Shown here: positions 1-64,000 of the stretch, piece by piece
Layout of the letters: every line of letters starts with the position of its first letter
Position numbering within the stretch: the stretch's first letter is position 1
NCBI RefSeq assembly: GCF_900230285.1
Contig: NZ_OCNK01000001.1
Span: 682,001 to 746,000, forward strand
From: Blastococcus haudaquaticus
GTDB taxonomy: Bacteria > Actinomycetota > Actinomycetes > Mycobacteriales > Geodermatophilaceae
Direction: 5' to 3'
DNA length: 64,000 nucleotides
Notes under the pieces: model-generated
The model's database searches: none
Told to the model about the DNA's origin: nothing
What the model saw: the letters and a program-made list of their open reading frames with translations, nothing else
Position numbers and translations under genes: made by a program

Positions 1-615
1 ACGGAACTGGCCGAGTCGGTCGGCGGGCGGGCGCTGCCGCTGGATGTGACCGATCCGTCGTCGGTCGCGGCCTTCGCGGACGCCCTCGACCGGGTGGACG
101 TGCTGGTGAACAACGCGGGTGGGGCGTTCGACGCCAACCGGGTCGAGGCCGCCGATCTCGATTCGTGGGCGCGGACCTACGAGGTCAACGTGCTGGGGAC
201 CGTGCGGTTGACGAAGGCGCTGCTGCCGGCGCTCCGGGCGTCGGGGGCGGGCGACGTGCTCTTCGTGAGCTCCACGGCCGCGCTGGCCAGCTACGAGGGC
301 GGGGCGTCGTACACGTCGGCCAAGCACGGGGTGCACACGCTGGCGGAGACGCTGCGGCTGGAGCTGAACGGTGAGCCGGTGCGGGTGCTCGAGATCGCGC
401 CCGGGATGGTGCGCACCGAGGAGTTCTCGCTGAACCGGCTCGGGTCTGCGGACAAGGCCGACGCGGTCTACCGCGGGGTGCGCGAGCCGCTGGTGGCCGA
501 CGACGTGGCCGACTGCATCGCCTGGGCGGTCACCCGTCCGCACCACGTGAACATCGACCTGATGGTGGTCCGCCCCCTCGCGCAGGCCAGCACCTACAAG
601 GTCGCCCGCGAGTAG
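1..615 (+). CDS. SDR-family oxidoreductase, 5' end missing
   Basis: The reading frame is open from base 1, so the start and the N-terminal Rossmann glycine motif lie upstream of the window. What remains has the short-chain dehydrogenase hallmarks: the LVNNAGG motif near the start, a catalytic Ser in VLFVSSTAAL, and the YTSAK Tyr-x-x-x-Lys pair. It is probably an NAD(P)-dependent cytosolic dehydrogenase of the YdfG/serine-3-dehydrogenase type, because of the late PGMVRTEEF stretch and the C-terminal NIDLMVVRP ending. The substrate cannot be read from the sequence. It is convergent with murB, with only 15 bp between the two stop codons. Confidence 0.9.
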   Translation, partial: TELAESVGGRALPLDVTDPSSVAAFADALDRVDVLVNNAGGAFDANRVEAADLDSWARTYEVNVLGTVRLTKALLPALRASGAGDVLFVSSTAALASYEGGASYTSAKHGVHTLAETLRLELNGEPVRVLEIAPGMVRTEEFSLNRLGSADKADAVYRGVREPLVADDVADCIAWAVTRPHHVNIDLMVVRPLAQASTYKVARE

Positions 616-630
616 GCGGCCCTCTCCCGG

Positions 631-1638
631 CTACGGCCGGACGGCGGTGGGCTCGCGTTCGAGGGTGACGCCGAACTGCTCTTCGACGGTCGCGATCACG
701 CGGCCCGCGAACGCGAGCAGCTCGGCGGCGGTCGCACCCTCTTCGGTGGTCAGCGCAAGGCTGTGCTTGGACGACGTGCCCACCCTGCCGTCACGCGTGC
801 CGCGGCCGAAGCCTGCGTGCTGCACCAGCCAGGCAGCGCTGAGCTTGACGCGGCCGTCACCCGCCGGCCAGCTCGGGCAGCCCTCGACCGCCTGGTGCGA
901 CGGCACGATCGGGTTGGTGAAGAAAGAACCGGCGCTGCGACTGTCCGGCTCGGCCGGGTCCCACACCATGCCCTTGCCACGCCGCAGCCCGATCACCGCC
1001 TCCCGGACGTCGGCCAGGGGTGCCGGCTCCCCGATCCCGACGCCGAGCGTCCTCGCCAGCTCCGCGTAGCCGACCGGCCGGGACATCCGTCCGGCGTGGA
1101 GGCCGAACGTGACCTCGAGGACGACGAACCGGGCCGGATCGCGCTTGAGCCGGCTGTCGCGGTAGGCGAACCCGCACTCGGCGGGCGTCAGCACGCGCTC
1201 CGCCTTCTCGACCCGGTCGTAGATGCGCACGGCGGTGATCGTCTGCGCGACCTCCTGGCCGTAGGCGCCGACGTTCTGGATCGGGGTGGCCCCCGTCGAA
1301 CCCGGGATGCCCGACAGCGCCTCCATGCCGGCCAGCTCGTTCGCCACGGTGTGGGCCACCAGCTCGTCCCAGTCGTGCCCTGCCTGGACGACGAGGCTGT
1401 CGCCGTCGCGCTCGATGCCGCGGGACCGCACCAGGACGACGTCACCGGGCCATCCCTCGTCCGGCGCGACGATGTTGGAGCCGCCACCGAGCAGGAGCAG
1501 CGGCGTCCCGGCCTCATCCGCCTCGCGCACCGCCGCGACCAGTTCGGTCGCGTCGGCGACCTCGACGAGCCGCTCGATCGGGCCACCCACGGCGAGGGTG
1601 GTGAGGTCCGCCAGCCGGACGTCGCGTCGAACCTGCAC
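631..1638 (-). CDS. murB: UDP-N-acetylenolpyruvoylglucosamine reductase MurB
   Basis: Cytosolic FAD enzyme that reduces UDP-GlcNAc-enolpyruvate to UDP-MurNAc with NADPH in peptidoglycan precursor synthesis. The 335-aa product carries the FAD/pyrophosphate segment LLLGGGSNIV (about residues 47-56), the GIPGSTGATPIQNVGAYGQE block (about 110-129), YRDSRLK (about 159-165, catalytic Arg region) and RSAGSFFTNP (about 234-243, catalytic Ser). The GTG start fits a leaderless transcript, with a TAGCGT -10 box 6 nt upstream. It is divergent from the methyltransferase. MurB also lies near the hbhA locus in mycobacteria, which fits the neighbourhood here. Confidence 0.96.
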   Translation of the reverse strand: MQVRRDVRLADLTTLAVGGPIERLVEVADATELVAAVREADEAGTPLLLLGGGSNIVAPDEGWPGDVVLVRSRGIERDGDSLVVQAGHDWDELVAHTVANELAGMEALSGIPGSTGATPIQNVGAYGQEVAQTITAVRIYDRVEKAERVLTPAECGFAYRDSRLKRDPARFVVLEVTFGLHAGRMSRPVGYAELARTLGVGIGEPAPLADVREAVIGLRRGKGMVWDPAEPDSRSAGSFFTNPIVPSHQAVEGCPSWPAGDGRVKLSAAWLVQHAGFGRGTRDGRVGTSSKHSLALTTEEGATAAELLAFAGRVIATVEEQFGVTLEREPTAVRP

Positions 1639-1644
1639 GCCCCC

Positions 1645-1664
1645 ACGCTAACCGGGACTACCCT
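1645..1664. promoter_or_regulatory. Divergent leaderless promoters of murB and the methyltransferase gene
   Basis: On the minus strand TAGCGT (1650-1645) lies 6 nt before the murB GTG. On the plus strand TACCCT (1659-1664) lies 8 nt before the GTG at 1673. The spacing is typical of actinobacterial leaderless transcription. No clear -35 boxes are visible. Confidence 0.5.
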
Positions 1665-1672
1665 CCGGACCG

Positions 1673-2536
1673 GTGAGCGAGGCGGGGAGCGATCACAAGA
1701 AGCGGGCATCGCTGCCTCCGTCCCCCCAGCGCAAGGCTCCCCGACTGGCTGCGGGACGGGCCCGGGCGCTGGGCCTCCCGACCCGTGGGACCACGAACGC
1801 CAACCGGCTGCGGCGGGTGGACCGCTGGCTTCTCGCCACCCAGGTGCCCCGGCTGCGGGACTCGGCCCGGCCGCTGGTCGTCGACCTCGGGTACGGCTCC
1901 TCCGCGGTCACCACCCTGGAGCTCGTCGAGCGGCTGGGCCCGGAGGTCGACCGTCTCGAGGTGGTCGGCCTCGAGATCGATCCCGCTCGCGTCGCCGCGG
2001 TGGAGGCCGACCGCGATCCGCCCCGGGTGGACTTCCGAGTGGGCGGCTTCGAGCTCGCCGGTCTCCAGCCGGTCCTGGTGCGCGCGTTCAACGTGCTCCG
2101 GCAGTACGACGAGGAGTCGGCGGCCCGCGCGTGGGAGACGATGCGCGCGGGGCTCGGACCGGGCGGACTGCTGGTCGAGGGCACCTGCGACGAGTGGGGG
2201 CGCCGCTCGGCATGGGTGGCCCTCGACGCCGACGGCCCGCTGACCCTGACCCTGGCCACCCGCGTCGCCGACATCGCGACGCCGTCCGACCTTGCCGAGC
2301 GGTTGCCGAAGGCGCTGATCCACCACAACGTGCCGGGCCAGCCGGTGCACGACTTCCTGCGTGCGTTCGACGCGGCGTGGGCAGGCGCCGCGGGGCTGTC
2401 GGCGTTCGGCCCGCGACAGCGGTGGGTGGCCGCCGTGGAGTCCCTGGCCGAGCGGGGGTGGCCGATGGTGGGGTCGAGCCGGCGGTGGCGGCACGGCGAG
2501 GTCACGGTGCGATGGTCGGCGGTGGCACCGACCTGA
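1673..2536 (+). CDS. Class I SAM-dependent methyltransferase-like protein
   Basis: A 287-aa protein with a basic N-terminal 45 residues followed by a Rossmann methyltransferase core. Motif I is VVDLGYGSSAVTTLEL, followed by an acidic second strand (LEVVGLEIDP) and a late GLGPGGLLVEGTCDE strand. Family members in Actinobacteria are annotated only as class I methyltransferases. The substrate is unknown, and I see no DNA- or RNA-specific NPPY-type motif. The GTG start is chosen because a -10-like TACCCT sits 8 nt upstream. It is divergent from murB. Confidence 0.8.
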   Translation: MSEAGSDHKKRASLPPSPQRKAPRLAAGRARALGLPTRGTTNANRLRRVDRWLLATQVPRLRDSARPLVVDLGYGSSAVTTLELVERLGPEVDRLEVVGLEIDPARVAAVEADRDPPRVDFRVGGFELAGLQPVLVRAFNVLRQYDEESAARAWETMRAGLGPGGLLVEGTCDEWGRRSAWVALDADGPLTLTLATRVADIATPSDLAERLPKALIHHNVPGQPVHDFLRAFDAAWAGAAGLSAFGPRQRWVAAVESLAERGWPMVGSSRRWRHGEVTVRWSAVAPT

Positions 2537-2548
2537 CGGGCGTTTCCG

Positions 2549-2577
2549 TCCACAGGTGACGCCTATCTCCACAGGTG
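2549..2577. repeat. Pair of TCCACAGGTG direct repeats before the DUF222 gene
   Basis: The 10-mer TCCACAGGTG occurs at 2549-2558 and 2568-2577, 19 bp apart, in the short gap upstream of the DUF222/HNH gene. TCCACAGG is also the core of the TTATCCACA-type box, but there is no cluster here and nothing to suggest an origin. Function unknown. Confidence 0.45.
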
Positions 2578-2622
2578 CCGTTTGTACTGGTCCGCGGCTG
2601 GCCGACCGATAGGGTCGAACGC

Positions 2623-4503
2623 ATGTTCGATGATGCGGATGCCGTTCCGGAGGGCCGCTGGTCGGCGCTGGAGGAGCGGCTGCGGGCCGGGCTGGTGGCC
2701 GTGTTGCCGCTGCGCGTGGAACTCATCGAGCAGCGCCGCCCGGTCGTCCTCGCGTCCGCCTCGCACGGGAACGGGCGGACGCTGCGCTCGGTGGTGGACG
2801 GCGCTGCGCTGACCGGCGGGGTCGAGCCCGAAGGTCTGCCGCTGGCCCGGTTGCTGGAGCGCGGCGCGGGCCATCTGCGGGCGGCGGCGGAGGCGCAGCG
2901 GGTGCAGTCGGAGGCGGCCGCGCAGCAGGCCCGCGCGCTGGCCGCGTTCGCCGCGGCCCGCCCGGCGTCGGCGTTGGACCGCACCGACACCGAGGTGGGT
3001 GCGGCCGCGGCCGCCTCCCGGGCGGCCCGGCCGGCGGCGCTGACGGCGGTCAGTGAGTGGGCGGTCGATGAGGTGATGGTCGCGTTGCGCCTGTCCGCGC
3101 CGGCGACCTCGGCGCTGCTGACCGACTCGATCACCCTGGTGCAGCAGCTGCCGGCCACGCTGGCCGCCCTCGAGGTCGGCGACCTCACGTGGGCGCACGC
3201 CCGGATGCTGTGCGAGGTGCTCGCCCCGATCGCCGAGGACACGGTCCGCGGACAGGTGGAGGCCCGGGTGCTGGCCCGGGCGGGCGGGAAGAACGTGTCC
3301 GCGCTGCGGGTCGCGGCCAAGCGGGCGGTGCTGCGCGCGGACGCGTCGGCGGCCGCCCGGCGGCTGGCCGCCGCGGTACGGGACCGGTCGGTGCGGGTGC
3401 ACCCCGGTGCCGACGGCATGGCGTCGCTGACCGCGACGCTGCCGGTGCCGGTCGCACGCGCCTGCTACCGGATGCTGGAGGCCTACGCGCTGGACTGCGC
3501 GACGCCCGGGGACGGGCGGACCACCGACCAGCGGATGGTCGACTGCCTGGTCGATCTGCTGCTGCGCCCGGACGCCGACGGGCGGCCACCGGTGCGCGCG
3601 CAGCTGACCGTGGTCGCCGGCGTGGGCACCCTCACCGGCGGCGACGAGCCCGGCGAGGTCGACGGCCAGCCGGTACCCGCCGAGCTGGTCCGCGCCCTGG
3701 CCGCCGCCCTCGGCCTGCTCCCGCCGACCCCACCCGACAACCACGCAGCCACCGACCCCGACACGGCCGCCGACACCGACACCGGCACGGCCGCCGACAC
3801 CGACAGCGGCACGGCCGCCGGGACGGCCGCCGACACCGACGCCGACACGGCCGCCGGGACGGACCCCGCCAAGTCAGACAGCGCGCCGGCAGACACCGAC
3901 ACCGAAGGCAGCACCGGCACGGGGACGGGCGGGCAGGCGTCGGCGGCGTTGGCCGAGCTGCTGAACCTGCGGTCGGTCGCCGGCACCGGGCTGGCCGAAC
4001 TGCCCCGGATCGCGGTCATCGACGAACTGTCCGGGCAGCTGCGCGCCCTCACCTTCCCCAGCGAGATCCGCCGCACCGCCACCACCGGACAGAGCCTCCG
4101 GCCACCGCCACCGACCGCCGGCTACCAGCCGAGTGCGGCCCTGCAGCGGTTCGTGCGCGCCCGCGACCGGCGCTGCCGGTTCCCCGGCTGCCGCGCACCC
4201 GCCGAGCGCTGCGACCTCGACCACAACACCCGCTACCCCGACGGCGCCACCAGCTGCGACAACCTCTGCTGCCTGTGCCGCCACCACCACCGACTCAGCC
4301 ACCAGGCACCCGGCTGGACCATGCACCGCCTCCCCGACGGCGGCCTGCAATGGACCACCCCCACCGGCGACCGCGTCACCACCCACCCACCCCGCTACGG
4401 CACCGACGACGACCTCCCCCCACCACCCGAACCCCGGCCCACCCCCACCGCCGGCGCCCTCGGCCACCCCGCCCCACCCGACGACGAACCAGCCCCCTTC
4501 TGA
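2623..4503 (+). CDS. DUF222 / HNH endonuclease-signature (13E12 repeat family) protein
   Basis: The product is about 626 aa. An N-terminal and central DUF222 region is rich in Ala and Arg helices. It is followed by a Thr/Asp/Ala spacer (3763-3860) and a C-terminal HNH module with CRFPGC, then CDLDHNTRYPDGATSCDNL, then CLCRHHHRLSH. These supply the paired cysteines and the histidines expected of a Zn-stabilised beta-beta-alpha nuclease fold. This is the 13E12 repeat family, which is multicopy in many actinobacteria and of unproven function. I prefer the ATG at 2623, which has AGGG 8 nt upstream, over the GTG at 2575, which falls inside the direct repeats. Homing-type mobility is possible but nothing here proves it. 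Confidence 0.88.
   Translation: MFDDADAVPEGRWSALEERLRAGLVAVLPLRVELIEQRRPVVLASASHGNGRTLRSVVDGAALTGGVEPEGLPLARLLERGAGHLRAAAEAQRVQSEAAAQQARALAAFAAARPASALDRTDTEVGAAAAASRAARPAALTAVSEWAVDEVMVALRLSAPATSALLTDSITLVQQLPATLAALEVGDLTWAHARMLCEVLAPIAEDTVRGQVEARVLARAGGKNVSALRVAAKRAVLRADASAAARRLAAAVRDRSVRVHPGADGMASLTATLPVPVARACYRMLEAYALDCATPGDGRTTDQRMVDCLVDLLLRPDADGRPPVRAQLTVVAGVGTLTGGDEPGEVDGQPVPAELVRALAAALGLLPPTPPDNHAATDPDTAADTDTGTAADTDSGTAAGTAADTDADTAAGTDPAKSDSAPADTDTEGSTGTGTGGQASAALAELLNLRSVAGTGLAELPRIAVIDELSGQLRALTFPSEIRRTATTGQSLRPPPPTAGYQPSAALQRFVRARDRRCRFPGCRAPAERCDLDHNTRYPDGATSCDNLCCLCRHHHRLSHQAPGWTMHRLPDGGLQWTTPTGDRVTTHPPRYGTDDDLPPPPEPRPTPTAGALGHPAPPDDEPAPF
3763..3860 (+). repeat. Degenerate 24-bp repeats coding an Ala-Asp-Thr linker
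   Basis: Units that start ACGGCCGCC and encode TAADTD followed by TG, SG or AD, some shortened to TAAG, repeat about five times inside the DUF222/HNH gene. They form a low-complexity acidic linker between the DUF222 and HNH parts. Unequal unit lengths suggest replication slippage. Confidence 0.7.
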
Positions 4504-4546
4504 CGGAGCCGGCAAGGGCGTGAGTTCGCTCGTGCACCATGGGCGG

Positions 4547-4579
4547 GTGACCGAACCGGGCGGGGTGCTGCGCGCGTGA
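4547..4579 (+). CDS. Possible 10-codon upstream ORF
   Basis: A GTG at 4547 opens a 10-codon frame, VTEPGGVLRA, whose TGA overlaps the GTG of the next gene as GTGA. A CACCAT hexamer lies 6 nt before it and could serve as a leaderless -10. This may couple translation to the next gene. The frame is short and could be chance. Confidence 0.3.
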   Translation: MTEPGGVLRA

Positions 4580-5415
4580 AGGTGCCCCCCGGTCCGACCG
4601 AGGTGGCCGGAGGCACGGCCGAGCTCTTGGCCGACGCCGATCGCGACGGCTCCTGGATGCTGCTCGTCAACGGCACGCCGCAGTCCCACGTCGACCTCGA
4701 CGACCCGACCCACCTCGAGTTCGAGTACGTCCGCCGCATGGGCCACGTCCTCGACCTCGCCGATGAGCCCGAGTCGCCGCTCGACGTGGCCCATCTCGGC
4801 GGAGGGGCGCTCACCCTGCCCCGGTACGTCAGCGTCACCCGTCCCGGCTCCCGGCAGCGCGTCGTCGAGATCGACCAGCCGCTCACCGACCTCGTCCGTG
4901 AGTACCTGCCCCTGCCGCGCGGCGCCCGCGTCCGGGTCCGGGCCGACGACGCCCGGGTCGGCCTCGCCGCCCTGCACACCGCGAGCACCGACGTCGTCAT
5001 CTGCGACGTCTTCGCCGGAGCCCGCACTCCGGCGCACCTCACCAGCGCCGAGTTCGCCGCCGAGGCGCACCGGGCCCTCCGCCCGGGCGGCGTCTACGTG
5101 GCCAACGTCGCCGACGGCCCGCCTCTCCGGTTCGCCCGCGCCCAGGTCGCCACCCTGCGCTCGGTGTTCGGGAACGTCTGCCTGCTCGCCGAGCCCGGGA
5201 CCCTGCGCGGCCGCCGCTTCGGCAACCTGGTCGCCGTCGCCTCCGACGCCGAGCTGCCCATCGCGGGCTACATCCGCCGTTGCGCGCGCGACCCCATGCC
5301 CTCACGTGTCGTGTACGGGGACGACCTCGACCGCTTCACCGGTACCGCCCGGCCGGTGCACGATGCGGACGCCGTCGACTCCCCCGAACCGCCTGCGGGA
5401 GTCTTCAGCCGCTGA
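4576..5415 (+). CDS. Spermidine synthase-like methyltransferase-fold protein
   Basis: A 279-aa protein with the spermidine-synthase (PABS) layout: SHVDLDDPTHLEFEYVRRM, a glycine-rich HLGGGALTLPRY nucleotide-binding loop, VVEIDQPL acidic strand end, and ICDVFAGARTPAHLTSAEF in the position of the catalytic Asp loop. The actinobacterial branch lacks proof of polyamine synthesis and is generally called fused or stand-alone spermidine synthase-like. The GTG start overlaps the stop of a 10-codon frame. Its 3' end overlaps the convergent macrodomain gene by 11 bp. Confidence 0.82.
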   Translation: MKVPPGPTEVAGGTAELLADADRDGSWMLLVNGTPQSHVDLDDPTHLEFEYVRRMGHVLDLADEPESPLDVAHLGGGALTLPRYVSVTRPGSRQRVVEIDQPLTDLVREYLPLPRGARVRVRADDARVGLAALHTASTDVVICDVFAGARTPAHLTSAEFAAEAHRALRPGGVYVANVADGPPLRFARAQVATLRSVFGNVCLLAEPGTLRGRRFGNLVAVASDAELPIAGYIRRCARDPMPSRVVYGDDLDRFTGTARPVHDADAVDSPEPPAGVFSR

Positions 5416-5917
5416 GCGCGGCCTCGAAGGCGGTCAGCGCCTCCTCGCCGAACAGCACGAAGCGCACCTCCTGCACGTGCTCGGCCTGCACGGACCGCAC
5501 CCCCGCCACCGCCTGTCGCGCGGCGTCGTCCAGCGGCCACCCGTACACACCGGCGGAGATCGCCGGGAACGCCACCGTCCGCGCTCCCAGCCCGTCGGCG
5601 ACCCGAAGACTCTCGGCGTAGCAGGAGCGCAGGACGCCGGACAGATCGCGCGACGCCGACCAGACCGGCCCGGCGGTGTGCACCACCCAGCGTGCCGGTA
5701 GACGCCCCGCCGTCGTCGCCACCGCCTGGCCGCGTGGCAGCCGGCCGCCGGGAAGTCGCGCGGTGACGCCCCGGCACTCGGCGAGGATCGACGGCCCGCC
5801 GGCGGCATAGATGGCGCCGTCGACCCCGCCGCCGCCCAGCAGTCCGGGGTTCGCAGCGTTCACGACCACGTCGACGTCCGCCCGGGTGATGTCGCCGAGC
5901 ACCGCCCGTAGCTGCAT
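5405..5917 (-). CDS. Macrodomain protein, probable O-acetyl-ADP-ribose deacetylase
   Basis: A 170-aa stand-alone macrodomain, starting MQLRAVLGDITRADVDVVVNAANPGLLGGGGVDGAIY when read in parts. NAAN and the GGGGVDGAI loop bind ADP-ribose, and AFPAISAGVYGWP is the second phosphate loop. MacroD-like proteins of this type remove ADP-ribose or acetyl groups from ADP-ribosylated targets or O-acetyl-ADP-ribose. I chose the ATG at 5917, since the protein begins directly with the first beta strand and a TAGACC box lies 8 nt upstream. An in-frame ATG at 5938 would add 7 residues. Confidence 0.9.
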   Translation of the reverse strand: MQLRAVLGDITRADVDVVVNAANPGLLGGGGVDGAIYAAGGPSILAECRGVTARLPGGRLPRGQAVATTAGRLPARWVVHTAGPVWSASRDLSGVLRSCYAESLRVADGLGARTVAFPAISAGVYGWPLDDAARQAVAGVRSVQAEHVQEVRFVLFGEEALTAFEAALSG

Positions 5918-5922
5918 GGTCG

Positions 5923-5931
5923 TAGGGTCTA
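5923..5931. promoter_or_regulatory. Overlapping divergent -10 boxes (macrodomain / PspC)
   Basis: TAGGGT on the plus strand (5923-5928) is 8 nt before the ATG at 5937. TAGACC on the minus strand (5931-5926) is 8 nt before the ATG at 5917. The two boxes share three base pairs, so the two genes cannot easily be initiated simultaneously. Confidence 0.4.
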
Positions 5932-5936
5932 CCGGC

Positions 5937-6131
5937 ATGACCGTGCCCGCGAACCTGCCGCTCCGCCGGGACAGCCGCAACAAGGTGATCGGCGGCGTCT
6001 GCGCCGGCATCGCCCGCCGCTACGGGATGTCCCGCAGCGGCCTCCGCCTGGCGTTCGTCCTGTCCTGCGTCCTCCCGGGGCCGCAGTTCATCGCCTACAT
6101 CCTGCTGTGGATGTTCATCCCGGCCGACTGA
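5937..6131 (+). CDS. PspC-domain membrane protein
   Basis: A 64-aa protein made almost entirely of a PspC domain. LRRDSRNKVIGGVCAGIARRYG is the basic cytoplasmic start (read as two pieces) and LAFVLSCVLPGPQFIAYILLW forms a hydrophobic membrane hairpin or segment. Stand-alone PspC proteins are associated with envelope stress responses. No other psp gene is nearby. The ATG at 5937 is preceded by a leaderless-type -10. Confidence 0.87.
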   Translation: MTVPANLPLRRDSRNKVIGGVCAGIARRYGMSRSGLRLAFVLSCVLPGPQFIAYILLWMFIPAD

Positions 6132-6160
6132 CCGGCCGCACCCCGCTCAGCGGCGGTCGA

Positions 6161-6448
6161 TCACCAGCTGTTGCCGCGCGGCAGTCCGCGCACCGCGGGA
6201 CGCACGTCGACCAGGTAGACGATCGCGGCGATGACGGCCGGCAACCCGAACAGCGTCATCGGGTTCTGCTGCCAGAAGATCAGCAGCGCGGCCAGGCCCG
6301 TGATGGCCGCCCAGCCGGGCTTGGTGAGCTTCCCCGTCGCCACGAAACCGGCCGCGGGGCGGATCAGCGCGTCGACGAAGGCCCACAACGTGAGGCCCTG
6401 GGCTCCCACGTAGAGCACGAGCAGCAGCAGCCCGTCGAACGTCGCCAT
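6161..6448 (-). CDS. DUF2516 family membrane protein
   Basis: A 95-aa protein with three hydrophobic segments (about residues 5-27, 45-62 and 64-82), matching the actinobacterial DUF2516 family (mycobacterial Rv0476 type). Function unknown. It follows hbhA as in mycobacteria, but the strong hairpin at 6538-6575 separates them. It also has its own TAGGCT box (6460-6455) 6 nt before the ATG, so it is probably transcribed independently. Confidence 0.88.
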   Translation of the reverse strand: MATFDGLLLLVLYVGAQGLTLWAFVDALIRPAAGFVATGKLTKPGWAAITGLAALLIFWQQNPMTLFGLPAVIAAIVYLVDVRPAVRGLPRGNSW

Positions 6449-6537
6449 GGACCGAGCCTACTCGCCGAACCCGCCGGATCCCGGGACGAACGGGATCCCG
6501 GCCGACGACCCGACCCCGACGAGGGACCGCGACGCGA

Positions 6538-6575
6538 CAGGGCCCCGGAGCGCTGATCGCAGCTCCGGGGCCCTG
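6538..6575 (-). terminator. Strong hairpin terminator downstream of hbhA
   Basis: Perfect 14-bp inverted repeat: CAGGGCCCCGGAGC, a 10-nt loop, then GCTCCGGGGCCCTG. There is no U tract, which is common for high-GC actinobacterial terminators. It sits 44 bp past the hbhA stop. A second 8-bp repeat (GGATCCCG / CGGGATCC) is visible near 6477-6500. Confidence 0.75.
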
Positions 6576-6618
6576 GTCGGTGGTCCGACGTCGGCCGGCG
6601 TCCCGCCGGCCGTCGACG

Positions 6619-7416
6619 TCAGTTCTTCTTGGCGGGCACCGCGGTCGGGTCAACCGGCTTGGCCGAGCGGGCGCGGGTCACGCGCGCCGAGGTGGCCTTC
6701 GCCGGCGCCTTGCGCGCAGCCGGGGTGCTCTTCTTGGCCGGGGCGGCCTTGACGGTCGTCGACTTCGCGGTGACCGGCTTCGCGCCGGACTTCGCTGCCT
6801 CGACGGCCTTCTCCGCGGTCGCCTTGGTGCTCTCGGCGGCGTCCTCGACCTTGTCCTCGGCCTTGGCCGCGGCCTTGGTCGCCTTGGCGGCGGTCTTCTG
6901 CGCCACCGAGGTCACCTCGTTGGACGCCTCGACGACGGCCTCGGCGGTCTCCTCGAGGATGTCCTCGAGCGTGTCCTCGACGGTGTCGACGGCGCGCTCG
7001 GCCCGACGGACGACCCGACGGAAGCCGGGCTGCTGGCGCAGCTCCTCGACGACCTCGGCACCGCGCTCGGCCAGGGTGCCGACGGTGGTCAGCGCCTGGG
7101 TGCGAGCGGTCTCGACCAGGCCGGCGACGGTGCTGCGCAGCGCCTCCGGACGGGCGGCCACAGCGAGCTGCTGCGCCGTGGTGCGGGCGGTGCCGGCAGC
7201 CTCGGTGGCCCGGGTGCGGGCCTCCTTGACGGCGAGGTCGGCCTGCACCTGGGCCTCGCCCGGGATGGTCTCGGCCTTGGTGCGGAACTGCTCGAGCACG
7301 ACGCGGGCGCGCTCGACGGCCAGGTCACCGGCGCCGATCGCGGCGAGGACGGCGGGCTTGGCGGCGGCGACGGCGAACTCGCCGTACTGCTTCACGGTCT
7401 GGGTGGTGGTGGTCAT
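6619..7416 (-). CDS. hbhA: Heparin-binding haemagglutinin-like coiled-coil protein (HbhA)
   Basis: A 265-aa protein without signal peptide. Residues 1-190 are a long Ala/Glu/Arg-rich amphipathic helix region. Residues 190-265 form a Lys/Ala/Pro-rich tail with KKSTPAARKAPAKATS-type repeats. This is the mycobacterial HbhA architecture, in which the Lys-rich tail binds sulfated glycans; HbhA-like proteins are also linked to lipid inclusions. In a likely free-living organism, host adhesion is doubtful and an envelope, lipid or nucleoid role is equally possible. The start overlaps the upstream regulator's stop as ATGA. The order regulator-hbhA-DUF2516 equals Rv0474-Rv0476. Confidence 0.85.
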   Translation of the reverse strand: MTTTTQTVKQYGEFAVAAAKPAVLAAIGAGDLAVERARVVLEQFRTKAETIPGEAQVQADLAVKEARTRATEAAGTARTTAQQLAVAARPEALRSTVAGLVETARTQALTTVGTLAERGAEVVEELRQQPGFRRVVRRAERAVDTVEDTLEDILEETAEAVVEASNEVTSVAQKTAAKATKAAAKAEDKVEDAAESTKATAEKAVEAAKSGAKPVTAKSTTVKAAPAKKSTPAARKAPAKATSARVTRARSAKPVDPTAVPAKKN

Positions 7417-7946
7417 GCCGACTCCTTCGAGTTTCGGGGCTCTGCTGCGGGGCGGGAAGAGGCTGTGGGGTGGGAAGAGGTCTGGATCGCGGAACGGTGC
7501 TCGCGCACGTACGTCTCGTACAGCTCGAGCAGGACCGCCTTGTGGCGCTCGGACAGGCCCTCGTCCGACCGGATCGCCGCCACGGTGTCCGGGTTGCCGG
7601 ACCGCCGGTCGAGGATCCCGGCCTGCTCGTAGAGCGTCTCGGCCGAGATCTTCAGGCCCCGGGCGATCGACGCGAGGATCTCCGCTGACGGCTTGCGAAG
7701 ACCCCGCTCCACCTGGGACAGGTACGGGTTGCTGACGCCGGCCGTGCGGGCAAGCTCGCGCAGCGACACCCGGGCAGCACTCCGCTGCTCACGGATGAAG
7801 TCGCCGACCTGCGAGCTGACGGCCGAGACGCTGGGCGCCTCGCTGACCGATCCCGCGACCGACTCCGCCACACTGCCGGCCACCCGGTCCACCGTCGAGC
7901 GGACAGTGGTCACCTGCTCGCGGACGAACTCACCGGGCGTCTGCAC
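7413..7946 (-). CDS. XRE-family HTH regulator upstream of hbhA (Rv0474-like)
   Basis: A 177-aa protein. After an amphipathic N-terminal 45 residues comes an XRE/Cro-type helix-turn-helix at about 47-101: VSLRELARTAGVSNPYLSQ, then ERGLRKPSAEILASIARGL. A helical C-terminal part follows. Start chosen at the GTG at 7946, because a near-consensus promoter (TTGCAA, 17 bp, TAGGGT) would place the transcript start almost exactly there. It is translationally coupled to hbhA by an ATGA overlap, so it is likely the dedicated regulator of this locus and probably autoregulated. Confidence 0.88.
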   Translation of the reverse strand: MQTPGEFVREQVTTVRSTVDRVAGSVAESVAGSVSEAPSVSAVSSQVGDFIREQRSAARVSLRELARTAGVSNPYLSQVERGLRKPSAEILASIARGLKISAETLYEQAGILDRRSGNPDTVAAIRSDEGLSERHKAVLLELYETYVREHRSAIQTSSHPTASSRPAAEPRNSKESA

Positions 7947-7953
7947 AGCTACG

Positions 7954-7982
7954 ACCCTAGGCCGGGGTGCTAGCAGTTGCAA
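7954..7982 (-). promoter_or_regulatory. Sigma-70-type promoter of the regulator-hbhA operon
   Basis: The -35 TTGCAA (7982-7977) and -10 TAGGGT (7959-7954) have an ideal 17-bp spacer, and the -10 ends 7 nt before the GTG start. GCTAGCAGT occurs twice around the -35 (near 7969 and 7991, 22 bp apart), a candidate operator for the downstream regulator. Confidence 0.65.
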
Positions 7983-8033
7983 GCGGAGGAGCTAGCAGTC
8001 GGGCGTGAGCCCTGTCACAGGAGAACGCGCAGG

Positions 8034-9089
8034 TCAGTCCTGCAGGGCAGCGGCGGCCGGACGGATCTCGCCCACGACGCCGTCGCCCCCGGACACCGGG
8101 GTCAGCAACCACCGGGCGAGCACGTCCTCGGCCAACCCAAGCCGACGCAGCCCCGCCGACAGCGCCGGTGTCCGCCCGCGCTCACCGCCGTCGTCGATCT
8201 TCAGCGCGACGGCCCCGCGACCGGGCAGCGCCGCCACGTGCACGCCGTCCGCGCCGCCCTTGACCAGCAGCCCCGGTACCGCCTGCATCAGGTCGGTGTC
8301 CTCGCGACCGGTGCCGGCCACGAACCACGGCTCCGCGCGCATGGCGTCGGCCACCGCCCGCTCACGGGTCCCCTCATCCCCCTGCACCAGCGACAGCACG
8401 CCGCGCGCCAGCCCGGTCACCGAGAGCGCGTGCTGCGGCGCACCGCACCCGTCGACGACCACCGCGGTCACCGGCTCGCCGGCCGCCTCTGCCAGCCGCG
8501 CCTCGATCGCCTGCTGCAGCGGGTGGTCGCGATCCAGATAACCCGAGGTGGGCCACCCGGCCGCCACGCACGCCGACAGCATCGCCGCGTGCTTGCCCGA
8601 GCAGTTCATCGCCAGCCGCTCGGCGGCCCGGCCGGTGGCGATCCAGTCCGCCTTCGTCGCCTCGTGCTGCGGCAGGGCCGGCGGGCAGCCCAAGGCGTCC
8701 GGCCCCAGCCCGGCGGCGGCCAGCATGGCGGCCGCGACCTCGCGGTGACCGTCCTCGCCGTTGTGCGAGCCGGCCCCGATGGCCAGCTCGGCGGTGGACC
8801 GCGGCGACCAGCCGGCAGCCAGCAGCGCCGTGGCCTGCACCGGCTTGTTGGCCGAGCGCGGCAGGATCGGGCGGTCGACCGCCCCGGCGGCGAACGTCAC
8901 CTCTCCCGCGGCATCGAGGACGACCAGCGAGCCGCGGTGCGCCGACTCCAGGAACCCCGACCGCCAGACCTCGACGAGGACCGGGTTGTCCGGCCACCGT
9001 GACGACAGGACGTCGTCCGGTTGGGACCGGCCCCCTTGCAGAGCCCCACCGCGAGCCTGCGAGCCGTGGGGGGCAAGGGGGTCCTTCAT
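8034..9089 (-). CDS. Asparaginase (asparaginase II family)
   Basis: A 351-aa protein of the asparaginase II family (rhizobial AnsA type, unrelated to the classical type I/II amidohydrolases). Conserved blocks are VEVWRSGFLESAHRGSLVV, RPILPRSANKPVQATALL, GAGSHNGEDGH, NCSGKHAAML and VVVDGCGAPQHAL. The Ser/Lys of RSANKP and the NCSGKH block are the family's active-site signature. The ATG at 9089 overlaps the rsiG stop as ATGA. Residues 2-20 of this start are encoded by a GC-rich inverted repeat and look non-conserved, but there is no other in-frame ATG or GTG before the domain. Confidence 0.86.
   Translation of the reverse strand: MKDPLAPHGSQARGGALQGGRSQPDDVLSSRWPDNPVLVEVWRSGFLESAHRGSLVVLDAAGEVTFAAGAVDRPILPRSANKPVQATALLAAGWSPRSTAELAIGAGSHNGEDGHREVAAAMLAAAGLGPDALGCPPALPQHEATKADWIATGRAAERLAMNCSGKHAAMLSACVAAGWPTSGYLDRDHPLQQAIEARLAEAAGEPVTAVVVDGCGAPQHALSVTGLARGVLSLVQGDEGTRERAVADAMRAEPWFVAGTGREDTDLMQAVPGLLVKGGADGVHVAALPGRGAVALKIDDGGERGRTPALSAGLRRLGLAEDVLARWLLTPVSGGDGVVGEIRPAAAALQD
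9031..9081. repeat. Imperfect palindrome inside the asparaginase 5' end
   Basis: CCCCCTTGC (9031-9039) pairs with GCAAGGGGG (9073-9081), and inner CCCCAC pairs with GTGGGG. The loop contains a GCGAGCCTGCGAGCC direct repeat. It looks like an intergenic hairpin element rather than protein-coding sequence, yet it lies in the first 20 codons. Confidence 0.6.
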
Positions 9090-9649
9090 CAGTGGCGGCC
9101 CTCGTCGGCCAGCAGCGCGGCCACGTCGGCCTCGCCGTCCCGGTAGCGCCGGCCGAGCTCGGCGGCCAGCCCGTCCATCACCTGCTGCACGCCGCGACGG
9201 CGCTCCGACAGGTCGCTCTCGGCCTCGGCGAGCGCGCGGGCCGCCTTCTCCAGCTTGGCGTCGGTCAGCGTCTGGATTGCCGAGATGTCCACGCCCTTGG
9301 TCAGCGAGTTGACCCAGGACTCGTAGTCCTCGGGCGACTGCGGCTGGACCGTCTGGTGCCGGCCAAGGCCGTGCGCGGGACCGCGACCCTTCTCGGACAG
9401 GATCTCCGGGAGCAGGTCCATCAGGGAGCGGCCGTCGTCCTCGGCGCGGCGCTGGAGCTCGCGACGGACGATGTCGAGCCGGCCCTGGAGGAGCCGCCGC
9501 GTGTAGGAGAGGTTGACCTCCTGCTGCTCCGCCTCGCGGCGCAGTCGGCGGACCTCGGCCATGGGCTGGGTCGTCGCGTTCTCCAGGAAGGCGGGCTCGA
9601 GGAGCGCGTCGACGGCGGCACCCCCGGCGGCAGCAGGCTTCGGGCTCAT
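9089..9649 (-). CDS. rsiG: RsiG-type c-di-GMP-binding anti-sigma factor homologue
   Basis: A 186-aa, largely helical protein. It carries two complete copies of the E(x3)S(x2)R(x3)Q(x3)D signature that binds c-di-GMP in RsiG. Copy 1 uses E44, S48, R51, Q55 and D59 (EVNLSYTRRLLQGRLD). Copy 2 uses E144, S148, R151, Q155 and D159 (ESDLSERRRGVQQVMD). In Streptomyces, RsiG loaded with c-di-GMP sequesters the WhiG sigma factor, and related Rubrobacter proteins do likewise. No sigma-factor gene lies in this window. The ATG overlaps the BKACE stop as ATGA, and its stop overlaps the asparaginase start, placing it inside a five-gene coupled operon. Confidence 0.85.
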   Translation of the reverse strand: MSPKPAAAGGAAVDALLEPAFLENATTQPMAEVRRLRREAEQQEVNLSYTRRLLQGRLDIVRRELQRRAEDDGRSLMDLLPEILSEKGRGPAHGLGRHQTVQPQSPEDYESWVNSLTKGVDISAIQTLTDAKLEKAARALAEAESDLSERRRGVQQVMDGLAAELGRRYRDGEADVAALLADEGRH

Positions 9650-10485
9650 CGGGCTGTCTCCATCGGCTTGATGCCCAACAGGTCTCGGGCCTCGTCGGTA
9701 CTCATCGGCGGGCGCTGCGCGATCCGGGCGAGCCCGGCGGCGCGGGCCACCAACTGGGCGTTGTCGCGCACCGGCTCGCCGGGAGCGTAGGTCAGCGTGT
9801 CCTCCATGCCCACCCGCAGGTGCCCACCGGCCGACAGCGCGGCCAGCATCACCGGCAGCGACGTCCGGCCGACGCCCGTCGCGGCGAACGTCGCACCGGG
9901 CGGCAGGAGCGGGAGGCACGCGGTCAGGGCCTGCGCCGTCCCCGGCATGCCCCCGGGCACGCCCATGACCAGGTCCACGTGCACGTGGCCACCGTGCGGG
10001 AGCCCGTGCCGGTCCAGCAGGCGGGCCAGGGTCGCCAGCTGGCCGAGGTCGAAGACCTCGTACTCCGGCACGATGCCGCGCTGCTGCATCTGGGTGTGCA
10101 GCTCGACGATCAGGTCCCACGGGTTGGAGAACACGTCGCGGCCGAAGTTCACCGTGCCGAGCGTCAGCGACGCCGCGTCCGGCTCGGCGTCGAGGACGGC
10201 GAGCCGCGCGTCGAACGGATCGGTCACCGCGCCGCCGGTGGACAGCTGGACGATCAGGTCGGTGTTCTCGCGCACCGCGGCGACGACCTCGCGGACCCGG
10301 CCGAGGTCGAGGGTCGGCCGGGTGTCGGCGTCTCTCACGTGCAGGTGGATCACCGCGGCGCCGACGCGCTCGCAGTCGCGCGCGGTGGCCACCACCTCCT
10401 CCACCGTCACCGGCAACGCCGGGACGTCGGCCTTCGCCGACTCGGCCCCCGTGGGAGCGACCGTGAGAAGGGTGCCGTGCGTCAC
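9646..10485 (-). CDS. BKACE family (DUF849) 3-keto-acid cleavage enzyme
   Basis: A 279-aa TIM-barrel protein of the beta-keto acid cleavage enzyme family, which condenses a beta-keto acid with acetyl-CoA and splits it. Metal-ligand and active-site signatures are visible: AAVIHLHVRDAD (His-x-His for Zn), LIVQLSTGG, EYEVFDLGQL, and HVHVDLVMGVPGGMPG. The exact keto-acid substrate varies across the family and cannot be assigned. The GTG start overlaps the ygfZ stop as GTGA, and the stop overlaps rsiG as ATGA. Confidence 0.88.
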   Translation of the reverse strand: MTHGTLLTVAPTGAESAKADVPALPVTVEEVVATARDCERVGAAVIHLHVRDADTRPTLDLGRVREVVAAVRENTDLIVQLSTGGAVTDPFDARLAVLDAEPDAASLTLGTVNFGRDVFSNPWDLIVELHTQMQQRGIVPEYEVFDLGQLATLARLLDRHGLPHGGHVHVDLVMGVPGGMPGTAQALTACLPLLPPGATFAATGVGRTSLPVMLAALSAGGHLRVGMEDTLTYAPGEPVRDNAQLVARAAGLARIAQRPPMSTDEARDLLGIKPMETAR

Positions 10486-11573
10486 CGGCCGATCGTCGCA
10501 GACCGGACGGCCCGCACGCGCTCGCGCGCCGCGGCCAGGGTGTCGTCGGTCTCCGCGGGCGCGTCCTCCGGGTCGATGGCGGCGGTCGAGCCGGCGACGG
10601 TCAGCGCGGCGTCCATCGCGACCGACTGCTTCACCAGCGCGAGCGCGATCACGCCCAGCTCGAAGTGGCGGACGACGCTGCCCACCCGGCCCACCTCGCG
10701 CGCACCGGCGAGCACCGGGGTCCCCGGCCCGGCCAGCACCTCGCTGACGCCGTCCAGGTGCAGGAGGACCAGCCGTCGGGGCGGCCGCCCCAGGTTGTGC
10801 ACGCGGGCGACCGTCTCCTGCCCGCGGTAGCACCCCTTCTCCAGGTGGACGGCGGTGCGCAGCCACGGCAGCTCGTTGGGGATGGTGCGGTGGTCGGTGT
10901 CCACGCCGAGCCGCGGACGGCGCGCCTCCACCCGCAGCGCCTCGTAGGCCGAGACGCCGGCCAGCGACGCGCCGAGCCGGTCCGCCACCGCGCCGACCTC
11001 GGCCCGCGGGACGACGAGGTCGAACACCGTCGCGCCGCCGTCGCCGATCCCGGGCATGCGGCGGACAAAGCCCTGGTCCAGCGGGGCCACCGCGTACTCC
11101 GTCGCAGGCGCGGCCAGCCCGGCGGCGAGCAGGACGTCGGGCGCCGTCGGCCCCACGAGGCTCAGCACCGCCCAGGAGGCGGTGACCAGCGCGGGCTCCA
11201 CGCGGAGCATGAAGCGCATCTTCTGGAGAAACGCCTCCAGGGCCGGGCCGGTGCCGGCCTCGACGTCGACCCACGTCGTCCCTGCCAGGTCCGCGATCGC
11301 CAGGTGGTGCTCCACATGACCGTTCGGCGACAGCACCAGCGCCTCGCTGCCGGCTGCGTCGGCCAGGCGGTCCAGGTGCTGACTGGTGATGCTGTGCAGC
11401 CAGCTCAGCCGGTCGGCGCCGGGGATCTGCAGGACGTCGCGGTCGCCGCGGTCCACGAGCCCGGCGCCCTCGGCGAGGAGGCGCTGCTCGCGCAGTGGGT
11501 CGCCGTAGTGGGCGGCGATCGAACCGCCCTCCACGGGGACGGCGCCCGGGCGGGCGAGGAGGGCTGAGCTCAT
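10482..11573 (-). CDS. ygfZ: YgfZ/GcvT-domain folate-binding protein
   Basis: A 363-aa member of the YgfZ family, which uses tetrahydrofolate to help build or repair iron-sulfur clusters. The diagnostic KGCYxGQE motif is present as KGCYRGQE, preceded by LPWLRTAVHLE. The N-terminal half has the GcvT fold (LSWLHSITSQHL, LSPNGHVEHHL). It overlaps the upstream fur-family gene by ATGA. Pairing of YgfZ with a Fur-type regulator is common in actinobacteria and suggests metal or Fe-S control. Confidence 0.93.
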   Translation of the reverse strand: MSSALLARPGAVPVEGGSIAAHYGDPLREQRLLAEGAGLVDRGDRDVLQIPGADRLSWLHSITSQHLDRLADAAGSEALVLSPNGHVEHHLAIADLAGTTWVDVEAGTGPALEAFLQKMRFMLRVEPALVTASWAVLSLVGPTAPDVLLAAGLAAPATEYAVAPLDQGFVRRMPGIGDGGATVFDLVVPRAEVGAVADRLGASLAGVSAYEALRVEARRPRLGVDTDHRTIPNELPWLRTAVHLEKGCYRGQETVARVHNLGRPPRRLVLLHLDGVSEVLAGPGTPVLAGAREVGRVGSVVRHFELGVIALALVKQSVAMDAALTVAGSTAAIDPEDAPAETDDTLAAARERVRAVRSATIGR

Positions 11574-12034
11574 GAGGGGTGCTCCGATCCGGTGCGTTCG
11601 CGGCACGCGCGGCACGTCCCGGAGAGGGCGACGTGTCCCACGTCCACCGTGAAACCCAGATCGGCCGCCAGACGTTCCGCGGCGCTGTCGAGCAGGTCCG
11701 GCGCCGCGGACGCGATCTCGCCGCAGGACTGGCAGACGACGTGCAGGTGCGGGTGCTCGGCCGCGTGGTAGACCGGCGCACCCTTGCCGAGGTGGGTGTG
11801 CCACACCAGGCCGAGCCGCTCCAGCAGCTCCAGGTTCCGGTAGACGGTGGAGGTGTCGGGCGCGGTGCCGTCGGGCCCGGCCTCGTCGCGCAGCCGGGCG
11901 CCGATCGCCTCCGGCGTCGCGTGCTCCAGCGCAGTCACCGCGGCGAGGACCCGCTGCCGCGGAGCGGTCAGCCGCAGGCCACGGGCCCGCAGCCGCTCGG
12001 CGAGCGGAGCGGTGCTGTCCCGACTGTCGGCCAC
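11570..12034 (-). CDS. Fur-family transcriptional regulator
   Basis: A 154-aa metalloregulator. A winged helix ([31 protein letters not shown]) is followed by a metal/dimer domain: HHxH-like [14 protein letters not shown], and a second CRAC pair for the structural Zn. The subtype (Fur, Zur or PerR) cannot be read with confidence. It heads the coupled operon fur-ygfZ-BKACE-rsiG-asparaginase. The GTG start is preceded by TACCCT at leaderless spacing (6 nt). Confidence 0.92.
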
Positions 12035-12129
12035 CCACCAAGGGTAGTTCCCGGTACTGTCCCTCTCGGTGCGCCGGGAAGTCTGGTCGGCAACGTGTCA
12101 GCCGACCCATCCGACCTGGAGCCGCCGTC

Positions 12130-13506
12130 GTGCCGTCCACCACCACCCGCCTCCTCGGCCGGGGCTCGTACCCCGAGGCCCAGCGGATCGCCTCGGTCCT
12201 GCGCAAGGAGACCGTCGGCGGTGCGCTGCTGCTGATCGGCGCGGCCGCCGCCCTGATCTGGGCCAACTCCCCTTGGGGTGACGCCTACGAGACCCTGCGC
12301 GACACCCGGGTGGGCCCCGCCTCGCTGCACCTCGACCTCACGCTGGGGACCTGGGCGGCCGACGGTCTCCTCGCGATCTTCTTCTTCGTCGCGGGGCTGG
12401 AGCTCAAGCGCGAGTTCGTCGCGGGTGACCTGCGCGAGCCGCGCCGCGCGGCACTCCCGATCGCCGCCGCCGTGGGCGGCATGGCCGTCCCCGCCCTGCT
12501 CTTCGTGCTGCTCAACCTGGGCGGCCCGGAGGGGTCCCTGAGGGGCTGGGCGATCCCGTCGGCGACCGACATCGCCTTCGCCCTCGCCGTCCTGGCCGTG
12601 ATCAGCACCCACCTGCCGAGCGCGCTACGGACCTTCCTGCTCACGCTGGCCGTGGTCGACGACCTGCTGGCCATCGTCGTGATCGCGATCTTCTACACCG
12701 AGGAGCTCTCGCTCGGGATCCTCGGGCTCGCGCTGGTGACGATCGCGGCGTTCGGGTTCCTGGTGCAGCGTCGGATCCGGTCGTGGTGGCTGCTGATCCC
12801 GCTCGCCGTGGTCGCGTGGGCCCTCATGCACGAATCGGGGATCCACGCCACCGTCGCCGGCGTGCTGCTGGCGTTCACCGTGCCGGTGGTGCGCAGCGAC
12901 GCCGCGGGCGGGCCGGATGCCGGACCGGGGATGGCCGAGCACTTCGAGCACCGCATCCGCCCGCTGTCGGCCGGGTTCGCCGTCCCCGTGTTCGCCTTCT
13001 TCTCCGCCGGGGTGGCTGTCGGCGGGCTGAACGGTCTGGGCGAGTCGCTGGGCGACAGCATCGCGATCGGGATCATGGTGGGCCTCGTGGCCGGGAAGGC
13101 GATCGGCATCACCGGCGCCACCTGGCTGGTGTCCCGCTTCACCCGCGCTCAGCTGGACGAGAACCTGGGCTGGCCCGACGTCATCGGACTCGCCCTGCTC
13201 GGCGGCATCGGCTTCACCGTCTCGCTGCTGATCACCGAGCTGGCCTACGGCGCCGAGAGCGAGAGCTACGACCACGCGAAGGTCGGCATCCTCGCCGGGA
13301 CGCTGCTGGCCGCGCTGCTCGCCGCCGTGATCCTGCGGCTGCGGAACCGCCGCTACAAGCGGATGCACGAGGAGGAGACCCGGGACGTCGACGAGGACGG
13401 CATCCCCGACGCATGGGACACCGTCGACGACCGTGCCGACCACGACCGGGACTGGCGAGACACTCCGCCTCCCGGCCGCACTGTGGGCCCGTCCGCCGAG
13501 AGCTGA
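12130..13506 (+). CDS. nhaA: Na+/H+ antiporter NhaA
   Basis: A 458-aa inner-membrane antiporter exporting Na+ in exchange for H+. Hallmarks are [27 protein letters not shown] (the TM IV crossing) and the catalytic Asp pair in [11 protein letters not shown]. About twelve hydrophobic segments follow the usual NhaA layout. Unusually, the cytosolic C-terminus adds about 55 residues with an acidic stretch containing [12 protein letters not shown] (about 419-430), a pattern like a calcium-binding EF-hand loop. GTG start. Confidence 0.95.
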
Positions 13507-13564
13507 AAATCCTCGTTGCCGACCCTCGAAATCGGACGTACTTTCGTCGTACACGAGAGAGGAG

Positions 13565-13615
13565 GTGGTCCGTAACTTGCAGAGCTACAGGACACGTGAG
13601 GTGGCTGTCCGCTAG
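13565..13615 (+). CDS. Possible 16-codon small ORF with extended Shine-Dalgarno
   Basis: GAGAGGAGGTGGTCC (13557-13571) is an almost full-length match to the anti-anti-SD of 16S rRNA (AAAGGAGGTGATC), far better than the ribosome sites of neighbouring genes. It runs into a short frame reading VVRNLQSYRTREVAVR, then TAG. The start could be the GTG at 13565, or the TTG at 13577, which is better spaced from the SD. I do not recognise the peptide. It could be a leader peptide, a ribosome standby site, or part of a small RNA. Confidence 0.4.
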   Translation: MVRNLQSYRTREVAVR

Positions 13616-13636
13616 CCGCCGTCCAGATGGGCCGCC

Positions 13637-13658
13637 CGTTCAGACGACAGTCTGAACG
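13637..13658 (+). promoter_or_regulatory. Perfect 9-bp hairpin after the small ORF
   Basis: CGTTCAGAC, loop GACA, GTCTGAACG. It lies 21 nt after the small ORF stop. No U tract follows, so it may be a structured RNA element, an operator or a weak terminator. Confidence 0.5.
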
Positions 13659-13821
13659 ACGGCAGATCGCCCGTCCGTCGAACGGCGGCGAGCGAGAACC
13701 GGACAGTCACCCGACCCCCGGGCCGCCGACATTTGTCCAGTCGGCCCGCGTGCAGCTCCCTTCCGGGGGAGCGCCGCGGAGCAGCCCGGGGGTTGTCCGT
13801 TCTCCGGGTAAGTTTCCTCCC

Positions 13822-14505
13822 GTGCAGCTGGGCGGCCTCCCGGTCGAGACCGACGTCTCCCGGGGCGTGTGGATCTCCTCCGCCCGTCGTCGCGGCGAGC
13901 GGGGCACCGTCGCCGGCCTCGTGCCCGCCGTCTTCGACGCCTACGCGCGCGTCCTCCACCCCGCCGTCCGCTACGCCGGGGACGACGACGTCGAGGTCCC
14001 CTGGACCGAGGTGGCCGCGCACAACGGCACGGTCGCCGGCCGGCTCGCCGTCTGGGACCGCGTCACCAGTGGTCCCGTCGACAGCCAGCCGCCGGTCTGG
14101 GACGACGGCCCGAGCGAGGGCCACCTGCCCGTCGGGGTCGCCGGCCGCCTCGCCGACGTGCTGTCCCGGCACACCACCACCCCCGGCGACTGCCTCTTCG
14201 GCCGCTGGGACGGCTTCGGCTACGACCTGACCGACCCCGACGTGCCACCCCGCCTGCTGCTGCGCGGCGAGCGGGACGTCGTCCTCGTCCGCGGCGCGGC
14301 GACCGACGCCGTGCGCAACCTCGCCCCCGAGCCGTACGAGCAGAGCGCCAACCTGTGGTGGCCGGCGGACCAGGCGTGGTGCGTGGTCACCGACGTCGAC
14401 CTGCGGAGCAGCTACGTCGGCGGCAGTTCCGCCTGCATCGCCGCGCTGCTCACCACCGCGGGACTGGAGGCCCTGACCGTCGCACCCGAGGACCCCGTCG
14501 CCTAG
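13822..14505 (+). CDS. Conserved-type hypothetical protein, 227 aa
   Basis: I do not recognise a family. The protein is soluble, without signal peptide or membrane segments. It is Trp-containing and acidic, with notable stretches GDCLFGRWDGFGYD, YEQSANLWWPADQAWCVVTDVD and SYVGGSSACIAALL. The layout (query-like N-terminus, measured 'value' strands) resembles actinobacterial proteins of unknown function often found singly. I chose the GTG at 13822 for its TAAGTT box 7 nt upstream. Upstream in-frame sequence back to 13627 is low-complexity and unconvincing. Its stop lies inside a tandem duplication shared with the convergent gene. Confidence 0.65.
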   Translation: MQLGGLPVETDVSRGVWISSARRRGERGTVAGLVPAVFDAYARVLHPAVRYAGDDDVEVPWTEVAAHNGTVAGRLAVWDRVTSGPVDSQPPVWDDGPSEGHLPVGVAGRLADVLSRHTTTPGDCLFGRWDGFGYDLTDPDVPPRLLLRGERDVVLVRGAATDAVRNLAPEPYEQSANLWWPADQAWCVVTDVDLRSSYVGGSSACIAALLTTAGLEALTVAPEDPVA

Positions 14506-14548
14506 AGCTGCGCGAGCTCCGCCATGGCTACAGCTGCGCGAGCTCCGC
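14502..14548. repeat. 26-bp tandem duplication at the convergent 3' ends
   Basis: CTANAGCTGCGCGAGCTCCGC occurs at 14502-14522 and 14528-14548, differing at one base. Each copy carries CTA, a TAG stop on the minus strand. The plus-strand gene also ends at the TAG at 14503-14505. The duplication copies the last codons of the DUF885 gene. Confidence 0.75.
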
Positions 14549-16219
14549 TGCCAGGTCGTCGAGCCCCAGCGACCCCTGCGACAACGCCGCCATGTGCCAC
14601 GCCTTGAGGTCGAACGCCTCGCCGCGCGCCGCCTGCGCCGCCGCCCGGCCCTCCAGCCAGGCCCGCTCCCCCAGCTTGTAGCTGATCGCCTGTCCCGGGA
14701 GGCCGAGGTAGCGGACCAGCTCGCTGTCCAGGAAGGCCACGTCGGCGCCGGAGTTCTCGCCCAGGAACGCCCGCGCGAGCTCCGGCGTCCACGGCTGCCC
14801 CCGGTGCTCGGCGAGCGCACCCTCGGCGTCGTCCGGGATCGGCAGCCCGAGGTGCATGCCGATGTCGATGACCACCCGGACGGCGCGCAGTTGCTGCGCG
14901 TCGAGGTAGCCCAGCCGCGCGGCCGGGTCGGTCAGGTAGCCCAGCTCGTCCATCAGGCGCTCGGCGTACAGCGCCCACCCCTCGACGTTGGCGCCCACCG
15001 AGCCCAGCGACGTCTGGTAGGTCGACAGCTGCCCCGAGACGTAGGCCCACTGGGCCAGCTGCAGGTGATGGCCGGGAACCCCCTCGTGGTACCAGATCGA
15101 GATGAAGTCCCAGAGCGGGAAGCGCTCGCGGCCCAGCGTCGGCAGCCAGGTGCGGCCGGGGCGGGAGAAGTCCTGGGCCGGGCGGGTGTAGTACGGCGCG
15201 GCCGCGCTGCCGGGCGGCGCGATCATCGCCTCGACCGTCCGGACGGGCGCCGCGAGGTCGAAGTGCGTGCCGTCGAGGGCCTCGATCGCCTCGTCCATCA
15301 TCGCCTGCAGCCGCTCGCGGATCGCCTCCACGCCCTCGACCGCCGGGCCGTGCACGTCCAGCCAGCGCATGGCCTCCATCGGCGTCCCGCCGGGAACCAC
15401 CTTCTCTGCCTCGGAGCGCTGCTCGGCCAGGATCCGGCGGTACTCGCCCCAGCCCCACGCGTAGGCGTCCTCGAGCCCGCTGCCGGCACCCAGATCGGAA
15501 CCGGTCCACCGACGGGCGGCGATCGCGTAGCGCTCGCGACCCACCGCGTCCGGCGTCCCCTCCGCGTGCGGCGCGTACTCGTCGCGCAGGTAGTCGCGGA
15601 TCGCGGCCACCGCACCGTCGGCGGTGGCCGCCGCCCGGTCCAGCTCGGCCCGCAGCGACTCCGGGCCGGCGGCGACGAACGACGAGAAGTAGGGGCCGGT
15701 CAGCCACTCGTCCAGCTGCCCGACGACGGTGTGCACCTGCCGCGGCGCCACGAGCAGCCCGCGCCGGACCCCCTCCTCCAGCGAGGCGCGGAAGCCGGCG
15801 TACGCCTCCGGGACCCGGGCCAGCCGGCGGGCGACGACGGCCCAGTCCGCATCGGACTGCGTCGGCATGATGAGGAAGACCTGGCGCACCGAGTGGATCG
15901 GGCTGAAGAGGTTGGACAGCGCCCGGAAGCCCTCCCCGGCCTCGTGCCCGGCCAGCTCGGCACCGAGCCGCTCCCGGAGCAGCCGCGCGCAGCTGCGCTC
16001 GACCGGGTCGTCGAGCAGCGACGGGTCGGCCGCCAGCACCCGGTCCAGCTCGGCGAGCGTGGTCCTGGTCAGCTCCGCCTCTGCGTCCAGGCCCGCCGGG
16101 AAGAAGTCGGGCAGCCGGTCGTCGCCCGGTCGGGTGCCGAGCGAGGCGGCCGTGATCGGGTCCAGGTCGCAGACGGCGTCGACGTAGGCGTCCGCCACCT
16201 GCCGGGGCGTCCGGGTCAT
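14528..16219 (-). CDS. DUF885 family metallopeptidase-like protein
   Basis: A 563-aa member of the DUF885 family (predicted Zn-dependent carboxypeptidase/dipeptidase-like, cytosolic). The family signature is clear: FISIWYHEGVPGHHLQLAQW supplies HExxxGHH, a variant zinc motif. NVEGWALYAERLMDELGY gives the downstream Glu, and SYKLGERAWLEGR lies near the C-terminus. No signal peptide is seen. The ATG overlaps the nitrobindin-like gene's stop as ATGA. Confidence 0.9.
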   Translation of the reverse strand: MTRTPRQVADAYVDAVCDLDPITAASLGTRPGDDRLPDFFPAGLDAEAELTRTTLAELDRVLAADPSLLDDPVERSCARLLRERLGAELAGHEAGEGFRALSNLFSPIHSVRQVFLIMPTQSDADWAVVARRLARVPEAYAGFRASLEEGVRRGLLVAPRQVHTVVGQLDEWLTGPYFSSFVAAGPESLRAELDRAAATADGAVAAIRDYLRDEYAPHAEGTPDAVGRERYAIAARRWTGSDLGAGSGLEDAYAWGWGEYRRILAEQRSEAEKVVPGGTPMEAMRWLDVHGPAVEGVEAIRERLQAMMDEAIEALDGTHFDLAAPVRTVEAMIAPPGSAAAPYYTRPAQDFSRPGRTWLPTLGRERFPLWDFISIWYHEGVPGHHLQLAQWAYVSGQLSTYQTSLGSVGANVEGWALYAERLMDELGYLTDPAARLGYLDAQQLRAVRVVIDIGMHLGLPIPDDAEGALAEHRGQPWTPELARAFLGENSGADVAFLDSELVRYLGLPGQAISYKLGERAWLEGRAAAQAARGEAFDLKAWHMAALSQGSLGLDDLAAELAQL

Positions 16220-16749
16220 CGGATCCGCTCCAGCCGGGCGGACATCCAGGGTCGCGGCGCCTCGTCGGGGCCGGCGCGGTCGATCGCGTACATCAGCGCA
16301 CCGTCGACGATCCCGTAGAGCCGGACGGCGCGGGTGACGTCGGGGGCGTCGGGCGTCCGGGCAAGCACGTCGGTGGACAGCTCCCAGCTCGTCGTCGTCC
16401 GGGCGCGGCCGACGTAGATCTCGACCAGTCCCTCCGGGCCGGCGACGAGCAGCTCGACGTCGTCCTGTCCCCGCGGCCGCCAGAAACCGGACTCGCGGAC
16501 GCCCGGGCCGACGATCTCGCCGTCGTGGGTGAGGTCCCACGACCGCGACTCGTAGGCCAGGAAGCCCCGGCCGTCGTGGCTGAAGCGGATCCACTGCCCG
16601 AAGCGGTGGTCACCGGCCGCGCCCGCCGCCTGCCCCTCGCCGTGCCACTCCCCCAGCAGCGGCAGGACCGACAGCAGCTCCTCGGAGACCTCGGGGCCGC
16701 TGCGGACGTCGGCGGTGTCGGGCACCGGCAGCTCGGTGGGGCCGGTCAT
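16216..16749 (-). CDS. Nitrobindin-like heme-binding beta-barrel (FABP-like / DUF1794)
   Basis: A 177-aa protein with the nitrobindin start signature GxWxGxG (LLGEWHGEG). Predicted beta strands follow: WIRFSHDGRGFLAYESRSW, SGFWRPRG, VEIYVGRAR, and YAIDRAGP near the end. Family members form a ten-stranded barrel that can hold ferric heme via a C-terminal His and react with peroxynitrite. Here I see no obvious histidine close to the C-terminus, so heme binding is uncertain. It is coupled by ATGA overlaps to both its upstream microprotein gene and the downstream peptidase gene. Confidence 0.82.
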   Translation of the reverse strand: MTGPTELPVPDTADVRSGPEVSEELLSVLPLLGEWHGEGQAAGAAGDHRFGQWIRFSHDGRGFLAYESRSWDLTHDGEIVGPGVRESGFWRPRGQDDVELLVAGPEGLVEIYVGRARTTTSWELSTDVLARTPDAPDVTRAVRLYGIVDGALMYAIDRAGPDEAPRPWMSARLERIR

Positions 16750-16850
16750 CGCCGGGCCCCCGTCGGACGGCGCGCCAACCGGTACGCGCCGGCGGCGCAG
16801 GCGAGCGCGCCCACCGACGCCAGACCGGCCAGGATCCAGGCAGAGACCAT
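16746..16850 (-). CDS. 34-aa single-pass membrane microprotein
   Basis: ATG at 16850 opens a 34-codon frame. It has one hydrophobic segment, WILAGLASVGALACAAGAY, followed by a basic tail RLARRPTGARR. Its TGA overlaps the ATG of the nitrobindin-like gene exactly (ATGA), the coupling style used throughout this window. A TACCGT box lies 7 nt before the ATG. Together these make a real leaderless first cistron likely. No function can be inferred. Confidence 0.6.
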   Translation of the reverse strand: MVSAWILAGLASVGALACAAGAYRLARRPTGARR

Positions 16851-16884
16851 GGGCTCCACGGTAGTGACGACGCCGTCGCCGGGG

Positions 16885-17826
16885 TCAGGCGGTCACCGGC
16901 GCTCCGGAGACGGTCGCGCGAACGGTCGCGCGAACGACCTGGTCCCACGGCGTCGCCCGCAGTCCGAACGTCCGCGTGGTCGCCTCCGCGGTCGTGACGT
17001 AGTCCTGGTCCCACTGGTGCCGGATGTCCGCGACCTCCCGCATCATCGGGACGGCGACGCCCACGGCCCGCAGCACCGGCCACGGGATGCCGCTCACCGG
17101 AACGGGCTGCACCCCCAGGGCGGCGGCGACGTCCCCGAGCGCCTCCCGCTGCGACCGGGGCGCGGTGTTCGGCACGTGCCAGGCGCGGCCGAGCGCCCGC
17201 TCGTCGGTGCCGAGCGTGGCCAGCGTGGCCGCGACGTCCGGCAGGTAGGCCCAGCTGCGCTTCGCGTCCGGATCGCCGATCACCCAGGCGCGACGGCCCT
17301 TCCGGATCGTGGCGAGCTGCCGGACCAGGTGGGACTGCCCGGCCGGGACCTGCGGCCCCACGAAGTCCGCGGCCCGCGCCTCGGTGATCCGCACGCGGCC
17401 GGCCTCGTGGGCGGCCAGCGCCTCCTCCCACATCCGGATCCGCACCCGGCCCTTGACGTCGGTGGCGGCCAGTGGCGTCTCTGGCGTCATCGGCCCCGAC
17501 GGTCGGCCGTACCCGTAGAGGTTCGACATGGTGGCGAGGACCGCCCCGGTGCGCTCCGCGGCCGCGAGCAGGGCGGCTGCGACGGGCGGCCAGTCGGTGG
17601 GCCAGCGGTGGTAGGCCGGGTTGACGGCGTTGTAGAGCGCGGCGGCTCCCCGGGCGGCAGCGGTCAGGGCGTCGGCGTCCGTCGCGTCGACCTGCCGGTG
17701 CTCCACGGTGTCGGTCGAGCGCCCACCGCTGCGCGACAGGATCCGCACCTGGTGGCCGCGGGCGACGAGTTCCTCCGCCGTCGTGCTTCCGACCGGGCCC
17801 TTGCCGACGATCACGTGCAGTGCCAT
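16885..17826 (-). CDS. NAD-dependent epimerase/dehydratase-like (extended/atypical SDR)
   Basis: A 313-aa Rossmann protein with an N-terminal VIVGKGPVGSTTAEELVARG dinucleotide loop. ATMSNLYGYG gives a Tyr in the region of the usual YxxxK, and AYLPDVAATLATLG is the NAD-epimerase tail motif. The canonical Lys is not obvious, so it may be an NmrA-like sensor or atypical reductase. It is divergent from the FAD oxidase gene. A perfect palindrome 20-38 nt upstream of the ATG and a second one overlapping a TTGACA -35 suggest tight repression. A 12-bp tandem duplication near the 3' end encodes RATVRATV. Confidence 0.85.
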   Translation of the reverse strand: MALHVIVGKGPVGSTTAEELVARGHQVRILSRSGGRSTDTVEHRQVDATDADALTAAARGAAALYNAVNPAYHRWPTDWPPVAAALLAAAERTGAVLATMSNLYGYGRPSGPMTPETPLAATDVKGRVRIRMWEEALAAHEAGRVRITEARAADFVGPQVPAGQSHLVRQLATIRKGRRAWVIGDPDAKRSWAYLPDVAATLATLGTDERALGRAWHVPNTAPRSQREALGDVAAALGVQPVPVSGIPWPVLRAVGVAVPMMREVADIRHQWDQDYVTTAEATTRTFGLRATPWDQVVRATVRATVSGAPVTA

Positions 17827-17845
17827 GGGGATCTCCTCGCCGTTG

Positions 17846-17864
17846 ACGAGAGCGGTGCTCTCGT
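17846..17864. promoter_or_regulatory. Palindromic operator 1 upstream of the epimerase gene
   Basis: ACGAGAGC-GGT-GCTCTCGT, a perfect 8-bp-arm palindrome. It shares the core AGAGC-N3-GCTCT with operator 2 and fits a TetR-type dimer site. The tetR-family gene at 19592 is the obvious candidate partner. Confidence 0.65.
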
Positions 17865-17896
17865 TCGAGATCGAGCGTGCCGCTCCGAGTCGTCCT

Positions 17897-17914
17897 TGTC
17901 AAGAGCAGTGCTCT
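17897..17914. promoter_or_regulatory. Operator 2 overlapping a TTGACA -35 box
   Basis: AGAGC-AGT-GCTCT (17902-17914) overlaps by one base a minus-strand TTGACA (17902-17897) directed at the epimerase gene. The two operators flank the promoter. The matching -10 is poor. Confidence 0.6.
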
Positions 17915-17991
17915 CCGCTCGTACCGGTGCTCCAACTCGTTTCGGCGGGTCGCTCCCACCCGCATCGCTGCGGTTCGGTCACGCTGCGTAC

Positions 17992-19554
17992 GTGACGACC
18001 GCCGACCTGCCCGACGCCCGTACCAGCACGCTCGCCCTCCCGGCACCCCGCCGGACCCCCGCCCCGGACGTCGGCGGCACGCACGAGGCACTCCTGGCCG
18101 CGGCAGCCGTCGTCGGCACCTCCCGCGTCGTCAGCGCCGTCGACGAGCAGGGCCGCGCCGTCCCGATCGCCCGCAGCGGCAACGTCAGCATGTTCCGCAG
18201 CCGGTCGGTGCTCGGCACCGTGCGGCCCCGGACACCACAGCAGGCCCGCGCCGTCGTCCTCGCCTTCGACCGCTTTCCGGATGCGTGCGGGCTGCAGGCG
18301 CTCAGCACCGGCCGGAACTGGGGCCTGGGCTCCCGCGAACCCGCCTTCGACGACGTCGTCACCCTCGACCTCGGCGACCTCACCGAGATCCGCGAGCTGG
18401 ACCTCGCACGGGGCTACGCGGTGATCGACCCGGGGGTCACCCAGGGGCAGCTCGCGGCCCGCCTCACCGGCACCGACCGCATGGTCAACGTGACGAACTC
18501 CGCCTCCTGCACGAGCATCGTCGGCAACGCCGTCGAGCGCGGCGTCGGCTTCCGGGCGCAGCGCGTCGACGACCTGCTCGGCCTCGAGGTGGTCCTCCCG
18601 GACGGCGACCTGGTGCGCGTGGGCTGGTGGCCGGAGGCCGAGCGCGCCACCCCGGCCTACCCGCACGGTCTGGGCCCCGGCCTGCTGCCCCTGTTCCTCC
18701 AGTCCGACCTCGGCATCGTCACCGGCGCCGTCGTCCGGCTCCTCCCCCGGCCCGAGCGGCAGCGCGTCGTGCGGGTCAGCTTCCCCGGGGACCGCCTGGT
18801 CCCCGCCGTCGACGCGATCCGCGGCTGGCTCGTGGCCGGCCTCGTCGACGCCGTCCCGAAGCTGTACGACGACGCGGCGACGAACCGCTACGGCGGTTCG
18901 GCGGACGCGGGGGAGTTCGTCGCGCACCTGTGCGTGGACGGAACGGCCCGGACCATCGACGTCCTCGTCGACCTCCTGGTGGCCGAGGCGCGCGCCACGG
19001 GCGCGTTCACCGACGTGGACTGCGCCGAGGAGCCGGCCGATCTCGTGGCCCGGGACGTCGTCGCCAACTACGCCGGCGACCCGACGCACAACGACGCCGT
19101 CTTCGGGGCCACCTTCGGCACCCCGCCCGAGGGGCTCGACGACAGCGGGCAGGGGTGGCTGTTCTTCCTGCCGCTGGTCCCCTTCACCGGCGCGGACGTC
19201 GCCGCCGCCAACCGCCTCAAGGAGCAGCTCGCCGTCGAGACTGGGGTCCGGTTCGGGTCCGTGCTGCACGGTCTGAGCACCGAGTACGCCGACTTCGTCA
19301 TGTCCGTCCGGTTCGGCCCGGAGGACCGGGACGCGGTGCACGCCGCCCTCGACCGCGCGCACGAGCTGTTCGTCGGGGCCGGTTTTCTGCCCTACCGGCT
19401 CGACGTCGACCACGCCGACTGGACGGACCGGGTGGCTCCCGACGCCGCCGCCCGGAACCTGACGCTGCGCCTGAAGCGACTCCTGGACCCCCACGACACG
19501 ATCGCCCCGAGCCGGTACGGGCACCCCCGCCCGGAGGGGTGGAACGGGCGCTGA
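17992..19554 (+). CDS. FAD-binding oxidase (vanillyl-alcohol-oxidase/PCMH fold)
   Basis: A 520-aa flavoprotein. An FAD-binding PCMH half (RPRTPQQARAVVLAFDRF, STGRNWGLGS, VIDPGVTQGQLAARL, SCTSIVGNAVERGVGF, LLGLEVVLPDGDLVRVG) is followed by a substrate cap and a C-terminal LKRLLDPHDTIAPSRY. The ending matches the VAO/4-cresol dehydrogenase group. The donor substrate (phenolic or sugar alcohol) is not evident. GTG start. It is followed after 37 bp by the tetR gene, likely one operon, and is divergent from the epimerase. Confidence 0.85.
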   Translation: MTTADLPDARTSTLALPAPRRTPAPDVGGTHEALLAAAAVVGTSRVVSAVDEQGRAVPIARSGNVSMFRSRSVLGTVRPRTPQQARAVVLAFDRFPDACGLQALSTGRNWGLGSREPAFDDVVTLDLGDLTEIRELDLARGYAVIDPGVTQGQLAARLTGTDRMVNVTNSASCTSIVGNAVERGVGFRAQRVDDLLGLEVVLPDGDLVRVGWWPEAERATPAYPHGLGPGLLPLFLQSDLGIVTGAVVRLLPRPERQRVVRVSFPGDRLVPAVDAIRGWLVAGLVDAVPKLYDDAATNRYGGSADAGEFVAHLCVDGTARTIDVLVDLLVAEARATGAFTDVDCAEEPADLVARDVVANYAGDPTHNDAVFGATFGTPPEGLDDSGQGWLFFLPLVPFTGADVAAANRLKEQLAVETGVRFGSVLHGLSTEYADFVMSVRFGPEDRDAVHAALDRAHELFVGAGFLPYRLDVDHADWTDRVAPDAAARNLTLRLKRLLDPHDTIAPSRYGHPRPEGWNGR

Positions 19555-19591
19555 GGAGCGGCGATCCGACTTGTGATCTCTGCTCTCGACC

Positions 19592-20284
19592 GTGACCATC
19601 GGCCTCGTGCCCACCGCCCGCGAACGCGTCCGCGCCGAGATCACCGCCGAGATCACCGATGCCGCGCGCCGCCAGCTGGCCGAGGTCGGTGCCGCGGCGC
19701 TGTCGCTGCGCGCGGTCGCCCGGGAGGTCGGGATGGTCTCCTCGGCCGTCTACCGGTACTTCCCCAGCCGGGACGAGCTGCTGACCCGGCTGATCATCGA
19801 CGGCTACGACGCCCTGGGTGCCGCGGCCGAGACCGCCGACGATCCCGGCGCCCCGCCGCGCGAGCGCTGGCTCGCCGTCTGCCGGGCCGTCCGCGCCTGG
19901 GCGCTGGCCCACCCGCACGAGTACGCGCTGCTCTACGGCTCACCGGTGCCGGGCTACTCCGCGCCCCGCGACACCGTGCCCGCCGCGTCCCGCGTCGGCA
20001 TCGTCCTCGGCCGGATCCTCGGGGACGCCGCCCGCGCCGGCACCCTGCCGACTGCGGCGGGCGAACGCGACCCGGCCCTGATCAGCGACGACGCCGTCGC
20101 GATCCTCGGCGGCGAGCACCCGGCACTGGACGAGACGGTCCGGGTGCGGGCGCTCATGGCGTGGAGCGCCCTGTTCGGGACGCTCAGCTTCGAGCTCTTC
20201 GGGCATTTCGTGGGCTCCGTCGAGGACGGCGACCGCTACTTCGACCGCGTGACGACCGACCTCGCCGTCCTCATCGGGTTCTGA
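19592..20284 (+). CDS. TetR/AcrR-family repressor
   Basis: A 230-aa regulator. The N-terminal HTH spans about residues 20-65 (LSLRAVAREVGMVSSAVYRYFPSRDELL). The ligand domain contains RERWLAVCRAVRAWALAHPHEYALLYGSPVPGY when read in pieces, typical of the WHG-domain (TetR_C_13) group. It presumably binds the AGAGC-N3-GCTCT palindromes in the 17827-17991 promoter region. A half-site (TGCTCTCG) also lies just before its own GTG start. Confidence 0.9.
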   Translation: MTIGLVPTARERVRAEITAEITDAARRQLAEVGAAALSLRAVAREVGMVSSAVYRYFPSRDELLTRLIIDGYDALGAAAETADDPGAPPRERWLAVCRAVRAWALAHPHEYALLYGSPVPGYSAPRDTVPAASRVGIVLGRILGDAARAGTLPTAAGERDPALISDDAVAILGGEHPALDETVRVRALMAWSALFGTLSFELFGHFVGSVEDGDRYFDRVTTDLAVLIGF

Positions 20285-20310
20285 GGCACGCGTCCGACGC
20301 TGGCCTCGTC

Positions 20311-21195
20311 CTACTTGATGCCGGTGTTGGCCACCCCTTGGACGATCTGGCGCTGGAGGAGCAGGAAGACGGCGAGCAGGGGCAGGATGCCGAGGACCGC
20401 GGAGGCCATGGTCTCGGCGTACTGGATCGCGGCACCGCCGACCAGGCTGCTGAGGCCCACGGGGATGGTCTGCGACTTGGTCTGGGTGAGGACCAGCAGC
20501 GGCCAGAGGAAGGCGTTCCAGGACGTGATGAACGTCAGGATCGCCACCGCGGAGATCGCCGGCCGGGACAGCGGCATGGCGATCCTGGAGTAGATCCGCC
20601 ACCAGCCGGCACCGTCGAGCCGGGCTGCCTCGATGAGGGAGACGGGGATGGCCTTCATGAACGAATGGAAGACGAACACGGCCACGGGGAGGGCGACCGA
20701 CGGCAGGATGACGGCCCAGTACGTCCCGAGCAGACCCAGCGCCCGGAACTCCATGAACTGCGGCAGGACGAGCGCCTCGGTGGGCAGCATGAGACCCGCC
20801 AGGATCAGCCCGAACACGGCGTACTTCCCCCGGAAGTTCAGGTGGACCAGGCCGAACGCGGCCAGCGAGCACACGAAGACGGTGAAGAGAACCGTCAGCG
20901 TCGAGATGATGAAGCTGTTGACGTACCACCAGCCCAGCGGGCTGGAGTTCCAGGCGAACCGGTAGGCGTCGAGGTTCCAGTTGTTCGACCAGGGCGTCGT
21001 GGGGTGCGCCGCGATCTCGTCGTTCGGCCGCAACGAGGTGATGAGCGCCCACAGGAAGGGAACCAGCCAGATCAGCGCGAACAGCGTCACGCACGTGGCG
21101 GCGAGCCGGTTGAACGCCTTTCCGCCCTCATCCGCGCCGCCTCGCCGGCGGGCGGGCTTCTTCTCAGCCGTGGGCACGGCCACGCTGGTCGCCAT
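20311..21195 (-). CDS. Carbohydrate ABC transporter permease (MalG/CUT1 type)
   Basis: A 294-aa inner-membrane permease with about six TM segments. The EAA loop that contacts the ATPase reads SLIEAARLDGAGWWRIYSRI, followed by MPLSRPAISAVAIL. It is the third gene of a minus-strand importer set (binding protein, MalF-type, MalG-type). RBS GGAG precedes the ATG. No ATPase gene is present, so it probably uses a shared MsiK-type ATPase encoded elsewhere, as is usual in actinobacteria. Confidence 0.93.
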   Translation of the reverse strand: MATSVAVPTAEKKPARRRGGADEGGKAFNRLAATCVTLFALIWLVPFLWALITSLRPNDEIAAHPTTPWSNNWNLDAYRFAWNSSPLGWWYVNSFIISTLTVLFTVFVCSLAAFGLVHLNFRGKYAVFGLILAGLMLPTEALVLPQFMEFRALGLLGTYWAVILPSVALPVAVFVFHSFMKAIPVSLIEAARLDGAGWWRIYSRIAMPLSRPAISAVAILTFITSWNAFLWPLLVLTQTKSQTIPVGLSSLVGGAAIQYAETMASAVLGILPLLAVFLLLQRQIVQGVANTGIK

Positions 21196-21209
21196 CAGTA
21201 GGGCTCCTC

Positions 21210-22160
21210 TCAGGCGTTCGCAGAGTTGCTGCGGCGCCGGAGCAGGAACCAGGCGGCGCTGACAAGGACCAGGATCACGAAGTAGACCATCGTGGCGGCG
21301 GCCGCGTAGCCGCCGCGGTAGGAGCTGAACCCGGTGTCGAAGATGTACTGGATGACCGGGCGCGTCGAGTACGCCGGGCCACCGGCCAGCAGGATGTAGA
21401 TCTGGTCGAACACCTTCAGGGACGAGAGGACCTGGAGGATCAGCACGAGGCCCATCGTCGGCCGCAGCAGCGGCACGGTGATCAGCCGGATCTGCTGCCA
21501 CGGCGAGGCGCCGTCCATCTTCGCGGCCTCGTAGACCTCCTCGGAGATCTCCTGGATGGCCGCGGTGTAGAGGATGAAGTTGAAGCCGAAGGTCCACCAC
21601 AGCGTGAGGAGGACGACGGCGAACCAGGCTCCGGAGGTGCTGCCGAAGAAGTCCGGCGCGGTCAGCCCGAACCAGCCGAAGGCGTTGGTGATGAGACCGG
21701 TCTCCGGCGTGTACATGAAGGCGAAGATCAGGCACACCGCGGCAGAGGGCACGACGTACGGAGCGAAGAAGGCGAGCCGGAAGAACCACTGGTTGCGCGA
21801 TATGCGAGAGACGAGGATCGCGAACGCCAGGGGGAGCAGCACCAGGAGCGGCGTGGTCAGCAGCGTGAAGAGCACCGAGTGCCACATCGAGGCCCAGAAG
21901 TCCCCGTTGGACAGGACGTCGGCGTAGTTGGAGAGCCCCGCCCACTCGCCCAGGCCGGCCCGCACCGTGGTCGTGTTGAAGAGGCTGATCACGAGCCCGA
22001 TGAGCACCGGCCCGATGAGGAAGGCGATGTAGAAGGCCAGGAACGGTGTGGCGAACAGCCACCCTGCCCGGTTCTCGCCGCGCGGGGCGCGGCGGGTGCT
22101 CTCGGGCCGATCCTTGGTCCCGACCTCTGTTGCCGGCAGGGGCAGGGCGGTAGCGGTCAT
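21210..22160 (-). CDS. Carbohydrate ABC transporter permease (MalF/CUT1 type)
   Basis: A 316-aa permease with six TM segments. N-terminal hydrophobic FATPFLAFYIAFLIGPVLIG and the EAA loop EVYEAAKMDGASPWQQIRLI are both typical of CUT1 MalF partners. It lies 13 bp after the binding-protein gene and 14 bp before the MalG-type permease gene, so it is cotranscribed with them. Confidence 0.93.
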   Translation of the reverse strand: MTATALPLPATEVGTKDRPESTRRAPRGENRAGWLFATPFLAFYIAFLIGPVLIGLVISLFNTTTVRAGLGEWAGLSNYADVLSNGDFWASMWHSVLFTLLTTPLLVLLPLAFAILVSRISRNQWFFRLAFFAPYVVPSAAVCLIFAFMYTPETGLITNAFGWFGLTAPDFFGSTSGAWFAVVLLTLWWTFGFNFILYTAAIQEISEEVYEAAKMDGASPWQQIRLITVPLLRPTMGLVLILQVLSSLKVFDQIYILLAGGPAYSTRPVIQYIFDTGFSSYRGGYAAAATMVYFVILVLVSAAWFLLRRRSNSANA

Positions 22161-22173
22161 CTCGGTCTCCGAA

Positions 22174-23502
22174 CTACACGGGTGGCCGGGCGGTCGAGAA
22201 GGTCTTCAGGCTGGTCTCCATGGCAGCGACACCACTGGTGGGATCGGTGGCCCCGGTGAGCACGCTGGCGATGACCGAGCCCATGGCGGTCTGGAAGTCC
22301 GAGCCCGCCCCGGTGTACCAACCCGGAGGGTCGTAGATCGCGTTGAACGCCGCCTCCGTGTAGTTGCTCTGCGGCTTGAGCTCGAGGAACTCCTCGCTCT
22401 CCTGCACCGGCAGCCAGGCCGGGACGTGGCCGCCGTCCGCCCAGATCGCGCTCAGGTCCAGCAGCCCCTTGATGAAGCCCACGGCGTCCTCGGTCCGCTG
22501 CGCCGAGCGCCCCGCCGCCCTCGGGATGACCAGCGCGTGCGAGTCCGCGTAGGCGACCGGATCAGGGCCGAGGAGCGCCGGGAAGGGCACGACGTTGAAC
22601 TCCAGGCCCTCCACGCCGCGATAGGTGGGAATCTGCCACACACCGTCGAACAGGAACCCCACTCTGCCCTGGCTGAAGAGCGTCGTCGACGTCGTCGCCG
22701 TGGCGTTCCTCGGCATCAGCTCCTGCCCCTGGGTGAGGCCCTGCATGAAGGCGAACGTCTCCTCCATGGCTGCGCGGTCGATCGTGACCTCGGTGCCGCC
22801 GTCGGAGACGATCGGTCCGGCCAGCCCGGAGTAGATCATCAGGAAGAAGCGCCAGCAGGTCGACGGGTCCGCGGTGATCGAGGCGACCGCCGCGAAGTCG
22901 AGTCCGTTGGTGTCCTTCATGGCCTGGAGGGCGGCGACGAAGTCGTCGCTGTTCCTCATCGGCGTGAGACCGTCGCCGGACGGGTCGAGCAGGCCGGCCT
23001 TCTCCGCCAGCTCCGTGTTGTAGAAGAGCACGAACGGGTGGGTGTCGATCGGCACCGCGTACGGGGTGCCGCCCACCGTCGCCTTCTCCCATGCGGCCGG
23101 GGTGAACTTGTCCTCGGTGACCCCCTGCGCGCGGAACTGGTCCCCGACGGGCTCGATCAGCTCGGCCTGGGCCAGCAGGGGCAGCCGGGAGAGGTGCGCG
23201 ATGGACACGTCCGGGGGGCGGCCGCTCGACGCCGACAGCGACAGCTTCGTGTAGTACGGGTTTCCCCAGGAGAGCAGCGTGGACTCGACGGACCGGCGGG
23301 AGGACGCCTGGGCGTCCTCGACCATCGTCGCCATGTTCGCGCCGTCACCACCGCCGAACAGGTGCCAGAAGATGACGTCGGCCGTCTGGGGCTGGCTGCC
23401 GGTGAAACTGGAGCCGATGGGTGAGGCGCACCCCGACAGCGCGACGGCGAGCGAGACGCTGCCCCCGGCGGCGAGGAACTGGCGGCGGGAGAACCCGCTC
23501 AT
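22174..23502 (-). CDS. Sugar ABC transporter substrate-binding lipoprotein
   Basis: A 442-aa extracellular solute-binding protein. The N-terminus has a twin-arginine motif (SRRQFLAAGG) and a lipobox ending LSGC at about Cys 24, so it is exported by Tat and lipid-anchored. The body is the CUT1 family-1 binding-protein fold: WHLFGGGDGANM, DVSIAHLSRLPLLA, YAVPIDTHPFVLFYN, and GVWQIPTYRG. The ATG at 23502 is chosen because it immediately precedes the Tat signal. The substrate is probably an oligosaccharide cut by the divergent GH2 enzyme (inference). Confidence 0.92.
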   Translation of the reverse strand: MSGFSRRQFLAAGGSVSLAVALSGCASPIGSSFTGSQPQTADVIFWHLFGGGDGANMATMVEDAQASSRRSVESTLLSWGNPYYTKLSLSASSGRPPDVSIAHLSRLPLLAQAELIEPVGDQFRAQGVTEDKFTPAAWEKATVGGTPYAVPIDTHPFVLFYNTELAEKAGLLDPSGDGLTPMRNSDDFVAALQAMKDTNGLDFAAVASITADPSTCWRFFLMIYSGLAGPIVSDGGTEVTIDRAAMEETFAFMQGLTQGQELMPRNATATTSTTLFSQGRVGFLFDGVWQIPTYRGVEGLEFNVVPFPALLGPDPVAYADSHALVIPRAAGRSAQRTEDAVGFIKGLLDLSAIWADGGHVPAWLPVQESEEFLELKPQSNYTEAAFNAIYDPPGWYTGAGSDFQTAMGSVIASVLTGATDPTSGVAAMETSLKTFSTARPPV

Positions 23503-23842
23503 CGCAAAATTCCAGTCACAGGTACGTCCAGTCGTAGCCCGATCTGCCCGATCCGGGGACTGTTGCACGGCCTCCTGATCGACGCCAGTCGGAAGCGCCT
23601 CGTCGCGCCGCCCGGACGGGACGGGGTGCGGACCAACCGCGCACGGGATCGTGACCGCCCTGATCCCGGCGCGCCGGGCCGCCGAGGGGCTCCACGTCCC
23701 TGACCGGACACGCCGATGTCCGGCGACGGTCCGCACGTGCCAGCATCGACGACGTGGGCATCGACGCCCGGGGCATCAATGACCGGGGAATCGACGACCG
23801 TCCATGACCCGCTCGCCCACCCCCGATGGCCCAGGAGTGACC
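23503..23842. other. Intergenic region between the importer and GH2 genes
   Basis: About 340 bp of divergent regulatory sequence. It contains four tandem 15-bp units at 23742-23801 and a CCGGACACGCCGATGTCCGG palindrome-like stretch near 23705-23724 (CCGGACA / TGTCCGG). I find no clear promoter hexamers or catabolite operators of the LacI consensus type. Confidence 0.5.
23742..23801 (+). repeat. Four tandem 15-bp units upstream of the GH2 gene
   Basis: Units AGCATCGACGACGTG, GGCATCGACGCCCGG, GGCATCAATGACCGG and GGAATCGACGACCGT follow one another without gaps. The spacing is not a multiple of the helical turn. They read GIDAR/GINDR/GIDDR in one frame but no start precedes them convincingly. 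Confidence 0.55.
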
Positions 23843-25717
23843 ATGCGCGTACGCGCCACCGAGCAGGACGGCACCTACCCCCGGCCGCAGCTGGTGCGCG
23901 AGGGGTGGACCGACCTCTGCGGAACCTGGCAACTGGCGTTCGACGACGCCCGGGCCGGGCTGGACGGCGGCTGGGCCGGGCTGGCCGACCTGGCCGACCG
24001 TGAGGTCTTCGACCGCGACGTCACGGTGCCGTTCCCGCCGGAGTCCGAGGCATCGGGGGTCGGGGACGCCGGTCCGCACTCGGTCTTCTGGTACCGGCGG
24101 ACGCTGCGGTCGGCCGACATCGCCGGTGCCGACGCGGTGGCGACGGACGGGTCTCGCGTCATGCTGCGCTTCGGCGCGGTCGACCACAGCGCTCAGGTCT
24201 GGCTGGACGGCGCGCTGCTCGGATCGCACGAAGGCGGGCAGACGCCCTTCTCCTTCGACGTCACCTCGGTGCTGGCCGGCGGCGACCCCGAGGAGGAACA
24301 CGTCCTGGTCGTCCGGGCGCACGACGACCCGCGGGACGTGACCCAGCCCCGCGGGAAGCAGGACTGGCTCGATGAGCCGCACAGCATCTGGTACTCCCGC
24401 ACGAGCGGCATCTGGCAGCCGGTGTGGTGCGAGGTCGTGCCTGCCGTGTCGGTCGAGCACCTGGCGTGGACCCCGGACCTGCCCGGCGCCGCGGTGCACC
24501 TCGGACTCACCCTGCGGGAGGCGCCGGCCGACCCGGTGACCGTGGCGGTGCGGCTGGAACTGGACGGGCAACTGCTCGGCGAGCACCGGGTCCGCGTCGA
24601 CGAGCAGCGGATCAGCACCACCGTGGCCGTACCCGCACTCCGGAACGGGCAGGCCCGTCAGGACATGACGTGGTCCCCGGAGGAGCCCCGGCTGGTCGAC
24701 GCCACGGTGCAGGTGCTCGCCGGCCCGGCGGGTGCGGACGGCGAGCGGGTCGTCGACGAGGTCAGCAGCTACCTGGGCCTGCGCAGCGCGGGGGCGGGCG
24801 GCGGTGCCTTCTTGCTGAACGGCCGGCCGTACTACCTGCGCTCGGTGCTGGGGCAGGGCTACTGGCCGACGTCGCACCTGACCGCACCCGATGCCGGGGC
24901 GCTCCGCCGCGAGGTGGAGCTGACCAAGGACCTCGGCTTCAACGCCGTGCGCGTGCACCAGAAGGTGGAGGACCCGCGGTTCCTCTTCTGGGCGGACCGG
25001 CTCGGTCTCCTGGTGTGGGGGGAGACGGCCAACGCCTTCGCGTTCACCCCCGAGGCGGTCCGGCGGCTCACCACGGAGTGGCTGGACGTCGTCCACCGTG
25101 ACATCAGCCATCCCTGCATCGTGACCTGGGTGCCGCTGAACGAGAGCTGGGGCGTGCACGACATCGCCACGGACCCCGCGCAGCAGGCCTACGCCACCGG
25201 GCTCGCGGCGCTGACCCGGGCGGTCGACCCCAGCCGTCCCGTGGTCAGCAACGACGGCTGGGAACACACCGACAGCGACCTGTGGACGGTGCACGACTAC
25301 GCCGACACGGGTGCGGTTCTCGCGCAGCGGTACGGCACCGCGGACATGGGCGAGACGGTCGGGCGACCCGGGCCGGAAGGCCGGGTGATCCGGCTGCCGG
25401 GCGGCACCGACCGCGGGCAGCCGCTGATGCTGACCGAGTTCGGTGGTGTCCGGTACACGCCCGCTCTGCCCGAGGAGCAGGCAGAGAAACGCACCTGGGG
25501 GTACTCGACCGCCTCCGACGCCGAGGACTTCGCGCGGCGGCTGACCGACCTGCTGTCCGCCGTCCACGGCTCCCCCGTGCTCGCCGGGTTCTGCTACACC
25601 CAGCTCACCGACACCATGCAGGAGGCCAACGGCCTGCTGGACGAGGACCGCCGGCCGAAGCTGCCCGTCGAGCGGCTGCGCCGGATCATCACCGGCCGGC
25701 CGGACGCGGCTGTCTGA
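23843..25717 (+). CDS. Glycoside hydrolase family 2 protein
   Basis: A 624-aa enzyme with the GH2 layout: a sugar-binding jelly-roll (LCGTWQLAFDD, FWYRRTL, VWLDGALLGSHEGG), an Ig-like middle, and a TIM barrel from about residue 290. The acid/base Glu is in PLNESWGV (about E434) and the nucleophile Glu in MLTEFGG (about E532). No signal peptide, so it is cytosolic, fitting cleavage of an imported glycoside. I prefer the ATG at 23843 (AGGAG 5 nt upstream) over the ATG at 23804. Specificity (galactosidase, glucuronidase or mannosidase) is not resolved. Confidence 0.9.
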   Translation: MRVRATEQDGTYPRPQLVREGWTDLCGTWQLAFDDARAGLDGGWAGLADLADREVFDRDVTVPFPPESEASGVGDAGPHSVFWYRRTLRSADIAGADAVATDGSRVMLRFGAVDHSAQVWLDGALLGSHEGGQTPFSFDVTSVLAGGDPEEEHVLVVRAHDDPRDVTQPRGKQDWLDEPHSIWYSRTSGIWQPVWCEVVPAVSVEHLAWTPDLPGAAVHLGLTLREAPADPVTVAVRLELDGQLLGEHRVRVDEQRISTTVAVPALRNGQARQDMTWSPEEPRLVDATVQVLAGPAGADGERVVDEVSSYLGLRSAGAGGGAFLLNGRPYYLRSVLGQGYWPTSHLTAPDAGALRREVELTKDLGFNAVRVHQKVEDPRFLFWADRLGLLVWGETANAFAFTPEAVRRLTTEWLDVVHRDISHPCIVTWVPLNESWGVHDIATDPAQQAYATGLAALTRAVDPSRPVVSNDGWEHTDSDLWTVHDYADTGAVLAQRYGTADMGETVGRPGPEGRVIRLPGGTDRGQPLMLTEFGGVRYTPALPEEQAEKRTWGYSTASDAEDFARRLTDLLSAVHGSPVLAGFCYTQLTDTMQEANGLLDEDRRPKLPVERLRRIITGRPDAAV

Positions 25718-25753
25718 CGTCCAGCAGGACCGCCCGCGCTGGTCGTCGTCCGG

Positions 25754-26482
25754 ATGCCCTTCACCCCGAGCCACGCGGCGGCGGTGCTGCCGTTCCTGCG
25801 CACACCCCTGCCGGCGTCGGCACTCGTCATCGGGAGCGTCACCCCGGACCTGCCCTTCTACCTGCCGATCGGCTTCCCGTGGGCGACGCACACCGCCGTC
25901 GCCGTCGTCACGACCGATCTGGCCCTGGGCCTCGTGGCCTGGGCGGTCTGGCACGGGCTCCTGGCACGACCGGCACTGGCCGCCGCGCCCGCGGCGCTGC
26001 GGGGTCGGATCCCCGGGCCGGCGCCCGGTCTCCGCGCCCGCCTCGCTCCCGCGACCCGCGTGGGCTGGACGCTGCTCGCCCTGGCGGTCGGCGCCGGCAC
26101 CCACGTGCTCTGGGACGAGTTCACCCACCCGCGGCGCTGGGGACCCGAGCACCTCCCCGCCCTCCGGGAGACCTGGGCCGGGCTACCCGCCTACAGCTGG
26201 CTCCAGTACGGCACGAGCGTGCTGGGCTGCGTCGTCCTCCTGGTCTGGTTCGGCCGCTGGTGGCGCCGCACCGCGCACCGGCCCGACGTACGCCGCCCCG
26301 GTGTGCGATGGGCGTGGCTGCTGCTCGCCGCGGTCGCGACGACCGTCGGGATCGCGGCCGCGGTCGGCGAGCCGGACCTCGGCGCGGCCATCTTCGCCGC
26401 CTCCACCCGGGGCGGCGGAACGGCGCTGGTCGTGGCCGCGGCGCTGGCTGCCGCCTGGCACGTCCGCCACCGGGGGCGCTGA
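25754..26482 (+). CDS. DUF4184 family membrane protein
   Basis: A 242-aa polytopic membrane protein. It begins MPFTPSHAAAVLPFLR, the diagnostic start of the DUF4184 family. It also has THVLWDEFTH, giving metal-type His/Asp/Glu residues near a membrane face, reminiscent of the YdjM/LexA-regulated metal-dependent hydrolase superfamily. Four to five hydrophobic segments. Function unknown. It is convergent with a small membrane protein gene. Confidence 0.85.
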   Translation: MPFTPSHAAAVLPFLRTPLPASALVIGSVTPDLPFYLPIGFPWATHTAVAVVTTDLALGLVAWAVWHGLLARPALAAAPAALRGRIPGPAPGLRARLAPATRVGWTLLALAVGAGTHVLWDEFTHPRRWGPEHLPALRETWAGLPAYSWLQYGTSVLGCVVLLVWFGRWWRRTAHRPDVRRPGVRWAWLLLAAVATTVGIAAAVGEPDLGAAIFAASTRGGGTALVVAAALAAAWHVRHRGR

Positions 26483-26483
26483 C

Positions 26484-26912
26484 TCAGCCGCCGGGGCAGC
26501 GGTTGTCGCCGCCGCTGTGCTCCTGGCAGACGGGCGGCCCGGAGTCGGGCGCCGGCCCGCCGCCGGCACCGCGGTACTCCTGTGCGAGCAGCAGCCCGGC
26601 CGGGACCGCGGCCACGATCAGCGCCGCACCGAAGCAGGCGGCGGCCACCCGCCGGGTCCGCCAGGTGAGGGCCAGCCCGAGCAGCGGCAGTCCGAGCGCC
26701 AGGGCGACCGCGACGAGGTACAGCGTGGTGGTCTGGGCGCGCTCGGCCGCCGTCGGCTCCTCGCCGAAGAACGGGGCGGATCCGATCGCGCCGCCGAACA
26801 CCAGCAGCGGCGGGACGAGCACCCAGGCCAGCCAGACCAGCACCAGCGGGGCGGGGGACGTCCTTCCCGGCCGGTCGCCCGCCAGCCGCGCCCAGCCCGC
26901 CTCGTCGCCCAC
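26484..26912 (-). CDS. Hypothetical membrane protein, about 142 aa
   Basis: Not recognised. It has three hydrophobic segments (PLVLVWLAWVLVPPLLVFGG, LYLVAVALALGLPLLGLAL, VAAACFGAALIVAAVPAGLL), and a short extracellular-looking tail with two cysteines (VCQEHSGGDNRC) that could form a disulfide. Start chosen at the GTG at 26912 because CAGGAT lies 6 nt upstream. An in-frame start at 26975 is possible. Confidence 0.65.
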   Translation of the reverse strand: MGDEAGWARLAGDRPGRTSPAPLVLVWLAWVLVPPLLVFGGAIGSAPFFGEEPTAAERAQTTTLYLVAVALALGLPLLGLALTWRTRRVAAACFGAALIVAAVPAGLLLAQEYRGAGGGPAPDSGPPVCQEHSGGDNRCPGG

Positions 26913-27093
26913 GGCGGGATCCTGCCCCGGCCCGGCCCGCGCCGGGGAGCACGACACGCGCCCGCCGTGGCCCACGGACGGGCGAGGCTCCGGCGCCGGT
27001 GGATCCGGAGGGCGTCGCGGGCCCGCGCCTATGATCGCGACGGTTCGCCGACCGTCGTGCCGTTGCGAACCGGTCCCGGCTGAGGAGGCTCCC

Positions 27094-28335
27094 GTGCGGA
27101 CGCCCGAGGAAGAGCTCGCCCGCGCTCTCGCGCGCTACGAGTGGGTCCTGGCCAACGTCGCCGACGGGATCTACGGCCTCGACGCCCACGGCCGGGTGGA
27201 GTTCGTGAACCCCTCGGCGGTCCGCATCACCGGCTACCCGCCCACCGAGCAGCGCGGCCACGACCAGCACGCCATCCTGCACCACCGTCGTCTCGACGGC
27301 TCCCCCTACTCGCGCGAGGACTGCCCCGTCTGGAAGGCCCTCCGCAGCGGGCACACCGTGGCCGCCGACGACGAGGTGTTCTGGCGCAAGGACGGCACCC
27401 CGGTGCCGGTCGAGCTGATCGCCGTCCCGACCGTCGAGGACGGTGAGGTGACCGGCGTCATCGTGTCCTTCCGCGACCTGACCGAGCGGCGGGAGGCGGC
27501 GCAGCAGGCCGCAGAGATCGACCGGCTGGCCCGGGAGGCCGCCGCGTCGCGCGCTCTCTCCGACCGGCTCCAGCAGGCGCTGCTCACCCCGCCGCCCGAG
27601 CCCGACCACCTGCACGTCGTCGTCCGCTACCTGCCGGCCGGCCACGAGGCGCAGGTCGGCGGGGACTGGTACGACGCCTTCCTGCAGCCCGACGGCGCGA
27701 CGATGGTCGCGATCGGCGACGTCGTCGGCCACGGCAGCGCCGCCGCGGCCGCGATGGGGCAGCTGCGCGGCATCCTCCGCGCCCTGGCCTACGACAACGA
27801 CGAGCCACCGGCGGCGACCCTCGGCCGCGTGGACCGGGCCGCGCGGGGGCTCGCCGTCTCGACGCTCGCGACCGCGATCCTGGCTCGCGTGGAGCGGCAT
27901 CCCGACGTCCCGGTGACCGGGCAGCGCGTAATCCGGTGGAGCAACGCGGGCCACGTCCCCCCGCTGCTGCTGGCGCCGGACGGCACCTCACGGGTGCTCG
28001 CGACGAGCCCCGACCTGATGCTCGGCGTGGATCCGTCCGCCACGCGCCGGGACCACACCGTCGACCTCGACAACGGGCACACCCTGCTGCTGGTCACCGA
28101 CGGCCTGGTCGAACGTCGGGGCTGCGACCTGGACCAGGGCATGGCCCGCCTCCAGGCCGCGCTGCGCGACCTGGGCGGGAAACCGCTCGACGAGGTGCTG
28201 GACACGGTTCTCGACCGGCTGGTGCCCCGGGCCGGCGAGGACGACGTCGCCGCCGTCGGCATCCGGGCCTATCCCGAGGACCGACCGCGCCCGGCGGAGG
28301 CCGGACCCAACCGACTGCCCCCCGGCGTCGAGTGA
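27094..28335 (+). CDS. PAS domain-containing SpoIIE/RsbU-type PP2C phosphatase
   Basis: A 413-aa cytosolic sensor-phosphatase. A PAS domain (about 15-130: YEWVLANVADGIYGLDAHG, EVFWRKDGTPVPVEL, FRDLTERREA) is joined by a coiled linker to a SpoIIE PP2C domain (about 185-400). Metal-binding Asp motifs are GGDWYDAF, AIGDVVGHG and LVTDGLVERR. Such proteins dephosphorylate anti-anti-sigma factors in partner-switching stress pathways. The partner is not adjacent, although an RsbW-like ATPase lies at 54.9 kb. GTG start with GAGGAGG 5 nt upstream. Confidence 0.93.
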   Translation: MRTPEEELARALARYEWVLANVADGIYGLDAHGRVEFVNPSAVRITGYPPTEQRGHDQHAILHHRRLDGSPYSREDCPVWKALRSGHTVAADDEVFWRKDGTPVPVELIAVPTVEDGEVTGVIVSFRDLTERREAAQQAAEIDRLAREAAASRALSDRLQQALLTPPPEPDHLHVVVRYLPAGHEAQVGGDWYDAFLQPDGATMVAIGDVVGHGSAAAAAMGQLRGILRALAYDNDEPPAATLGRVDRAARGLAVSTLATAILARVERHPDVPVTGQRVIRWSNAGHVPPLLLAPDGTSRVLATSPDLMLGVDPSATRRDHTVDLDNGHTLLLVTDGLVERRGCDLDQGMARLQAALRDLGGKPLDEVLDTVLDRLVPRAGEDDVAAVGIRAYPEDRPRPAEAGPNRLPPGVE

Positions 28336-28670
28336 CGCCGGCCCCCTCCCCCGACGGGAGGGGGCCGGCGGCGCACTCTGTCGATGACGATGGTCGTCTC
28401 GTTCAGGCCGACCTCGGCCGTGACCACCCGCTCCCCCTTGCCCACGGGGGCGAGGGTGCGGACCTTCCACTCCCCGGGAGCGGCGAAGAACCGGAACTCA
28501 CCCTCGGGGCTAGTGACCACCTCGGCGGTGAACTCGCCCGTCCCGTCGAGGAGTCGGACGTAGGCGCCGGCCACCGGGGCGCCGTCGTGCCACACCTGGC
28601 CCTGGATGACCGTCTGCGTGCTCAGGTCGATGCCGGCCAGGCCGCCGCCCTGCTTCGGTGCTCCGCACAT
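28269..28670 (-). CDS. sseC: DUF1416 protein SseC with an unusual C-terminal read-through
   Basis: A 133-aa protein. Residues 1-98 are a standard DUF1416/SseC domain (MCGAPKQGGGL, VIQGQVWHDGAPVAGAYVRL, GEFRFFAAPGEWKVRTL, VGLNETTIVI), found next to thiosulfate sulfurtransferase genes in actinobacteria. The family normally ends just after NETTI. Here no stop occurs, and the frame runs through the terminator hairpin at 28336-28370 and 67 bp into the convergent phosphatase gene. This adds a Pro/Gly/Arg-rich tail of about 34 residues. It starts 6 bp after the sulfurtransferase stop. Confidence 0.85.
   Translation of the reverse strand: MCGAPKQGGGLAGIDLSTQTVIQGQVWHDGAPVAGAYVRLLDGTGEFTAEVVTSPEGEFRFFAAPGEWKVRTLAPVGKGERVVTAEVGLNETTIVIDRVRRRPPPVGGGGRRHSTPGGSRLGPASAGRGRSSG
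28336..28370. terminator. Hairpin between the phosphatase and sseC genes
   Basis: Perfect 15-bp stem CGCCGGCCCCCTCCC / GGGAGGGGGCCGGCG with loop CCGAC, starting immediately after the phosphatase stop. It is symmetrical enough to act in both directions. It lies inside the extended sseC frame. Confidence 0.8.
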
Positions 28671-28676
28671 GTCAGC

Positions 28677-29504
28677 TCACTTCTCGATCGGGACGCCGAC
28701 GAGCGAGCCGTACTCGACCCAGCTGCCGTCGTAGTTCTTGACGTCGTTCTTGCCGAGCAGCTCGCGCAGCACGAACCACGTGTGGCTCGAGCGCTCGCCG
28801 ATCCGGCAGTAGGCGATGGTCGCCTTCGAGTCGTCGAAGCCCTGCTCCGCGTAGAGCTTCTCCAGCTCCTCGTCGGACTTGAACGTGCCGTCCTCGTTGG
28901 CCGCCTTGCTCCACGGGATGTTCTGCGCGGTCGGGACGTGCCCGCCCTTCTGCGCCTGCTCCTGCGGGAGGTGCGCCGGGGCGAGGATCTTGCCGGAGAA
29001 CTCGTCGGGCGAGCGGACGTCGATGATGTTCTTCGAGCCGATGGAGGCCACGACCTCGTCGCGGAAGGCGCGGATCGAGAGATCGGGCTCCTGGGCCGTG
29101 TACTGGGTGGCCGGGCGCTCGACGGCGTCCTTGGACAGCGGACGCCCGTCCAGCTCCCACTTCTTGCGGCCGCCGTCGATGAGCTTGACGTCCTGGTGGC
29201 CGTAGAGCTTGAAGTACCAGTAGGCGTAGGCGGCGAACCAGTTGTTGTTGCCGCCGTAGAGGACCACGGTGTCGTCGTTGCCGATGCCGCGCGAGGACAG
29301 CAGCGCCTCGAAGGCGCTCTTGTCGACGAAGTCACGGCGCAGCGGGTCCTGCAGGTCCTTCTTCCAGTCCAGCTTGACGGCACCCTCGAGGTGGCCGCCG
29401 TCGTAGGCGCTGGTGTCCTCGTCGACCTCGACGAAGACGAGACCGGGGGTCCCGAGGTTCTCCTGGGCCCAGTCGGCGGTGACGAGCACGTCGGTGCGGC
29501 TCAT
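28677..29504 (-). CDS. Thiosulfate sulfurtransferase (rhodanese), CysA2/CysA3/SseA type
   Basis: A 275-aa protein of two rhodanese domains that transfers sulfane sulfur from thiosulfate to thiol acceptors. Domain 1 (about 1-140) is inactive-type (YDGGHLEGAVKLDWKKDL). Domain 2 holds the catalytic loop AYCRIGERSSHTW with the active Cys at residue 233. It matches mycobacterial CysA2/CysA3 and, like them, precedes sseC. ATG with ACGGAGGAACC upstream. Expression is probably under the leader region at 29541-29815. Confidence 0.93.
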   Translation of the reverse strand: MSRTDVLVTADWAQENLGTPGLVFVEVDEDTSAYDGGHLEGAVKLDWKKDLQDPLRRDFVDKSAFEALLSSRGIGNDDTVVLYGGNNNWFAAYAYWYFKLYGHQDVKLIDGGRKKWELDGRPLSKDAVERPATQYTAQEPDLSIRAFRDEVVASIGSKNIIDVRSPDEFSGKILAPAHLPQEQAQKGGHVPTAQNIPWSKAANEDGTFKSDEELEKLYAEQGFDDSKATIAYCRIGERSSHTWFVLRELLGKNDVKNYDGSWVEYGSLVGVPIEK

Positions 29505-29549
29505 TGGTGGTTCCTCCGTAGATCGGTGCGGATGGTCTGGTGCGGATGG

Positions 29550-29684
29550 TCAGGTGCGGGCCGGGACGGCCCGCACGGCGATCAGCTGGAGCTCGCAGCG
29601 GAGCGGTCCGTCCGGGTGACGCCGGCTCGCGACGGCGGCGGACCGATGCGCACGTACGTCGACGTGGCGGGACGGTGCAGTCAT
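29550..29684 (-). CDS. Possible second leader ORF, 44 aa
   Basis: ATG at 29684 opens MTAPSRHVDVRAHRSAAVASRR... and closes 45 nt before the sulfurtransferase start. The RHVDVRxxRSAAVA stretch resembles the RHVDLxRVASALC core of actinobacterial leader peptides but lacks the terminal cysteines. The last codons lie in a strong hairpin. It may be a degenerate or duplicated leader, or chance. Confidence 0.35.
   Translation of the reverse strand: MTAPSRHVDVRAHRSAAVASRRHPDGPLRCELQLIAVRAVPART
29554..29576 (-). terminator. Attenuator-like hairpin upstream of the sulfurtransferase gene
   Basis: Perfect 9-bp stem GTGCGGGCC / GGCCCGCAC with loop GGGAC, 50 nt before the sulfurtransferase ATG. It lies in the leader, together with a repeated GGTGCGGATGGTC at 29525-29551. 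Candidate attenuator or ribosome-site masking stem. Confidence 0.55.
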
Positions 29685-29740
29685 TGCAGGAAGGACCTTC
29701 GGACGGCGGACAGGGCGCGTCTGGACGGTCGGAACCGACC

Positions 29741-29815
29741 TCAGAAGGTCGGACAGAGGCAGCTGCCGACGCGGCACAGGTCAACTGTGCGGCGAGAGGT
29801 CAGCAGGGTGCCCAC
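29741..29815 (-). CDS. 24-aa cysteine-rich leader peptide of the sulfurtransferase operon
   Basis: GTG at 29815 encodes MGTLLTSRRTVDLCRVGSCLCPTF, then TGA; read it as MGTLLTSRRTVDL plus CRVGSCLCPTF. The RR-x-VDL-x-RV-x-S-x-LC pattern is that of the actinobacterial leader peptides in front of sulfur genes, and the three late Cys codons would stall ribosomes when cysteine is short. A TACTCT -10 box lies 6 nt before the GTG, so the transcript would start at the peptide. It is 237 nt upstream of the sulfurtransferase. Mycobacterial cysA2 operons are known to carry polycysteine upstream ORFs. Confidence 0.8.
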   Translation of the reverse strand: MGTLLTSRRTVDLCRVGSCLCPTF

Positions 29816-29832
29816 GGCGCGAGAGTAGCCGA

Positions 29833-30159
29833 TCACGACCGGACCCCGGCATGGGCGTCTACCAGAGCGGTCAGTTCCTCCGGACGCGGCGCGCCGCTGC
29901 TGCGGCCGATCAGCTGCCCGTCCCGGTCGAGGTAGAACAGCGTCGGCGTCAGGCGGACGTCGAGCTCGCGCACCTCCTCGAGGTGGCTCTCCGCGTCGAC
30001 CTGGACGACGGCAAGCCCCGGTCGGGTGGCCTGCAGCTGGTGCAGCCGCGCCTTCGTGGCCCGGCAGGGGCCGCAGAACGCGGTGGAGAACTGCACGACC
30101 GTCAGGTCCGCGTCACCCGGCCGCACACCGAGCCGGCCGAAGGCGGCGTTCCCGCTCAC
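29833..30159 (-). CDS. Thioredoxin-fold protein (ThiX-like)
   Basis: A 108-aa thioredoxin-fold protein with a CGPC active site (QFSTAFCGPCRATKARL) and the cis-Pro loop RLTPTLFYLDRDG. No signal peptide. It occupies the position of mycobacterial Rv0816c (thiX) between the sulfurtransferase and the lmeA homologue. GTG start preceded by GGAGGTGAGC. It is likely to supply reductant for sulfur transfer or general disulfide reduction. Confidence 0.9.
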   Translation of the reverse strand: MSGNAAFGRLGVRPGDADLTVVQFSTAFCGPCRATKARLHQLQATRPGLAVVQVDAESHLEEVRELDVRLTPTLFYLDRDGQLIGRSSGAPRPEELTALVDAHAGVRS

Positions 30160-30221
30160 GCGCTCACCTCCCGCCCTCCGGACGCACCCGTCGCCGGCAC
30201 CAACTCCACCGGGTCGGTGGG

Positions 30222-30917
30222 CTATTCCACCGCGCTCAGGACCGTGTCGTCGGCCTCGACCCGGACGTCGACGCCCTGGGCGGCCGGCCGGACGTCGACG
30301 AGCTGCAGGCCGAAGGGCAGCGCCGGCACGGTGTAGCGCAGGTCGAGCAGGCCCGCGGCCCGGTCGAGCAGGAAGTCGGGCACCTCGACACCCGCACCCG
30401 CCGCCTCGTCGACGTCGACCACGAGATCGTGGCCGTCGAGGGTCACCTGACCGGTCGCGGTGAGCCGGACCTCCTGCCCCAGCAGCTCGACGGTGCGCGT
30501 GATGCGCAGGCCGTCGCCCTCCCGGGACAGCTCGGTGTCGGCCCCCAGTTGCGCCGACAGCAGCGCGTAGGACAGCGTCGCGGTCCCGTCCACGCGCTCG
30601 ACGGGCACCTCCCGCACCGATCCCGACAGCACGCCGGAGAGCGGCACCTCGACCCCACGCAGGACGACGTCGGCCCGGGTGCCCTCCGGCTGCCCCAGCT
30701 GAGCGGCCGTGAGGGCGATGGCCACCTCGTCGTACCGGCCGCCCACGGCCTGCGTCAGGAACGGGAAGCCGGCGATGTCCACCTCCGGCGTGCCCGCCAA
30801 GCCGCCCTGCTCGGCGAGCTGCTGCGCCACCTGGTTCTCCGCGTACCCGACGGAGACGCGGTCGGCCAGGACCAGCAGACCCAGCACGAGCAGCCCGACC
30901 ACCAGCAGCGCCTTCAC
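30222..30917 (-). CDS. DUF2993 lipid-binding protein (LmeA-like)
   Basis: A 231-aa exported or membrane-anchored protein. The N-terminal hydrophobic signal/anchor is KALLVVGLLVLGLLVLAD, followed by a DUF2993 beta-rich domain (IAGFPFLTQAVGGRYDEVAI, VPLSGVLSGSV, LPFGLQLVDVRPAAQGV). The mycobacterial homologue in this position, LmeA (Rv0817c), binds phosphoinositides and supports lipomannan elongation. Whether that pathway exists here is unknown. Confidence 0.9.
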   Translation of the reverse strand: MKALLVVGLLVLGLLVLADRVSVGYAENQVAQQLAEQGGLAGTPEVDIAGFPFLTQAVGGRYDEVAIALTAAQLGQPEGTRADVVLRGVEVPLSGVLSGSVREVPVERVDGTATLSYALLSAQLGADTELSREGDGLRITRTVELLGQEVRLTATGQVTLDGHDLVVDVDEAAGAGVEVPDFLLDRAAGLLDLRYTVPALPFGLQLVDVRPAAQGVDVRVEADDTVLSAVE

Positions 30918-30947
30918 ATCGTCCCCTGCGTCACGGCGTCCCGTGCC

Positions 30948-31790
30948 TCACAGCACCATCTGCAGGGCGAGGGCCACGGGCGCGCAGGCCGCGAAGGGCA
31001 GGACCGCCTGGACCACCGACAGGGCCCACGGGTCGACCTCGGGGGTGCGCCCGTCCTCGTCCGCCGCCGTGGCCTCGACGGCGACGTAGCTCGCCACCAG
31101 CGCGACCATCGCCGTCACCCCGGCGAGGGCCGCACCCAGGACGAGGGCGGGCACCGCACCGGCCGTCCCGCCCACGTGCCGCCCGAGGAAGGCGACCAGA
31201 GCACCGGCGGCGACCGACAGGACGAGGCCGATCAACCCCCGCGGCACCCCGGTGGCCAGGTAGGGGCGGGGCAGCACCAGGTCGACCAGATGCCCCACGA
31301 GCAGCGCGACCCCGACCGCCAGCAGGGCCACCAGCGCCCGGTCGTGCCCCTCGTGCGTCCGGCCGAGCAGCAACAGGGCGGCGAGGGCGGCCACCGCGCT
31401 GATCATCAGCACCGTGCCCGCGAGGGAGGCCACGAGGTCCTCGCGGGGCCGCCGGACCATCTGCTGCACCACGGACGCGAGGAAGCCGAGCCCGAGCACC
31501 ACGAGGAGATCGCCCAGTTCGGGGCGGGCCGGCAGGACGAGCACCAGGTCCGCCGCCACCGCGGCAGCCGCGCCCACCGCCAGCGCACCGGCGAACCCCT
31601 GGATGCCTGTCACGACCACCCAGGTGAGGACGAGCCCCAGCTGGAGGACCAGGACGGCGCCCAGCCGTCCGCGATCGCCGAACAGCTCCGGCAGGCCGGC
31701 CACCAGCGCCACCGCGAGCACGGTGAGGGCCGCCGGCTGGAGGTGGTGCACCCGCGCGGGGAGCGCGGACCGCAGCACCGGGGAGTTCAC
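30948..31790 (-). CDS. Hypothetical polytopic membrane protein, 280 aa
   Basis: Not recognised. It has about eight hydrophobic segments with very short loops (for example LTVLAVALVAGLPELF, LGLVLTWVVVTGIQGFAG, LLVVLGLGFLASVVQQMV, ALVALLAVGVALLVGHLV), and no nucleotide-binding or catalytic motif. Start at the GTG at 31790, with CACGAT 6 nt upstream. It shares the lmeA orientation, 30 bp upstream of it, and may be cotranscribed. It is divergent from the GlnR-type regulator. Confidence 0.75.
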   Translation of the reverse strand: MNSPVLRSALPARVHHLQPAALTVLAVALVAGLPELFGDRGRLGAVLVLQLGLVLTWVVVTGIQGFAGALAVGAAAAVAADLVLVLPARPELGDLLVVLGLGFLASVVQQMVRRPREDLVASLAGTVLMISAVAALAALLLLGRTHEGHDRALVALLAVGVALLVGHLVDLVLPRPYLATGVPRGLIGLVLSVAAGALVAFLGRHVGGTAGAVPALVLGAALAGVTAMVALVASYVAVEATAADEDGRTPEVDPWALSVVQAVLPFAACAPVALALQMVL

Positions 31791-31972
31791 CGGTCGATCG
31801 TGGCAGACCACGGTCGGATCCACCGTGATCCCGTTCGGACGGTCGGCCGACGAATTACCGCCGATGTGGCCTGACGCGCCTGCGCGTCGGCTATCCTGCG
31901 CTTTCACCTCGACAGCGCCGTCGGAGGTCCGGGGACGGCGGCCGTCGTCCCCCGGCACCGTGAGGAGACGAC

Positions 31973-32710
31973 ATGCGACTCGTGCTCATGACCGCCGCGC
32001 GTCAGGCGACGACCGAGGTGCTGCCGGCACTGGGGCTGCTGGGCCACCAGGTGCGCGTGGTCGCCCCCGAGCTCTCGAGCCTCCTCGACGGCGACTCCGG
32101 TGACGTCGTCCTCGTCGACGCCCGTCACGACCTCATCCAGGCCCGCACGCTCTGCGGCCTCCTCTCCTCCACCGGTGTGGCCGCAGCGCTCGTCGCCGTC
32201 CTGTCCGAGGGCGGGCTGGTGGCCCTGTCGGCCGACTGGGGCGTCGACGACGTCCTCCTCGACACCGCGGGCCCGGCCGAGGTCGACGCCCGGCTCAAGT
32301 GGGCGACCGCCCGCCGCCTGGCCGCCGCCACACCCGCCGACGGCGACGACGGCGGCGTGACGCAGGCCGGCGAGCTCGTCATCGACGAGCACAGCTACTC
32401 CGCCAAGCTCCGCGGCCGCCCGCTCGACCTCACGTACAAGGAGTTCGAGCTCCTCAAGTACCTCGCCCAGCACCCGGGCCGGGTCTTCTCCCGCGCCCAG
32501 CTGCTGCAGGAGATCTGGGGCTACGACTACTTCGGCGGCACCCGCACCGTCGACGTCCACGTGCGCCGTCTCCGGGCGAAGCTCGGCACCGAGCACGAGG
32601 CGCTGATCGGCACCGTCCGCAACGTCGGCTACAAGCTCGACCAGCAGGTCGCCGACGCGACGGCCAAGGCCGCCGCCTCCGAGAGCCGGGCCGACGCCGA
32701 GCTGGTCTGA
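31973..32710 (+). CDS. GlnR-like OmpR-family winged-helix regulator (Rv0818 type)
   Basis: A 245-aa regulator. The N-terminal receiver-like domain is degenerate around [12 protein letters not shown] winged-helix DNA-binding domain covers about 140-225 ([53 protein letters not shown]). In actinobacteria the gene next to mshD is GlnR, an orphan regulator of nitrogen metabolism. ATG with GAGGAGAC upstream. A TATCCT box at 31892-31897 may be its -10. It is followed closely by mshD. Confidence 0.9.
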
Positions 32711-32717
32711 TGACCTC

Positions 32718-33614
32718 GTGAGCCGGCCCCTCGACGTCGACGACGTCCTCGCCCTGCTGCGCGCCGCAACGGCCGAGGACGGGGTGCGCCCCCTCTCCGA
32801 GGACGCCGAGCTCCGTCTGCAGCACCGCGCACCCGGCGGGCACGACCTCGTGGTCCGCTCCCCCGACGGGTCCCTGGCCGGCTACGCCCGGCTGGACGGC
32901 GGGGCGGCGGAACTGGTCGTGCACCCGCGGTTGCGGCGGCAGGGGTTCGGTGCCGCCCTGCTCGACCAGGTGCTGGAGCTCGCCGGCCCCACCGCCCTGG
33001 ACATCTGGGCGCACGGCGACCTGCCCGGGTCCGCGGAGCTGCTGGCTACCCGGGGGTTCTCGCGCGCCCGGGTGCTGCTGCAGATGCGGCGCGACCTCGC
33101 CGGCATCGACCCCCACCCGCGACCGTCGCTGCCCGACGACGTCCGCGTCCAGCCCTTCCGGCCGGGCCGGGACGAGGACGCCTGGTTGCGCGTGAACGCC
33201 CGGGCCTTCGCCTGGCACCCCGAGCAGGGCCGGATGAGCCGCGCCGACCTGGAGCTGCGCGAGGCCGAGCCGTGGTTCGACCCCGCCGGGTTCCTGATGG
33301 CCTGGCGCGGCGACCCGGACGACGGTGGCACGCTGCTCGGCTCGCACTGGACGAAGGTCCACCCGCCCGGGGACGCGGGCGACGAGGCGGTGGGCGAGAT
33401 CTACGTGCTGGGCGTCGACCCGGACGCCCAGGGCATGTCCCTCGGGCGGGCCCTCACCGACCTCGGCCTCGCGCACCTGCGCGCCCTCGGTCTGGCGGAG
33501 GTCCTGCTCTACGTCGAGGAGGACAACGCCGCGGCCGTCCGGCTCTACGAGAGCCGCGGTTTCCGCCGGTTCGCCGTGGACGTCGCCTGGCGGCGCGAGT
33601 CGCCCTCCAGTTGA
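32718..33614 (+). CDS. mshD: Mycothiol synthase MshD
   Basis: A 298-aa protein of two GNAT domains, the last enzyme of mycothiol synthesis (acetylation of Cys-GlcN-Ins). Domain 1 shows ELVVHPRLRRQGFGAALLDQ, and domain 2 shows GEIYVLGVDPDAQGMSLGRAL, LYVEEDNAAAVRLYESRGF as the acetyl-CoA site and C-terminal strand. RVNARAFAWHPEQGRM is a MshD-specific stretch. GTG start 7 bp after the GlnR-type gene, so probably an operon. Confidence 0.95.
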   Translation: MSRPLDVDDVLALLRAATAEDGVRPLSEDAELRLQHRAPGGHDLVVRSPDGSLAGYARLDGGAAELVVHPRLRRQGFGAALLDQVLELAGPTALDIWAHGDLPGSAELLATRGFSRARVLLQMRRDLAGIDPHPRPSLPDDVRVQPFRPGRDEDAWLRVNARAFAWHPEQGRMSRADLELREAEPWFDPAGFLMAWRGDPDDGGTLLGSHWTKVHPPGDAGDEAVGEIYVLGVDPDAQGMSLGRALTDLGLAHLRALGLAEVLLYVEEDNAAAVRLYESRGFRRFAVDVAWRRESPSS

Positions 33615-33626
33615 GGAACGGCCCGA

Positions 33627-33986
33627 CTACGGCGTGCAGCAGGCGTCGGCACCCTCAGGCGTCATGGCCGCGAGCGTTGCCAGGAGCTTCACGGGGCCGG
33701 CGAGGGCCTCGCAGCAGAGCGAGTAGACGTTGCTGCGGCCCTTGGGCGTGAGAGTGACGAGCCCGTGCTCCCGGAGGGGCGCCAGGTGGTGGCTCACGAG
33801 GGTCTGGCTCATGCCCGACGCGTCGGTCAGCTCCCGGACCGAGTGAGGCCCCTCGGCGAGCAGCAGGAGCAGGTGCAGGCGGTTGGGATCTCCCATGGCC
33901 TTGAGCTGCGGCGCGAGCAACTGCGCGCGCTCAGCAGCCGTGCCGATGCCCACCGGCTCCAGCCGGACGTCGAGACCCTGTCGCAT
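33627..33986 (-). CDS. ArsR-family metalloid-responsive repressor
   Basis: A 119-aa winged-helix regulator: LKAMGDPNRLHLLLLLAEG, SVRELTDASGMSQTLVSHHLAPLREHGLVTLTPKGR. Cysteines cluster late, SLCCEAL (about 90-91) and DACCTP at the end, which would make an As(III)-type thiol site different from the classical CVC motif. It is divergent from the flavoprotein gene and is the likely regulator of the cluster to 37.2 kb. Confidence 0.9.
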   Translation of the reverse strand: MRQGLDVRLEPVGIGTAAERAQLLAPQLKAMGDPNRLHLLLLLAEGPHSVRELTDASGMSQTLVSHHLAPLREHGLVTLTPKGRSNVYSLCCEALAGPVKLLATLAAMTPEGADACCTP

Positions 33987-34079
33987 GAGCGGAACTATGA
34001 CACACCATCGTTGCTATCAACAGTGTCCGCTGTTACGTTGCCAGCCATTGATGGTCGTCGATGTGCGAGGTTGGTCGAG
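33987..34079. promoter_or_regulatory. arsR / flavoprotein divergent promoter region
   Basis: This 93-bp gap is AT-richer than its surroundings. It holds CATCGTTGCTATCAACAGTG, an imperfect dyad around TTGCTATCAA, as a candidate ArsR site. TATCAA and TGTTAC could act as -10 elements toward the flavoprotein gene. Confidence 0.45.
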
Positions 34080-35528
34080 ATGAGTTCGTCGCCACGGGTA
34101 CAGCAATCAGAGCTTCCGGTCGTCGTGATCGGGGCGGGGCCGGTAGGGCTTGCAGCCGCGGCACACCTCGTCGAGCGTGGACTCGAACCGCTCGTCCTGG
34201 AGGCCGGTGACGACGTCGCCGCCTCGGTGCGGGCGTGGGGCCACGTCCGCCTGTTCTCTCCCTGGCAGTACGACGTCGACGCCGCAGCCGCGCGCCTCCT
34301 GGGGCGGACCGGCTGGAAGTCGCCCGAGCGGGACGTCCTCCCGTCCGGAGCGGAGCTGGTCGACGGCTATCTCGCTCCCCTCGCTGCAACTCCCGAGCTG
34401 GCCGGCCGGATCCGGACCGGCACGCGGGTCCTGGCCGTCACCCGTGAAGGCGTCGACAAGACCCGGACCGTGGGACGCGAGGGGCGGCCGTACGTGGTCC
34501 GGACCGTCCGGGACGGCCAGGTCGTCGACCTGCGAGCCGGCGCGGTGATCGACGCGTCGGGGACGTGGGGCCACGCCAATCCGCTGGGCGCCGCGGGACT
34601 GCCGGCAGTGGGCGAGGACCGTGTGCAGCCTTGGCTCGTGGGGCCGCTCCCCGATGTCCTGGGCGCCGACCGCAAGCGGTTCGCCGGACGACACACCCTG
34701 GTCGTCGGGATGGGTCACTCGGCAGCCAACACCCTTCTCGCGCTGGCCCAGCTGCGGCAGGAGGAGCCCGGGACGGAGATCACCTGGGCGATCCGTGGCC
34801 GCTCGCCCGCGCGCCTCTACGGCGGTGGCGACGCCGACGGTCTGCCGGCCCGTGGCCTGCTCGGCTCGACGCTGAAGGCCGCCGTGGCTTCGGGGGCCAT
34901 CCGGCTCATCCGTGAGTTCACGCTCACCACACTCGAGCCCGCGGTCGACACCGCCGGTCCGGTGACCGTCAGAGGCATCGCTCGGGACGGCGAGTCCGTG
35001 GCGCTCGAGGCGGACGCCGTCGCGGCGGCCACCGGATTCCGGCCCGACCTCGAGATGCTCCGCGAGGTACGCCTGGCTCTCGATCCCGGCGTCGAGGCGC
35101 CCGTCGGGCTGGCGCCGCTGATCGACCCCAACCTCCACTCCTGCGGAACCGTCCCGCCGCACGGCGAGCAGCTCCTGGCCCACCCGGACGAGAACTTCTA
35201 CATCGTCGGGATGAAGTCCTACGGCCGCGCCCCGACGTTCCTCCTGGCGACCGGGTACGAGCAGGTCCGCTCGATCGCAGCTGCCCTCGCCGGGGACGCG
35301 GCCGCAGCAGAGCGGGTCGAGCTGAACCTTCCCGAAACCGGCGTCTGCTCGACCGACCTCGGCGACCGAGAAGCCGCCGAAACGGCAGGGGCCGGCTGCG
35401 GGACCGGGCCCGTCGGGTTCCCGACCGGGTCGGAGCACGGCTACTCGGCCGAGGTGCCCGCGGCCTCGGGCTGCTGCGGCCCGGCGCCGCAGGCGAAGGC
35501 CGTCGCTGCACCGTCCTGCGGCGGTTGA
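34080..35528 (+). CDS. FAD-dependent oxidoreductase of an arsenic-type cluster
   Basis: A 482-aa flavoprotein. FAD loop VVVIGAGPVGLAAAAHLVERG at the N-terminus (split as VVVIGAGPVGLAA and AAHLVERG), NADP-type loop TLVVGMGHSAANTLLAL in the middle, and AVAAATGFRPD as the second FAD contact, as in flavin monooxygenases. The last 60 residues are unusual: VCSTD, AGCGTG, GCCGPAP and PSCGG give five cysteines, a possible metalloid-binding tail. Similar proteins neighbour arsR and arsC in actinobacteria (ArsO-like), but the reaction is not established. ATG at 34080. Confidence 0.82.
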   Translation: MSSSPRVQQSELPVVVIGAGPVGLAAAAHLVERGLEPLVLEAGDDVAASVRAWGHVRLFSPWQYDVDAAAARLLGRTGWKSPERDVLPSGAELVDGYLAPLAATPELAGRIRTGTRVLAVTREGVDKTRTVGREGRPYVVRTVRDGQVVDLRAGAVIDASGTWGHANPLGAAGLPAVGEDRVQPWLVGPLPDVLGADRKRFAGRHTLVVGMGHSAANTLLALAQLRQEEPGTEITWAIRGRSPARLYGGGDADGLPARGLLGSTLKAAVASGAIRLIREFTLTTLEPAVDTAGPVTVRGIARDGESVALEADAVAAATGFRPDLEMLREVRLALDPGVEAPVGLAPLIDPNLHSCGTVPPHGEQLLAHPDENFYIVGMKSYGRAPTFLLATGYEQVRSIAAALAGDAAAAERVELNLPETGVCSTDLGDREAAETAGAGCGTGPVGFPTGSEHGYSAEVPAASGCCGPAPQAKAVAAPSCGG

Positions 35529-35539
35529 GCCCGCCGCCG

Positions 35540-36763
35540 ATGCAGCACACGGTCGCCGGGTCGGACGCCGACACCTCACGGCGTCCGCCCCGGCGCGTGC
35601 TGATGGCCCTGTCGATCACGCAGATCACCAGCTGGGGCGTTCTCTACTACGCCTTCCCGGTCGCTCTGGCCGACATCAGCGCCGACACCGGCTGGTCCCC
35701 CACCGCGGCGACGGCGGCCTTCTCGGGGGGACTGATCGTGTCCGCCCTGGCCGGGATCCCGGTCGGACGATGGCTGGACCACCACGGTCCCCGGCGGGTC
35801 ATGACCGCCGGCTCCCTGCTGGCTGTTCCCGCCACGGCAGGCATCGCCCTGGCTCAGACCTACCCGCTCTTCGTGCTGGCCTGGCTCGTCGCCGGCGTCG
35901 CGATGGCCGCCGTCTTCTACCAGGCAGCCTTCGCCGCGTTGACCCGCTGGTACGGAGAGGCGCGGGTGAAGGCGCTCACCGCTCTGACCCTGGTGGCGGG
36001 GCTCTCGAGCACCATCTTCGCGCCCCTGACGCACGAGCTCCTCGAACGCGTCAGCTGGCGCGCGACGTACCTCCTGCTGGCGCTGCTCCTCGCCCTGGTG
36101 ACGATCCCTCTGCACGCCTTCGCACTCACCCCGCCGTGGGTCGGCATCGGGGCCACCGGCGCGTGGGACATCGCCGGCCGCCGACGCCTGCCCGCCGAGG
36201 TGCGGTCGCCCGGGTTCCTCCTCCTCGCCGGCGCGCTCACCCTCACGGCCTTCGGCCTGTACGCCGCGAGCCTCGCCCTCATCCCGCTGCTGACCGGTCG
36301 CGGGTTCAGCTCCGGTCTGGCTGCCACCACCCTGGGACTGCTCGGGGCAGGACAGCTGCTCGGACGGATCGGGTACGGGCCTCTGGCGTCCCGGACGCGT
36401 CCCGCGGGCCGCACCGTCGCCATCGTGCTCGTCTCCGCCGTCACGATCGGCCTTCTCGCCGCTGTCCCGGGGCCGACAGCTCTCCTGGTGACGGCGGCGA
36501 TCCTCGCCGGAGCCGCCCGCGGTGCGGGCACGCTCCTCCAGGCCACGGTGGTGGCCGACCGCTGGGGAGCCGAGCGATACGGCACCCTGTCCGGCTATTT
36601 CGCCGCGCCCATCACAGCTGCGGCAGCCATCGCGCCGTGGGCCGGCATCGCCCTGGCCGATGTGGCCGGGGGCTACCCCGCGATGTTCGGTGTCCTCGCG
36701 GCGCTCGTCGCCGGCGCCGCCGGCCTGGCCGCCTTCAGCGCACGAACGGAAGTGATCCGGTGA
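35540..36763 (+). CDS. MFS transporter of the arsenic-type cluster
   Basis: A major facilitator protein of about 407 aa with 12 predicted TM segments: [20 protein letters not shown] (TM1), [19 protein letters not shown] (signature loop 2-3), [18 protein letters not shown] (TM8). The group is the YbfB/OFA-like MFS, which occurs beside arsR in actinobacteria; efflux of a metalloid or organoarsenical is inferred only. The ATG at 35540 is chosen, but a TTG at 35525 overlapping the previous stop (TTGA) is possible. The stop overlaps arsC as GTGA. Confidence 0.85.
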
Positions 36764-37211
36764 TCGACGAGCCCCAGGTCCTCTTCGTCTGCGTGCGGAA
36801 CGCCGGCAAGTCCCAGATGGCCGCCGGCCTCTTGAGAGAACTCGTGGGCGACGCCGCCGTCGTCGCGTCGGCGGGGACGGAGGCAGGTCCCGCACTCAAC
36901 GACCTGTCGGTCCGGTCGCTGCAGGAGATCGGGGTCGACATCACCGGCAACCGGCCGCGAAGCCTCACCGACGACATGGTCGTGGGATCCGATGTCGTCG
37001 TCACGTTGGGGCGGGAAGCGCACGTGGCCCGAGCGAAGGCGTCCGTCTCGAGGCCGGGGGCACGGACGAGCCGTCGGAGCGCGGCATCGAGGGCATGGAG
37101 CGCATGCGCCTGATCCGCGACGACATCGCTCGTCGAGTTCGCGCGCTGGCCGGCGATCTCGGCCTTTCGGTCAACTCGGTCGAGAGCGAGGCGGAGCTGC
37201 CGAACGGTTGA
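36760..37211 (+). pseudogene. arsC: Arsenate reductase (mycothiol-type ArsC), frameshifted
   Basis: The GTG at 36760 starts a low-molecular-weight-phosphatase-fold reductase: [19 protein letters not shown] with the P-loop Cys, and [11 protein letters not shown]. This is the type that uses mycothiol/mycoredoxin in Corynebacterium. The frame breaks near 37028. Read straight, it ends at 37113 with a nonsense tail. Adding one base in the CCC at 37028-37030 restores [18 protein letters not shown] and then [19 protein letters not shown] to a stop at 37211, the normal family C-terminus including the DxP-type loop. So either a real one-base deletion or a sequencing error. Confidence 0.85.
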
Positions 37212-37424
37212 TCAGTCGGGGCCGATGGTCGGGTCCGGGGCCTCCTGCGGGATCAGGCTGTCGCGCTTGCGGTCGCTCACGGCACCCATCCCGCCGGCCG
37301 CGGCGGCGCCGTCGAGGGACCCCACGGAACCGGGGTCGCCCCCTTCGGCCGCGTTCCGGGCGAGCTGCTCGCGGGGCCCCTCGGTGCTGGCCTCGTCGGC
37401 AGGACGGTCGTCACGCTCGCTCAT
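37212..37424 (-). CDS. Small hydrophilic hypothetical protein, 70 aa
   Basis: Not recognised. The protein is acidic and disordered-looking (MSERDDRPADEASTEG, GGDPGSVGSLDGAAAAGG, PQEAPDPTIGPD), without membrane segments. ATG at 37424 has GGAGGAG upstream, a good ribosome site that supports it. It is convergent with the broken arsC and lies 47 bp downstream of the response-regulator-like gene, possibly as the last gene of the pst operon. Confidence 0.6.
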   Translation of the reverse strand: MSERDDRPADEASTEGPREQLARNAAEGGDPGSVGSLDGAAAAGGMGAVSDRKRDSLIPQEAPDPTIGPD

Positions 37425-37471
37425 CGGTGCTCCTCCAGTCGGTTCTTGCACGTCTCGTCGAAAGCGGTGCG

Positions 37472-38302
37472 TCAGCGGCCCGGGACGTCCGTCGCGGCCA
37501 ACCGAGGACGCCACTCCGACGGGCCGACGTCCGCCAGACGCGCAGCGCCCCCCTCGGGCACCGCGAGCCGATATCCCACGCCCCGGACCGCGACGATGGA
37601 CGCCACTCCCTCCAGGTGCCGGCGCAGGTGCCGGATGTGGACGGCGACGGTGTTCGCGGCCACGGCCTCACCCCTCGGCCGCCAGATCGCCTCGTTCATC
37701 CGGTCCAGCGACAGGACGCCGTCGGCGTGGAGCATGAGCAGGCGGAGGATCTCGAACTCCCGCAGCGTCAGCGGCAGCAGCCGCCCACCAGCACGTACCT
37801 CGAACGCCGGCCCGTTCAGCTCGAGGGCCCCGACGGCCAGCACTGCCGCCTCGCGCTCGATTCGCTGCCTGTGGTCCCTCAGCAGGGGCTGGATCTCGTC
37901 CGGACGGTAGGGCCGGGACACGACATGACGGGCTCCTGCGGCGAGGACCGGACCGGCACTCTCCGCCTCACCGAAGGCCACCCCGACGGCGATGGTCTCG
38001 ACACCGTCGTGGTGGCGCGTCAGAACCGCAGCGACGTCCATCGCCGAGACCCCGGGCAGGGTCGCGCTGAGGATCACCAGGACCGGATGCACACGGCCGG
38101 CGTGCCAGAGCGCTTCCGCGCCGTTCTCGCAGAGCGTGACGCTGACATCCGGCTCCGCGATCGAGGACGCGAACCCGCGTGCCGCCGGATCCTCGTCCGC
38201 CACCAGCACGCTGATCCCGCCGGACGGCAACCACGCAGAGGCCGCGGGCCTCTCCTTGGCTCGCCGGTCCCGTGCGGCGTCGAGAGCATCTCGGGCCGCC
38301 AC
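37472..38302 (-). CDS. Atypical response regulator (OmpR/PhoB-type DNA-binding domain) in the pst operon
   Basis: A 276-aa protein. A receiver-like domain (about 30-145) begins VLVADEDPAARGF with the acidic pair. However, where the phospho-acceptor Asp is expected (LxLxDLxLPG) it reads LVILSATLPG, so the Asp is Ser. The C-terminal winged helix (about 165-255: LPLTLREFEILRLLMLHADG, NTVAVHIRHLRRHL, IVAVRGVGYRLAVP) is intact. It starts 4 bp after the pstB stop, so it is in the pst operon. It probably works without phosphorylation, perhaps as a phosphate-linked co-regulator. Confidence 0.85.
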   Translation of the reverse strand: MAARDALDAARDRRAKERPAASAWLPSGGISVLVADEDPAARGFASSIAEPDVSVTLCENGAEALWHAGRVHPVLVILSATLPGVSAMDVAAVLTRHHDGVETIAVGVAFGEAESAGPVLAAGARHVVSRPYRPDEIQPLLRDHRQRIEREAAVLAVGALELNGPAFEVRAGGRLLPLTLREFEILRLLMLHADGVLSLDRMNEAIWRPRGEAVAANTVAVHIRHLRRHLEGVASIVAVRGVGYRLAVPEGGAARLADVGPSEWRPRLAATDVPGR

Positions 38303-38306
38303 CGGC

Positions 38307-39230
38307 TCAGCCGAAGCGACCGGAGATGTAGTCCTCGGTCCGCTTGTCGCCCGGGTTGGAGAAGATCTTGGTGGTCAGGTCGAACTCCACCAGCTGGCCC
38401 GTCCGATCGCCCGTGCCCTCCGCGGCCTGCGCGGTGAAGAAGGCTGTGCGGTCGGCTACGCGGGCCGCCTGCTGCATGTTGTGGGTCACGATGATGATCG
38501 TGTAGTCCTTGCGCAGGTCCTCCATGAGGTCCTCGATGCGCGCGGTCGCGATGGGGTCGAGCGCGGAGCACGGCTCGTCCATGAGGATGACCTCCGGACG
38601 CACCGCGATCGTGCGCGCGATGCAGAGGCGCTGCTGCTGCCCTCCTGACAGGCCGTATGCGGACTGCTTGAGCTTGTCCTTCACCTCGTCCCACAGCGCC
38701 GCCCCGCGCAGGGCCTCCTCGACGAGGTCGTCCATGGACTCGACCTTCATGCCGGTGACCCGGGGGCCGTAGGCGATGTTGTCGTAGATCGACTTCGGGA
38801 ACGGGTTGGGCTTCTGGAACACCATGCCGATCCGGCGCCGGACCTCGATCGGGTCGACCTCGGCGGCGTACATGTCCTGCCCGTGGTACGCGATCCGTCC
38901 CGTGACGCGGGCGCCCGGGACGAGGTCGTTCATCCGGTTGAGGCTCCGGAGCACCGTTGACTTGCCACAGCCGGACGGCCCGATCATGGCCGTGATCTCG
39001 TTGCGTCCGTAGACCAGGGACACGTCGTTCACGGCGCGGAAGTCGCCGTAGTAGATGTCGACGTTCTCGCACTCGATGACCGGCGTCGGGTTCTCGGGCA
39101 GGAAGCGCCCCGAATCGTTCTGGGCCCCCACGCGCGGACGAGGCGGCTCGCTCGTACGAGCGTCGTCCGACGGGACGACGGTGGCGGTCGCCGCCGGGTC
39201 AGCGGCGGTCGGGGTCTGCGTGCTGGTCAT
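38307..39230 (-). CDS. pstB: Phosphate ABC transporter ATP-binding protein PstB
   Basis: A 307-aa ATPase energising high-affinity phosphate import. Walker [11 protein letters not shown]-loop [16 protein letters not shown] (PstB-specific), signature [11 protein letters not shown], Walker [12 protein letters not shown]. About 45 extra N-terminal residues precede the usual start region ([20 protein letters not shown]) compared with the family length near 258. Last transporter gene of the pstSCAB operon. Confidence 0.95.
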
Positions 39231-39282
39231 GAGTCGTCCAGTCCGTAGGAGCGGTGGGTGAGCTGAGTGCGACGTCGCTGGT

Positions 39283-40179
39283 TCACCAGCGCCTCTGGAA
39301 GCGGTTGCGGATGACGATGGCGAGCGCGTTCATCAGGAGCAGCATGCCGAGCAGCACGATGATCGCTGCGGCCGCGACCTCCTGGAACTCGACCTGAGGC
39401 TGACCGGCCCAGTTGAAGATCTGGATCGGCAGCGTCGTGAACCCGGAGAAGAGCCCGTCGGGGTCGTACCGGATGAAGACCAGCCCGCCGAGCAGCAGCA
39501 GAGGCGCCGCTTCGCCGAGCGCACGCGACAACGCGAGGATGGTGCCGGTCGCGATCCCCGGGACCGCCGAGGGCAAGGTCTGCCGCCAGACGGTCTGCAG
39601 CTGTGTCGCCCCGAGCGCGAGCGAGCCCTGACGGATCTCCGCCGGCACCGAGCGCAGCGCCTCGCGGGTCGTGATGATGATGACCGGGAGGATCAGCAGC
39701 GCGAGCGCGATCGCCCCGGCCAGGACCACGCCGCGGCGGAGGCCGATCGTCAGAGCGAGCCCGGCCGTCAGCATCCCGTAGACGATCGCCGGCACGGCCG
39801 CGAGGTTCTGCAGGTTCACCTCGATCAGGCGGTTGTACCAGCGGACCGGGTTGGCGAACTCCTCCAGGTAGATCGCCGCCGCGATGCCCAGAGGAATCGC
39901 CATGATGGCCGTGGCGCCGATGACCCACAGCGACCCGATGATCGCAGCTCTGGCGCCGGCCGTCTCGGGACTGACCTGGGAGGAGTAGTTGGTGAACAGG
40001 CCCCCGTCGAGCCGCGGGAGTGCGTCCATGAACGAGGTCACCAGAAGGATGACCAGAGTCAGGATCGCGAAGGTGACGGCCACCCACAGGGCGACCAGGA
40101 ACACCATCGATGCCGGGCTCTTCTCGCTGTTCCCCTGAGCCTTCAGAGGCCGGGTGGCGAGCTGACCGATCGTGGCCAT
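39283..40179 (-). CDS. pstA: Phosphate ABC transporter permease PstA
   Basis: A 298-aa permease with six TM segments. PstA hallmarks are [30 protein letters not shown], and the EAA loop [24 protein letters not shown] (split [11 protein letters not shown] / [13 protein letters not shown]). The ATG at 40179 overlaps the pstC stop as ATGA. Confidence 0.95.
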
Positions 40180-41156
40180 CAGTAGGCCTCCCGGAACTTG
40201 CGGACCAGCCGGATGCTGATCATGTTGATCACGAAGGTGAGGACGAAGAGGAGCAGCCCCACCGCGAAGAGGGTGTTGTAGCTGAGCGTTCCCGGCGTGC
40301 TCTCGCCGGTGGCCGTCTGGGCGATGAACCCCGTCATGGTCTGTCCGACCTCCGTCGGGCCACCGACCATCCGGGCCTGCGTACCGGCGGCGAGCGCGAC
40401 GATCATCGTCTCGCCGACAGCCCGGGAGAGCGCCAGCACGATCGACGCGGCGATGCCGGAGACTGCCGCCGGGAAGACCACGCGGAGGGTGGTGCGCATC
40501 TTGTTGGCACCGAGGGCCATCGAGCCCTGACGGAGGGAGTCCGGCACGGCCGACATGGCGTCCTCGGACAGCGAGGCGACCGTGGGGATGATCATGATGC
40601 CGAGCACCAGACCGGCGGACAGCACGCTGAACGTGCCGATGTCGAGGCCAAGCAGGTCGTTCAGGATGACCGGCGCGACGAAGGTCAGCGCGAAGAATCC
40701 GTAGACGACGGACGGGATGCCGGCCAGGACCTCCAGGACCGGCTTGAGAACCTTGCGCACCCGCGGTCGGGCGTACTCCGAGAGGTAGATCGCCGCCCCG
40801 AGCCCGAAGGGGATGGCGATCAGCAGGGCGATGAGCGTCGTCCACGCGGTCCCCGTGATGAGCGGAAGGACGCCGTAGGACTCCTGGCCGCTGAACCGGG
40901 GCGTCCACCGCGTCCCGAACAGGAACTCGGTGAGGCTGACCTCGCGGAAGAACGAGATCGCCGGGAACAGCAGGGACAGGACGATGCCCACCGTCACCAG
41001 GACGGAGAGCAGGGCCGCCGTGATCAGGACGATCATGACGACCCGCTCGCCGTGGCGAGGTGACTGTCGGCGGAGGGACGTCGGGTCGAACCCGCCGCCC
41101 CGCTTGCTCCGGGGGGTCCCCGCCGCGGGGGACCCCCCGTCTGCCGTGATGGTCAC
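40179..41156 (-). CDS. pstC: Phosphate ABC transporter permease PstC
   Basis: A 325-aa permease: RVVMIVLITAALLSVLVTVG (TM1), WTTLIALLIAIPFGLGAAIYLSEYA in two pieces, LEVLAGIPSVVYGFFAL, and PDSLRQGSMALGANKMRTTL as the EAA-type loop. I chose the GTG at 41156, which has AGAGGAGC just upstream, over an open extension to 41240 that would overlap pstS. The first 20 codons include an 11-bp GC hairpin (41111-41138). Confidence 0.94.
   Translation of the reverse strand: MTITADGGSPAAGTPRSKRGGGFDPTSLRRQSPRHGERVVMIVLITAALLSVLVTVGIVLSLLFPAISFFREVSLTEFLFGTRWTPRFSGQESYGVLPLITGTAWTTLIALLIAIPFGLGAAIYLSEYARPRVRKVLKPVLEVLAGIPSVVYGFFALTFVAPVILNDLLGLDIGTFSVLSAGLVLGIMIIPTVASLSEDAMSAVPDSLRQGSMALGANKMRTTLRVVFPAAVSGIAASIVLALSRAVGETMIVALAAGTQARMVGGPTEVGQTMTGFIAQTATGESTPGTLSYNTLFAVGLLLFVLTFVINMISIRLVRKFREAY
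41111..41138 (-). repeat. GC hairpin in the pstC 5' coding region
   Basis: GGGGGGTCCCC and GGGGACCCCCC form a perfect 11-bp stem with a 6-nt loop, 18-45 nt after the pstC start. It could slow translation or trim the transcript between pstS and pstCAB. Function inferred only. Confidence 0.5.
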
Positions 41157-41205
41157 GACGCTCCTCTGTTGTTCATCGGTCCGCTGCGCGGGCCAGCCGC
41201 TCAGG

Positions 41206-42168
41206 TCAGCCGATGGACGAGGCAGCGGACTCCAGCTCACCGCGCTGCTCGTCGTTCAGCGGGATGTACTGGGCCGCCTCGGCGATCCGGTCGTCGTTGG
41301 TCGCGTAGAAGTCCACGAATGCCTTGACCTCGGGCTTCTCCGACGCTGCGGTGTTGGAGACGTAGATGAACAGGGGGCGGGCCAGGGGGGTGTAGGTCCC
41401 GTCCTGGGCGGTCTCGGCGCTGGGCGCGACACAACCCTCGCCGCTGTCGATCTCGACCGCCTTGAGGGCCTCGGCGTTCTCCTCGAAGTAGGTGTAGCCG
41501 AAGTAGCCGAGAGCGTTGGCCGAGCCACTGACGCCCTGGACGATCACGTTGTCGTCCTCGGAGGCGTTGTAGTCGGTGCGGCTCACGCCCTCCTCACCGT
41601 TGATCTCGTCGGTGAAGTAGTCGAACGTGCCCGAGTCGGTACCCGGCCCGTAGAGCTCGATCTCCTCGGCGGGGAACTCCGGGTTGACCTGGTTCCACGT
41701 CGACACGGTCCCCTCGGCGTCCGGCCCCCACAGGGTGGCCAGCTCCGCCGTGGTGAGGCAGTCGATGAAGTCGTTGTCGGCGGAGACGACGACGGTGAGC
41801 GCGTCGGTGGCGACCTGCAGCTCGGTGAACTCGATGCCGTTCTCCTCGCAGAGCGCTGCTTCCTCGTCCTTGATCGGGCGGGAGGCGTTGGAGATGTCGG
41901 TCTCGCCCTGGCAGAAGACCTCGAAGCCGCCACCGGTGCCGGAGGTGCCGACCGAGACGTTGACCTGGGGCTCCTCCTCGGCGAAGAACTCGCCGGCCGC
42001 GGCAGTCAGGGGCTGGACGGTCGAAGAGCCGTCGACGAGTACCTCGCCGGACAGGGCGGAGTCGCCGCCACCCGACTCTTCCTCGTTCCCGCCACCGCAG
42101 GCGGTGAGGCCGAGGGCGATGAACAGCGTCGCGGGGACAGCAGCGCGGCGCAGCGTACGTCGATTCAC
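41206..42168 (-). CDS. pstS: Phosphate-binding lipoprotein PstS
   Basis: A 320-aa phosphate-binding lipoprotein. Signal peptide with lipobox LTAC before a CGGGNEEE start of the mature protein. Phosphate site motifs are VDGSSTVQPLT, SVGTSGTGGGFEVFC, SRPIKDEE, and GPGTDSGTFDYF. I prefer the GTG at 42168, which starts directly at the signal peptide (VNRRTLRRA). A GTG at 42207 would add 13 residues. First gene of pstSCAB, controlled by the Pho-box region just upstream. Confidence 0.94.
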   Translation of the reverse strand: MNRRTLRRAAVPATLFIALGLTACGGGNEEESGGGDSALSGEVLVDGSSTVQPLTAAAGEFFAEEEPQVNVSVGTSGTGGGFEVFCQGETDISNASRPIKDEEAALCEENGIEFTELQVATDALTVVVSADNDFIDCLTTAELATLWGPDAEGTVSTWNQVNPEFPAEEIELYGPGTDSGTFDYFTDEINGEEGVSRTDYNASEDDNVIVQGVSGSANALGYFGYTYFEENAEALKAVEIDSGEGCVAPSAETAQDGTYTPLARPLFIYVSNTAASEKPEVKAFVDFYATNDDRIAEAAQYIPLNDEQRGELESAASSIG

Positions 42169-42224
42169 TGAGGTCGTGCCTCTCTGGTGGGGCTTGGGTT
42201 CAGCCACGGTCCTTGACGCTGGGG

Positions 42225-42279
42225 ACGCTAGGTACCGGTTCTGAATGAACAGAGGGACGAAGGTGAACGGGAGGCGAAC
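42225..42279 (-). promoter_or_regulatory. Pho-box-type promoter of the pst operon
   Basis: On the minus strand GTTCGCC (42279-42273) and GTTCACC (42268-42262) are spaced exactly 11 nt, the direct-repeat period of actinobacterial PhoP boxes. A third GTTCATT (42250-42244) follows. TAGCGT (42230-42225) sits where a -10 would be, with the last repeat overlapping the -35 position, as at activated PhoP promoters. Confidence 0.75.
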
Positions 42280-42342
42280 GACGACCGGCTAGATCTCGGT
42301 GTCGGCATGACCTGGATCACCGCCGAGCAGCGCCCCTGCGGC

Positions 42343-44265
42343 TCAGCAGCTGACGGGGGCGGGCGCCGTCTCCGCCGCAGGAGGTGCCGGAACCTCGGCC
42401 GCGGGGACCTCGACGGGAGCGCCGATCGTCACCGGGACGACCGTCTCGTAGCCGGGACCGATGACCAGCTGGACGGTGTCACCGATGGAGTCGTTGGGCT
42501 CGAGCACCGCTCCCGGCACCGACGCCGCGACGGTGCGGGCCTGCTCGGTGACGCCCGGGCCGTGGCGCACGACGGTCTGGTTGACCGTCCCCGGCTCGTT
42601 CCCGACCGCCCCCACGGTGAAGCCCTGAGCACGCATCAGGTCCCCGACGGTCGCGCCCAGCCCCGTCGTCCCCGTGCCGTTGAGCACGTCGACCGTCACC
42701 GACGCCGGGGGCACGGTGAGTGCGTCGGTCGCCGGGGCGGCCTCCACCGGCGGGGCGTCGCTCGCGGGCGGCTCCTCGGCCGGAGCCGCGGACTCCACCG
42801 GCCCGATGATGAACTGCTCGGGCACCTGGGTGCCCTCGATGACGGCGTCGAACAACGCGCGCGTGCCCGTTCCGTCGAGCAGCACGTACGCCTGATCGGT
42901 CCCGGCCGGGACGTAGCCCACCTGGGCCACCGGGAGGGCGGCCCTCTGCACGGCGTCCCCGGACAGGTCGCCGAGGCTGCCGGCCAGGACCCGCAGGTCG
43001 CCCAGCGTCGTCTGCTCGTCGACGGTGAGGGCCTCGGCGGCGCGGTTGAGGAAGCGGTTCAGGGTGAGCGGGTCGGCCAGGGTGCTGGTGGACATCGCGG
43101 CCCGCAGCGTGGCCGTCAGCAGTCGCTGCGCCCGCTCCGCGACGGCGGTCCCGGTGACGTCGGCACCGCTGTCACCCGGCTGCAGGAACCCGGCCGCGGC
43201 CTCCCCGGAGATCTCCGAGGATCCGGCCGACAGCGGTGTCGCGGCAGCGGCGGTGGCCGGCGACGGGATGACGCAGACGGGGACGCCACCGAGGGCGTCG
43301 ACCATCCCGGGCAGGTCGGCGAGGTCGAGGCCCAGGTAGTGGTCGACGCGCAGCCCGGAGAGCTGCTGGACGGTGCGCACCAGGCAGCTCGGACCGCCCT
43401 CGAGCAGCGACGTCGCGAAGGCCTCGGTGGCGGGCTGGCGCAGCGACCCGTCGGGGGTGCGACAGGCGGGTGTGTCCACCAGCGCGGTCGGCGGGAAGCT
43501 CACGAGGACCGCACGGTCGCCGTCGGCCGACACCGAGGCCAGCAGGGTGGCCACCGACGCCGTGCCGGTCTGGCCCGGCACACCGCTCCCCACCACCAGG
43601 TACGTCTCGTCGCCTGCCTGCAGCACCGGCGCCAGGATCTCCGGCCCGTCGACGGCCAGCGCCTCGACGCGGTCGATCTTCTGGTCGACGTAGAAGTACA
43701 GGCCCAGGTGGTACAGCAGCACCACGCCCACCACGGCGCCCAGGGCCATGAGCGCCCGGCCGAGCCGACGGCGGCCGGGACCGGCCGGAGGCCGGGGCGT
43801 GGGACGGCGCGCGCGGGGGCGGTCACGATCGGCCGGGCCGGGGGGAGGCACGCGACCGGGCAGGGGCGGCACGGGGCCGCTCCGCCGGGAGGGGCGCGAG
43901 TCCGGCTCCCACGAGGTGGGAGGACGGTTCCCGGCGGGCACCGGGGGGAGGCCGGGCCGCGGTTCCGGGCGGCTGGCTCCCGGCACCGGCGGCAGTCCAC
44001 CCCGGCCCGCGGGGGCCGCCGACGCACCGGGCACGGGCGGCATCCCGGCACGGACGACGGGCGGCGGCGCGGCGGGGGCCCGGAGCACGGGCTCCTCGCG
44101 GCGGGCGGCGCGGCGACGGGTGACGCCGCCGCCCTGCCGGGCGAGCAGCTGCTCGACGGTGACCGGCTGACTGCCGCGCCCGCTCTCGCCGTCGCGTCGG
44201 GTGCGCCCGGGGACGCCGGAACCACGTCCGTCCCGCGTCGGCTCGTCCCCCACCGCTGTCGACAC
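42343..44265 (-). CDS. LytR-CpsA-Psr-like protein with LytR_C domain, LCP catalytic motifs degenerate
   Basis: A 640-aa protein. Residues 1-200 are a Pro/Arg-rich cytoplasmic region with repeated PPVPGAS/PPVPAG pieces. One TM segment follows (about 205-228, LMALGAVVGVVLLYHLGLYFYV), then an LCP-like extracellular domain (VDHYLGLDLADLPGMVDALGGV is the conserved late block, read in parts), and finally a LytR_C domain (VTVDVLNGTGTTGLG). Active LCPs show a D/R-rich VSIPRDS motif; here it is VSFPPTA, so the phosphotransferase Arg/Asp seem lost. Ends in an Ala/Pro/Glu tail with a terminal Cys. Confidence 0.8.
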   Translation of the reverse strand: MSTAVGDEPTRDGRGSGVPGRTRRDGESGRGSQPVTVEQLLARQGGGVTRRRAARREEPVLRAPAAPPPVVRAGMPPVPGASAAPAGRGGLPPVPGASRPEPRPGLPPVPAGNRPPTSWEPDSRPSRRSGPVPPLPGRVPPPGPADRDRPRARRPTPRPPAGPGRRRLGRALMALGAVVGVVLLYHLGLYFYVDQKIDRVEALAVDGPEILAPVLQAGDETYLVVGSGVPGQTGTASVATLLASVSADGDRAVLVSFPPTALVDTPACRTPDGSLRQPATEAFATSLLEGGPSCLVRTVQQLSGLRVDHYLGLDLADLPGMVDALGGVPVCVIPSPATAAAATPLSAGSSEISGEAAAGFLQPGDSGADVTGTAVAERAQRLLTATLRAAMSTSTLADPLTLNRFLNRAAEALTVDEQTTLGDLRVLAGSLGDLSGDAVQRAALPVAQVGYVPAGTDQAYVLLDGTGTRALFDAVIEGTQVPEQFIIGPVESAAPAEEPPASDAPPVEAAPATDALTVPPASVTVDVLNGTGTTGLGATVGDLMRAQGFTVGAVGNEPGTVNQTVVRHGPGVTEQARTVAASVPGAVLEPNDSIGDTVQLVIGPGYETVVPVTIGAPVEVPAAEVPAPPAAETAPAPVSC

Positions 44266-44424
44266 CTTCTCGCTCGTCCCTGCCCCGTGATACGGCCTCC
44301 GCACGACGATACGGGGGCGGAGCCGCCGACCGGGCCGGACGCGCGGGCATCGGGGCACCCCTGCGGAGCGAGGCTGCGCCCGACCGAATAGTGCGCGACC
44401 GTCCTGCTGCGTAGCGTGGGGTCG

Positions 44425-45393
44425 GTGAGACTGCCCTCGGTACCGGGCCCGACCGACCTCCTGAACGCCGTGGGTGGTGTGCGCGACGGGTTCACCGACG
44501 CGCTCGACCTCGTGCCGCGGGTGGGCGCGGCCGTCGGCCGCATGGAGGAACTGCTGGGCCGCGTGTCGAGCATGCTGGACCGCGTCGACGGGATCGTCGA
44601 CCGCGCGGACGAGGCGATCGCCCGCGTCGGCGAGACCCGCGCCAAGGCCGACGAGGCCATCGCCGGCGTCGCCGAGACCCGCGCCAAGGCCGACGAGGCC
44701 ATCGAGGGGGTCGGCAGCACCCGCGCCAAGGCCGACGAGGCCATCGCCGGCGTCGCCGAGACCCGCGCCAAGGCCGACGAGGCCATCGAGGGGGTCGGCA
44801 GCACCCGCGCCAAGGCCGACGAGGCCATCGCCGGCGTCGCCGAGACCCGCGCCAAGGCCGACGAGGCCATCGAGGGGGTCGGCAGCACCCGCGCCAAGGC
44901 CGACGAGGCCATCGCCGGCGTCGCCGAGACCCGCGCCAAGGCCGACGAGGCCATCGCCGGCGTCGCCGAGACCCGCGCCAAGGCCGACGCGGCGATCGAG
45001 GGGGTCGACGGGACCGCATCGCGCGCCGATTCACTCGTGGGGCGGGCCGAGGGCATGGTCGGCCGGGTGGAGCCGATGCTGGCCGACTACGAGCCGGCCC
45101 TCACCGCCCTGGCCCCGTCGGTCCGGCGGCTCGCCGCGTCCTTCGACCCGTCCGAGGTCGACGCGCTCATCACGCTGATCGATCGGCTGCCGCAGCTGGT
45201 GATCCACCTGGACGAGGACATCCTGCCGGTCCTGGAGACGCTGGCGTCCGTCGGCACCGACGTGCACGACCTGGTCGACACCGTCCAGGACATGCGCCAG
45301 ATCGTGAAGGGCTTCCCGGGCTCGAAGCTGTTCCGCCGCCGCGGGGCGGAGGAGATCGCCGGCGACGAGGCCCGGGAAGCCGCAGCCGACTAG
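44425..45393 (+). CDS. Repetitive coiled-coil protein
   Basis: A 322-aa hydrophilic protein of unknown function. Residues 1-69 are helical. Residues 70-195 are nine near-identical 14-residue repeats of the type ETRAKADEAIAGVA / STRAKADEAIEGVG, two heptads each, predicting a long coiled coil. The C-terminal part is conserved-looking (PALTALAPSVRRLAASFDP, LPQLVIHLDEDILPVLETL, VQDMRQIVKGFPGSKLFRRR) and resembles the tail of small actinobacterial proteins that are otherwise repeat-free. The GTG at 44425 has TAGCGT 7 nt upstream. Confidence 0.8.
   Translation: MRLPSVPGPTDLLNAVGGVRDGFTDALDLVPRVGAAVGRMEELLGRVSSMLDRVDGIVDRADEAIARVGETRAKADEAIAGVAETRAKADEAIEGVGSTRAKADEAIAGVAETRAKADEAIEGVGSTRAKADEAIAGVAETRAKADEAIEGVGSTRAKADEAIAGVAETRAKADEAIAGVAETRAKADAAIEGVDGTASRADSLVGRAEGMVGRVEPMLADYEPALTALAPSVRRLAASFDPSEVDALITLIDRLPQLVIHLDEDILPVLETLASVGTDVHDLVDTVQDMRQIVKGFPGSKLFRRRGAEEIAGDEAREAAAD
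44632..45009 (+). repeat. Nine tandem 42-bp coding repeats with an 84-bp superperiod
   Basis: Each 42-bp unit contains the invariant ACCCGCGCCAAGGCCGACG. Two unit types alternate, ...ATCGCCGGCGTCGCCGAG and ...ATCGAGGGGGTCGGCAGC, so the array is mostly 84-bp duplicates that are almost identical at the DNA level. This points to recent expansion and likely copy-number variation between strains. Confidence 0.92.
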
Positions 45394-45854
45394 ACCTGAG
45401 GCTCCTCGGCACCCGGCCCGGGCCCGGTCTCCGTCGGGTAGCCGAGCGCGCGGACGACGTCCCCGATCCGCTCGTAGGTCTCCCCGTCCGGCAGCTTCGC
45501 CAGCTCGTCCGCGACGGCGTCGGGAGCGCGGTGGTCGCGCGCCGCCTCCACCAGCTCCGGCCCGGTGGCCGGGAAGTCCGCCCGCACCAGCCAACGGGCC
45601 AGCTCGGCGCGGGCGACGACGGCGTCCTCGGTCATGCCGACCGGCACCCCACCGACCAGCGTCCCGGCCGGGTCCGCGGTGAGGTCCGGGTCGCCCTCGG
45701 CGATCGGCTCGGTCTCGCGCCACTCGTGGGAGCGGGTGGCGTGCTCCGCCTTGAGCATCCCCTGGATCTCGTGCTCCAGTTCCTCGTCGACCCGGGCGCT
45801 GTGCTTGGTGCTGCGCGCGGACACTCCGGCGAACTGGTCTCCGGCCTCGGTCAC
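45390..45854 (-). CDS. DUF2795 domain protein
   Basis: A 154-aa hydrophilic protein. The C-terminal half holds a DUF2795 domain (ELARWLVRADFPATGPELVEAARDHRAPD, split at ADFPAT; ELAKLPDGETYERIGDVVRALG). The domain is widespread in actinobacteria, of unknown function, and often found near stress or envelope genes. It is convergent with the coiled-coil gene, overlapping its stop by 4 bp. ATG 45854 with TGAGGAGAC upstream. Confidence 0.85.
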   Translation of the reverse strand: MTEAGDQFAGVSARSTKHSARVDEELEHEIQGMLKAEHATRSHEWRETEPIAEGDPDLTADPAGTLVGGVPVGMTEDAVVARAELARWLVRADFPATGPELVEAARDHRAPDAVADELAKLPDGETYERIGDVVRALGYPTETGPGPGAEEPQV

Positions 45855-45900
45855 GGTGTCTCCTCAGATCTTGGGCCCGGTCGACGCCGGGCCGGGTGGT

Positions 45901-46110
45901 TCAGTCCTCGTGCAGGGCGCCGGGCTTGTGCACCGCGGTCTTGCCGGTCTTGTCGCTCTTCACCTCGTACTGCGGCTCGTCCTTGCTGGCCTTGACCGTC
46001 CGCCCGGAGGCCTCGGTCTCCTCGGTGATCTCCCGTTCGACGGTGCCCTCGACCTCGTTCCCGTGGCTGTTCCAGGTGACGTGGTCACCCGTGGACGGGT
46101 CGTCTGCCAT
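45901..46110 (-). CDS. DUF2945 / HVA1-type small TUDOR-like protein
   Basis: A 69-aa protein. GDHVTWNSHGNEVEGTVEREI and a KSDKTGKTAVHKPGAL ending match the hypervirulence-associated TUDOR (DUF2945) family, small basic-acidic beta proteins of unknown function. The ATG at 46110 is supported by GGGAGCGG upstream. It sits upstream of the DUF2795 gene in the same direction, a plausible two-gene unit. Confidence 0.85.
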   Translation of the reverse strand: MADDPSTGDHVTWNSHGNEVEGTVEREITEETEASGRTVKASKDEPQYEVKSDKTGKTAVHKPGALHED

Positions 46111-46408
46111 GACCGCTCCCTCTCGCGTCCGGACCGTGGCCCCTGCCTGCCCCCTGCCGTCGCCGCACACACATCGCGGACGCGGCCGCACGATCACCCG
46201 TTCGGGAACCGACCTCACCCCAAGGGGCCATGGCAGGGCCGCTTTCGTCACGTAGCGTCTACCTCGACGGACACCCGATGGGCGTCCACGCTGGTCCAGC
46301 GGATGTTCTCGCTACCCAGCGTGACCTTCGGGTCCGTCCTCGATCGCCGGCCCGGTCGACTCCATTCCCCCGGAGTCGGCCGGGTCGGCCCGTTTAGGCT
46401 GAGCCCCC
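46111..46408. other. Intergenic region upstream of the siderophore-interacting protein
   Basis: About 300 bp. TAGCGT (near 46253) and TAGGCT (near 46394-46399, 9 nt before the GTG at 46409) are candidate -10 boxes directed rightward. A 39-codon frame from the ATG at 46278 has no ribosome site and no coding character. I find no iron box of the DtxR/IdeR consensus. Confidence 0.45.
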
Positions 46409-47194
46409 GTGACGACCCCCCTCGCCTCCGACGGACTCCGCCCCGTCGATGTCCTCACGGTGGTGGGGGTGTCGGACGTGACGCCGTCGGTGCGCCGGGT
46501 GGTGCTCTCCGGGACGCCGGACGCGGTGGCCGCGGCCGGGCCGACGGTCAATCTCCTCGTGCCGCGGGTGGGCGACGCAGACCCCCACTGGCCGCGCATC
46601 CAGCGGGACGGCCGGATCGTCTGGCCGCAGGGCAGCCACGGCGTCGCGCTGCGCAGCTACACCGCCCGCCGCCAGGACGCCGCCGCCGGGATCGTGGAGA
46701 TCGACTTCGTCCTGCACGGCGACGGCCCGGCGGCCGCCTGGGCGGCGGCCGCGCACCCCGGCGCCCTCCTCGGCGTGGCGGGGGCCGCCTCGCTGGCCGA
46801 GCGCCCCGCGCGCTGGCTGCTGCTGGCCGGCGACGAGACGTCGCTGCCGGCGATCAGCCGGCTGCTCGCCGCGGCACCGCCGGAGACGACCGGCGTCGCG
46901 TTCCTCGAGGTGGCCGGGCCGGAAGAGGAGCAGCCGCTCGCCCGGCCGGCCGGGATCGCCGTCAGCTGGCTGCACCGGGGCCCCACCCCACCGGGCGAGA
47001 GCTCACTGCTCGTGGACGCCGTCGCGGCGCTGGACCGGCCCGACGAGGAGGACGTCTTCGCCTGGGTGGGAGCCGAGTCCGCCGCCGTCCGCGCGATCCG
47101 GGCGGACCTGCGCGGCCGCTGGGGCCTGGGGCGGGCACAGCACCACGCGATCGGCTACTGGCGCCGGGGCCGGGCCATGTCGCCCGCCGGGTGA
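46409..47194 (+). CDS. Siderophore-interacting protein (FAD-dependent ferric reductase)
   Basis: A 261-aa flavoprotein of the SIP/ViuB family, which reduces ferric siderophores in the cytosol to release iron. FAD site: ALRSYTARRQD (RxYT). The SIP-specific HGDGPAAAWAAAAHPG, LLLAGDETSLPAISRLL, FAWVGAESAAVRAIRADLR and GYWRRGRA all occur in order. GTG start. Confidence 0.93.
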   Translation: MTTPLASDGLRPVDVLTVVGVSDVTPSVRRVVLSGTPDAVAAAGPTVNLLVPRVGDADPHWPRIQRDGRIVWPQGSHGVALRSYTARRQDAAAGIVEIDFVLHGDGPAAAWAAAAHPGALLGVAGAASLAERPARWLLLAGDETSLPAISRLLAAAPPETTGVAFLEVAGPEEEQPLARPAGIAVSWLHRGPTPPGESSLLVDAVAALDRPDEEDVFAWVGAESAAVRAIRADLRGRWGLGRAQHHAIGYWRRGRAMSPAG

Positions 47195-47201
47195 CAGCGT
47201 C

Positions 47202-47245
47202 GGGAGCATCGCAGCGAGCGCCAGCGAGCGAGGAGCGGACCGACA
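47202..47245 (+). repeat. Dispersed GCATCGCAGCGAG / GCGAGGAGCGGACCGAC element, copy 1
   Basis: GGGAGCATCGCAGCGAGCG is followed by GCGAGCGAGGAGCGGACCGAC. The same modules recur downstream of the response-regulator gene (48130-48241). Composed of GCGAG slippage units. Non-coding. Confidence 0.65.
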
Positions 47246-47357
47246 CGCGGAACCCGGCCGACGGACACCGCGGGATGACGCCGCCGGCGGACGGTTCCCC
47301 AGGGAGTTCACAGGTAGCGTCCAGAACCACCGCAGCCGGCGCCCGCACGATCAGCAC

Positions 47358-48116
47358 ATGACGACGGCACCCGCACGCGCGACCGGAGGAACCGTGGCCG
47401 GCAGTCCGCAGACCCGCACACCCGAGGCGCGGCTGCTCGTCGTCGACGACGAGCCGAACATCCGGGAGCTGCTCTCGGCCAGCCTGCGCTACGCCGGCTT
47501 CGAGGTCGTGACCGCCGCCGACGGCCAGCAGGCGCTCGCGCTCGCGGAGTCCTTCCGCCCCGACCTCCTCGTCCTCGACGTGATGATGCCCGGCCTCGAC
47601 GGCTTCGGGGTCGTCCGCCGGCTCCGCCAGTCCGGCCGGCACACGCCGGTCCTGTTCCTCACCGCGCGCGACGCCGCGGAGGACAAGGTCTCCGGGCTGA
47701 CCCTCGGCGGCGACGACTACGTGACCAAGCCGTTCAGCCTCGACGAGGTGATCGCCCGCATCCGCGCCGTCCTCCGGCGCACCGCGGGCGCCCAGCAGGC
47801 GGCCGAGGCCCCGCGGCTGACCTTCGCCGACATCGAGCTCGACGAGGAGAGCCACGAGGTCGTCAAGGCGGGCACGCTGATCAGCCTGTCCCCCACGGAG
47901 TTCAAGCTGCTGCGCTACCTCATGGCGAACGCCGGACGGGTGCTGTCGAAGGCGCAGATCCTCGACCACGTGTGGAACTACGACTTCAACGGCGAGGCGA
48001 ACGTGGTGGAGTCCTACATCTCCTACCTGCGCCGCAAGATCGACACCACCGAGCCCCGGCTGCTGCACACCATCCGGGGGGTCGGCTACACCCTGCGGTT
48101 GCCGCGGGGCGCATGA
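47358..48116 (+). CDS. OmpR-family response regulator
   Basis: A 252-aa two-component regulator. The receiver (about 25-140) has the acidic pair in VVDDEPNIREL, the phospho-acceptor Asp in LVLDVMMPGLDGFG, FLTARDA and DDYVTKPF. The winged helix (about 155-250) reads ISLSPTEFKLLRYLMANAGR and VVESYISYLRRKID. Resembles TrcR/TcrA-type regulators. A CACGAT box lies 6 nt before the ATG. Its kinase partner is the next gene, 151 bp away across a repeat-filled gap. Confidence 0.94.
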   Translation: MTTAPARATGGTVAGSPQTRTPEARLLVVDDEPNIRELLSASLRYAGFEVVTAADGQQALALAESFRPDLLVLDVMMPGLDGFGVVRRLRQSGRHTPVLFLTARDAAEDKVSGLTLGGDDYVTKPFSLDEVIARIRAVLRRTAGAQQAAEAPRLTFADIELDEESHEVVKAGTLISLSPTEFKLLRYLMANAGRVLSKAQILDHVWNYDFNGEANVVESYISYLRRKIDTTEPRLLHTIRGVGYTLRLPRGA

Positions 48117-48129
48117 GCGGACAGGTGCG

Positions 48130-48241
48130 TGAGCATCGCAGCGAGGCGGCCGCCGACAGGGAGGGAGCATCGCAGCGAGGAACGAGCGAGGAGCGGACCG
48201 ACCGCAAAGGCGGCCTGGACGTCCGAGCGAGGAGCGGAGCG
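48130..48241 (+). repeat. Dispersed element, copies 2 and 3, between regulator and kinase genes
   Basis: GAGCATCGCAGCGAG appears at 48131-48145 and GGAGCATCGCAGCGAGG at about 48164-48180. They are followed by GAGCGAGGAGCGGACCGACC and GAGCGAGGAGCGGAGCG. This fills most of the gap between the two cognate genes and matches the element upstream of the regulator. Confidence 0.65.
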
Positions 48242-48267
48242 CACCGCGGAAGCGAACCGGTGACGGC

Positions 48268-49827
48268 GTGACCGCTCCCCCTGCGACGACGGTGAGCGGG
48301 CCCCGCGTCCCGCTCCGCGTCACCCTGGTCGCGCTCATGGTGGTGCTCCTCAGCCTCGCCCTGCTCGCGACCGGCTTCGCCACGACGTCGCTGCTCGAGG
48401 GGTACCTGACCGACCAGCAGGACGAGGAGCTGAAGGCCAACGCGCAGAGCGTCTCCAGCGACCCGCGCCGGGCCGCCGACTTCTGCAGCCAGGGAACCCG
48501 GTACCCCTCCACCGACTTCGTGGGGTGCCTGGTCCCCGACGAGGGCCGGGTCCTCGTGTTCGCCGGTCCCCTCGACGACCAGAACCGGTTCCCCCGCTTC
48601 GACCGGGCACTGGAGGCCGTCGAGGACGACGAGGCGGCGGTCGAGACGGTCCCCGAGCCGTTCACCGTCCGCTCGCAGGACCGCAGCACCTCGTGGCGGA
48701 TGGTGGCCGTGAGTCTCCCCGGCGGGAACGCCGCACTCTTCGGCAGCGACCTCGAGGTCGACGAGAAGGCGATCCGGCGGCTCGTCCGCATCGAGCTGAC
48801 CGTCGGGCTGGCGGTGCTGGTGGTGCTCGGCGCCGTCGGTTACGTACTGGTCCGCAACAGCCTGCGGCCCCTGACCGCGGTCGAGCGGACGGCGCAGGCC
48901 ATCGCGGCCGGCGACCTGTCCCAGCGCGTGCCCGCGGGGGACCAGCGCACGGAGGTCGGCCGGCTGTCCGGCGCGCTCAACGTGATGCTCGCGCGGATCG
49001 AGCGCGCCTTCCGTGCACAGCAGGTCTCCGAGGAGGAGGCCCGGGGCTCCGAGCACCGGATGCGCCGGTTCGTCGCCGACGCCAGCCACGAGCTGCGCAC
49101 CCCGCTCACCTCGATCCGCGGTTTCGCCGAGCTCTACCGCCAGGGGGCCGTGCGCACCGACGACGACGTCGCCCGCCTGATGCAGCGCATCGAGGCCGAG
49201 GGCGCCCGGATGGGCCTGCTCGTCGAGGACCTCCTGCTGCTCGCCCGCCTGGACCAGCAGCGGCCGCTCACCTTCGCACCCGTCGACCTGGCGGAGATCT
49301 CCGGCGACGCCGTCCACGACGCGAAGGCCGTGCAGCCCGACCGGCCGATCGCCCTGCACCTGGACGAGTCGCTGAGCGACGTCCCGGTCGTCATCGGAGA
49401 CGAGGGCCGGTTGCGCCAGGTCGTCGGCAACCTGGTGACCAATGCGCTGACCCACACCCCCGTGGACGCCCGGGTGACGGTGACCGTCGCCGAGGCGCCC
49501 GACGACGACGACGTGCTCGTGCTGCAGGTCGCCGACGAGGGACCCGGCATGGACCCCGCGGACGCCGGCCGCGCGTTCGAGCGCTTCTACCGCGCCGACG
49601 CCTCGCGCACCCGGGGTGAGGACAGCAGCACCACGGCCGGCGGCACCGGACTCGGCCTGGCCATCGTCAGCTCGCTCGTCGCGGCGCACGGCGGCTCGGT
49701 CGACCTCACCACCGCACCCGGCGAGGGCGCCAGGTTCACCGTCCGGCTGCCCCGCTCGGGGCCGGCGGACCACGGCTCGGGCCCCGCGGGCACGGCCCCC
49801 GGCGGGGGTGCCGGGGACCTGGACTAG
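48268..49827 (+). CDS. Sensor histidine kinase
   Basis: A 519-aa membrane kinase. TM1 near 13-37 (LVALMVVLLSLALLATGFAT), an extracellular sensor to about 175, TM2 (LTVGLAVLVVLGAVGYVLV), HAMP (RTAQAIAAGDLSQRVPAGD), H-box ASHELRTPLTSIRGF, N-box NLVTNALTHTP, and G-boxes DEGPGMDP and GGTGLGLAIV. Pairs with the regulator upstream. GTG start. Confidence 0.94.
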   Translation: MTAPPATTVSGPRVPLRVTLVALMVVLLSLALLATGFATTSLLEGYLTDQQDEELKANAQSVSSDPRRAADFCSQGTRYPSTDFVGCLVPDEGRVLVFAGPLDDQNRFPRFDRALEAVEDDEAAVETVPEPFTVRSQDRSTSWRMVAVSLPGGNAALFGSDLEVDEKAIRRLVRIELTVGLAVLVVLGAVGYVLVRNSLRPLTAVERTAQAIAAGDLSQRVPAGDQRTEVGRLSGALNVMLARIERAFRAQQVSEEEARGSEHRMRRFVADASHELRTPLTSIRGFAELYRQGAVRTDDDVARLMQRIEAEGARMGLLVEDLLLLARLDQQRPLTFAPVDLAEISGDAVHDAKAVQPDRPIALHLDESLSDVPVVIGDEGRLRQVVGNLVTNALTHTPVDARVTVTVAEAPDDDDVLVLQVADEGPGMDPADAGRAFERFYRADASRTRGEDSSTTAGGTGLGLAIVSSLVAAHGGSVDLTTAPGEGARFTVRLPRSGPADHGSGPAGTAPGGGAGDLD

Positions 49828-49848
49828 CCGCCCTGTCACGATCCGGAC

Positions 49849-50562
49849 GTGACGACGGACCAGACGGGCACCATCCCCGACGCCGAGCCCCTCGCCGCGG
49901 CGGCCGACCTCGGGGCGGCGCTGCGCGAGCTCATCGAGATCTCGGTGACCACCACCGTGGCCCCGGCGGAGGTGCGCGCCGCGGCGGCACTGGTCCGCGA
50001 GGCCACCGAGCGGCTCTCCGTCGCGCGCCGGCCGGCGTCCCGGCTGCCGGCGCTGGACGACGTCAGCACCGGCCGGCGGGTGTTCAACCCGGTCACCGGG
50101 CTCGGCAACGCGCTGGCGCCGCCGCTCGCGGTACGCCGGGAGGAGGACGGCGTCGTCGCGGAGGTGACCCTCGGGGTGGCCTACGAGGGCCCGCCGAGCT
50201 TCGTGCACGGCGGCATGAGCGCGCTGTTCATGGACCAGCTGCTGGGGTCCGCCGCCGCGGCGGCGGGGCTGTGGGGCATGACCGCGCACCTGGAGCTGGA
50301 CTACCGGGGGCCGCTCCCGCTGGAGACCCGCCTGGTGCTGCGCGCTCGGGTCGCCGAGCAGTCGGGCCGGAAGTCGCTGATCACCGGCACGATCGCCCTG
50401 GCGGACGACCCCGACCGCGTCCTGGTCGAGGCGCGTGGCGTCTTCGTCATGCCGCGTCCCGAGAAGGTGGCTGCCTACTTCGGTGCCATCACCGACGCCT
50501 CGGGCCGGCACACCCCGCCGCGTCGGCCCGGCGACGCCACGGCCATCGACGACGGGCACTGA
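49849..50562 (+). CDS. PaaI-type hotdog thioesterase
   Basis: A 237-aa protein. The hotdog core from about residue 85 has PPSFVHGGMSALFMDQLLG (His-Gly-Gly on the hotdog helix, as in PaaI) and ELDYRGPLPLETRLVLRARV. An N-terminal helical stretch of about 60 residues is extra. Acyl-CoA substrate unknown. GTG start. It lies in the same direction as the kinase gene, 22 bp away. Confidence 0.85.
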   Translation: MTTDQTGTIPDAEPLAAAADLGAALRELIEISVTTTVAPAEVRAAAALVREATERLSVARRPASRLPALDDVSTGRRVFNPVTGLGNALAPPLAVRREEDGVVAEVTLGVAYEGPPSFVHGGMSALFMDQLLGSAAAAAGLWGMTAHLELDYRGPLPLETRLVLRARVAEQSGRKSLITGTIALADDPDRVLVEARGVFVMPRPEKVAAYFGAITDASGRHTPPRRPGDATAIDDGH

Positions 50563-50635
50563 GCCGGTCCGGTCGCCGGCCGCCGGGGTCCTGGCGGCGG
50601 GCGCCGGAGCGCGATGACGGACACTGGAGGGAATC

Positions 50636-50654
50636 CGCATCATCCCGATGCGGT
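50636..50654 (+). promoter_or_regulatory. Hairpin in the cysD leader
   Basis: CCGCATC, loop ATCCC, GATGCGG, a perfect 7-bp stem 36 nt before cysD. Position and size would suit a regulatory stem, but no terminator U tract or known riboswitch is visible. Confidence 0.4.
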
Positions 50655-50690
50655 TACCCGTCCTGATGTCGAGCCTCCGGAGCCTGCCCC

Positions 50691-51599
50691 GTGCCCACGC
50701 CTGACTACCGGCTGAGCCAGCTGGAGACGCTGGAGGCCGAGTCCATCCACGTGCTCCGCGAGGTCGTCGCGGAACTCGAGCGGCCGGTGCTGCTGTTCTC
50801 CGGCGGCAAGGACTCCATCGTGATGCTGGAGCTGGCCCGCAAGGCGTTCGCGCCGGCCCGCATCCCCTTCCCCGTCATGCACGTCGACACCGGCCTGAAC
50901 TTCCCCGAGGTCCTGGAGTTCCGCGACAAGCGGGTGGCCGAGCTCGGCGTCCAGCTGATAGTCGCGTCGGTGCCGGACGCGATCGCCGCCGGGACGGTCA
51001 AGGAGGAGCCCAACGGCTCGCGCAACCGCATCCAGACCCCGGTGCTGCTCGACGCGGTCGAGGAGCACGGCTTCACCGCGCTGTTCGGTGGCGCCCGCCG
51101 GGACGAGGACAAGGCGCGGGCGAAGGAGCGGATGTTCTCCTTCCGCGACGAGTTCGGCCAGTGGGACCCCAAGAACCAGCGCCCCGAGATCTGGGACCTG
51201 TACAACGGCCGGATCCACCTGGGCGAGTCCATCCGGGTCTTCCCGCTGTCGAACTGGACCGAGCTCGACATCTGGCAGTACATCCTCCGCGAGGAGATCG
51301 CGATCCCGGCGCTCTACCTCGCCCAGCAGCGGGACGTCGTCGAGCGCCAGGGGATGCTCTACGCGGTCAACGAGTTCATCCGCCCGCGCGACGGCGAGCA
51401 GGTCCGCCGCGAGACCGTCCGCTACCGCACCGTCGGCGACGCGAACCTCACCGCCGCGGTGCTGTCGGAGGCGACGACGGTCGAGGAGGTCATCGCCGAG
51501 ATCGCGGTGACCCGCATGACCGAGCGCGGTGCCACCCGCGGCGACGACAAGGTCAGCGACGCCGCCATGGAGGACCGGAAGAAGGAGGGCTACTTCTGA
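50691..51599 (+). CDS. cysD: Sulfate adenylyltransferase subunit 2 CysD
   Basis: A 302-aa ATP pyrophosphatase-type enzyme that makes APS from sulfate and ATP together with the GTPase CysN. P-loop LFSGGKDSIVML, HVDTGLNFPEVLEFRD, FGGARRDEDKARAKER, and FPLSNWTELDIWQYI are all canonical. GTG start in the usual YRLSQLETLEAESIH context. The partner cysN follows after a gap occupied by an opposite-strand gene. Confidence 0.96.
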   Translation: MPTPDYRLSQLETLEAESIHVLREVVAELERPVLLFSGGKDSIVMLELARKAFAPARIPFPVMHVDTGLNFPEVLEFRDKRVAELGVQLIVASVPDAIAAGTVKEEPNGSRNRIQTPVLLDAVEEHGFTALFGGARRDEDKARAKERMFSFRDEFGQWDPKNQRPEIWDLYNGRIHLGESIRVFPLSNWTELDIWQYILREEIAIPALYLAQQRDVVERQGMLYAVNEFIRPRDGEQVRRETVRYRTVGDANLTAAVLSEATTVEEVIAEIAVTRMTERGATRGDDKVSDAAMEDRKKEGYF

Positions 51600-51814
51600 T
51601 GGCCGTCCGCAGCACCCCGGCGCCGCCACAGGGCGACCAGCACCCGCACGACGACGGCGAGCAGCACCAGCCCCGTCGTCCAGCCGGCCGCCTCCGGTGC
51701 GCGGCCGGCGTCGGCACCCAGCACGTCGCAGACCCACTCCGCGGCCGCGAAACCGACCACGTAGCCCAGGACGACGACCAGCAGCGCGGGCACCGCTGCG
51801 GCGAACACGAACAC
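51590..51814 (-). CDS. Small two-TM membrane protein between cysD and cysN
   Basis: A 74-aa protein encoded opposite to the cys genes. Two hydrophobic segments (FAAAVPALLVVVLGYVVGFAA and WTTGLVLLAVVVRVLVALW) surround a short loop DVLGADAGRAPEAAG. It ends in RRRGAADGHQK and overlaps the cysD 3' end by 10 bp. Not recognised. The amino-acid composition is convincing for a membrane protein, although small size and antisense placement leave doubt. Confidence 0.6.
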   Translation of the reverse strand: MFVFAAAVPALLVVVLGYVVGFAAAEWVCDVLGADAGRAPEAAGWTTGLVLLAVVVRVLVALWRRRGAADGHQK

Positions 51815-51882
51815 GGGGTGCCTCCTCGGGGCGTCCGCTCCAGCGTCCGCGCCGCCGCCGTCCTCTGCCAGGAGAACCTCCG

Positions 51883-53199
51883 ATGACCTCCCTCGAGAAG
51901 CCCGTGGACCTGCACTCCCCGGCCGCCGAGCAGGCGCACGACCTCGCCCTGGCCCGCAAGGACATCCTGCGGATCGCCACCGCCGGCTCCGTGGACGACG
52001 GCAAGAGCACGCTCATCGGCCGGCTGCTGTACGACAGCAAGGCGATCTTCGAGGACCAGTACGAGGCGGTCGAGCGCGCCAGCAAGGGCGACTACGTCGA
52101 CCTCGCGCTGCTCACCGACGGCCTGCGCGCCGAGCGCGAGCAGGGCATCACCATCGACGTCGCCTACCGCTACTTCAGCACCCCGCGGCGCACGTTCATC
52201 CTGGCCGACACCCCCGGGCACGTGCAGTACACGCGCAACATGGTCACCGGCGCCTCGACCGCCGATCTGGCGATCGTCCTGGTCGACGCCCGCAAGGGCA
52301 TGCTCGAGCAGAGCCGCCGGCACGCGTTCCTCGCCTCGCTGCTCCGGGTCCCGCACCTGGTGGTCGCGGTGAACAAGATGGACCTCGTCGACTGGTCGGA
52401 GGAGCGCTTCGAGGCGATCCGGGACGAGTTCAGCGCGTTCGCCAGCAAGCTGAACGTGCCCGACCTGACCGTCGTCCCGATCTCGGCGCTGAACGGCGAC
52501 AACGTCGTCAGCCACTCGGCGAACACCCCCTGGTACGAGGGGACGACCCTGCTGCACCACCTCGAGCACGTGCACGTCGCCAGCGACCGCAACCTGGTCG
52601 ACGCCCGGTTCCCCGTGCAGTACGTGATCCGGCCGCAGTCCGACGCCCACCACGACTACCGGGGATATGCCGGGACGATGGCCAGCGGGGTGCTGCGCCC
52701 CGGCGACGAGGTGCAGGTGCTGCCCAGCGGCCTGACCACCCGGATCGCCGCCATCGACGGCCCCCGCGGGCCGGTGACGGAGGCCTTCCCGCCCATGGCG
52801 GTCACCATCCGGCTCGAGGACGACGTCGACGTGTCCCGGGGTGACCTCGTCTGCCGCCCGGCCAATGCCCCGACGGCGACGCAGGACGTCGACGCGCTGA
52901 TCTGCTGGATGGCCGACGAGCCGCTCCGGCCCCGCCAGCGGATCGCGATCAAGCACACCACCCGGACCGTGCGCGCCATGGTCAAGGAGCTGGCCTACCG
53001 CCTGGACGTGAACACGCTGCACCGCGACCCCGAGGCCGGCGAGCTGGGGCTCAACGACATCGGCCGGGTGCGGCTGCGCGCGACCCAGCCGCTGTTCGTC
53101 GACGACTACACGCGCAACCGGGCGACCGGCCGCTTCATCCTGATCGACGAGGCCACCAACGCCACCGTCGGCGCCGGGATGCTCACCCCCGCCGGCTGA
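51883..53199 (+). CDS. cysN: Sulfate adenylyltransferase GTPase subunit CysN
   Basis: A 438-aa EF-Tu-like GTPase that drives APS synthesis with CysD. G1 GSVDDGKSTLIGRLL, G2 EREQGITIDVAYRYF, G3 DTPGHVQYTRNM, G4 NKMD, then two beta-barrel domains. It ends without an APS kinase (CysC) fusion, unlike mycobacterial CysNC, and cysC is not in the window. The ATG at 51883 has AGGAG 8 nt upstream. Confidence 0.95.
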   Translation: MTSLEKPVDLHSPAAEQAHDLALARKDILRIATAGSVDDGKSTLIGRLLYDSKAIFEDQYEAVERASKGDYVDLALLTDGLRAEREQGITIDVAYRYFSTPRRTFILADTPGHVQYTRNMVTGASTADLAIVLVDARKGMLEQSRRHAFLASLLRVPHLVVAVNKMDLVDWSEERFEAIRDEFSAFASKLNVPDLTVVPISALNGDNVVSHSANTPWYEGTTLLHHLEHVHVASDRNLVDARFPVQYVIRPQSDAHHDYRGYAGTMASGVLRPGDEVQVLPSGLTTRIAAIDGPRGPVTEAFPPMAVTIRLEDDVDVSRGDLVCRPANAPTATQDVDALICWMADEPLRPRQRIAIKHTTRTVRAMVKELAYRLDVNTLHRDPEAGELGLNDIGRVRLRATQPLFVDDYTRNRATGRFILIDEATNATVGAGMLTPAG

Positions 53200-53245
53200 A
53201 GGACCCCCTCCTCCCCCGGAAGCGGGCCCGGAGAACGCAAGGGGA

Positions 53246-54613
53246 TCAGCGGAGCGTCACCGGGAGGTGCTCGAACCCGCGCAGCGTCCGCAGGTCGCGG
53301 CGGACCGGCCGGCCGGTCACGCGCAGGTGCGGGAACCGCTCGCTGAGGGTGCGCAGGCCGACGACGCCCTCCAGCCGCGCCAGGCCCGCACCGACGCAGT
53401 AGTGGATGCCTGCGGAGAAGGCGAGGTGGTCGCGCGCGTTGGCGCGTCCCACATCGAAGCGCCCCGGCTCCCGGAACACCTCCGGGTCCCGGTTGGCCGC
53501 GCCGAGCAGCACCGTCACCCGGGTGCCCGCCCGCACCGGCCGACCGGCGAGGGTCCCGCCATCCTTGACCGTCCGGCCGGTGAGCTGCACGGGGCTGTCG
53601 AACCGCAGGATCTCCTCGACGGCGCCGTCCCAGCCGGTCGGCGCGACGCGCAGGGCCTCCCACTGCTCGCGGTGGGCGTCCAGCAGCGCGACGCCGTTGC
53701 CCAGCAGGTTCATCGTCGTCTCGAAGCCGGCCCCGAGCAGGAGCATCACCGTGGCGTGCAGCTCCCGCTCGGTGAGGGCCTCGTCGTCCGGCAGGCCGAC
53801 CAGCCGGCTGACCAGGTCGTCCCCGGGATCCCTCCGCAGCCGGGCGAAGTGCTCCCGCAGGAAGGCATGCATGGCCCGTAGCGCCCGCTCGGCCGCCACG
53901 TAGCGCCGGAAGGGCAAGCCGGGGTCGAGGGTGGCAGCGGCCGCGGCACCCCAGCGCAGGAAGTCCGCCCGGCGCTCCGTGGGCACGCCCAGCAGGTCGG
54001 CGATGACCAGCACCGGCAGCTGAGCGGCGTAGGCGTCGATGAGGTCGATCTCCCCGCTGCGGGTCCCGGGGTCGCGCTCGAGGGCGTCGAGCAGGGTGTC
54101 GGCGGTCCGCTGGACCACGGGCTCGAAGGCCGCCGTGGCGCGCGGGGTGAACGCCCGGCCCACGAGCCGGCGGAAGCGGGTGTGATCGGGCGGGTCGACG
54201 ACGAGCATGGACGGCGGCTCGGCCACGCCGGTCGCGTCGAGCTCGTCGCCGAAGCGGAGGGCCCAGCGGATCAGCCGCGGCGCCTGCGACCGGTCCCAGC
54301 CGACGCCGAAGCGGTCGGACCGGAGGATCTCCGAGGCGACGGCGTGCGACGCCGTGACCAGCCCGATGCTGCTCGGCGACAGCGATCCGCGGGCCCGGAG
54401 CTCCTCGTAGAGGGGATGGGGATCGTCGCGGACGGCCGGGTTCCGCAGCAGTCGGCCGACGGGGTCACCACCCCGGGCGCCGCGGTCGAGGAGCACCGCC
54501 GGAAGCCCGTGGCGCACGCCCCATCGGACGACCGTCCGGGCGGGACGGAGGGCGGGCCTCAAGGCTCCCGCCAGCGGGTTCACGGCGATCGACGTGTCCG
54601 TGTCCGTGCTCAC
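53246..54613 (-). CDS. Cytochrome P450
   Basis: A 455-aa soluble bacterial P450. I-helix oxygen motif LLLGAGFETT, K-helix EEILR (ExxR), and heme-thiolate loop FSAGIHYCVGAGLARLEG with the Cys ligand. MLVVDPPDHTRFRRLV is the B-C region typical of actinobacterial class I enzymes. No ferredoxin or reductase gene is adjacent. Substrate unknown. It is convergent with cysN. Confidence 0.95.
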   Translation of the reverse strand: MSTDTDTSIAVNPLAGALRPALRPARTVVRWGVRHGLPAVLLDRGARGGDPVGRLLRNPAVRDDPHPLYEELRARGSLSPSSIGLVTASHAVASEILRSDRFGVGWDRSQAPRLIRWALRFGDELDATGVAEPPSMLVVDPPDHTRFRRLVGRAFTPRATAAFEPVVQRTADTLLDALERDPGTRSGEIDLIDAYAAQLPVLVIADLLGVPTERRADFLRWGAAAAATLDPGLPFRRYVAAERALRAMHAFLREHFARLRRDPGDDLVSRLVGLPDDEALTERELHATVMLLLGAGFETTMNLLGNGVALLDAHREQWEALRVAPTGWDGAVEEILRFDSPVQLTGRTVKDGGTLAGRPVRAGTRVTVLLGAANRDPEVFREPGRFDVGRANARDHLAFSAGIHYCVGAGLARLEGVVGLRTLSERFPHLRVTGRPVRRDLRTLRGFEHLPVTLR

Positions 54614-54687
54614 CCGCGCAGTCTGTCAGTGCCGACGCCGCCCGGCCGGTGTGCCGCAGCTCCGGCCGGAACGGCGTCCCCGGCCGC

Positions 54688-54858
54688 TCAGGCCTCGTCG
54701 GTCGGAGCCGGCGCGTCGCCCGGGTCGCCGTTCCAGTCCTTGCCGGCCGTGTCGGCGTTCTCCGACGCGCTGTCGGTCTGTCCGGCGACGGTCTCGACCA
54801 TCTCCTCGTCGGAGATGCCCTCCCCGGCGGCGTGGACCTCTCCGGTGGGCTCGCTCAT
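54688..54858 (-). CDS. Small acidic hypothetical protein, 56 aa
   Basis: Not recognised. Very acidic and Gly/Ala-rich (EPTGEVHAAGEGISDEEMVETVAG, split at GEG; NADTAGKDWNGDPGDAPAPT), probably disordered. ATG at 54858 with GAGAGGAAC upstream. It sits between the P450 and the RsbW-like gene in the same direction. Confidence 0.55.
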   Translation of the reverse strand: MSEPTGEVHAAGEGISDEEMVETVAGQTDSASENADTAGKDWNGDPGDAPAPTDEA

Positions 54859-54937
54859 CACGCGGTTCCTCTCTGTCGCGGGCATGTCGTCCTCCGGCCC
54901 GTCCCCGATCACCAGCAGCGGCAAACCAGCAGGCCGA

Positions 54938-55339
54938 TCACACAGCTGGTCCGCGGTCCGGCGGACTGAGCTCGAACCAGACCCGCTTGCCGCCGAGGTG
55001 CTCGTCGGCACCCCAGCGCTCGGCGATCGCCTGGACCATGCGCATCCCCCGGCCGCGCGGCCGGTCGTGGGACAGCTCCTGCACCACGGGCCGGATCGAG
55101 GAGCCGTCGACGACGGCGATGCGCAGCCACGCGTCGGAGAACTCGAGCTCCAGGGTCAGGTTCGCCTCGCCCTGGACGTGGTCGACCACGTTCGACACCA
55201 GCTCCGTCACCAGCAGCGCGGCGTCCTCCCGGTCCTGGGGGGCGTCCCATGAGCGGAGCAGCTCGAGCACGAGGTGCCTCGCCACCGTCACGCTCGGCGG
55301 GATGGGCGGTAGGTCGATCCGGGCGGTGCGGCTGGACAT
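54938..55339 (-). CDS. RsbW-like ATP-binding protein (HATPase, anti-sigma kinase family)
   Basis: A 133-aa GHKL ATPase. N-box VTELVSNVVDHV and G-box RPRGRGMRMVQAIAERWG. Its length and lack of other domains match the many stand-alone RsbW/SpoIIAB-like proteins of actinobacteria, which phosphorylate anti-anti-sigma factors or hold sigma factors. The ATG at 55339 is chosen because the usual N-terminal strand begins right after it. It is divergent from the HTH gene over the inverted-repeat region. Confidence 0.9.
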   Translation of the reverse strand: MSSRTARIDLPPIPPSVTVARHLVLELLRSWDAPQDREDAALLVTELVSNVVDHVQGEANLTLELEFSDAWLRIAVVDGSSIRPVVQELSHDRPRGRGMRMVQAIAERWGADEHLGGKRVWFELSPPDRGPAV

Positions 55340-55433
55340 GGCGTTCCCCCTACTGGCGCGGAAGCCACAGCCGTCCTGCAAGCGATTCCGTTGCGCACAA
55401 CTAAGCACGTGAGGGGTAGTGAGTGCAAGGGCC

Positions 55434-55477
55434 GTTGCATGTCAGGCGTGTTGCGTGTCATGGGGGTTACATGCAAC
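55434..55477. promoter_or_regulatory. Inverted-repeat array between the RsbW-like and HTH genes
   Basis: GTTGCATGT (55434-55442) and ACATGCAAC (55469-55477) are exact reverse complements. Between them is TTGCGTGTCA, which repeats TTGCATGTCA of the left arm. A further TTGCGCACAA lies at 55391-55400. A TAGTGT box near 55493 may be the -10 of the rightward gene. Confidence 0.6.
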
Positions 55478-55529
55478 AGCCGTTCAATCATGTAGTGTCC
55501 AACTGAATCAAGAGCCTGATGGGAGTGGT

Positions 55530-55913
55530 ATGAGCGCCGAGACGCGAGACGTACCTCCGGACGACGTGGCCGAGCGGGCACTGGCGGACCTGGTGACGGA
55601 GCTCGACCGGTGCGTCGACGAGCTGGTCCTGGCCCGCGCGCGCGCCGAGAAGCTGTTGCTCGAGCGGCGCGCCGGCCGGCCGTGGCTCGACCTCGTCACC
55701 GGAGAGGCCCGACCGCTGATCGTGGAGCGCATCTCGACGGTCCTGGCGGCACTGTCCGCCGCGGGGCACGTCTGGCGGCGGGAACAGGCCGCAGCGCTGC
55801 AGGCCGAGCAGATCAGCATCAACCGGATCGCGGCACTGTTCGGCGTCACCCGGCAACGGATCTCCGCCCTCCTCAAGGAGAACGGGACGGAACCGACCGC
55901 CGAGGAGGCCTGA
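55530..55913 (+). CDS. Small protein with C-terminal helix-turn-helix
   Basis: A 127-aa protein. An N-terminal helical part (VTELDRCVDELVLARARAEKLL) is followed by a C-terminal HTH at about 93-118 (ISINRIAALFGVTRQRISALLKENG), an arrangement seen in small actinobacterial regulators of unknown targets. ATG at 55530 with GGGAG upstream. It probably acts on the TTGCATGT array just upstream (inference). It ends 4 bp before the hrpA stop on the other strand. Confidence 0.75.
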   Translation: MSAETRDVPPDDVAERALADLVTELDRCVDELVLARARAEKLLLERRAGRPWLDLVTGEARPLIVERISTVLAALSAAGHVWRREQAAALQAEQISINRIAALFGVTRQRISALLKENGTEPTAEEA

Positions 55914-55917
55914 CGCC

Positions 55918-58900
55918 CTAGGCGATGAGCTGGTCGATCGCCTTGTAGACGCGCTGCTCGGAGACCGGCCGCGGCGTCCCGACCCCCTGGGCGAACAGGC
56001 TCACCCGGAGCTCCTCGATCATCCAGCGCACCCGGGCGACCGGGTCGTCCGGAGCACCGGTCCCCGGCATCCGGGCCCGCAGCTGCTCGTACTCGGCGGT
56101 GACGGCCGCGACCTGCCGCATCCACAGCTCGTCGCGCGCGGCGGCGGCCGGCAGCTTCTCCAGCCGGTGGACCATCCCCCGCAGGTAGCGGACGACGTCC
56201 GGCAGACGTCGTCGGCCGGCTGCGGCCACGAAGCCCCGGTGCAGCAGGCCCGCCATCTGCCGGCGCAGGTCGGCCACCGCTGCCTCCGGCACCCGGCGTC
56301 CGGGCGCGGCCCCGATCGCCACCGCCACCTCGCGCGCCTGGGTGAGCACCTCCTCGACCTTCTGCACCGCGTCCACCGTGAGCCGGTGCAGGTCGGTCCG
56401 CGCCGTCGCGACCAGCGCCGCGAACGAGGCCTCGTCCCGGGGCGGACCGCCCGCCGCCGCGATCAGCTCGTCGGCCGCGGCGTCGACGCAGTCGGCCACC
56501 AGGTCGGGGATCTCACCGTCGGGATTGAACTGCAGCGCCAGCCGGGAGCGCGGCGACAGCGACTTCACCACCGCCTTGACCGGTGACCCGGCGACGAGGA
56601 CGAGGAGCCGCCGTGCCCCGCGCCGGCCCAGCCGGGCCGCCTCGTCCTCCGTGGGGACGACGCGGATGCCGACGGTCGCCCCCTCGTCGACGAGCGTGGG
56701 GAAGGCCGTCACGGTGTTGCCGCCCTGGCGGACCTCCACCGACTGCGGCAAGGTGCCGCAGTCCCAGCTCGTCATCCGGCTGCGCTCGAACTCCGACGCC
56801 GCTCGCGCCAGGCTCTGCCGCGCCTGCGGGGCGACCTTCGCCCGCAGCTCCTGCAGGTTCTTCCCGATGGCCATCGGGCGCTGCTGGTCGTCGAGCACCC
56901 GGAAGGTCGCCCGGAGGTGGCCGGGCACCTGCCCGGGGGCCCAGGCGTCGGGCGGGATCGTCACGGCGGTGGCCCGTCGCAGCTCCCGCTCCAGCGCCGG
57001 CAGCAGCGGCTCCCCCGGGTCGATGTGCGGCAGCACCTCGCGCACCCGGTCGGGGATCGGCACCAGTCCCCGGCGCAGCTGCTTGGGCAGCGTGCGCAGC
57101 AGCGCGGTGACCAGCTCCTCGCGGAGGCCCGGCACGGTGAACGCGAGCGACTCCCCCGACGTCGCCTGGGCCACACCGTCCAGGACGGCGAGCGGGACGT
57201 CGACGGTGACGCCGTCCTCGTCCGCCCCCGGAGCGAACGCGTAGGACAGCGGCAGGGTCAGGCCGTGCGAGAGACGGACCTCGTCGGGATAGTCCTCGAC
57301 GCGCACCTGCCCGGCGGCCGCGGCGTTGGTGAGCATCTCCGGGGTGAAGGTCAGCAGGTCCGGCTGCTCCCGCCGGGCGGTCTTCCACCACCGGTCGAAG
57401 TGCCGCGTCGAGACGACGTCGGCGGGGATGCGGGCGTCGTAGAGCTCGAAGAGGGTCTCGTCGTCCACCTGGATGTCGCGGCGGCGGGCGCGCTCCTCGA
57501 GCGCCGCCACCTGCTCCATCGCCCGCTGGTTGTCGGCCCAGAAGCGGTGGTGCGTCGTCCACTGGCCCTCGACGAGCGCGTGCCGGACGAACAGCTCCCG
57601 GGAGACGACCGGGTCGATCGAGCCGTACTGCACCCGCCGGCCCACGACCAGCGGCAGGCCGTAGAGCGTGACCCGCTCCGTGGCCACGACCGAGCCGCGC
57701 TTGGCGTCCCAGCGCGGCTCGGAGTACTGGCGCTTGACCAGGTGGTCGGCCAGCTTCTCCACCGTCTCGGGGTCGATGCGGGCGACGGTGCGGGCGAACA
57801 GCCGGCTCGTCTCGACCAGCTCCGCGGCCACGACCCAGCGTGGCGGCTTCTTCGCCAGCGGGGTGCCGGGAGCGATGACGAAGCGGGTGTTGCGGGTGCC
57901 CAGGTACTCGCGGCTCCCCCGCTTGGGAGGGCCATTGTGGCCACTGTGGCCCTGAGGGGTGTCCGCCTGCATGCCGACGTGCGAGAGCAGCCCGGCCAGA
58001 AGCGCCGCGTGGATCCCCTTCTCGTCGGGCTCCGCCGCCGGCTCCCCCACGTCCATGCCGAGGCGCCGGGCTGCGCCCCGCAGCTGGCCGTGCAGGTCCT
58101 GCCACTCGCGGATGCGCAGGTAGTGCAGGAACTCCCGCTTCACCGTGCGGCGGAACTGGTTGCCGCTCAACGCCTCCTGCTGCTCGGTGAGGTAGCGCCA
58201 GAGGTTGAGCAGGGCCAGGAAGTCGGAGTTCTCGTCGGCGAACCGGCGGTGCAGCTCGTCGGCCGCCTGCTGGTGCTCGGTGGGCCGCTCGCGCGGGTCC
58301 TGGATGGTGAGCCCGGCGGCGATGACGAGGACCTCGTCGAGGACCCCGTGGGCGTCCGCCTGCACGACCATCCGGGCCATGCGCGGGTCCAGCGGGAGTG
58401 CAGCCAGGGACCGGCCGGTCGCCGTCAGCTTCCCGTCCGCGTCGAGGGCGTGCAGCTCCTCGAGCAGCGCCAGTCCGTCGGCGATGGCCCGGCGGTCGGG
58501 CGGGTCGACGAACGGGAAGTCCTCCATGGCACCCAGGTCGAGCGCGGCCATCTGCAGCAGCACCGACGCCAGGTTGGTGCGCAGGATCTCCGGGTCGGTG
58601 AACTCCGGCCGGGCGTCGAAGTCGTCCTCGGTGTAGAGCCGGATCGCGATGCCGGGGCCAAGCCGCCCGCACCGCCCGGAGCGCTGGCGGGCAGACGCCT
58701 GGCTGACCGGCTCGATCGGCAGCCGCTGCACCTTCGTGCGATGGCTGTACCGGGAGATGCGGGCCGTCCCGGGATCGATGACGTACCGGATGCCCGGCAC
58801 GGTCAGGGACGTCTCGGCGACGTTGGTGGCCAGCACGATGCGGCGACCGCTGTGCGCGGCGAAGACCTTGTGCTGGTCGGCGGCCGACAGCCGTGAGTAG

Positions 58901-59865
58901 AGCGGCACGATCTCGGTGCCCGGCAGCCCGCGTTCGGACAACGCGTCCTGGGTGTCGCGGATCTCCCGCTCGCCGGCGAGGAACACCAGGATGTCGCCGG
59001 GCCCCTCGGCAACCAGCTCGTCGACGGCGTCGAGGATGGCGGTGACCTGATCCCGATCCTCGTCGGCCTGCGGATCGTCCGGGTCGACGACGGGGCGGTA
59101 CCGGACCTCGACGGGATAGGTCCGCCCGCTGACCTCGACGACCGGGGCCCCGGAGAAGTGCGCGGCCACCCGCTCGACGTCGATGGTCGCCGAGGTGATG
59201 ACCAGCTTGAGGTCCGGGCGCCGCGGCAGGATCTGCGCGAGGTAGCCCAGCAGGAAGTCGATGTTGAGGCTCCGCTCGTGGGCCTCGTCGAGGATGATCG
59301 TGTCGTACTGGCGCAGCAGCCGGTCGCTCTGGATCTCCGCCAGCAGCACGCCGTCGGTCATCAGCTTGACCAGCGTCGAGTCCGACACCTGGTCGTTGAA
59401 GCGCATCTTGAAGCCGACGGCCTCGCCCAGCGGGGTCTCCAGCTCCTCGGCGATGCGCTCGGCGACGCTCCGGGCGGCGATCCGACGGGGCTGGGTGTGC
59501 CCGATGCGGCCCCGCACGCCGCGGCCGAGCTCCAGCGCGATCTTCGGCAGCTGCGTCGTCTTCCCGGAGCCGGTCTCGCCGGCGACCACGACGACCTGGG
59601 CATCCCGCAGAGCCGCGGCGATGTCGTCCCGACGCCCGCTCACCGGGAGCTCCTCGGGATAGGAGACGACCGGGACGGCGGCACGGCGCCGGGCCATGCG
59701 CGCCTCGGCGGCGGCGACGTCGGCGGCGATCCGCTCGCGCTGGCGTTCGCGGGCCTGGGGGTCGCGGGTCCGCCGGAGCCCGTCGAGCCGGCGACGCAGC
59801 CGGTGCTCGTCGAGGAGGGTGAGGTCCGCGAGCCGCGCGCGCAGATCGTCGGTCGGGGCACTCAC
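55918..59865 (-). CDS. hrpA: ATP-dependent RNA helicase HrpA
   Basis: A 1315-aa DEAH-box helicase. Motif I GETGSGKTT, Ia TQPRRIAARSVAERI, II DEAHERS, III SATID, V LATNVAETSLTVPGI, VI QRSGRCGRLGPG, then the ratchet/OB domains and the long HrpA-specific DUF3418 C-terminus. The length matches the family (about 1300). The GTG at 59865 is chosen; an in-frame GTG at 59916 would add 17 residues. Role in RNA metabolism and rescue of stalled ribosomes is known for E. coli HrpA. Confidence 0.95.
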   Translation of the reverse strand: MSAPTDDLRARLADLTLLDEHRLRRRLDGLRRTRDPQARERQRERIAADVAAAEARMARRRAAVPVVSYPEELPVSGRRDDIAAALRDAQVVVVAGETGSGKTTQLPKIALELGRGVRGRIGHTQPRRIAARSVAERIAEELETPLGEAVGFKMRFNDQVSDSTLVKLMTDGVLLAEIQSDRLLRQYDTIILDEAHERSLNIDFLLGYLAQILPRRPDLKLVITSATIDVERVAAHFSGAPVVEVSGRTYPVEVRYRPVVDPDDPQADEDRDQVTAILDAVDELVAEGPGDILVFLAGEREIRDTQDALSERGLPGTEIVPLYSRLSAADQHKVFAAHSGRRIVLATNVAETSLTVPGIRYVIDPGTARISRYSHRTKVQRLPIEPVSQASARQRSGRCGRLGPGIAIRLYTEDDFDARPEFTDPEILRTNLASVLLQMAALDLGAMEDFPFVDPPDRRAIADGLALLEELHALDADGKLTATGRSLAALPLDPRMARMVVQADAHGVLDEVLVIAAGLTIQDPRERPTEHQQAADELHRRFADENSDFLALLNLWRYLTEQQEALSGNQFRRTVKREFLHYLRIREWQDLHGQLRGAARRLGMDVGEPAAEPDEKGIHAALLAGLLSHVGMQADTPQGHSGHNGPPKRGSREYLGTRNTRFVIAPGTPLAKKPPRWVVAAELVETSRLFARTVARIDPETVEKLADHLVKRQYSEPRWDAKRGSVVATERVTLYGLPLVVGRRVQYGSIDPVVSRELFVRHALVEGQWTTHHRFWADNQRAMEQVAALEERARRRDIQVDDETLFELYDARIPADVVSTRHFDRWWKTARREQPDLLTFTPEMLTNAAAAGQVRVEDYPDEVRLSHGLTLPLSYAFAPGADEDGVTVDVPLAVLDGVAQATSGESLAFTVPGLREELVTALLRTLPKQLRRGLVPIPDRVREVLPHIDPGEPLLPALERELRRATAVTIPPDAWAPGQVPGHLRATFRVLDDQQRPMAIGKNLQELRAKVAPQARQSLARAASEFERSRMTSWDCGTLPQSVEVRQGGNTVTAFPTLVDEGATVGIRVVPTEDEAARLGRRGARRLLVLVAGSPVKAVVKSLSPRSRLALQFNPDGEIPDLVADCVDAAADELIAAAGGPPRDEASFAALVATARTDLHRLTVDAVQKVEEVLTQAREVAVAIGAAPGRRVPEAAVADLRRQMAGLLHRGFVAAAGRRRLPDVVRYLRGMVHRLEKLPAAAARDELWMRQVAAVTAEYEQLRARMPGTGAPDDPVARVRWMIEELRVSLFAQGVGTPRPVSEQRVYKAIDQLIA

Positions 59866-59965
59866 GGTCGGGCTCGCGTTCCTCTCGGGGGATCGACGGG
59901 GTTCCCAGGATCCCACTCACCCGGACGGAGCGGGTCGGCGTCATGCCCACCGTGATCGGTGTAGC

Positions 59966-59993
59966 TTGCAACTTGTTGTGTGCATCGTGCAAC
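59966..59993 (+). promoter_or_regulatory. Candidate MarR operator
   Basis: TTGCAAC and a distal GTGCAAC bracket TTGTTGTGTGCATC. The left TTGCA and right TGCAA form an imperfect inverted repeat about 47 nt before the marR-type start. It presumably mediates autoregulation. Confidence 0.45.
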
Positions 59994-60039
59994 GGAATTC
60001 CCCGCTGCCCGCTCTGTGAGGTCCCGGAGGTGTCGTGTC

Positions 60040-60534
60040 GTGAGCGAGGACGACCGGCCCGCCGAGCTCCGCCGGCTCTCCGAGCAGCTTCCCCGGTTCA
60101 TGCGGCTCGTGCACGCCCTGAAGACCCAGCTGGCCAAGAACGACAACCGCGACCGGGCTGCCCTCGTGCTGCTCTTCCCGCTCGCCCGGCTCGGCCCCCT
60201 GCGGCAGGGCGCGCTCGCCGAACTGGTCCACGCCGACCCGTCGACGGTCAGCCGGCACGTCGCCGCGCTCGTGGAGCAGGGCCTCGTGCACCGGGTCGCC
60301 GACGAGTCCGACGGGCGGGCGAGTCGCCTCCACGTCACCGACGCCGGTCACGCCGCGCTGGAGACCCTGCGGCGCGAGCGCGAGAGCCACCTGGACCAGG
60401 TGACCGCAGCCTGGGACGACGCCGACCTCGCCGCGCTCACCACCCTGTTCGGCCGTCTGCTGGACGACATCGCCACCACGCTTCCCGGCACCGACGCCGG
60501 TTCCCTCCCCACCGAACCGAGAGAGATCCGATGA
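60040..60534 (+). CDS. MarR-family transcriptional regulator
   Basis: A 164-aa winged-helix regulator: LLFPLARLGPLRQGALAELVHADPSTVSRHVAALVEQGLV (split after GAL) and the wing RVADESDGRASRLHVTDAG. The GTG at 60040 is chosen, with CGGAGG 9 nt upstream. Its stop overlaps the efflux gene as ATGA, so it almost certainly controls that transporter. Confidence 0.92.
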   Translation: MSEDDRPAELRRLSEQLPRFMRLVHALKTQLAKNDNRDRAALVLLFPLARLGPLRQGALAELVHADPSTVSRHVAALVEQGLVHRVADESDGRASRLHVTDAGHAALETLRRERESHLDQVTAAWDDADLAALTTLFGRLLDDIATTLPGTDAGSLPTEPREIR

Positions 60535-62306
60535 GCCAGTCCACCCGCACCACCGCGGCCGACCGCAGGGGCGCCCGCGCGGCGGCCGCGGCGCCGGACG
60601 CCGGCGGCGGCTTCACGCACCGGCAGATCGTCACGATCCTGCTCGGCCTGGTCACGGCCATGTTCCTCGCGGCCCTGGACCAGACCGTCGTCTCCACGGC
60701 GATCCGCACGATCGCCGACGACCTGCAGGGCTACGACCTGCAGGCCTGGGCGACGACGGCCTTCCTGATCACCTCGACGATCGCCACGCCGCTCTACGGG
60801 AAGCTGAGCGACATCTACGGCCGCCGGCCGTTCTACCTCTTCGCCATCGGCGTCTTCATCCTTGGCTCGCTGGCCTGCGCCTTCGCGACGACCATGTACC
60901 AGCTGGCGGCGTTCCGGGCGCTGCAGGGCATCGGCGCCGGTGGCCTGATGTCGCTGGCGCTGGCGATCATCGGCGACATCGTGCCGCCACGGGAGCGGTC
61001 GAAGTACCAGGGCTACTTCATGGCCGTCTTCGGCACGTCGAGCGTCCTGGGCCCGGTCATCGGTGGCTTCCTCGCCGGCCAGGACTCGCTGCTGGGCTTC
61101 GACGGCTGGCGCTGGATCTTCCTCATCAACGTGCCGCTGGGCGCCCTGGCCTTCGCGGTCGTCTACCGGGTGCTGCACCTCCCGCACCAGCGCCGTGACC
61201 ACCGCATCGACTGGCCCGGCGCGCTGGCGCTGGTCGCCTTCCTGGTGCCGCTGCTCATCGTCGCCGAGCAGGGCCGGACCTGGGGCTGGGGCTCCGGCGG
61301 CGCGCTCGTCTGCTACGCCATCGGCGCCGTGGGCTTCGTGCTGTTCATCCTGGCCGAGCGGGCCTACGGGGACGAAGCGCTGCTCCCCCTGCGTCTGTTC
61401 AGGAACCGCAGCTTCGCCATCGGCGGCATCGGCAGCGTCGTGATGGGTGCCGGCATGTTCGGCGGCATCCTGCTGCTCCCGCAGTACCTGCAGATCGTGC
61501 AGGGTTCCAGCGCCACCGTCGCGGGCCTGCAGATGATCCCGCTGGTCGCCGGCATCATGGCCGGGGCGATGGGCTCGGGCATCGCGATCTCGAGGACCGG
61601 CAAGTACAAGGTCTTCCCGCTGGTCGGCATCGCGTTCATGGTGACGGCGCTGCTCTCGATGTCGTTCATCGTCGAGGCGGACACCTCGGTGTGGACCCTG
61701 GTGCCGTTCATGGTGCTGCTGGGCGTCGGTCTGGGCTTCAACTTCCAGCCGGTCATCCTCGCGGTCCAGAACGCCGTCTCCCCGCGGGAGATGGGCGTGG
61801 CCACCTCCTCGGTCACGTTCTTCCGCCAGATGGGCGGCACCATCGGCGTCGCGGTGTTCCTGTCCATCCTGTTCACCCGGCTGCCCACCGACATCGGCAA
61901 CGCGGTGCGGACGGCGGCGGGTCAGGACCCCCGGGTGGCGGAGGCCCTGCAGAGCGGCCAGCTGCAGACCGGCGACCTGTCGGACACCTCGTTCATCCAG
62001 GAGCTGCCCGGCTACCTCGCCCGGCCGTTCAAGGTGGGCTTCTCGGACTCGATCGACATGGTGTTCCTCATCGCCGCGTGCGTCGTGGCCATCGGGTTCT
62101 TCGTGTTCCTGTTCCTCCCCCAGCTGGCGCTGAGCGAGAAGTCGGGCATCCAGGCCCTGCAGGACGAGGCCGAGCAGGACGGCACGGGTCCCGGGACCGC
62201 GGTGACGCCCGGCGTCGAGGCCGACCAGGCGACCCAGTCCGTGGGCGCTTCCGCGCCGACGTCGGTCCCCCCGCCGTCGGGCACCGCGGAGGATCCGCGC
62301 CGCTGA
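60531..62306 (+). CDS. DHA2-family MFS drug efflux transporter (EmrB/QacA type)
   Basis: A 591-aa proton-driven exporter with 14 TM segments. Signatures are LAALDQTVVSTAIRTIADDL (DHA2 motif D1), YGKLSDIYGRRPFYL (motif A) and AFRALQGIGAGGLMSLALAI with VMGAGMFGGILLLPQYLQ. A long acidic, Pro-rich C-terminal tail follows the last TM. Coupled to the marR-type gene. Terminated by the hairpin at 62319-62358. Confidence 0.94.
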   Translation: MSQSTRTTAADRRGARAAAAAPDAGGGFTHRQIVTILLGLVTAMFLAALDQTVVSTAIRTIADDLQGYDLQAWATTAFLITSTIATPLYGKLSDIYGRRPFYLFAIGVFILGSLACAFATTMYQLAAFRALQGIGAGGLMSLALAIIGDIVPPRERSKYQGYFMAVFGTSSVLGPVIGGFLAGQDSLLGFDGWRWIFLINVPLGALAFAVVYRVLHLPHQRRDHRIDWPGALALVAFLVPLLIVAEQGRTWGWGSGGALVCYAIGAVGFVLFILAERAYGDEALLPLRLFRNRSFAIGGIGSVVMGAGMFGGILLLPQYLQIVQGSSATVAGLQMIPLVAGIMAGAMGSGIAISRTGKYKVFPLVGIAFMVTALLSMSFIVEADTSVWTLVPFMVLLGVGLGFNFQPVILAVQNAVSPREMGVATSSVTFFRQMGGTIGVAVFLSILFTRLPTDIGNAVRTAAGQDPRVAEALQSGQLQTGDLSDTSFIQELPGYLARPFKVGFSDSIDMVFLIAACVVAIGFFVFLFLPQLALSEKSGIQALQDEAEQDGTGPGTAVTPGVEADQATQSVGASAPTSVPPPSGTAEDPRR

Positions 62307-62318
62307 GCGATCAGCACG

Positions 62319-62358
62319 CCTGAGGGCTGCTCCTCCGACCGGAGGGGCAGCCCTCAGG
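62319..62358 (+). terminator. Strong intrinsic terminator after the efflux gene
   Basis: An 18-bp stem with one G-U wobble (CCTGAGGGCTGCTCCTCC / GGAGGGGCAGCCCTCAGG), loop GACC, followed by GCGTTCTC. One of the strongest hairpins in the window. Confidence 0.88.
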
Positions 62359-62420
62359 GCGTTCTCACCGGTCGGCCGCCCGGTCGTACTGTGAGGTGCA
62401 TCCCGTCGTCTGGAGACCCC

Positions 62421-64000
62421 ATGCCCTCGCTGATCCTGTCCCGCCGCGACCTGGACTTCCTGCTCCACGAGTGGCTGGACGTCGAGTCGCTGACCAAGCG
62501 GCCTCGGTTCACCGAGCACTCCCGCGAGACGTTCGACGCCGTCCTCGACCTGGCGGAGCAGATCGCCACCGACCACTTCGCCCCGCACAACCGCACGGCG
62601 GACCTGAACGAGCCGCGGATGGTCGACGGCAAGGTCGAGATGATCCCCGAGGTGAAGAAGGCCCTGACCGTCTTCACCGACGCCGGGCTCATGGCCGGCT
62701 CCTTCGACGAGGAGTACGGCGGCATGCAGCTGCCGCACACCGTCGGGCAGGCGGTGTTCGCCTGGTTCAAGGCGGCCAACGTCGGGACGTCGGCCTACCC
62801 GTTCCTCACCATGGGCAACGCCCGGCTGCTGCTCGCGCACGGCAGCCAGGAGCAGATCGACACCTACGTCCGGCCCGAGCTCGAGGGCCGCTGGTTCGGC
62901 ACGATGGCGCTGTCGGAGCCGCAGGCCGGCTCGTCGCTGGCCGACATCACCACCCGCGCCGTCCCCCAGGACGACGGCACCTACCGGCTGACCGGCAACA
63001 AGATGTGGATCTCCGGCGGCGACCACGAGCTGACCGAGAACATCGTCCACCTGGTGCTGGCCAAGATCCCCGGTGGGCCGCCCGGCGTGAAGGGCATCTC
63101 GCTGTTCATCGTGCCGAAGTTCCTGGTGAACGACGACGGCTCGCTCGGCGAGCGCAACGACGTCGTCCTCGCCGGGCTCAACCACAAGATGGGCTACCGC
63201 GGGACGACGAACACCCTGCTGAACTTCGGCGAGGGCGTGCACACCCCCGGCGGGCAGGCCGGCGCCGTCGGCTACCTCGTCGGCGAGCAGCACCGTGGCC
63301 TCACCTACATGTTCCACATGATGAACGAGGCGCGGATCGGCGTCGGCGTGGGCGCGACGGTGCTCGGCTACACCGGATACCTGCACGCGCTCGAATACGC
63401 GCGGACCCGCACCCAGGGCCGGCCCGCGGCCGCGAAGGACCCCGCGTCGAAGCCCGTGCCGATCGTCGAGCACGCCGACGTCCGCCGGATGCTGCTGACC
63501 GCGAAGTCCTACGTCGAGGGCGGCATGGCCCTCGGCCTCTACTGCGCCCGGCTGGTGGACGAGGAGCAGACCGCCGAGAACGAGGCCGACCGCGCCCGCG
63601 CGCACCTCCTGCTGGACATGCTCACCCCGATCGCGAAGGCCTGGCCGTCGCAGTGGGGCCCGGTCGCCGACGACCTCGCCATCCAGGTGCACGGCGGCTA
63701 CGGCTACACCCGCGACTACCCGGTCGAGCAGTTCTACCGGGACAACCGGCTCAACCCGATCCACGAGGGCACCCAGGGCATCCAGTCGCTGGACCTGCTG
63801 GGCCGGAAGGTCGTCATGCAGGGCGGCTCCGGACTCGCGCTCCTCGGCGAGACCATCACCGCGGCCACGGCCCGGGCCGCCGGCACCGAATGGGCCGGGT
63901 TCGCAGCGGACATCGACGCCGCCGTCGCCCGCATGGGGGCGGTCACGGCGACGCTCTGGGGCGCCGGCGACCCGGCGGTGACGCTGGCCAACTCGCACGT
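62421..64000 (+). CDS. Acyl-CoA dehydrogenase, 3' end beyond the window
   Basis: Open from the ATG at 62421 (GGAG 5 nt upstream, TACTGT -10 at 62387-62392) to the window end, 526 codons so far. FAD acyl-CoA dehydrogenase: LSEPQAGSSLADITT, NKMWISGGDHELTEN, MGYRGTTNTLLNFG, QVHGGYGYTRDYPVEQFYRD and the catalytic Glu in NPIHEGTQGIQSLDLLGRK (split at IHEGT). Its size indicates the large, roughly 600-aa subfamily with an extra C-terminal domain (FadE5-like). Probable role in fatty-acid beta-oxidation. Confidence 0.93.
   Translation, partial: MPSLILSRRDLDFLLHEWLDVESLTKRPRFTEHSRETFDAVLDLAEQIATDHFAPHNRTADLNEPRMVDGKVEMIPEVKKALTVFTDAGLMAGSFDEEYGGMQLPHTVGQAVFAWFKAANVGTSAYPFLTMGNARLLLAHGSQEQIDTYVRPELEGRWFGTMALSEPQAGSSLADITTRAVPQDDGTYRLTGNKMWISGGDHELTENIVHLVLAKIPGGPPGVKGISLFIVPKFLVNDDGSLGERNDVVLAGLNHKMGYRGTTNTLLNFGEGVHTPGGQAGAVGYLVGEQHRGLTYMFHMMNEARIGVGVGATVLGYTGYLHALEYARTRTQGRPAAAKDPASKPVPIVEHADVRRMLLTAKSYVEGGMALGLYCARLVDEEQTAENEADRARAHLLLDMLTPIAKAWPSQWGPVADDLAIQVHGGYGYTRDYPVEQFYRDNRLNPIHEGTQGIQSLDLLGRKVVMQGGSGLALLGETITAATARAAGTEWAGFAADIDAAVARMGAVTATLWGAGDPAVTLANSH

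Follow-up and report, generated by a model that had tools for sequence, protein, structure and literature searches.

The rsiG locus

The window (the whole stretch of Blastococcus haudaquaticus DNA analysed, 64,000 nucleotides of contig NZ_OCNK01000001.1) hosts on its minus strand a compact run of genes, among which one encodes a protein of 186 amino acids featuring two c-di-GMP signature motifs. The features of the locus are listed below.

8034..9089, minus strand: asparaginase II-type gene, overlapping the rsiG stop codon; conserved neighbour (PF06089, synteny)
9089..9649, minus strand: rsiG, twin-motif c-di-GMP-dependent anti-sigma factor, 186 amino acids (PF22802, PDB 6pfj, fold match)
9173..9220, minus strand: c-di-GMP motif 2, residues 144-159, second long helix (exact match; invariant in 25 aligned members)
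9335..9397, minus strand: linker loop, residues 85-105, joining the motif helices (nearly invariant in the family)
9473..9520, minus strand: c-di-GMP motif 1, residues 44-59, first long helix (exact match; invariant in 25 family members)
9646..10485, minus strand: BKACE-family gene, overlapping the rsiG start; variable neighbour (PF05853; missing from many family loci)
10482..11573, minus strand: ygfZ-like gene; conserved neighbour (TIGR03317 over cut-off, synteny)
11570..12034, minus strand: Fur-family regulator, at the head of the presumed operon (PF01475, synteny)

Start and stop codons overlap throughout the run from fur to the asparaginase gene, and co-transcription is therefore likely. 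The order fur-ygfZ-rsiG-asparaginase-XRE is the rule in 33 Geodermatophilaceae loci, where contig and gene finder show the region, and BKACE genes have been called in just part of these loci. Genes for Fur and YgfZ are found near rsiG also in three genomes of one genus of the same class (L151-L153), and the rsiG-asparaginase-XRE adjacency is found again in two genomes, L156 and L157, that do not belong to this class. Because synteny spans the family, the class and other classes, the neighbourhood is regarded as ancestral, and a role of RsiG read from its operon partners was rejected on this ground. The original prediction had described the operon as unusual and as a hint at metal or nutrient input. 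Neither point survives: the arrangement is conserved family-wide and partly in distant relatives, and a conserved neighbourhood with a variable BKACE gene gives no specific hint. It is accordingly highly improbable that RsiG mainly serves the operon, its level or activity being set by metals or nutrients acting via Fur, YgfZ, BKACE and asparaginase. The co-transcription suggested by the overlapping codons speaks for such a role, but the ancestral neighbourhood and a BKACE gene that comes and goes argue against it, as do the conserved motifs, which indicate c-di-GMP as the input.

An XRE regulator and, after it, an Ala/Lys-rich helical protein are encoded family-wide 3' of the rsiG-asparaginase pair (6619-7946 of the window, minus strand). 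They presumably resemble the mycobacterial Rv0474-hbhA pair; a Pfam type 3 secretion protein match in the same interval is probably low-complexity noise. On the plus strand, positions 13551-13801 match Rfam RF02471 (Ms_IGR-5, an actinobacterial small RNA) with 83.5 bits, the threshold being 45.

The 186 amino acid protein is a twin-motif RsiG

Twin-motif RsiGs are recognized by two E(x3)S(x2)R(x3)[Q/H](x3)D copies in one chain. As originally predicted, the pattern E(x3)S(x2)R(x3)Q(x3)D is matched without deviation by E44-S48-R51-Q55-D59 and, 100 residues further on, by E144-S148-R151-Q155-D159; the six frames of the window contain no other match to it. When the protein was shuffled 200,000 times, a single motif was found in 96 sequences and two motifs in none. 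The assignment to RsiG, also proposed from the start, is borne out by PF22802, the Pfam RsiG model (92.4 bits, cut-off 27, split over two stretches), by the fold described below, and by the best match among PDB sequences, which is the Streptomyces venezuelae RsiG (6pfj/6pfv; E 3e-24); Rubrobacter RsiGs are also among the best. The closest sequence relatives belong to Blastococcus and Geodermatophilus. Both motifs and the linker are nearly invariant in an alignment of 25 Geodermatophilaceae members; L047, a relative outside this alignment, carries an S-to-C change in motif 2. Twin intact motifs spaced by 100 residues being the norm in the Geodermatophilaceae, their perfection is not unusual in itself.

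The AlphaFold2 model, built on the family alignment and without partners, has a mean pLDDT of 82 and two long helices (residues 30-72 and 130-170), one motif lying on each; residues 87-98, modelled without the partners, fall below 50. Foldseek ranks three chains from the S. venezuelae RsiG-WhiG-c-di-GMP complex first (6pfv; E 4e-5, probability 1.0), and the fourth-ranked match has E >1. VIA-align superimposes 132 residues on 6pfj_T with an rmsd of 3.7 and Z 11.1, the best unrelated chain reaching Z 8.0. Since helical models easily reach middling Z values, the identification is carried by sequence and Foldseek. Further coiled coils listed by VIA-align, among them SH3BP5 and seryl-tRNA synthetase, were set aside as common helical arrangements, not relatives. 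The model has the two long motif-bearing helices of an antiparallel coiled coil, and the predicted fold matches the RsiG of the solved complex (6pfv/6pfj).

The protein is almost certainly RsiG. By homology and residue conservation, it very likely binds c-di-GMP and WhiG in the way its Streptomyces counterpart does. The linker loop is expected to contact both c-di-GMP and WhiG, by homology to S. venezuelae RsiG (PMC8325347).

Two sigma factors and the choice of partner

Two flagellar-clade sigma factors of note are encoded in the genome (4.51 Mb, 99.97% complete), both outside the window.

G000:C2:41235-41906: WhiG (WhiG equivalog over cut-off, S. venezuelae WhiG match)
C6:680459-681118: second sigma factor, in the flagellar cluster, adjoining flagellin (divergent FliA/WhiG-clade relative)

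A WhiG-family sigma factor, on which the original prediction hinged, has thus been found. It scores 392 bits against the NCBIfam WhiG equivalog (cut-off 343) and 315 bits against S. venezuelae WhiG, and its gene lies near rpsB-tsf-pyrH-frr-like genes. The flagellar-cluster sigma scores 152-153 bits, short of the 189.6 bits set as cut-off for the TIGR02479 subfamily, and stays below the cut-offs of the WhiG and FliA models too. The -35 helices of the two proteins are unlike each other, that of WhiG being the more classical.

In the Streptomyces complex, WhiG residues K57, G61 and R62 are reported to touch c-di-GMP (PMC8325347). Equivalents of all three are kept in 24 of 24 WhiGs of the family and in none of 21 flagellar-cluster sigmas; a c-di-GMP gate should therefore act on the former and not on the latter. 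This contrast is the strongest new mechanistic result of the analysis, and, as judged from these residues, the partner of RsiG is with good probability WhiG rather than the flagellar-cluster sigma. Direct binding and gating of the flagellar-cluster sigma by RsiG, besides or in place of WhiG, could be imagined, as both sigmas are members of the FliA/WhiG clade, but is very unlikely given that the contact residues are all missing. The presence of a second flagellar-clade sigma renders the connection between RsiG and motility more indirect. The genome hosts 32 GGDEF matches.

An orphan second flagellin gene is located far from the flagellar cluster (G000:C5:205011-205424; L092 9201-10430). The leader of the flagellin gene (5' of L088 9332-10165, G000:C6; also L082 and L083) includes a conserved hairpin, GCACGGATGC, whose loop carries GGA. 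The hairpin resembles a CsrA site, and the same cluster includes a CsrA-like gene (L088 14859-15134). Predicted folds of the flagellin leader contain the hairpin but are no more stable than those of shuffled sequences.

Flagellar-type promoters

The motif TCAAG-N14/15-GCCGA, counted when outside predicted genes and with a gene downstream, was found 18 times in the flagellar regions of 21 family genomes; 40 permuted motifs averaged 0.125 occurrences and never exceeded 1. Targets are the flagellar sigma, flagellin, a SwrD/FlbD-like small gene before the motor genes and an FlgN-like gene, and nearly all these promoters have the form CTCAAG-N15-GCCGA. Genome-wide, TCAAG with a short -10 box gave 54 matches, versus 49 in the reversed control; the motif alone is therefore mostly chance in coding DNA, and only the intergenic subset is informative. 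An early match in L148, preceding a sugar-transferase-like gene, is probably a chance occurrence and was discarded.

A second form, CTCAAG-N14-GCCGATA, gave 28 listed matches in 16 Blastococcus genomes versus 9 for the reversed control, the set being biased by the fixed -10 box with which it was found. Thirteen of the listed matches precede the cheB-cheR operon, as probably does one more; five are located before GGDEF or GGDEF-EAL genes and two before chemoreceptors, and the other seven are unrelated or coding. The N14 promoter of the cheB operon is present in most Blastococcus. In the genome hosting the window it is the only CTCAAG-N14-GCCGATA site, and in the flanks examined there is no CTCAAG-type promoter upstream of the GGDEF genes of this genome. 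Since the cheB site of L247 and the FlgN-like site of L139 break the spacer rule, the split between the two forms is strong, not absolute.

Classical WhiG promoters are essentially absent, the -35 element TAAA being replaced by CTCAAG in the promoters described here. TAAA-N14-16-GCCGAT has 0 matches in the genome, and TAAA-N15-GCCGATAA with one mismatch has five matches scattered over 16 genomes, one match lying before cheB.

The -10 element and the spacing of the cheB promoter are classical, and of the two sigmas it is WhiG whose -35 helix is the more classical. We therefore lean towards WhiG as the reader of the N14 promoter of cheB, though the flagellar sigma alone could read all CTCAAG promoters. 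The latter would be the case if RsiG gated a WhiG having an output other than motility (e.g. budding, envelope or stress), an ungated flagellar-cluster sigma serving every CTCAAG promoter. Several data are in keeping with this alternative: the flagellar-cluster sigma adjoins flagellin, its own gene has a CTCAAG promoter, as autoregulation predicts, its -35 helix is unlike that of WhiG, and CTCAAG is unlike the classical TAAA. Against it stand the two promoter forms, with different spacers, alongside two sigmas, and the searches for classical TAAA promoters, in which no other conserved set of WhiG type was found. All considered, the alternative is possible, yet rather doubtful. An explicit division of labour, WhiG at low c-di-GMP driving chemotaxis and c-di-GMP enzymes from N14 promoters, and a c-di-GMP-blind flagellar sigma driving the flagellum from N15 promoters, is itself put forward tentatively. 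If true, a single regulon would be divided between two related sigmas according to spacer length, and GGDEF/EAL genes would provide feedback.

Distribution of RsiG, WhiG and flagella

RsiG is scattered through the Actinobacteria, and its twin-motif form was reported in 16 of 16 Geodermatophilaceae (PMC8325347). An occurrence outside Streptomyces, as stated originally, is correct, but not new. RsiG was found here in 103 of 115 Geodermatophilaceae genomes (95 of the 99 of high quality) and in 194 of the 296 genomes sampled across the phylum.

In a set of 98 high-quality genomes of the family, 94 carry RsiG and WhiG together with the export protein FlhA, and the remaining four carry none of the three. 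The four fall in two genus groups, and the loss events are therefore few. The joint loss of RsiG, WhiG and flagella fits, if loosely, a link to motility. It also speaks against a WhiG devoted to functions other than motility; Streptomyces, which carries RsiG and WhiG and is devoid of flagella, speaks for it.

An incomplete relative of the four genomes, G072 (74% complete), lacks FlhA and keeps WhiG, and motif 2 of its RsiG-like protein (L219 1881-2366) is degraded; this protein is perhaps on its way out after the loss of flagella. In other lineages of the phylum, six RsiG-family matches were found in G222 (L159) and five in G174 (L154). Such match counts suggest RsiG paralogues; the published RsiG survey reported a second copy for one genome only. 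The Q of motif 2 is replaced by F or L in four distant genomes of the phylum (L155-L158), and D takes the place of E in motif 1 of the L155 and L158 homologues. These changes depart from the strong motif conservation stated in the literature.

A predicted c-di-GMP switch with a probable motility output

The data may be accommodated as follows. At high c-di-GMP, both motifs of the antiparallel coiled coil would bind a c-di-GMP dimer, and the loaded RsiG would capture WhiG, keeping it away from RNA polymerase. A drop in c-di-GMP would free WhiG, which may then act at chemotaxis, c-di-GMP-enzyme and flagellar promoters, either directly or via the flagellar-cluster sigma. Taken as a whole, this account, the known c-di-GMP switch having here motility, chemotaxis and c-di-GMP turnover as output, is considered likely. 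Several observations weigh against it: CTCAAG stands where TAAA is expected and classical WhiG promoters are essentially absent, the flagellar-cluster sigma could serve all these promoters unaided, the flanks examined contain no such promoter before the GGDEF genes of this genome, and few evolutionary events underlie the joint loss. That chemotaxis, flagella or c-di-GMP-turnover genes are included in the RsiG output, taken by itself, is reasonably probable. The original suggestion of motility rather than sporulation is upheld as the probable output by the flagellar-type promoters and by the co-occurrence of RsiG, WhiG and FlhA.

The best known counterpart is S. venezuelae RsiG (6pfj, 6pfv), a monomer having the same length, twin motifs, linker and fold as the Blastococcus protein, and about 40% identity over 150 residues. 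The WhiG orthologues of the two organisms share the c-di-GMP-contact residues. Streptomyces RsiG controls sporulation; Blastococcus, in contrast, is equipped with flagella and chemotaxis genes and encodes a further sigma of the flagellar clade. RsiG of Rubrobacter radiotolerans (7lq2-7lq4) has the same motif and the same expected c-di-GMP dimer, but is a one-motif homodimer controlling type IV pili, whereas the Blastococcus protein carries two motifs in one chain. WhiG promoters precede c-di-GMP enzymes in Rubrobacter as well (PMC8325347). Actinoplanes missouriensis is flagellated like Blastococcus, and several flagellar-clade sigmas control its flagellar genes (PMC8325347, PMC13293333). Since, according to the former, Actinoplanes has WhiG without RsiG, a c-di-GMP gate of the RsiG kind is missing there.

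RsiG-WhiG has been called the sole sigma-anti-sigma pair known to be a target of c-di-GMP, with spores in Streptomyces, and type IV pili and DGC/PDE genes in Rubrobacter, as known outputs; no output is named for the Geodermatophilaceae in the accessible text of the same paper (PMC8325347). WhiG function in simple, motile actinobacteria was called unanalysed in 2013 (PMC4255298), and a literature search found no paper on the subject for the Geodermatophilaceae. RsiG itself and its occurrence in this family are already known. New are the choice of partner between two sigmas, the two promoter forms with the candidate regulon, and the joint retention or loss with flagella. They suggest that Blastococcus RsiG controls chemotaxis, swimming and c-di-GMP enzymes rather than sporulation, and the promoter set and the two-sigma layout lend themselves to direct, cheap tests of the role of WhiG in ordinary motile soil actinobacteria.

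Follow-up and report, generated by a model that had tools for sequence, protein, structure and literature searches.

Upstream of a thiosulfate/3-mercaptopyruvate-type sulfurtransferase (rhodanese) gene in Blastococcus haudaquaticus, a short open reading frame with three cysteine codons raises the question of which gene such a leader would regulate, and by what means. The window analysed here is a stretch of 64,000 nucleotides from contig NZ_OCNK01000001.1; all features are given in window coordinates and lie on its minus strand. The original prediction had listed a GTG-initiated peptide of 24 codons with a TACTCT box 6 nt before it, a second leader-like frame, a perfect 9-bp hairpin and the sulfurtransferase ribosome site, all of which are present. 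It proposed that cysteine starvation stalls ribosomes on the Cys codons and changes the folding of the leader, which would raise expression of the sulfurtransferase and SseC.

The leader peptide and its conservation in Geodermatophilaceae

The leader ORF (VGTLLTSRRTVDLCRVGSCLCPTF, 29741..29815) runs from a GTG start at 29815 to a stop codon ending at 29741, encodes the peptide V/M-GTLLTSRRTVDLCRVGSCLCPTF and carries Cys at codons 14, 19 and 21. The TACTCT sequence (29822..29827) resembles a -10 box and predicts a leaderless start, with transcription probably beginning at the leader GTG itself. Just ahead of this box ends a thioredoxin-like gene (29833..30159, PF00085). On the other side of the leader lies the sulfurtransferase gene (28677..29504, PF00581, ATG at 29504), preceded by its Shine-Dalgarno sequence GGAGGA (29512..29517) and followed by a gene for a DUF1416 protein (28269..28670, PF07210, 1.7e-39), which we take to be the SseC of the original prediction.

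The window peptide scored 29.4 bits against the NCBIfam model NF042934 ('putative leader peptide', cis_reg_atten), above its cut-off of 27; this is a broad domain model that fixes neither ligand nor target. Against NF042933, the equivalog model of the mycobacterial Ms5788A family of Cys-rich leaders, it reached 41.4 bits (E 8.3e-11), below the cut-off of 45. A search of positions 28000-31000 with 4227 Rfam models at E up to 1 gave no match over the leader, the sole match being a sub-threshold Actino-ugpB inside the sulfurtransferase gene. Judged by its sequence, the window leader belongs with the Ms5788A-like leader peptides of mycobacteria: it is of the cysteine type and predicted to be leaderless.

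Conservation was analysed across the family. A sulfurtransferase search of 112 Geodermatophilaceae genomes found the gene in 106, and 109 loci from 103 genomes were retained, leaving out three genomes with partial sulfurtransferase pieces only (G035, G066 and G081) and four second matches that were either partial or distant (G053 C6, G098 C378, G090 C60 and G105 C17). A leader stands upstream of the sulfurtransferase in 102 of these 109 loci or, counted by genome, in 102 of 103. Six of the seven loci without a leader are second sulfurtransferase copies, found in six genomes (L037, L058, L101, L108, L109 and L110); the seventh, L105, is the one match of genome G070 and has a sulfurtransferase and DUF4395, but no leader could be recognised ahead of them. 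A TANNNT sequence occurs 5-8 nt before the leader start in all 102 loci, compared with 0 of 3570 control positions, at a distance of 6, 7 or 8 nt in 87, 13 and 2 loci, respectively. The codons for Cys14 (TGC) and Cys21 (TGT) are the same in 102/102 loci, and Cys19 is encoded by TGC in 84. The predicted cysteine-type leader, and the conservation of peptide and Cys codons in relatives that was proposed as a check on it, were thereby borne out across the 102 loci.

The sulfurtransferases themselves fall into two types, with about 92-96% and 80-84% identity to that of the window, which coexist within the same genera (g3 and g9) and so suggest transfer of the gene between genera. In addition, the genome of the window encodes two more leader-like peptides (L112 and L113, on G000 C6), which precede a TauE/SafE-type sulfite exporter gene and a sulfite/nitrite reductase gene. 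Both score below the NF042934 cut-off (26.0 and 21.1 of 27); their positions would fit a genome in which a few sulfur genes are under leader control.

DUF4395 and its remnant in the spacer

An intact DUF4395 gene lies between leader and sulfurtransferase in 52 of the 102 loci, while the leader is present without one in the window and in 49 of the 102. The second frame of the window, an ORF of 44 codons with an ATG start (29550..29684, holding RHVDVRAHRSAAVA), had been put forward as a nested leader peptide and a new variation on such systems. It does start behind a Shine-Dalgarno sequence, and its RHVDV is similar to the RRTVDL motif found in leaders of this type. However, a 46-codon stretch containing it had no NCBIfam match, it contains a single Cys, and its termini align with those of the intact DUF4395 of relatives: the first 17 residues share 13 identities with the start, and the last 17 share 10 with the end, of the intact protein of locus L003 (PF14340, E 1.4e-44), the middle being deleted. 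The frame is also not preserved across DUF4395 losses. We consider a second leader peptide extremely improbable and reject this frame as a regulator; it is a DUF4395 relic. Since this relic is recognised from how its two ends compare with an intact DUF4395 in a relative and has itself no Pfam match to PF14340, it is a remnant and not a working member of the family.

The perfect 9-bp hairpin (GTGCGGGCC-GTCCC-GGCCCGCAC, 29554..29576) corresponds to the last DUF4395 codons (an RRALPAR-type end), a segment that in most relatives is rich in GC and prone to forming hairpins. Its stability shows no excess over what coding and codon usage predict (mean z of -0.48 in the 52 intact-gene loci versus -0.25, sd 1.09, in 260 control segments), and its proposed role as a dedicated regulatory stem is left unsupported.

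On the sulfurtransferase tree, the absence of DUF4395 requires 24 changes, at least 8 of them imposed by strongly supported branches, a count that sulfurtransferase transfer between genera could distort. By this estimate, DUF4395 would have been lost at least eight times in Geodermatophilaceae. Relics recognisable by eye remain in 12 DUF4395-less loci, in frame in five (L002, L016, L063, L075 and L099) and out of frame in seven (L009, L046, L048, L064, L081, L092 and L095). The idea that the relic ORF is kept for coupling gains nothing from these numbers, as 5/12 is close to the one third expected by chance. We also observed a very similar deletion scar (MTAPSCRTHVRR or MTAPSCRTRVRR, then GAGCTGCACCTGATC) in L009 as in L046 and L048; these belong to two genera and stand apart on the sulfurtransferase tree, and a shared operon transfer is possible.

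A modelled RNA switch and its target

The leader region can be divided into four helices. P1 (29757..29813) is a hairpin inside the leader coding region with the apex stem GCACAG/CTGTGC, in which leader codon 10 takes part; this codon is ACA in 90 of the 102 loci, although ACA makes up 1.5% of the Thr codons in neighbouring genes. The pairs of P1 are nearly invariant and for this reason show little covariation. Leaders fold more stably than their synonymous variants (mean z of -1.40 for 89 distinct leaders); for the window leader alone, the fraction of variants that were as stable was 0.095, which is not significant. P2 (29723..29740) directly follows the leader stop codon and has one U-U mismatch in the window, and P3 (29702..29721) is a GACG/CGTC stem. 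The fourth helix, P4, would join the anti-SD GACCTTC (29744..29750), located shortly 3′ of the Cys21 codon, to the complementary GAAGGTC (29694..29700), the former DUF4395 Shine-Dalgarno sequence.

Support for these helices was sought in an alignment made without structure (A1; 52 rows: the window and 51 of the 53 loci in which the distance from leader to sulfurtransferase exceeds 300, L104 and L107 being excluded). P3 is almost invariant, with 98.6% of cells paired. Changes on both sides of the helix occur at 4 of 7 pairs in P2, and likewise at 4 of 7 in P4, where 79.1% of cells are paired. The cells changed on both sides numbered 29 in P4 versus 12.8 after shuffling, and 73 versus 31.8 in the whole structure (0/500 shuffles as high in each case), counts that are inflated by the relatedness of the sequences. 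Two other measures for P4 were not above the shuffles (pairs with a both-side change, 221/500; further pair types, 500/500). Among the pairs listed, the independent pairs pointed in the same direction (67/130: 3.5 the same way and 0.1 the other way, of 5) and were too few for significance. RNAalifold on A1 returned neither P2 nor P4 and no covarying pair. An alignment-free comparison of 51 distinct pairs gave a mean of -10.1 kcal/mol for cognate anti-SD:SD duplexes versus -8.3 for those mixed between loci, with 0 of 10000 permutations as low. Conservation of the stems, which the original prediction had named as a check, is seen in the compensatory changes of P2 and P4 and in the stronger cognate duplexes, but not with RNAalifold.

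The effect of a paused ribosome was derived from a model in which the ribosome covers the RNA to a point 12 nt beyond where the A-site codon begins and the RNA behind it is ignored; opening costs are given in kcal/mol. Placing Cys21 in the A site lowered the opening cost of the DUF4395 Shine-Dalgarno sequence from 6.90 in the free RNA to 3.62 (51 loci; L104 and L107 excluded here, in the controls and in the codon scan), the site becoming easier to open by more than 1 in 43 loci and harder by more than 0.5 in one. At the former DUF4395 site of the window, the corresponding values were 6.57 and 2.34. A scan of A-site codons, restricted to leaders of exactly 75 nt (45 loci), confined the effect to codons 20-22, centred on Cys21: the cost was 6.0-7.5 at codons 2-19, dropped to 3.8 at codon 20, 3.6 at codon 21 and 3.65 at codon 22, and was back at 5.6-6.3 at codons 23-25. 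In the window, it was 2.3-2.4 at codons 20-22 versus 3.3-6.9 at codons 2-19. The observed effect of 3.28 compares with 1.79 (sd 0.21, 40 swaps) when spacers were exchanged between loci, and with 0.84 (sd 0.15, 40 shuffles) when the 12-nt tail was shuffled.

An alternative test, in which the upstream RNA may re-pair downstream, showed no net opening: the mean unpaired probability was 0.28 in the free RNA and 0.29 at Cys21, and in the window it fell from 0.34 to 0.05. In both folding tests, a pause at Cys14 did not open the site, so that in the model a hard starvation halting all ribosomes at Cys14 would not induce. At the relic or former DUF4395 site of 46 DUF4395-less loci (L102, L103 and L106 being excluded from this and from the sulfurtransferase test below), the cost went from 7.88 to 5.67 and the site was easier to open by more than 1 in 32. 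The codon scan of the DUF4395-less loci, limited to the same leader length, gave 5.9, 5.7 and 5.3 at codons 20-22 versus about 7 elsewhere.

The sulfurtransferase ribosome site behaved otherwise. Its opening cost in the 46 DUF4395-less loci stayed at 6.2-6.7 in the free RNA and with A-site codons 10-28, that is, at all pauses tested. For the Cys21 pause, the mean change was -0.12, with 3 sites easier by more than 1 and 9 harder by more than 0.5 (L104 and L107 again excluded), and the window values were 5.32 free and 5.34 paused. Direct gating of the sulfurtransferase, which we tried as a candidate, is left unsupported by this flat profile. The mechanism of the original prediction holds in the model insofar as the Cys codons are placed where a paused ribosome would change the folding of the leader, but not in its supposed effect on the sulfurtransferase ribosome site. 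As modelled, the direct target of the switch is DUF4395 and not the sulfurtransferase. The latter has its own ribosome site, unconnected to the leader in the model, and any effect of the leader on it could thus be only indirect.

We give a probability of about 0.62 to the reading that the window leader is a cysteine-responsive leaderless translational attenuator working like Ms5788A. With ample charged Cys-tRNA, ribosomes would clear the leader, and GACCTTC would pair with GAAGGTC of the next ORF and close its Shine-Dalgarno sequence. With scarce Cys-tRNA, a ribosome paused at Cys21 would cover the anti-SD while P2 and P3 could still form, and the Shine-Dalgarno sequence would open. The leader and its conservation, the promoter-like box, the locus-specific complementarity, the gene order and the DUF4395 relic are established from the sequences; the RNA switch is a modelled one and its dependence on cysteine is presumed. 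In relatives, the gated gene would be DUF4395, followed by the sulfurtransferase and DUF1416. Because the DUF4395 of the window has decayed to a relic of 44 codons, the switch would now gate a fragment. An indirect route to the sulfurtransferase might still exist, either coupling via the relic ORF or the shielding of an otherwise untranslated spacer from transcription termination.

Three other explanations have to be weighed against this attenuator. Pausing on the Cys codons might refold the leader so as to open the sulfurtransferase ribosome site itself; this would suit the conserved Cys codons, the position of the leader ahead of the sulfurtransferase in the window and the 49 loci without an intact DUF4395, and some DUF4395-less loci whose leader tail is able to pair around the Shine-Dalgarno sequence of the sulfurtransferase (L092 and L099, for example, at -14.1 kcal/mol), yet the insensitivity of that site to every pause tested makes the idea improbable. 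Equally, the leader might be a leftover that regulates nothing in this strain now that DUF4395 is gone, as could be expected from a gated gene reduced to a relic, from the unresponsive sulfurtransferase site and from relics that are in frame no more often than by chance. We judge this unlikely, for all 49 DUF4395-less loci retain an intact peptide and promoter-like box together with the Cys14 and Cys21 codons, also in clades in which several species share the loss, and on average the modelled switch is still seen at the relic site.

A more serious candidate, although still a doubtful one, is that the leader acts mainly on transcription, with translation of the leader or relic deciding Rho or hairpin termination before the sulfurtransferase. 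Its retention in all 49 loci without a gated gene suggests that it serves something besides the DUF4395 ribosome site, and premature termination in M. tuberculosis has reportedly been linked to translated uORFs (D'Halluin et al. 2023). Against this stand the window sequence, which lacks a U-run behind P2, P3 and the 9-bp hairpin, and the locus-specific anti-SD:SD complementarity, for which such a mechanism has no need. The translational attenuator, which relies on this complementarity, remains our preferred reading. The same retention in 49 loci argues that the leader still serves the sulfurtransferase and DUF1416, and we infer that it does so via coupling through the relic or via an effect on transcription. 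More tentatively, a codon-resolved cysteine switch built for DUF4395 may in Geodermatophilaceae have outlived its repeatedly lost target and been reused for the sulfurtransferase operon, with the relic mini-ORF or termination within the spacer as the link, in which case decay of the gated gene would have turned a translational switch into an operon-level one.

Comparison with known attenuators

Cysteine-responsive leaderless ORFs of mycobacteria are already known (cited in PMC9031893 and PMC9094748), and the window leader would add one more. In the ilvB1 system of M. tuberculosis, described in PMC13236596 as attenuation by transcription termination with a U-tract, a leader ORF likewise senses charged tRNA through key codons; in contrast to it, no U-tract terminator is seen at the window leader.

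Within the order, NF042933 matched at E 0.01 or better in 130 of 150 genomes, 36 of them above the cut-off, with no Geodermatophilaceae genome above it among the matches listed. The covariance model of A1 found 77 of the 150 genomes at E 0.01, most strongly in Geodermatophilaceae. The order thioredoxin-leader-DUF4395-sulfurtransferase occurs in named loci of Rhodococcus, Nocardia, Mycolicibacterium, Mycobacterium, Saccharothrix and Lentzea. Leaders without a DUF4395 match were found in Micromonosporaceae loci and in one locus each of Rhodococcus marinonascens, R. spongiicola and Mycobacterium hubeiense. Of 68 loci scanned outside the family (L126-L193), 8 had no leader by the pattern used. The pause effect was clear in several Mycolicibacterium loci, with a decrease from 9.1 to 2.3-2.7 at the Cys tract of L137 and further cases in L146, L172 and L185; it was absent or reversed in other loci outside Geodermatophilaceae, where some DUF4395 starts were guessed and may be wrong. 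In three Lentzea loci (L154, L166 and L188), the tail of the leader reads GCACGACG and complements CGTCGTGC, which lies shortly 3′ of a GGAGG about 60 nt beyond the leader; the principle is the same, the sequence unrelated.

A literature search that took in a minority of subscription journals found no account of the present arrangement in Geodermatophilaceae, nor of DUF4395 as a gated gene or of its repeated loss. These results would extend the mycobacterial cysteine attenuator to a family of soil actinobacteria, in the form of a simple RNA switch with an opening predicted to depend on a single invariant Cys codon. That the gated gene was lost repeatedly while the leader stayed in place amounts to a natural experiment on the role of the leader for genes further down the operon, and a false lead is corrected, the apparent second leader being gene debris.

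The closest known counterpart is Ms5788A, in which a paused ribosome reportedly makes the following gene's ribosome site accessible. The window leader differs from it in having three spaced Cys (14, 19 and 21) where mycobacteria have a Cys run, in missing the equivalog cut-off, in the loss of DUF4395 and in a compact P2-P3-P4 arrangement without an Rfam family match. It shares with Ms5788A a short ORF, here predicted to be leaderless, with the motif TSRR.VDLCR and Cys codons near its end, the same slot in the thioredoxin-leader-DUF4395-sulfurtransferase order of the Mycolicibacterium loci and, according to the pause model, the same predicted mode of action.
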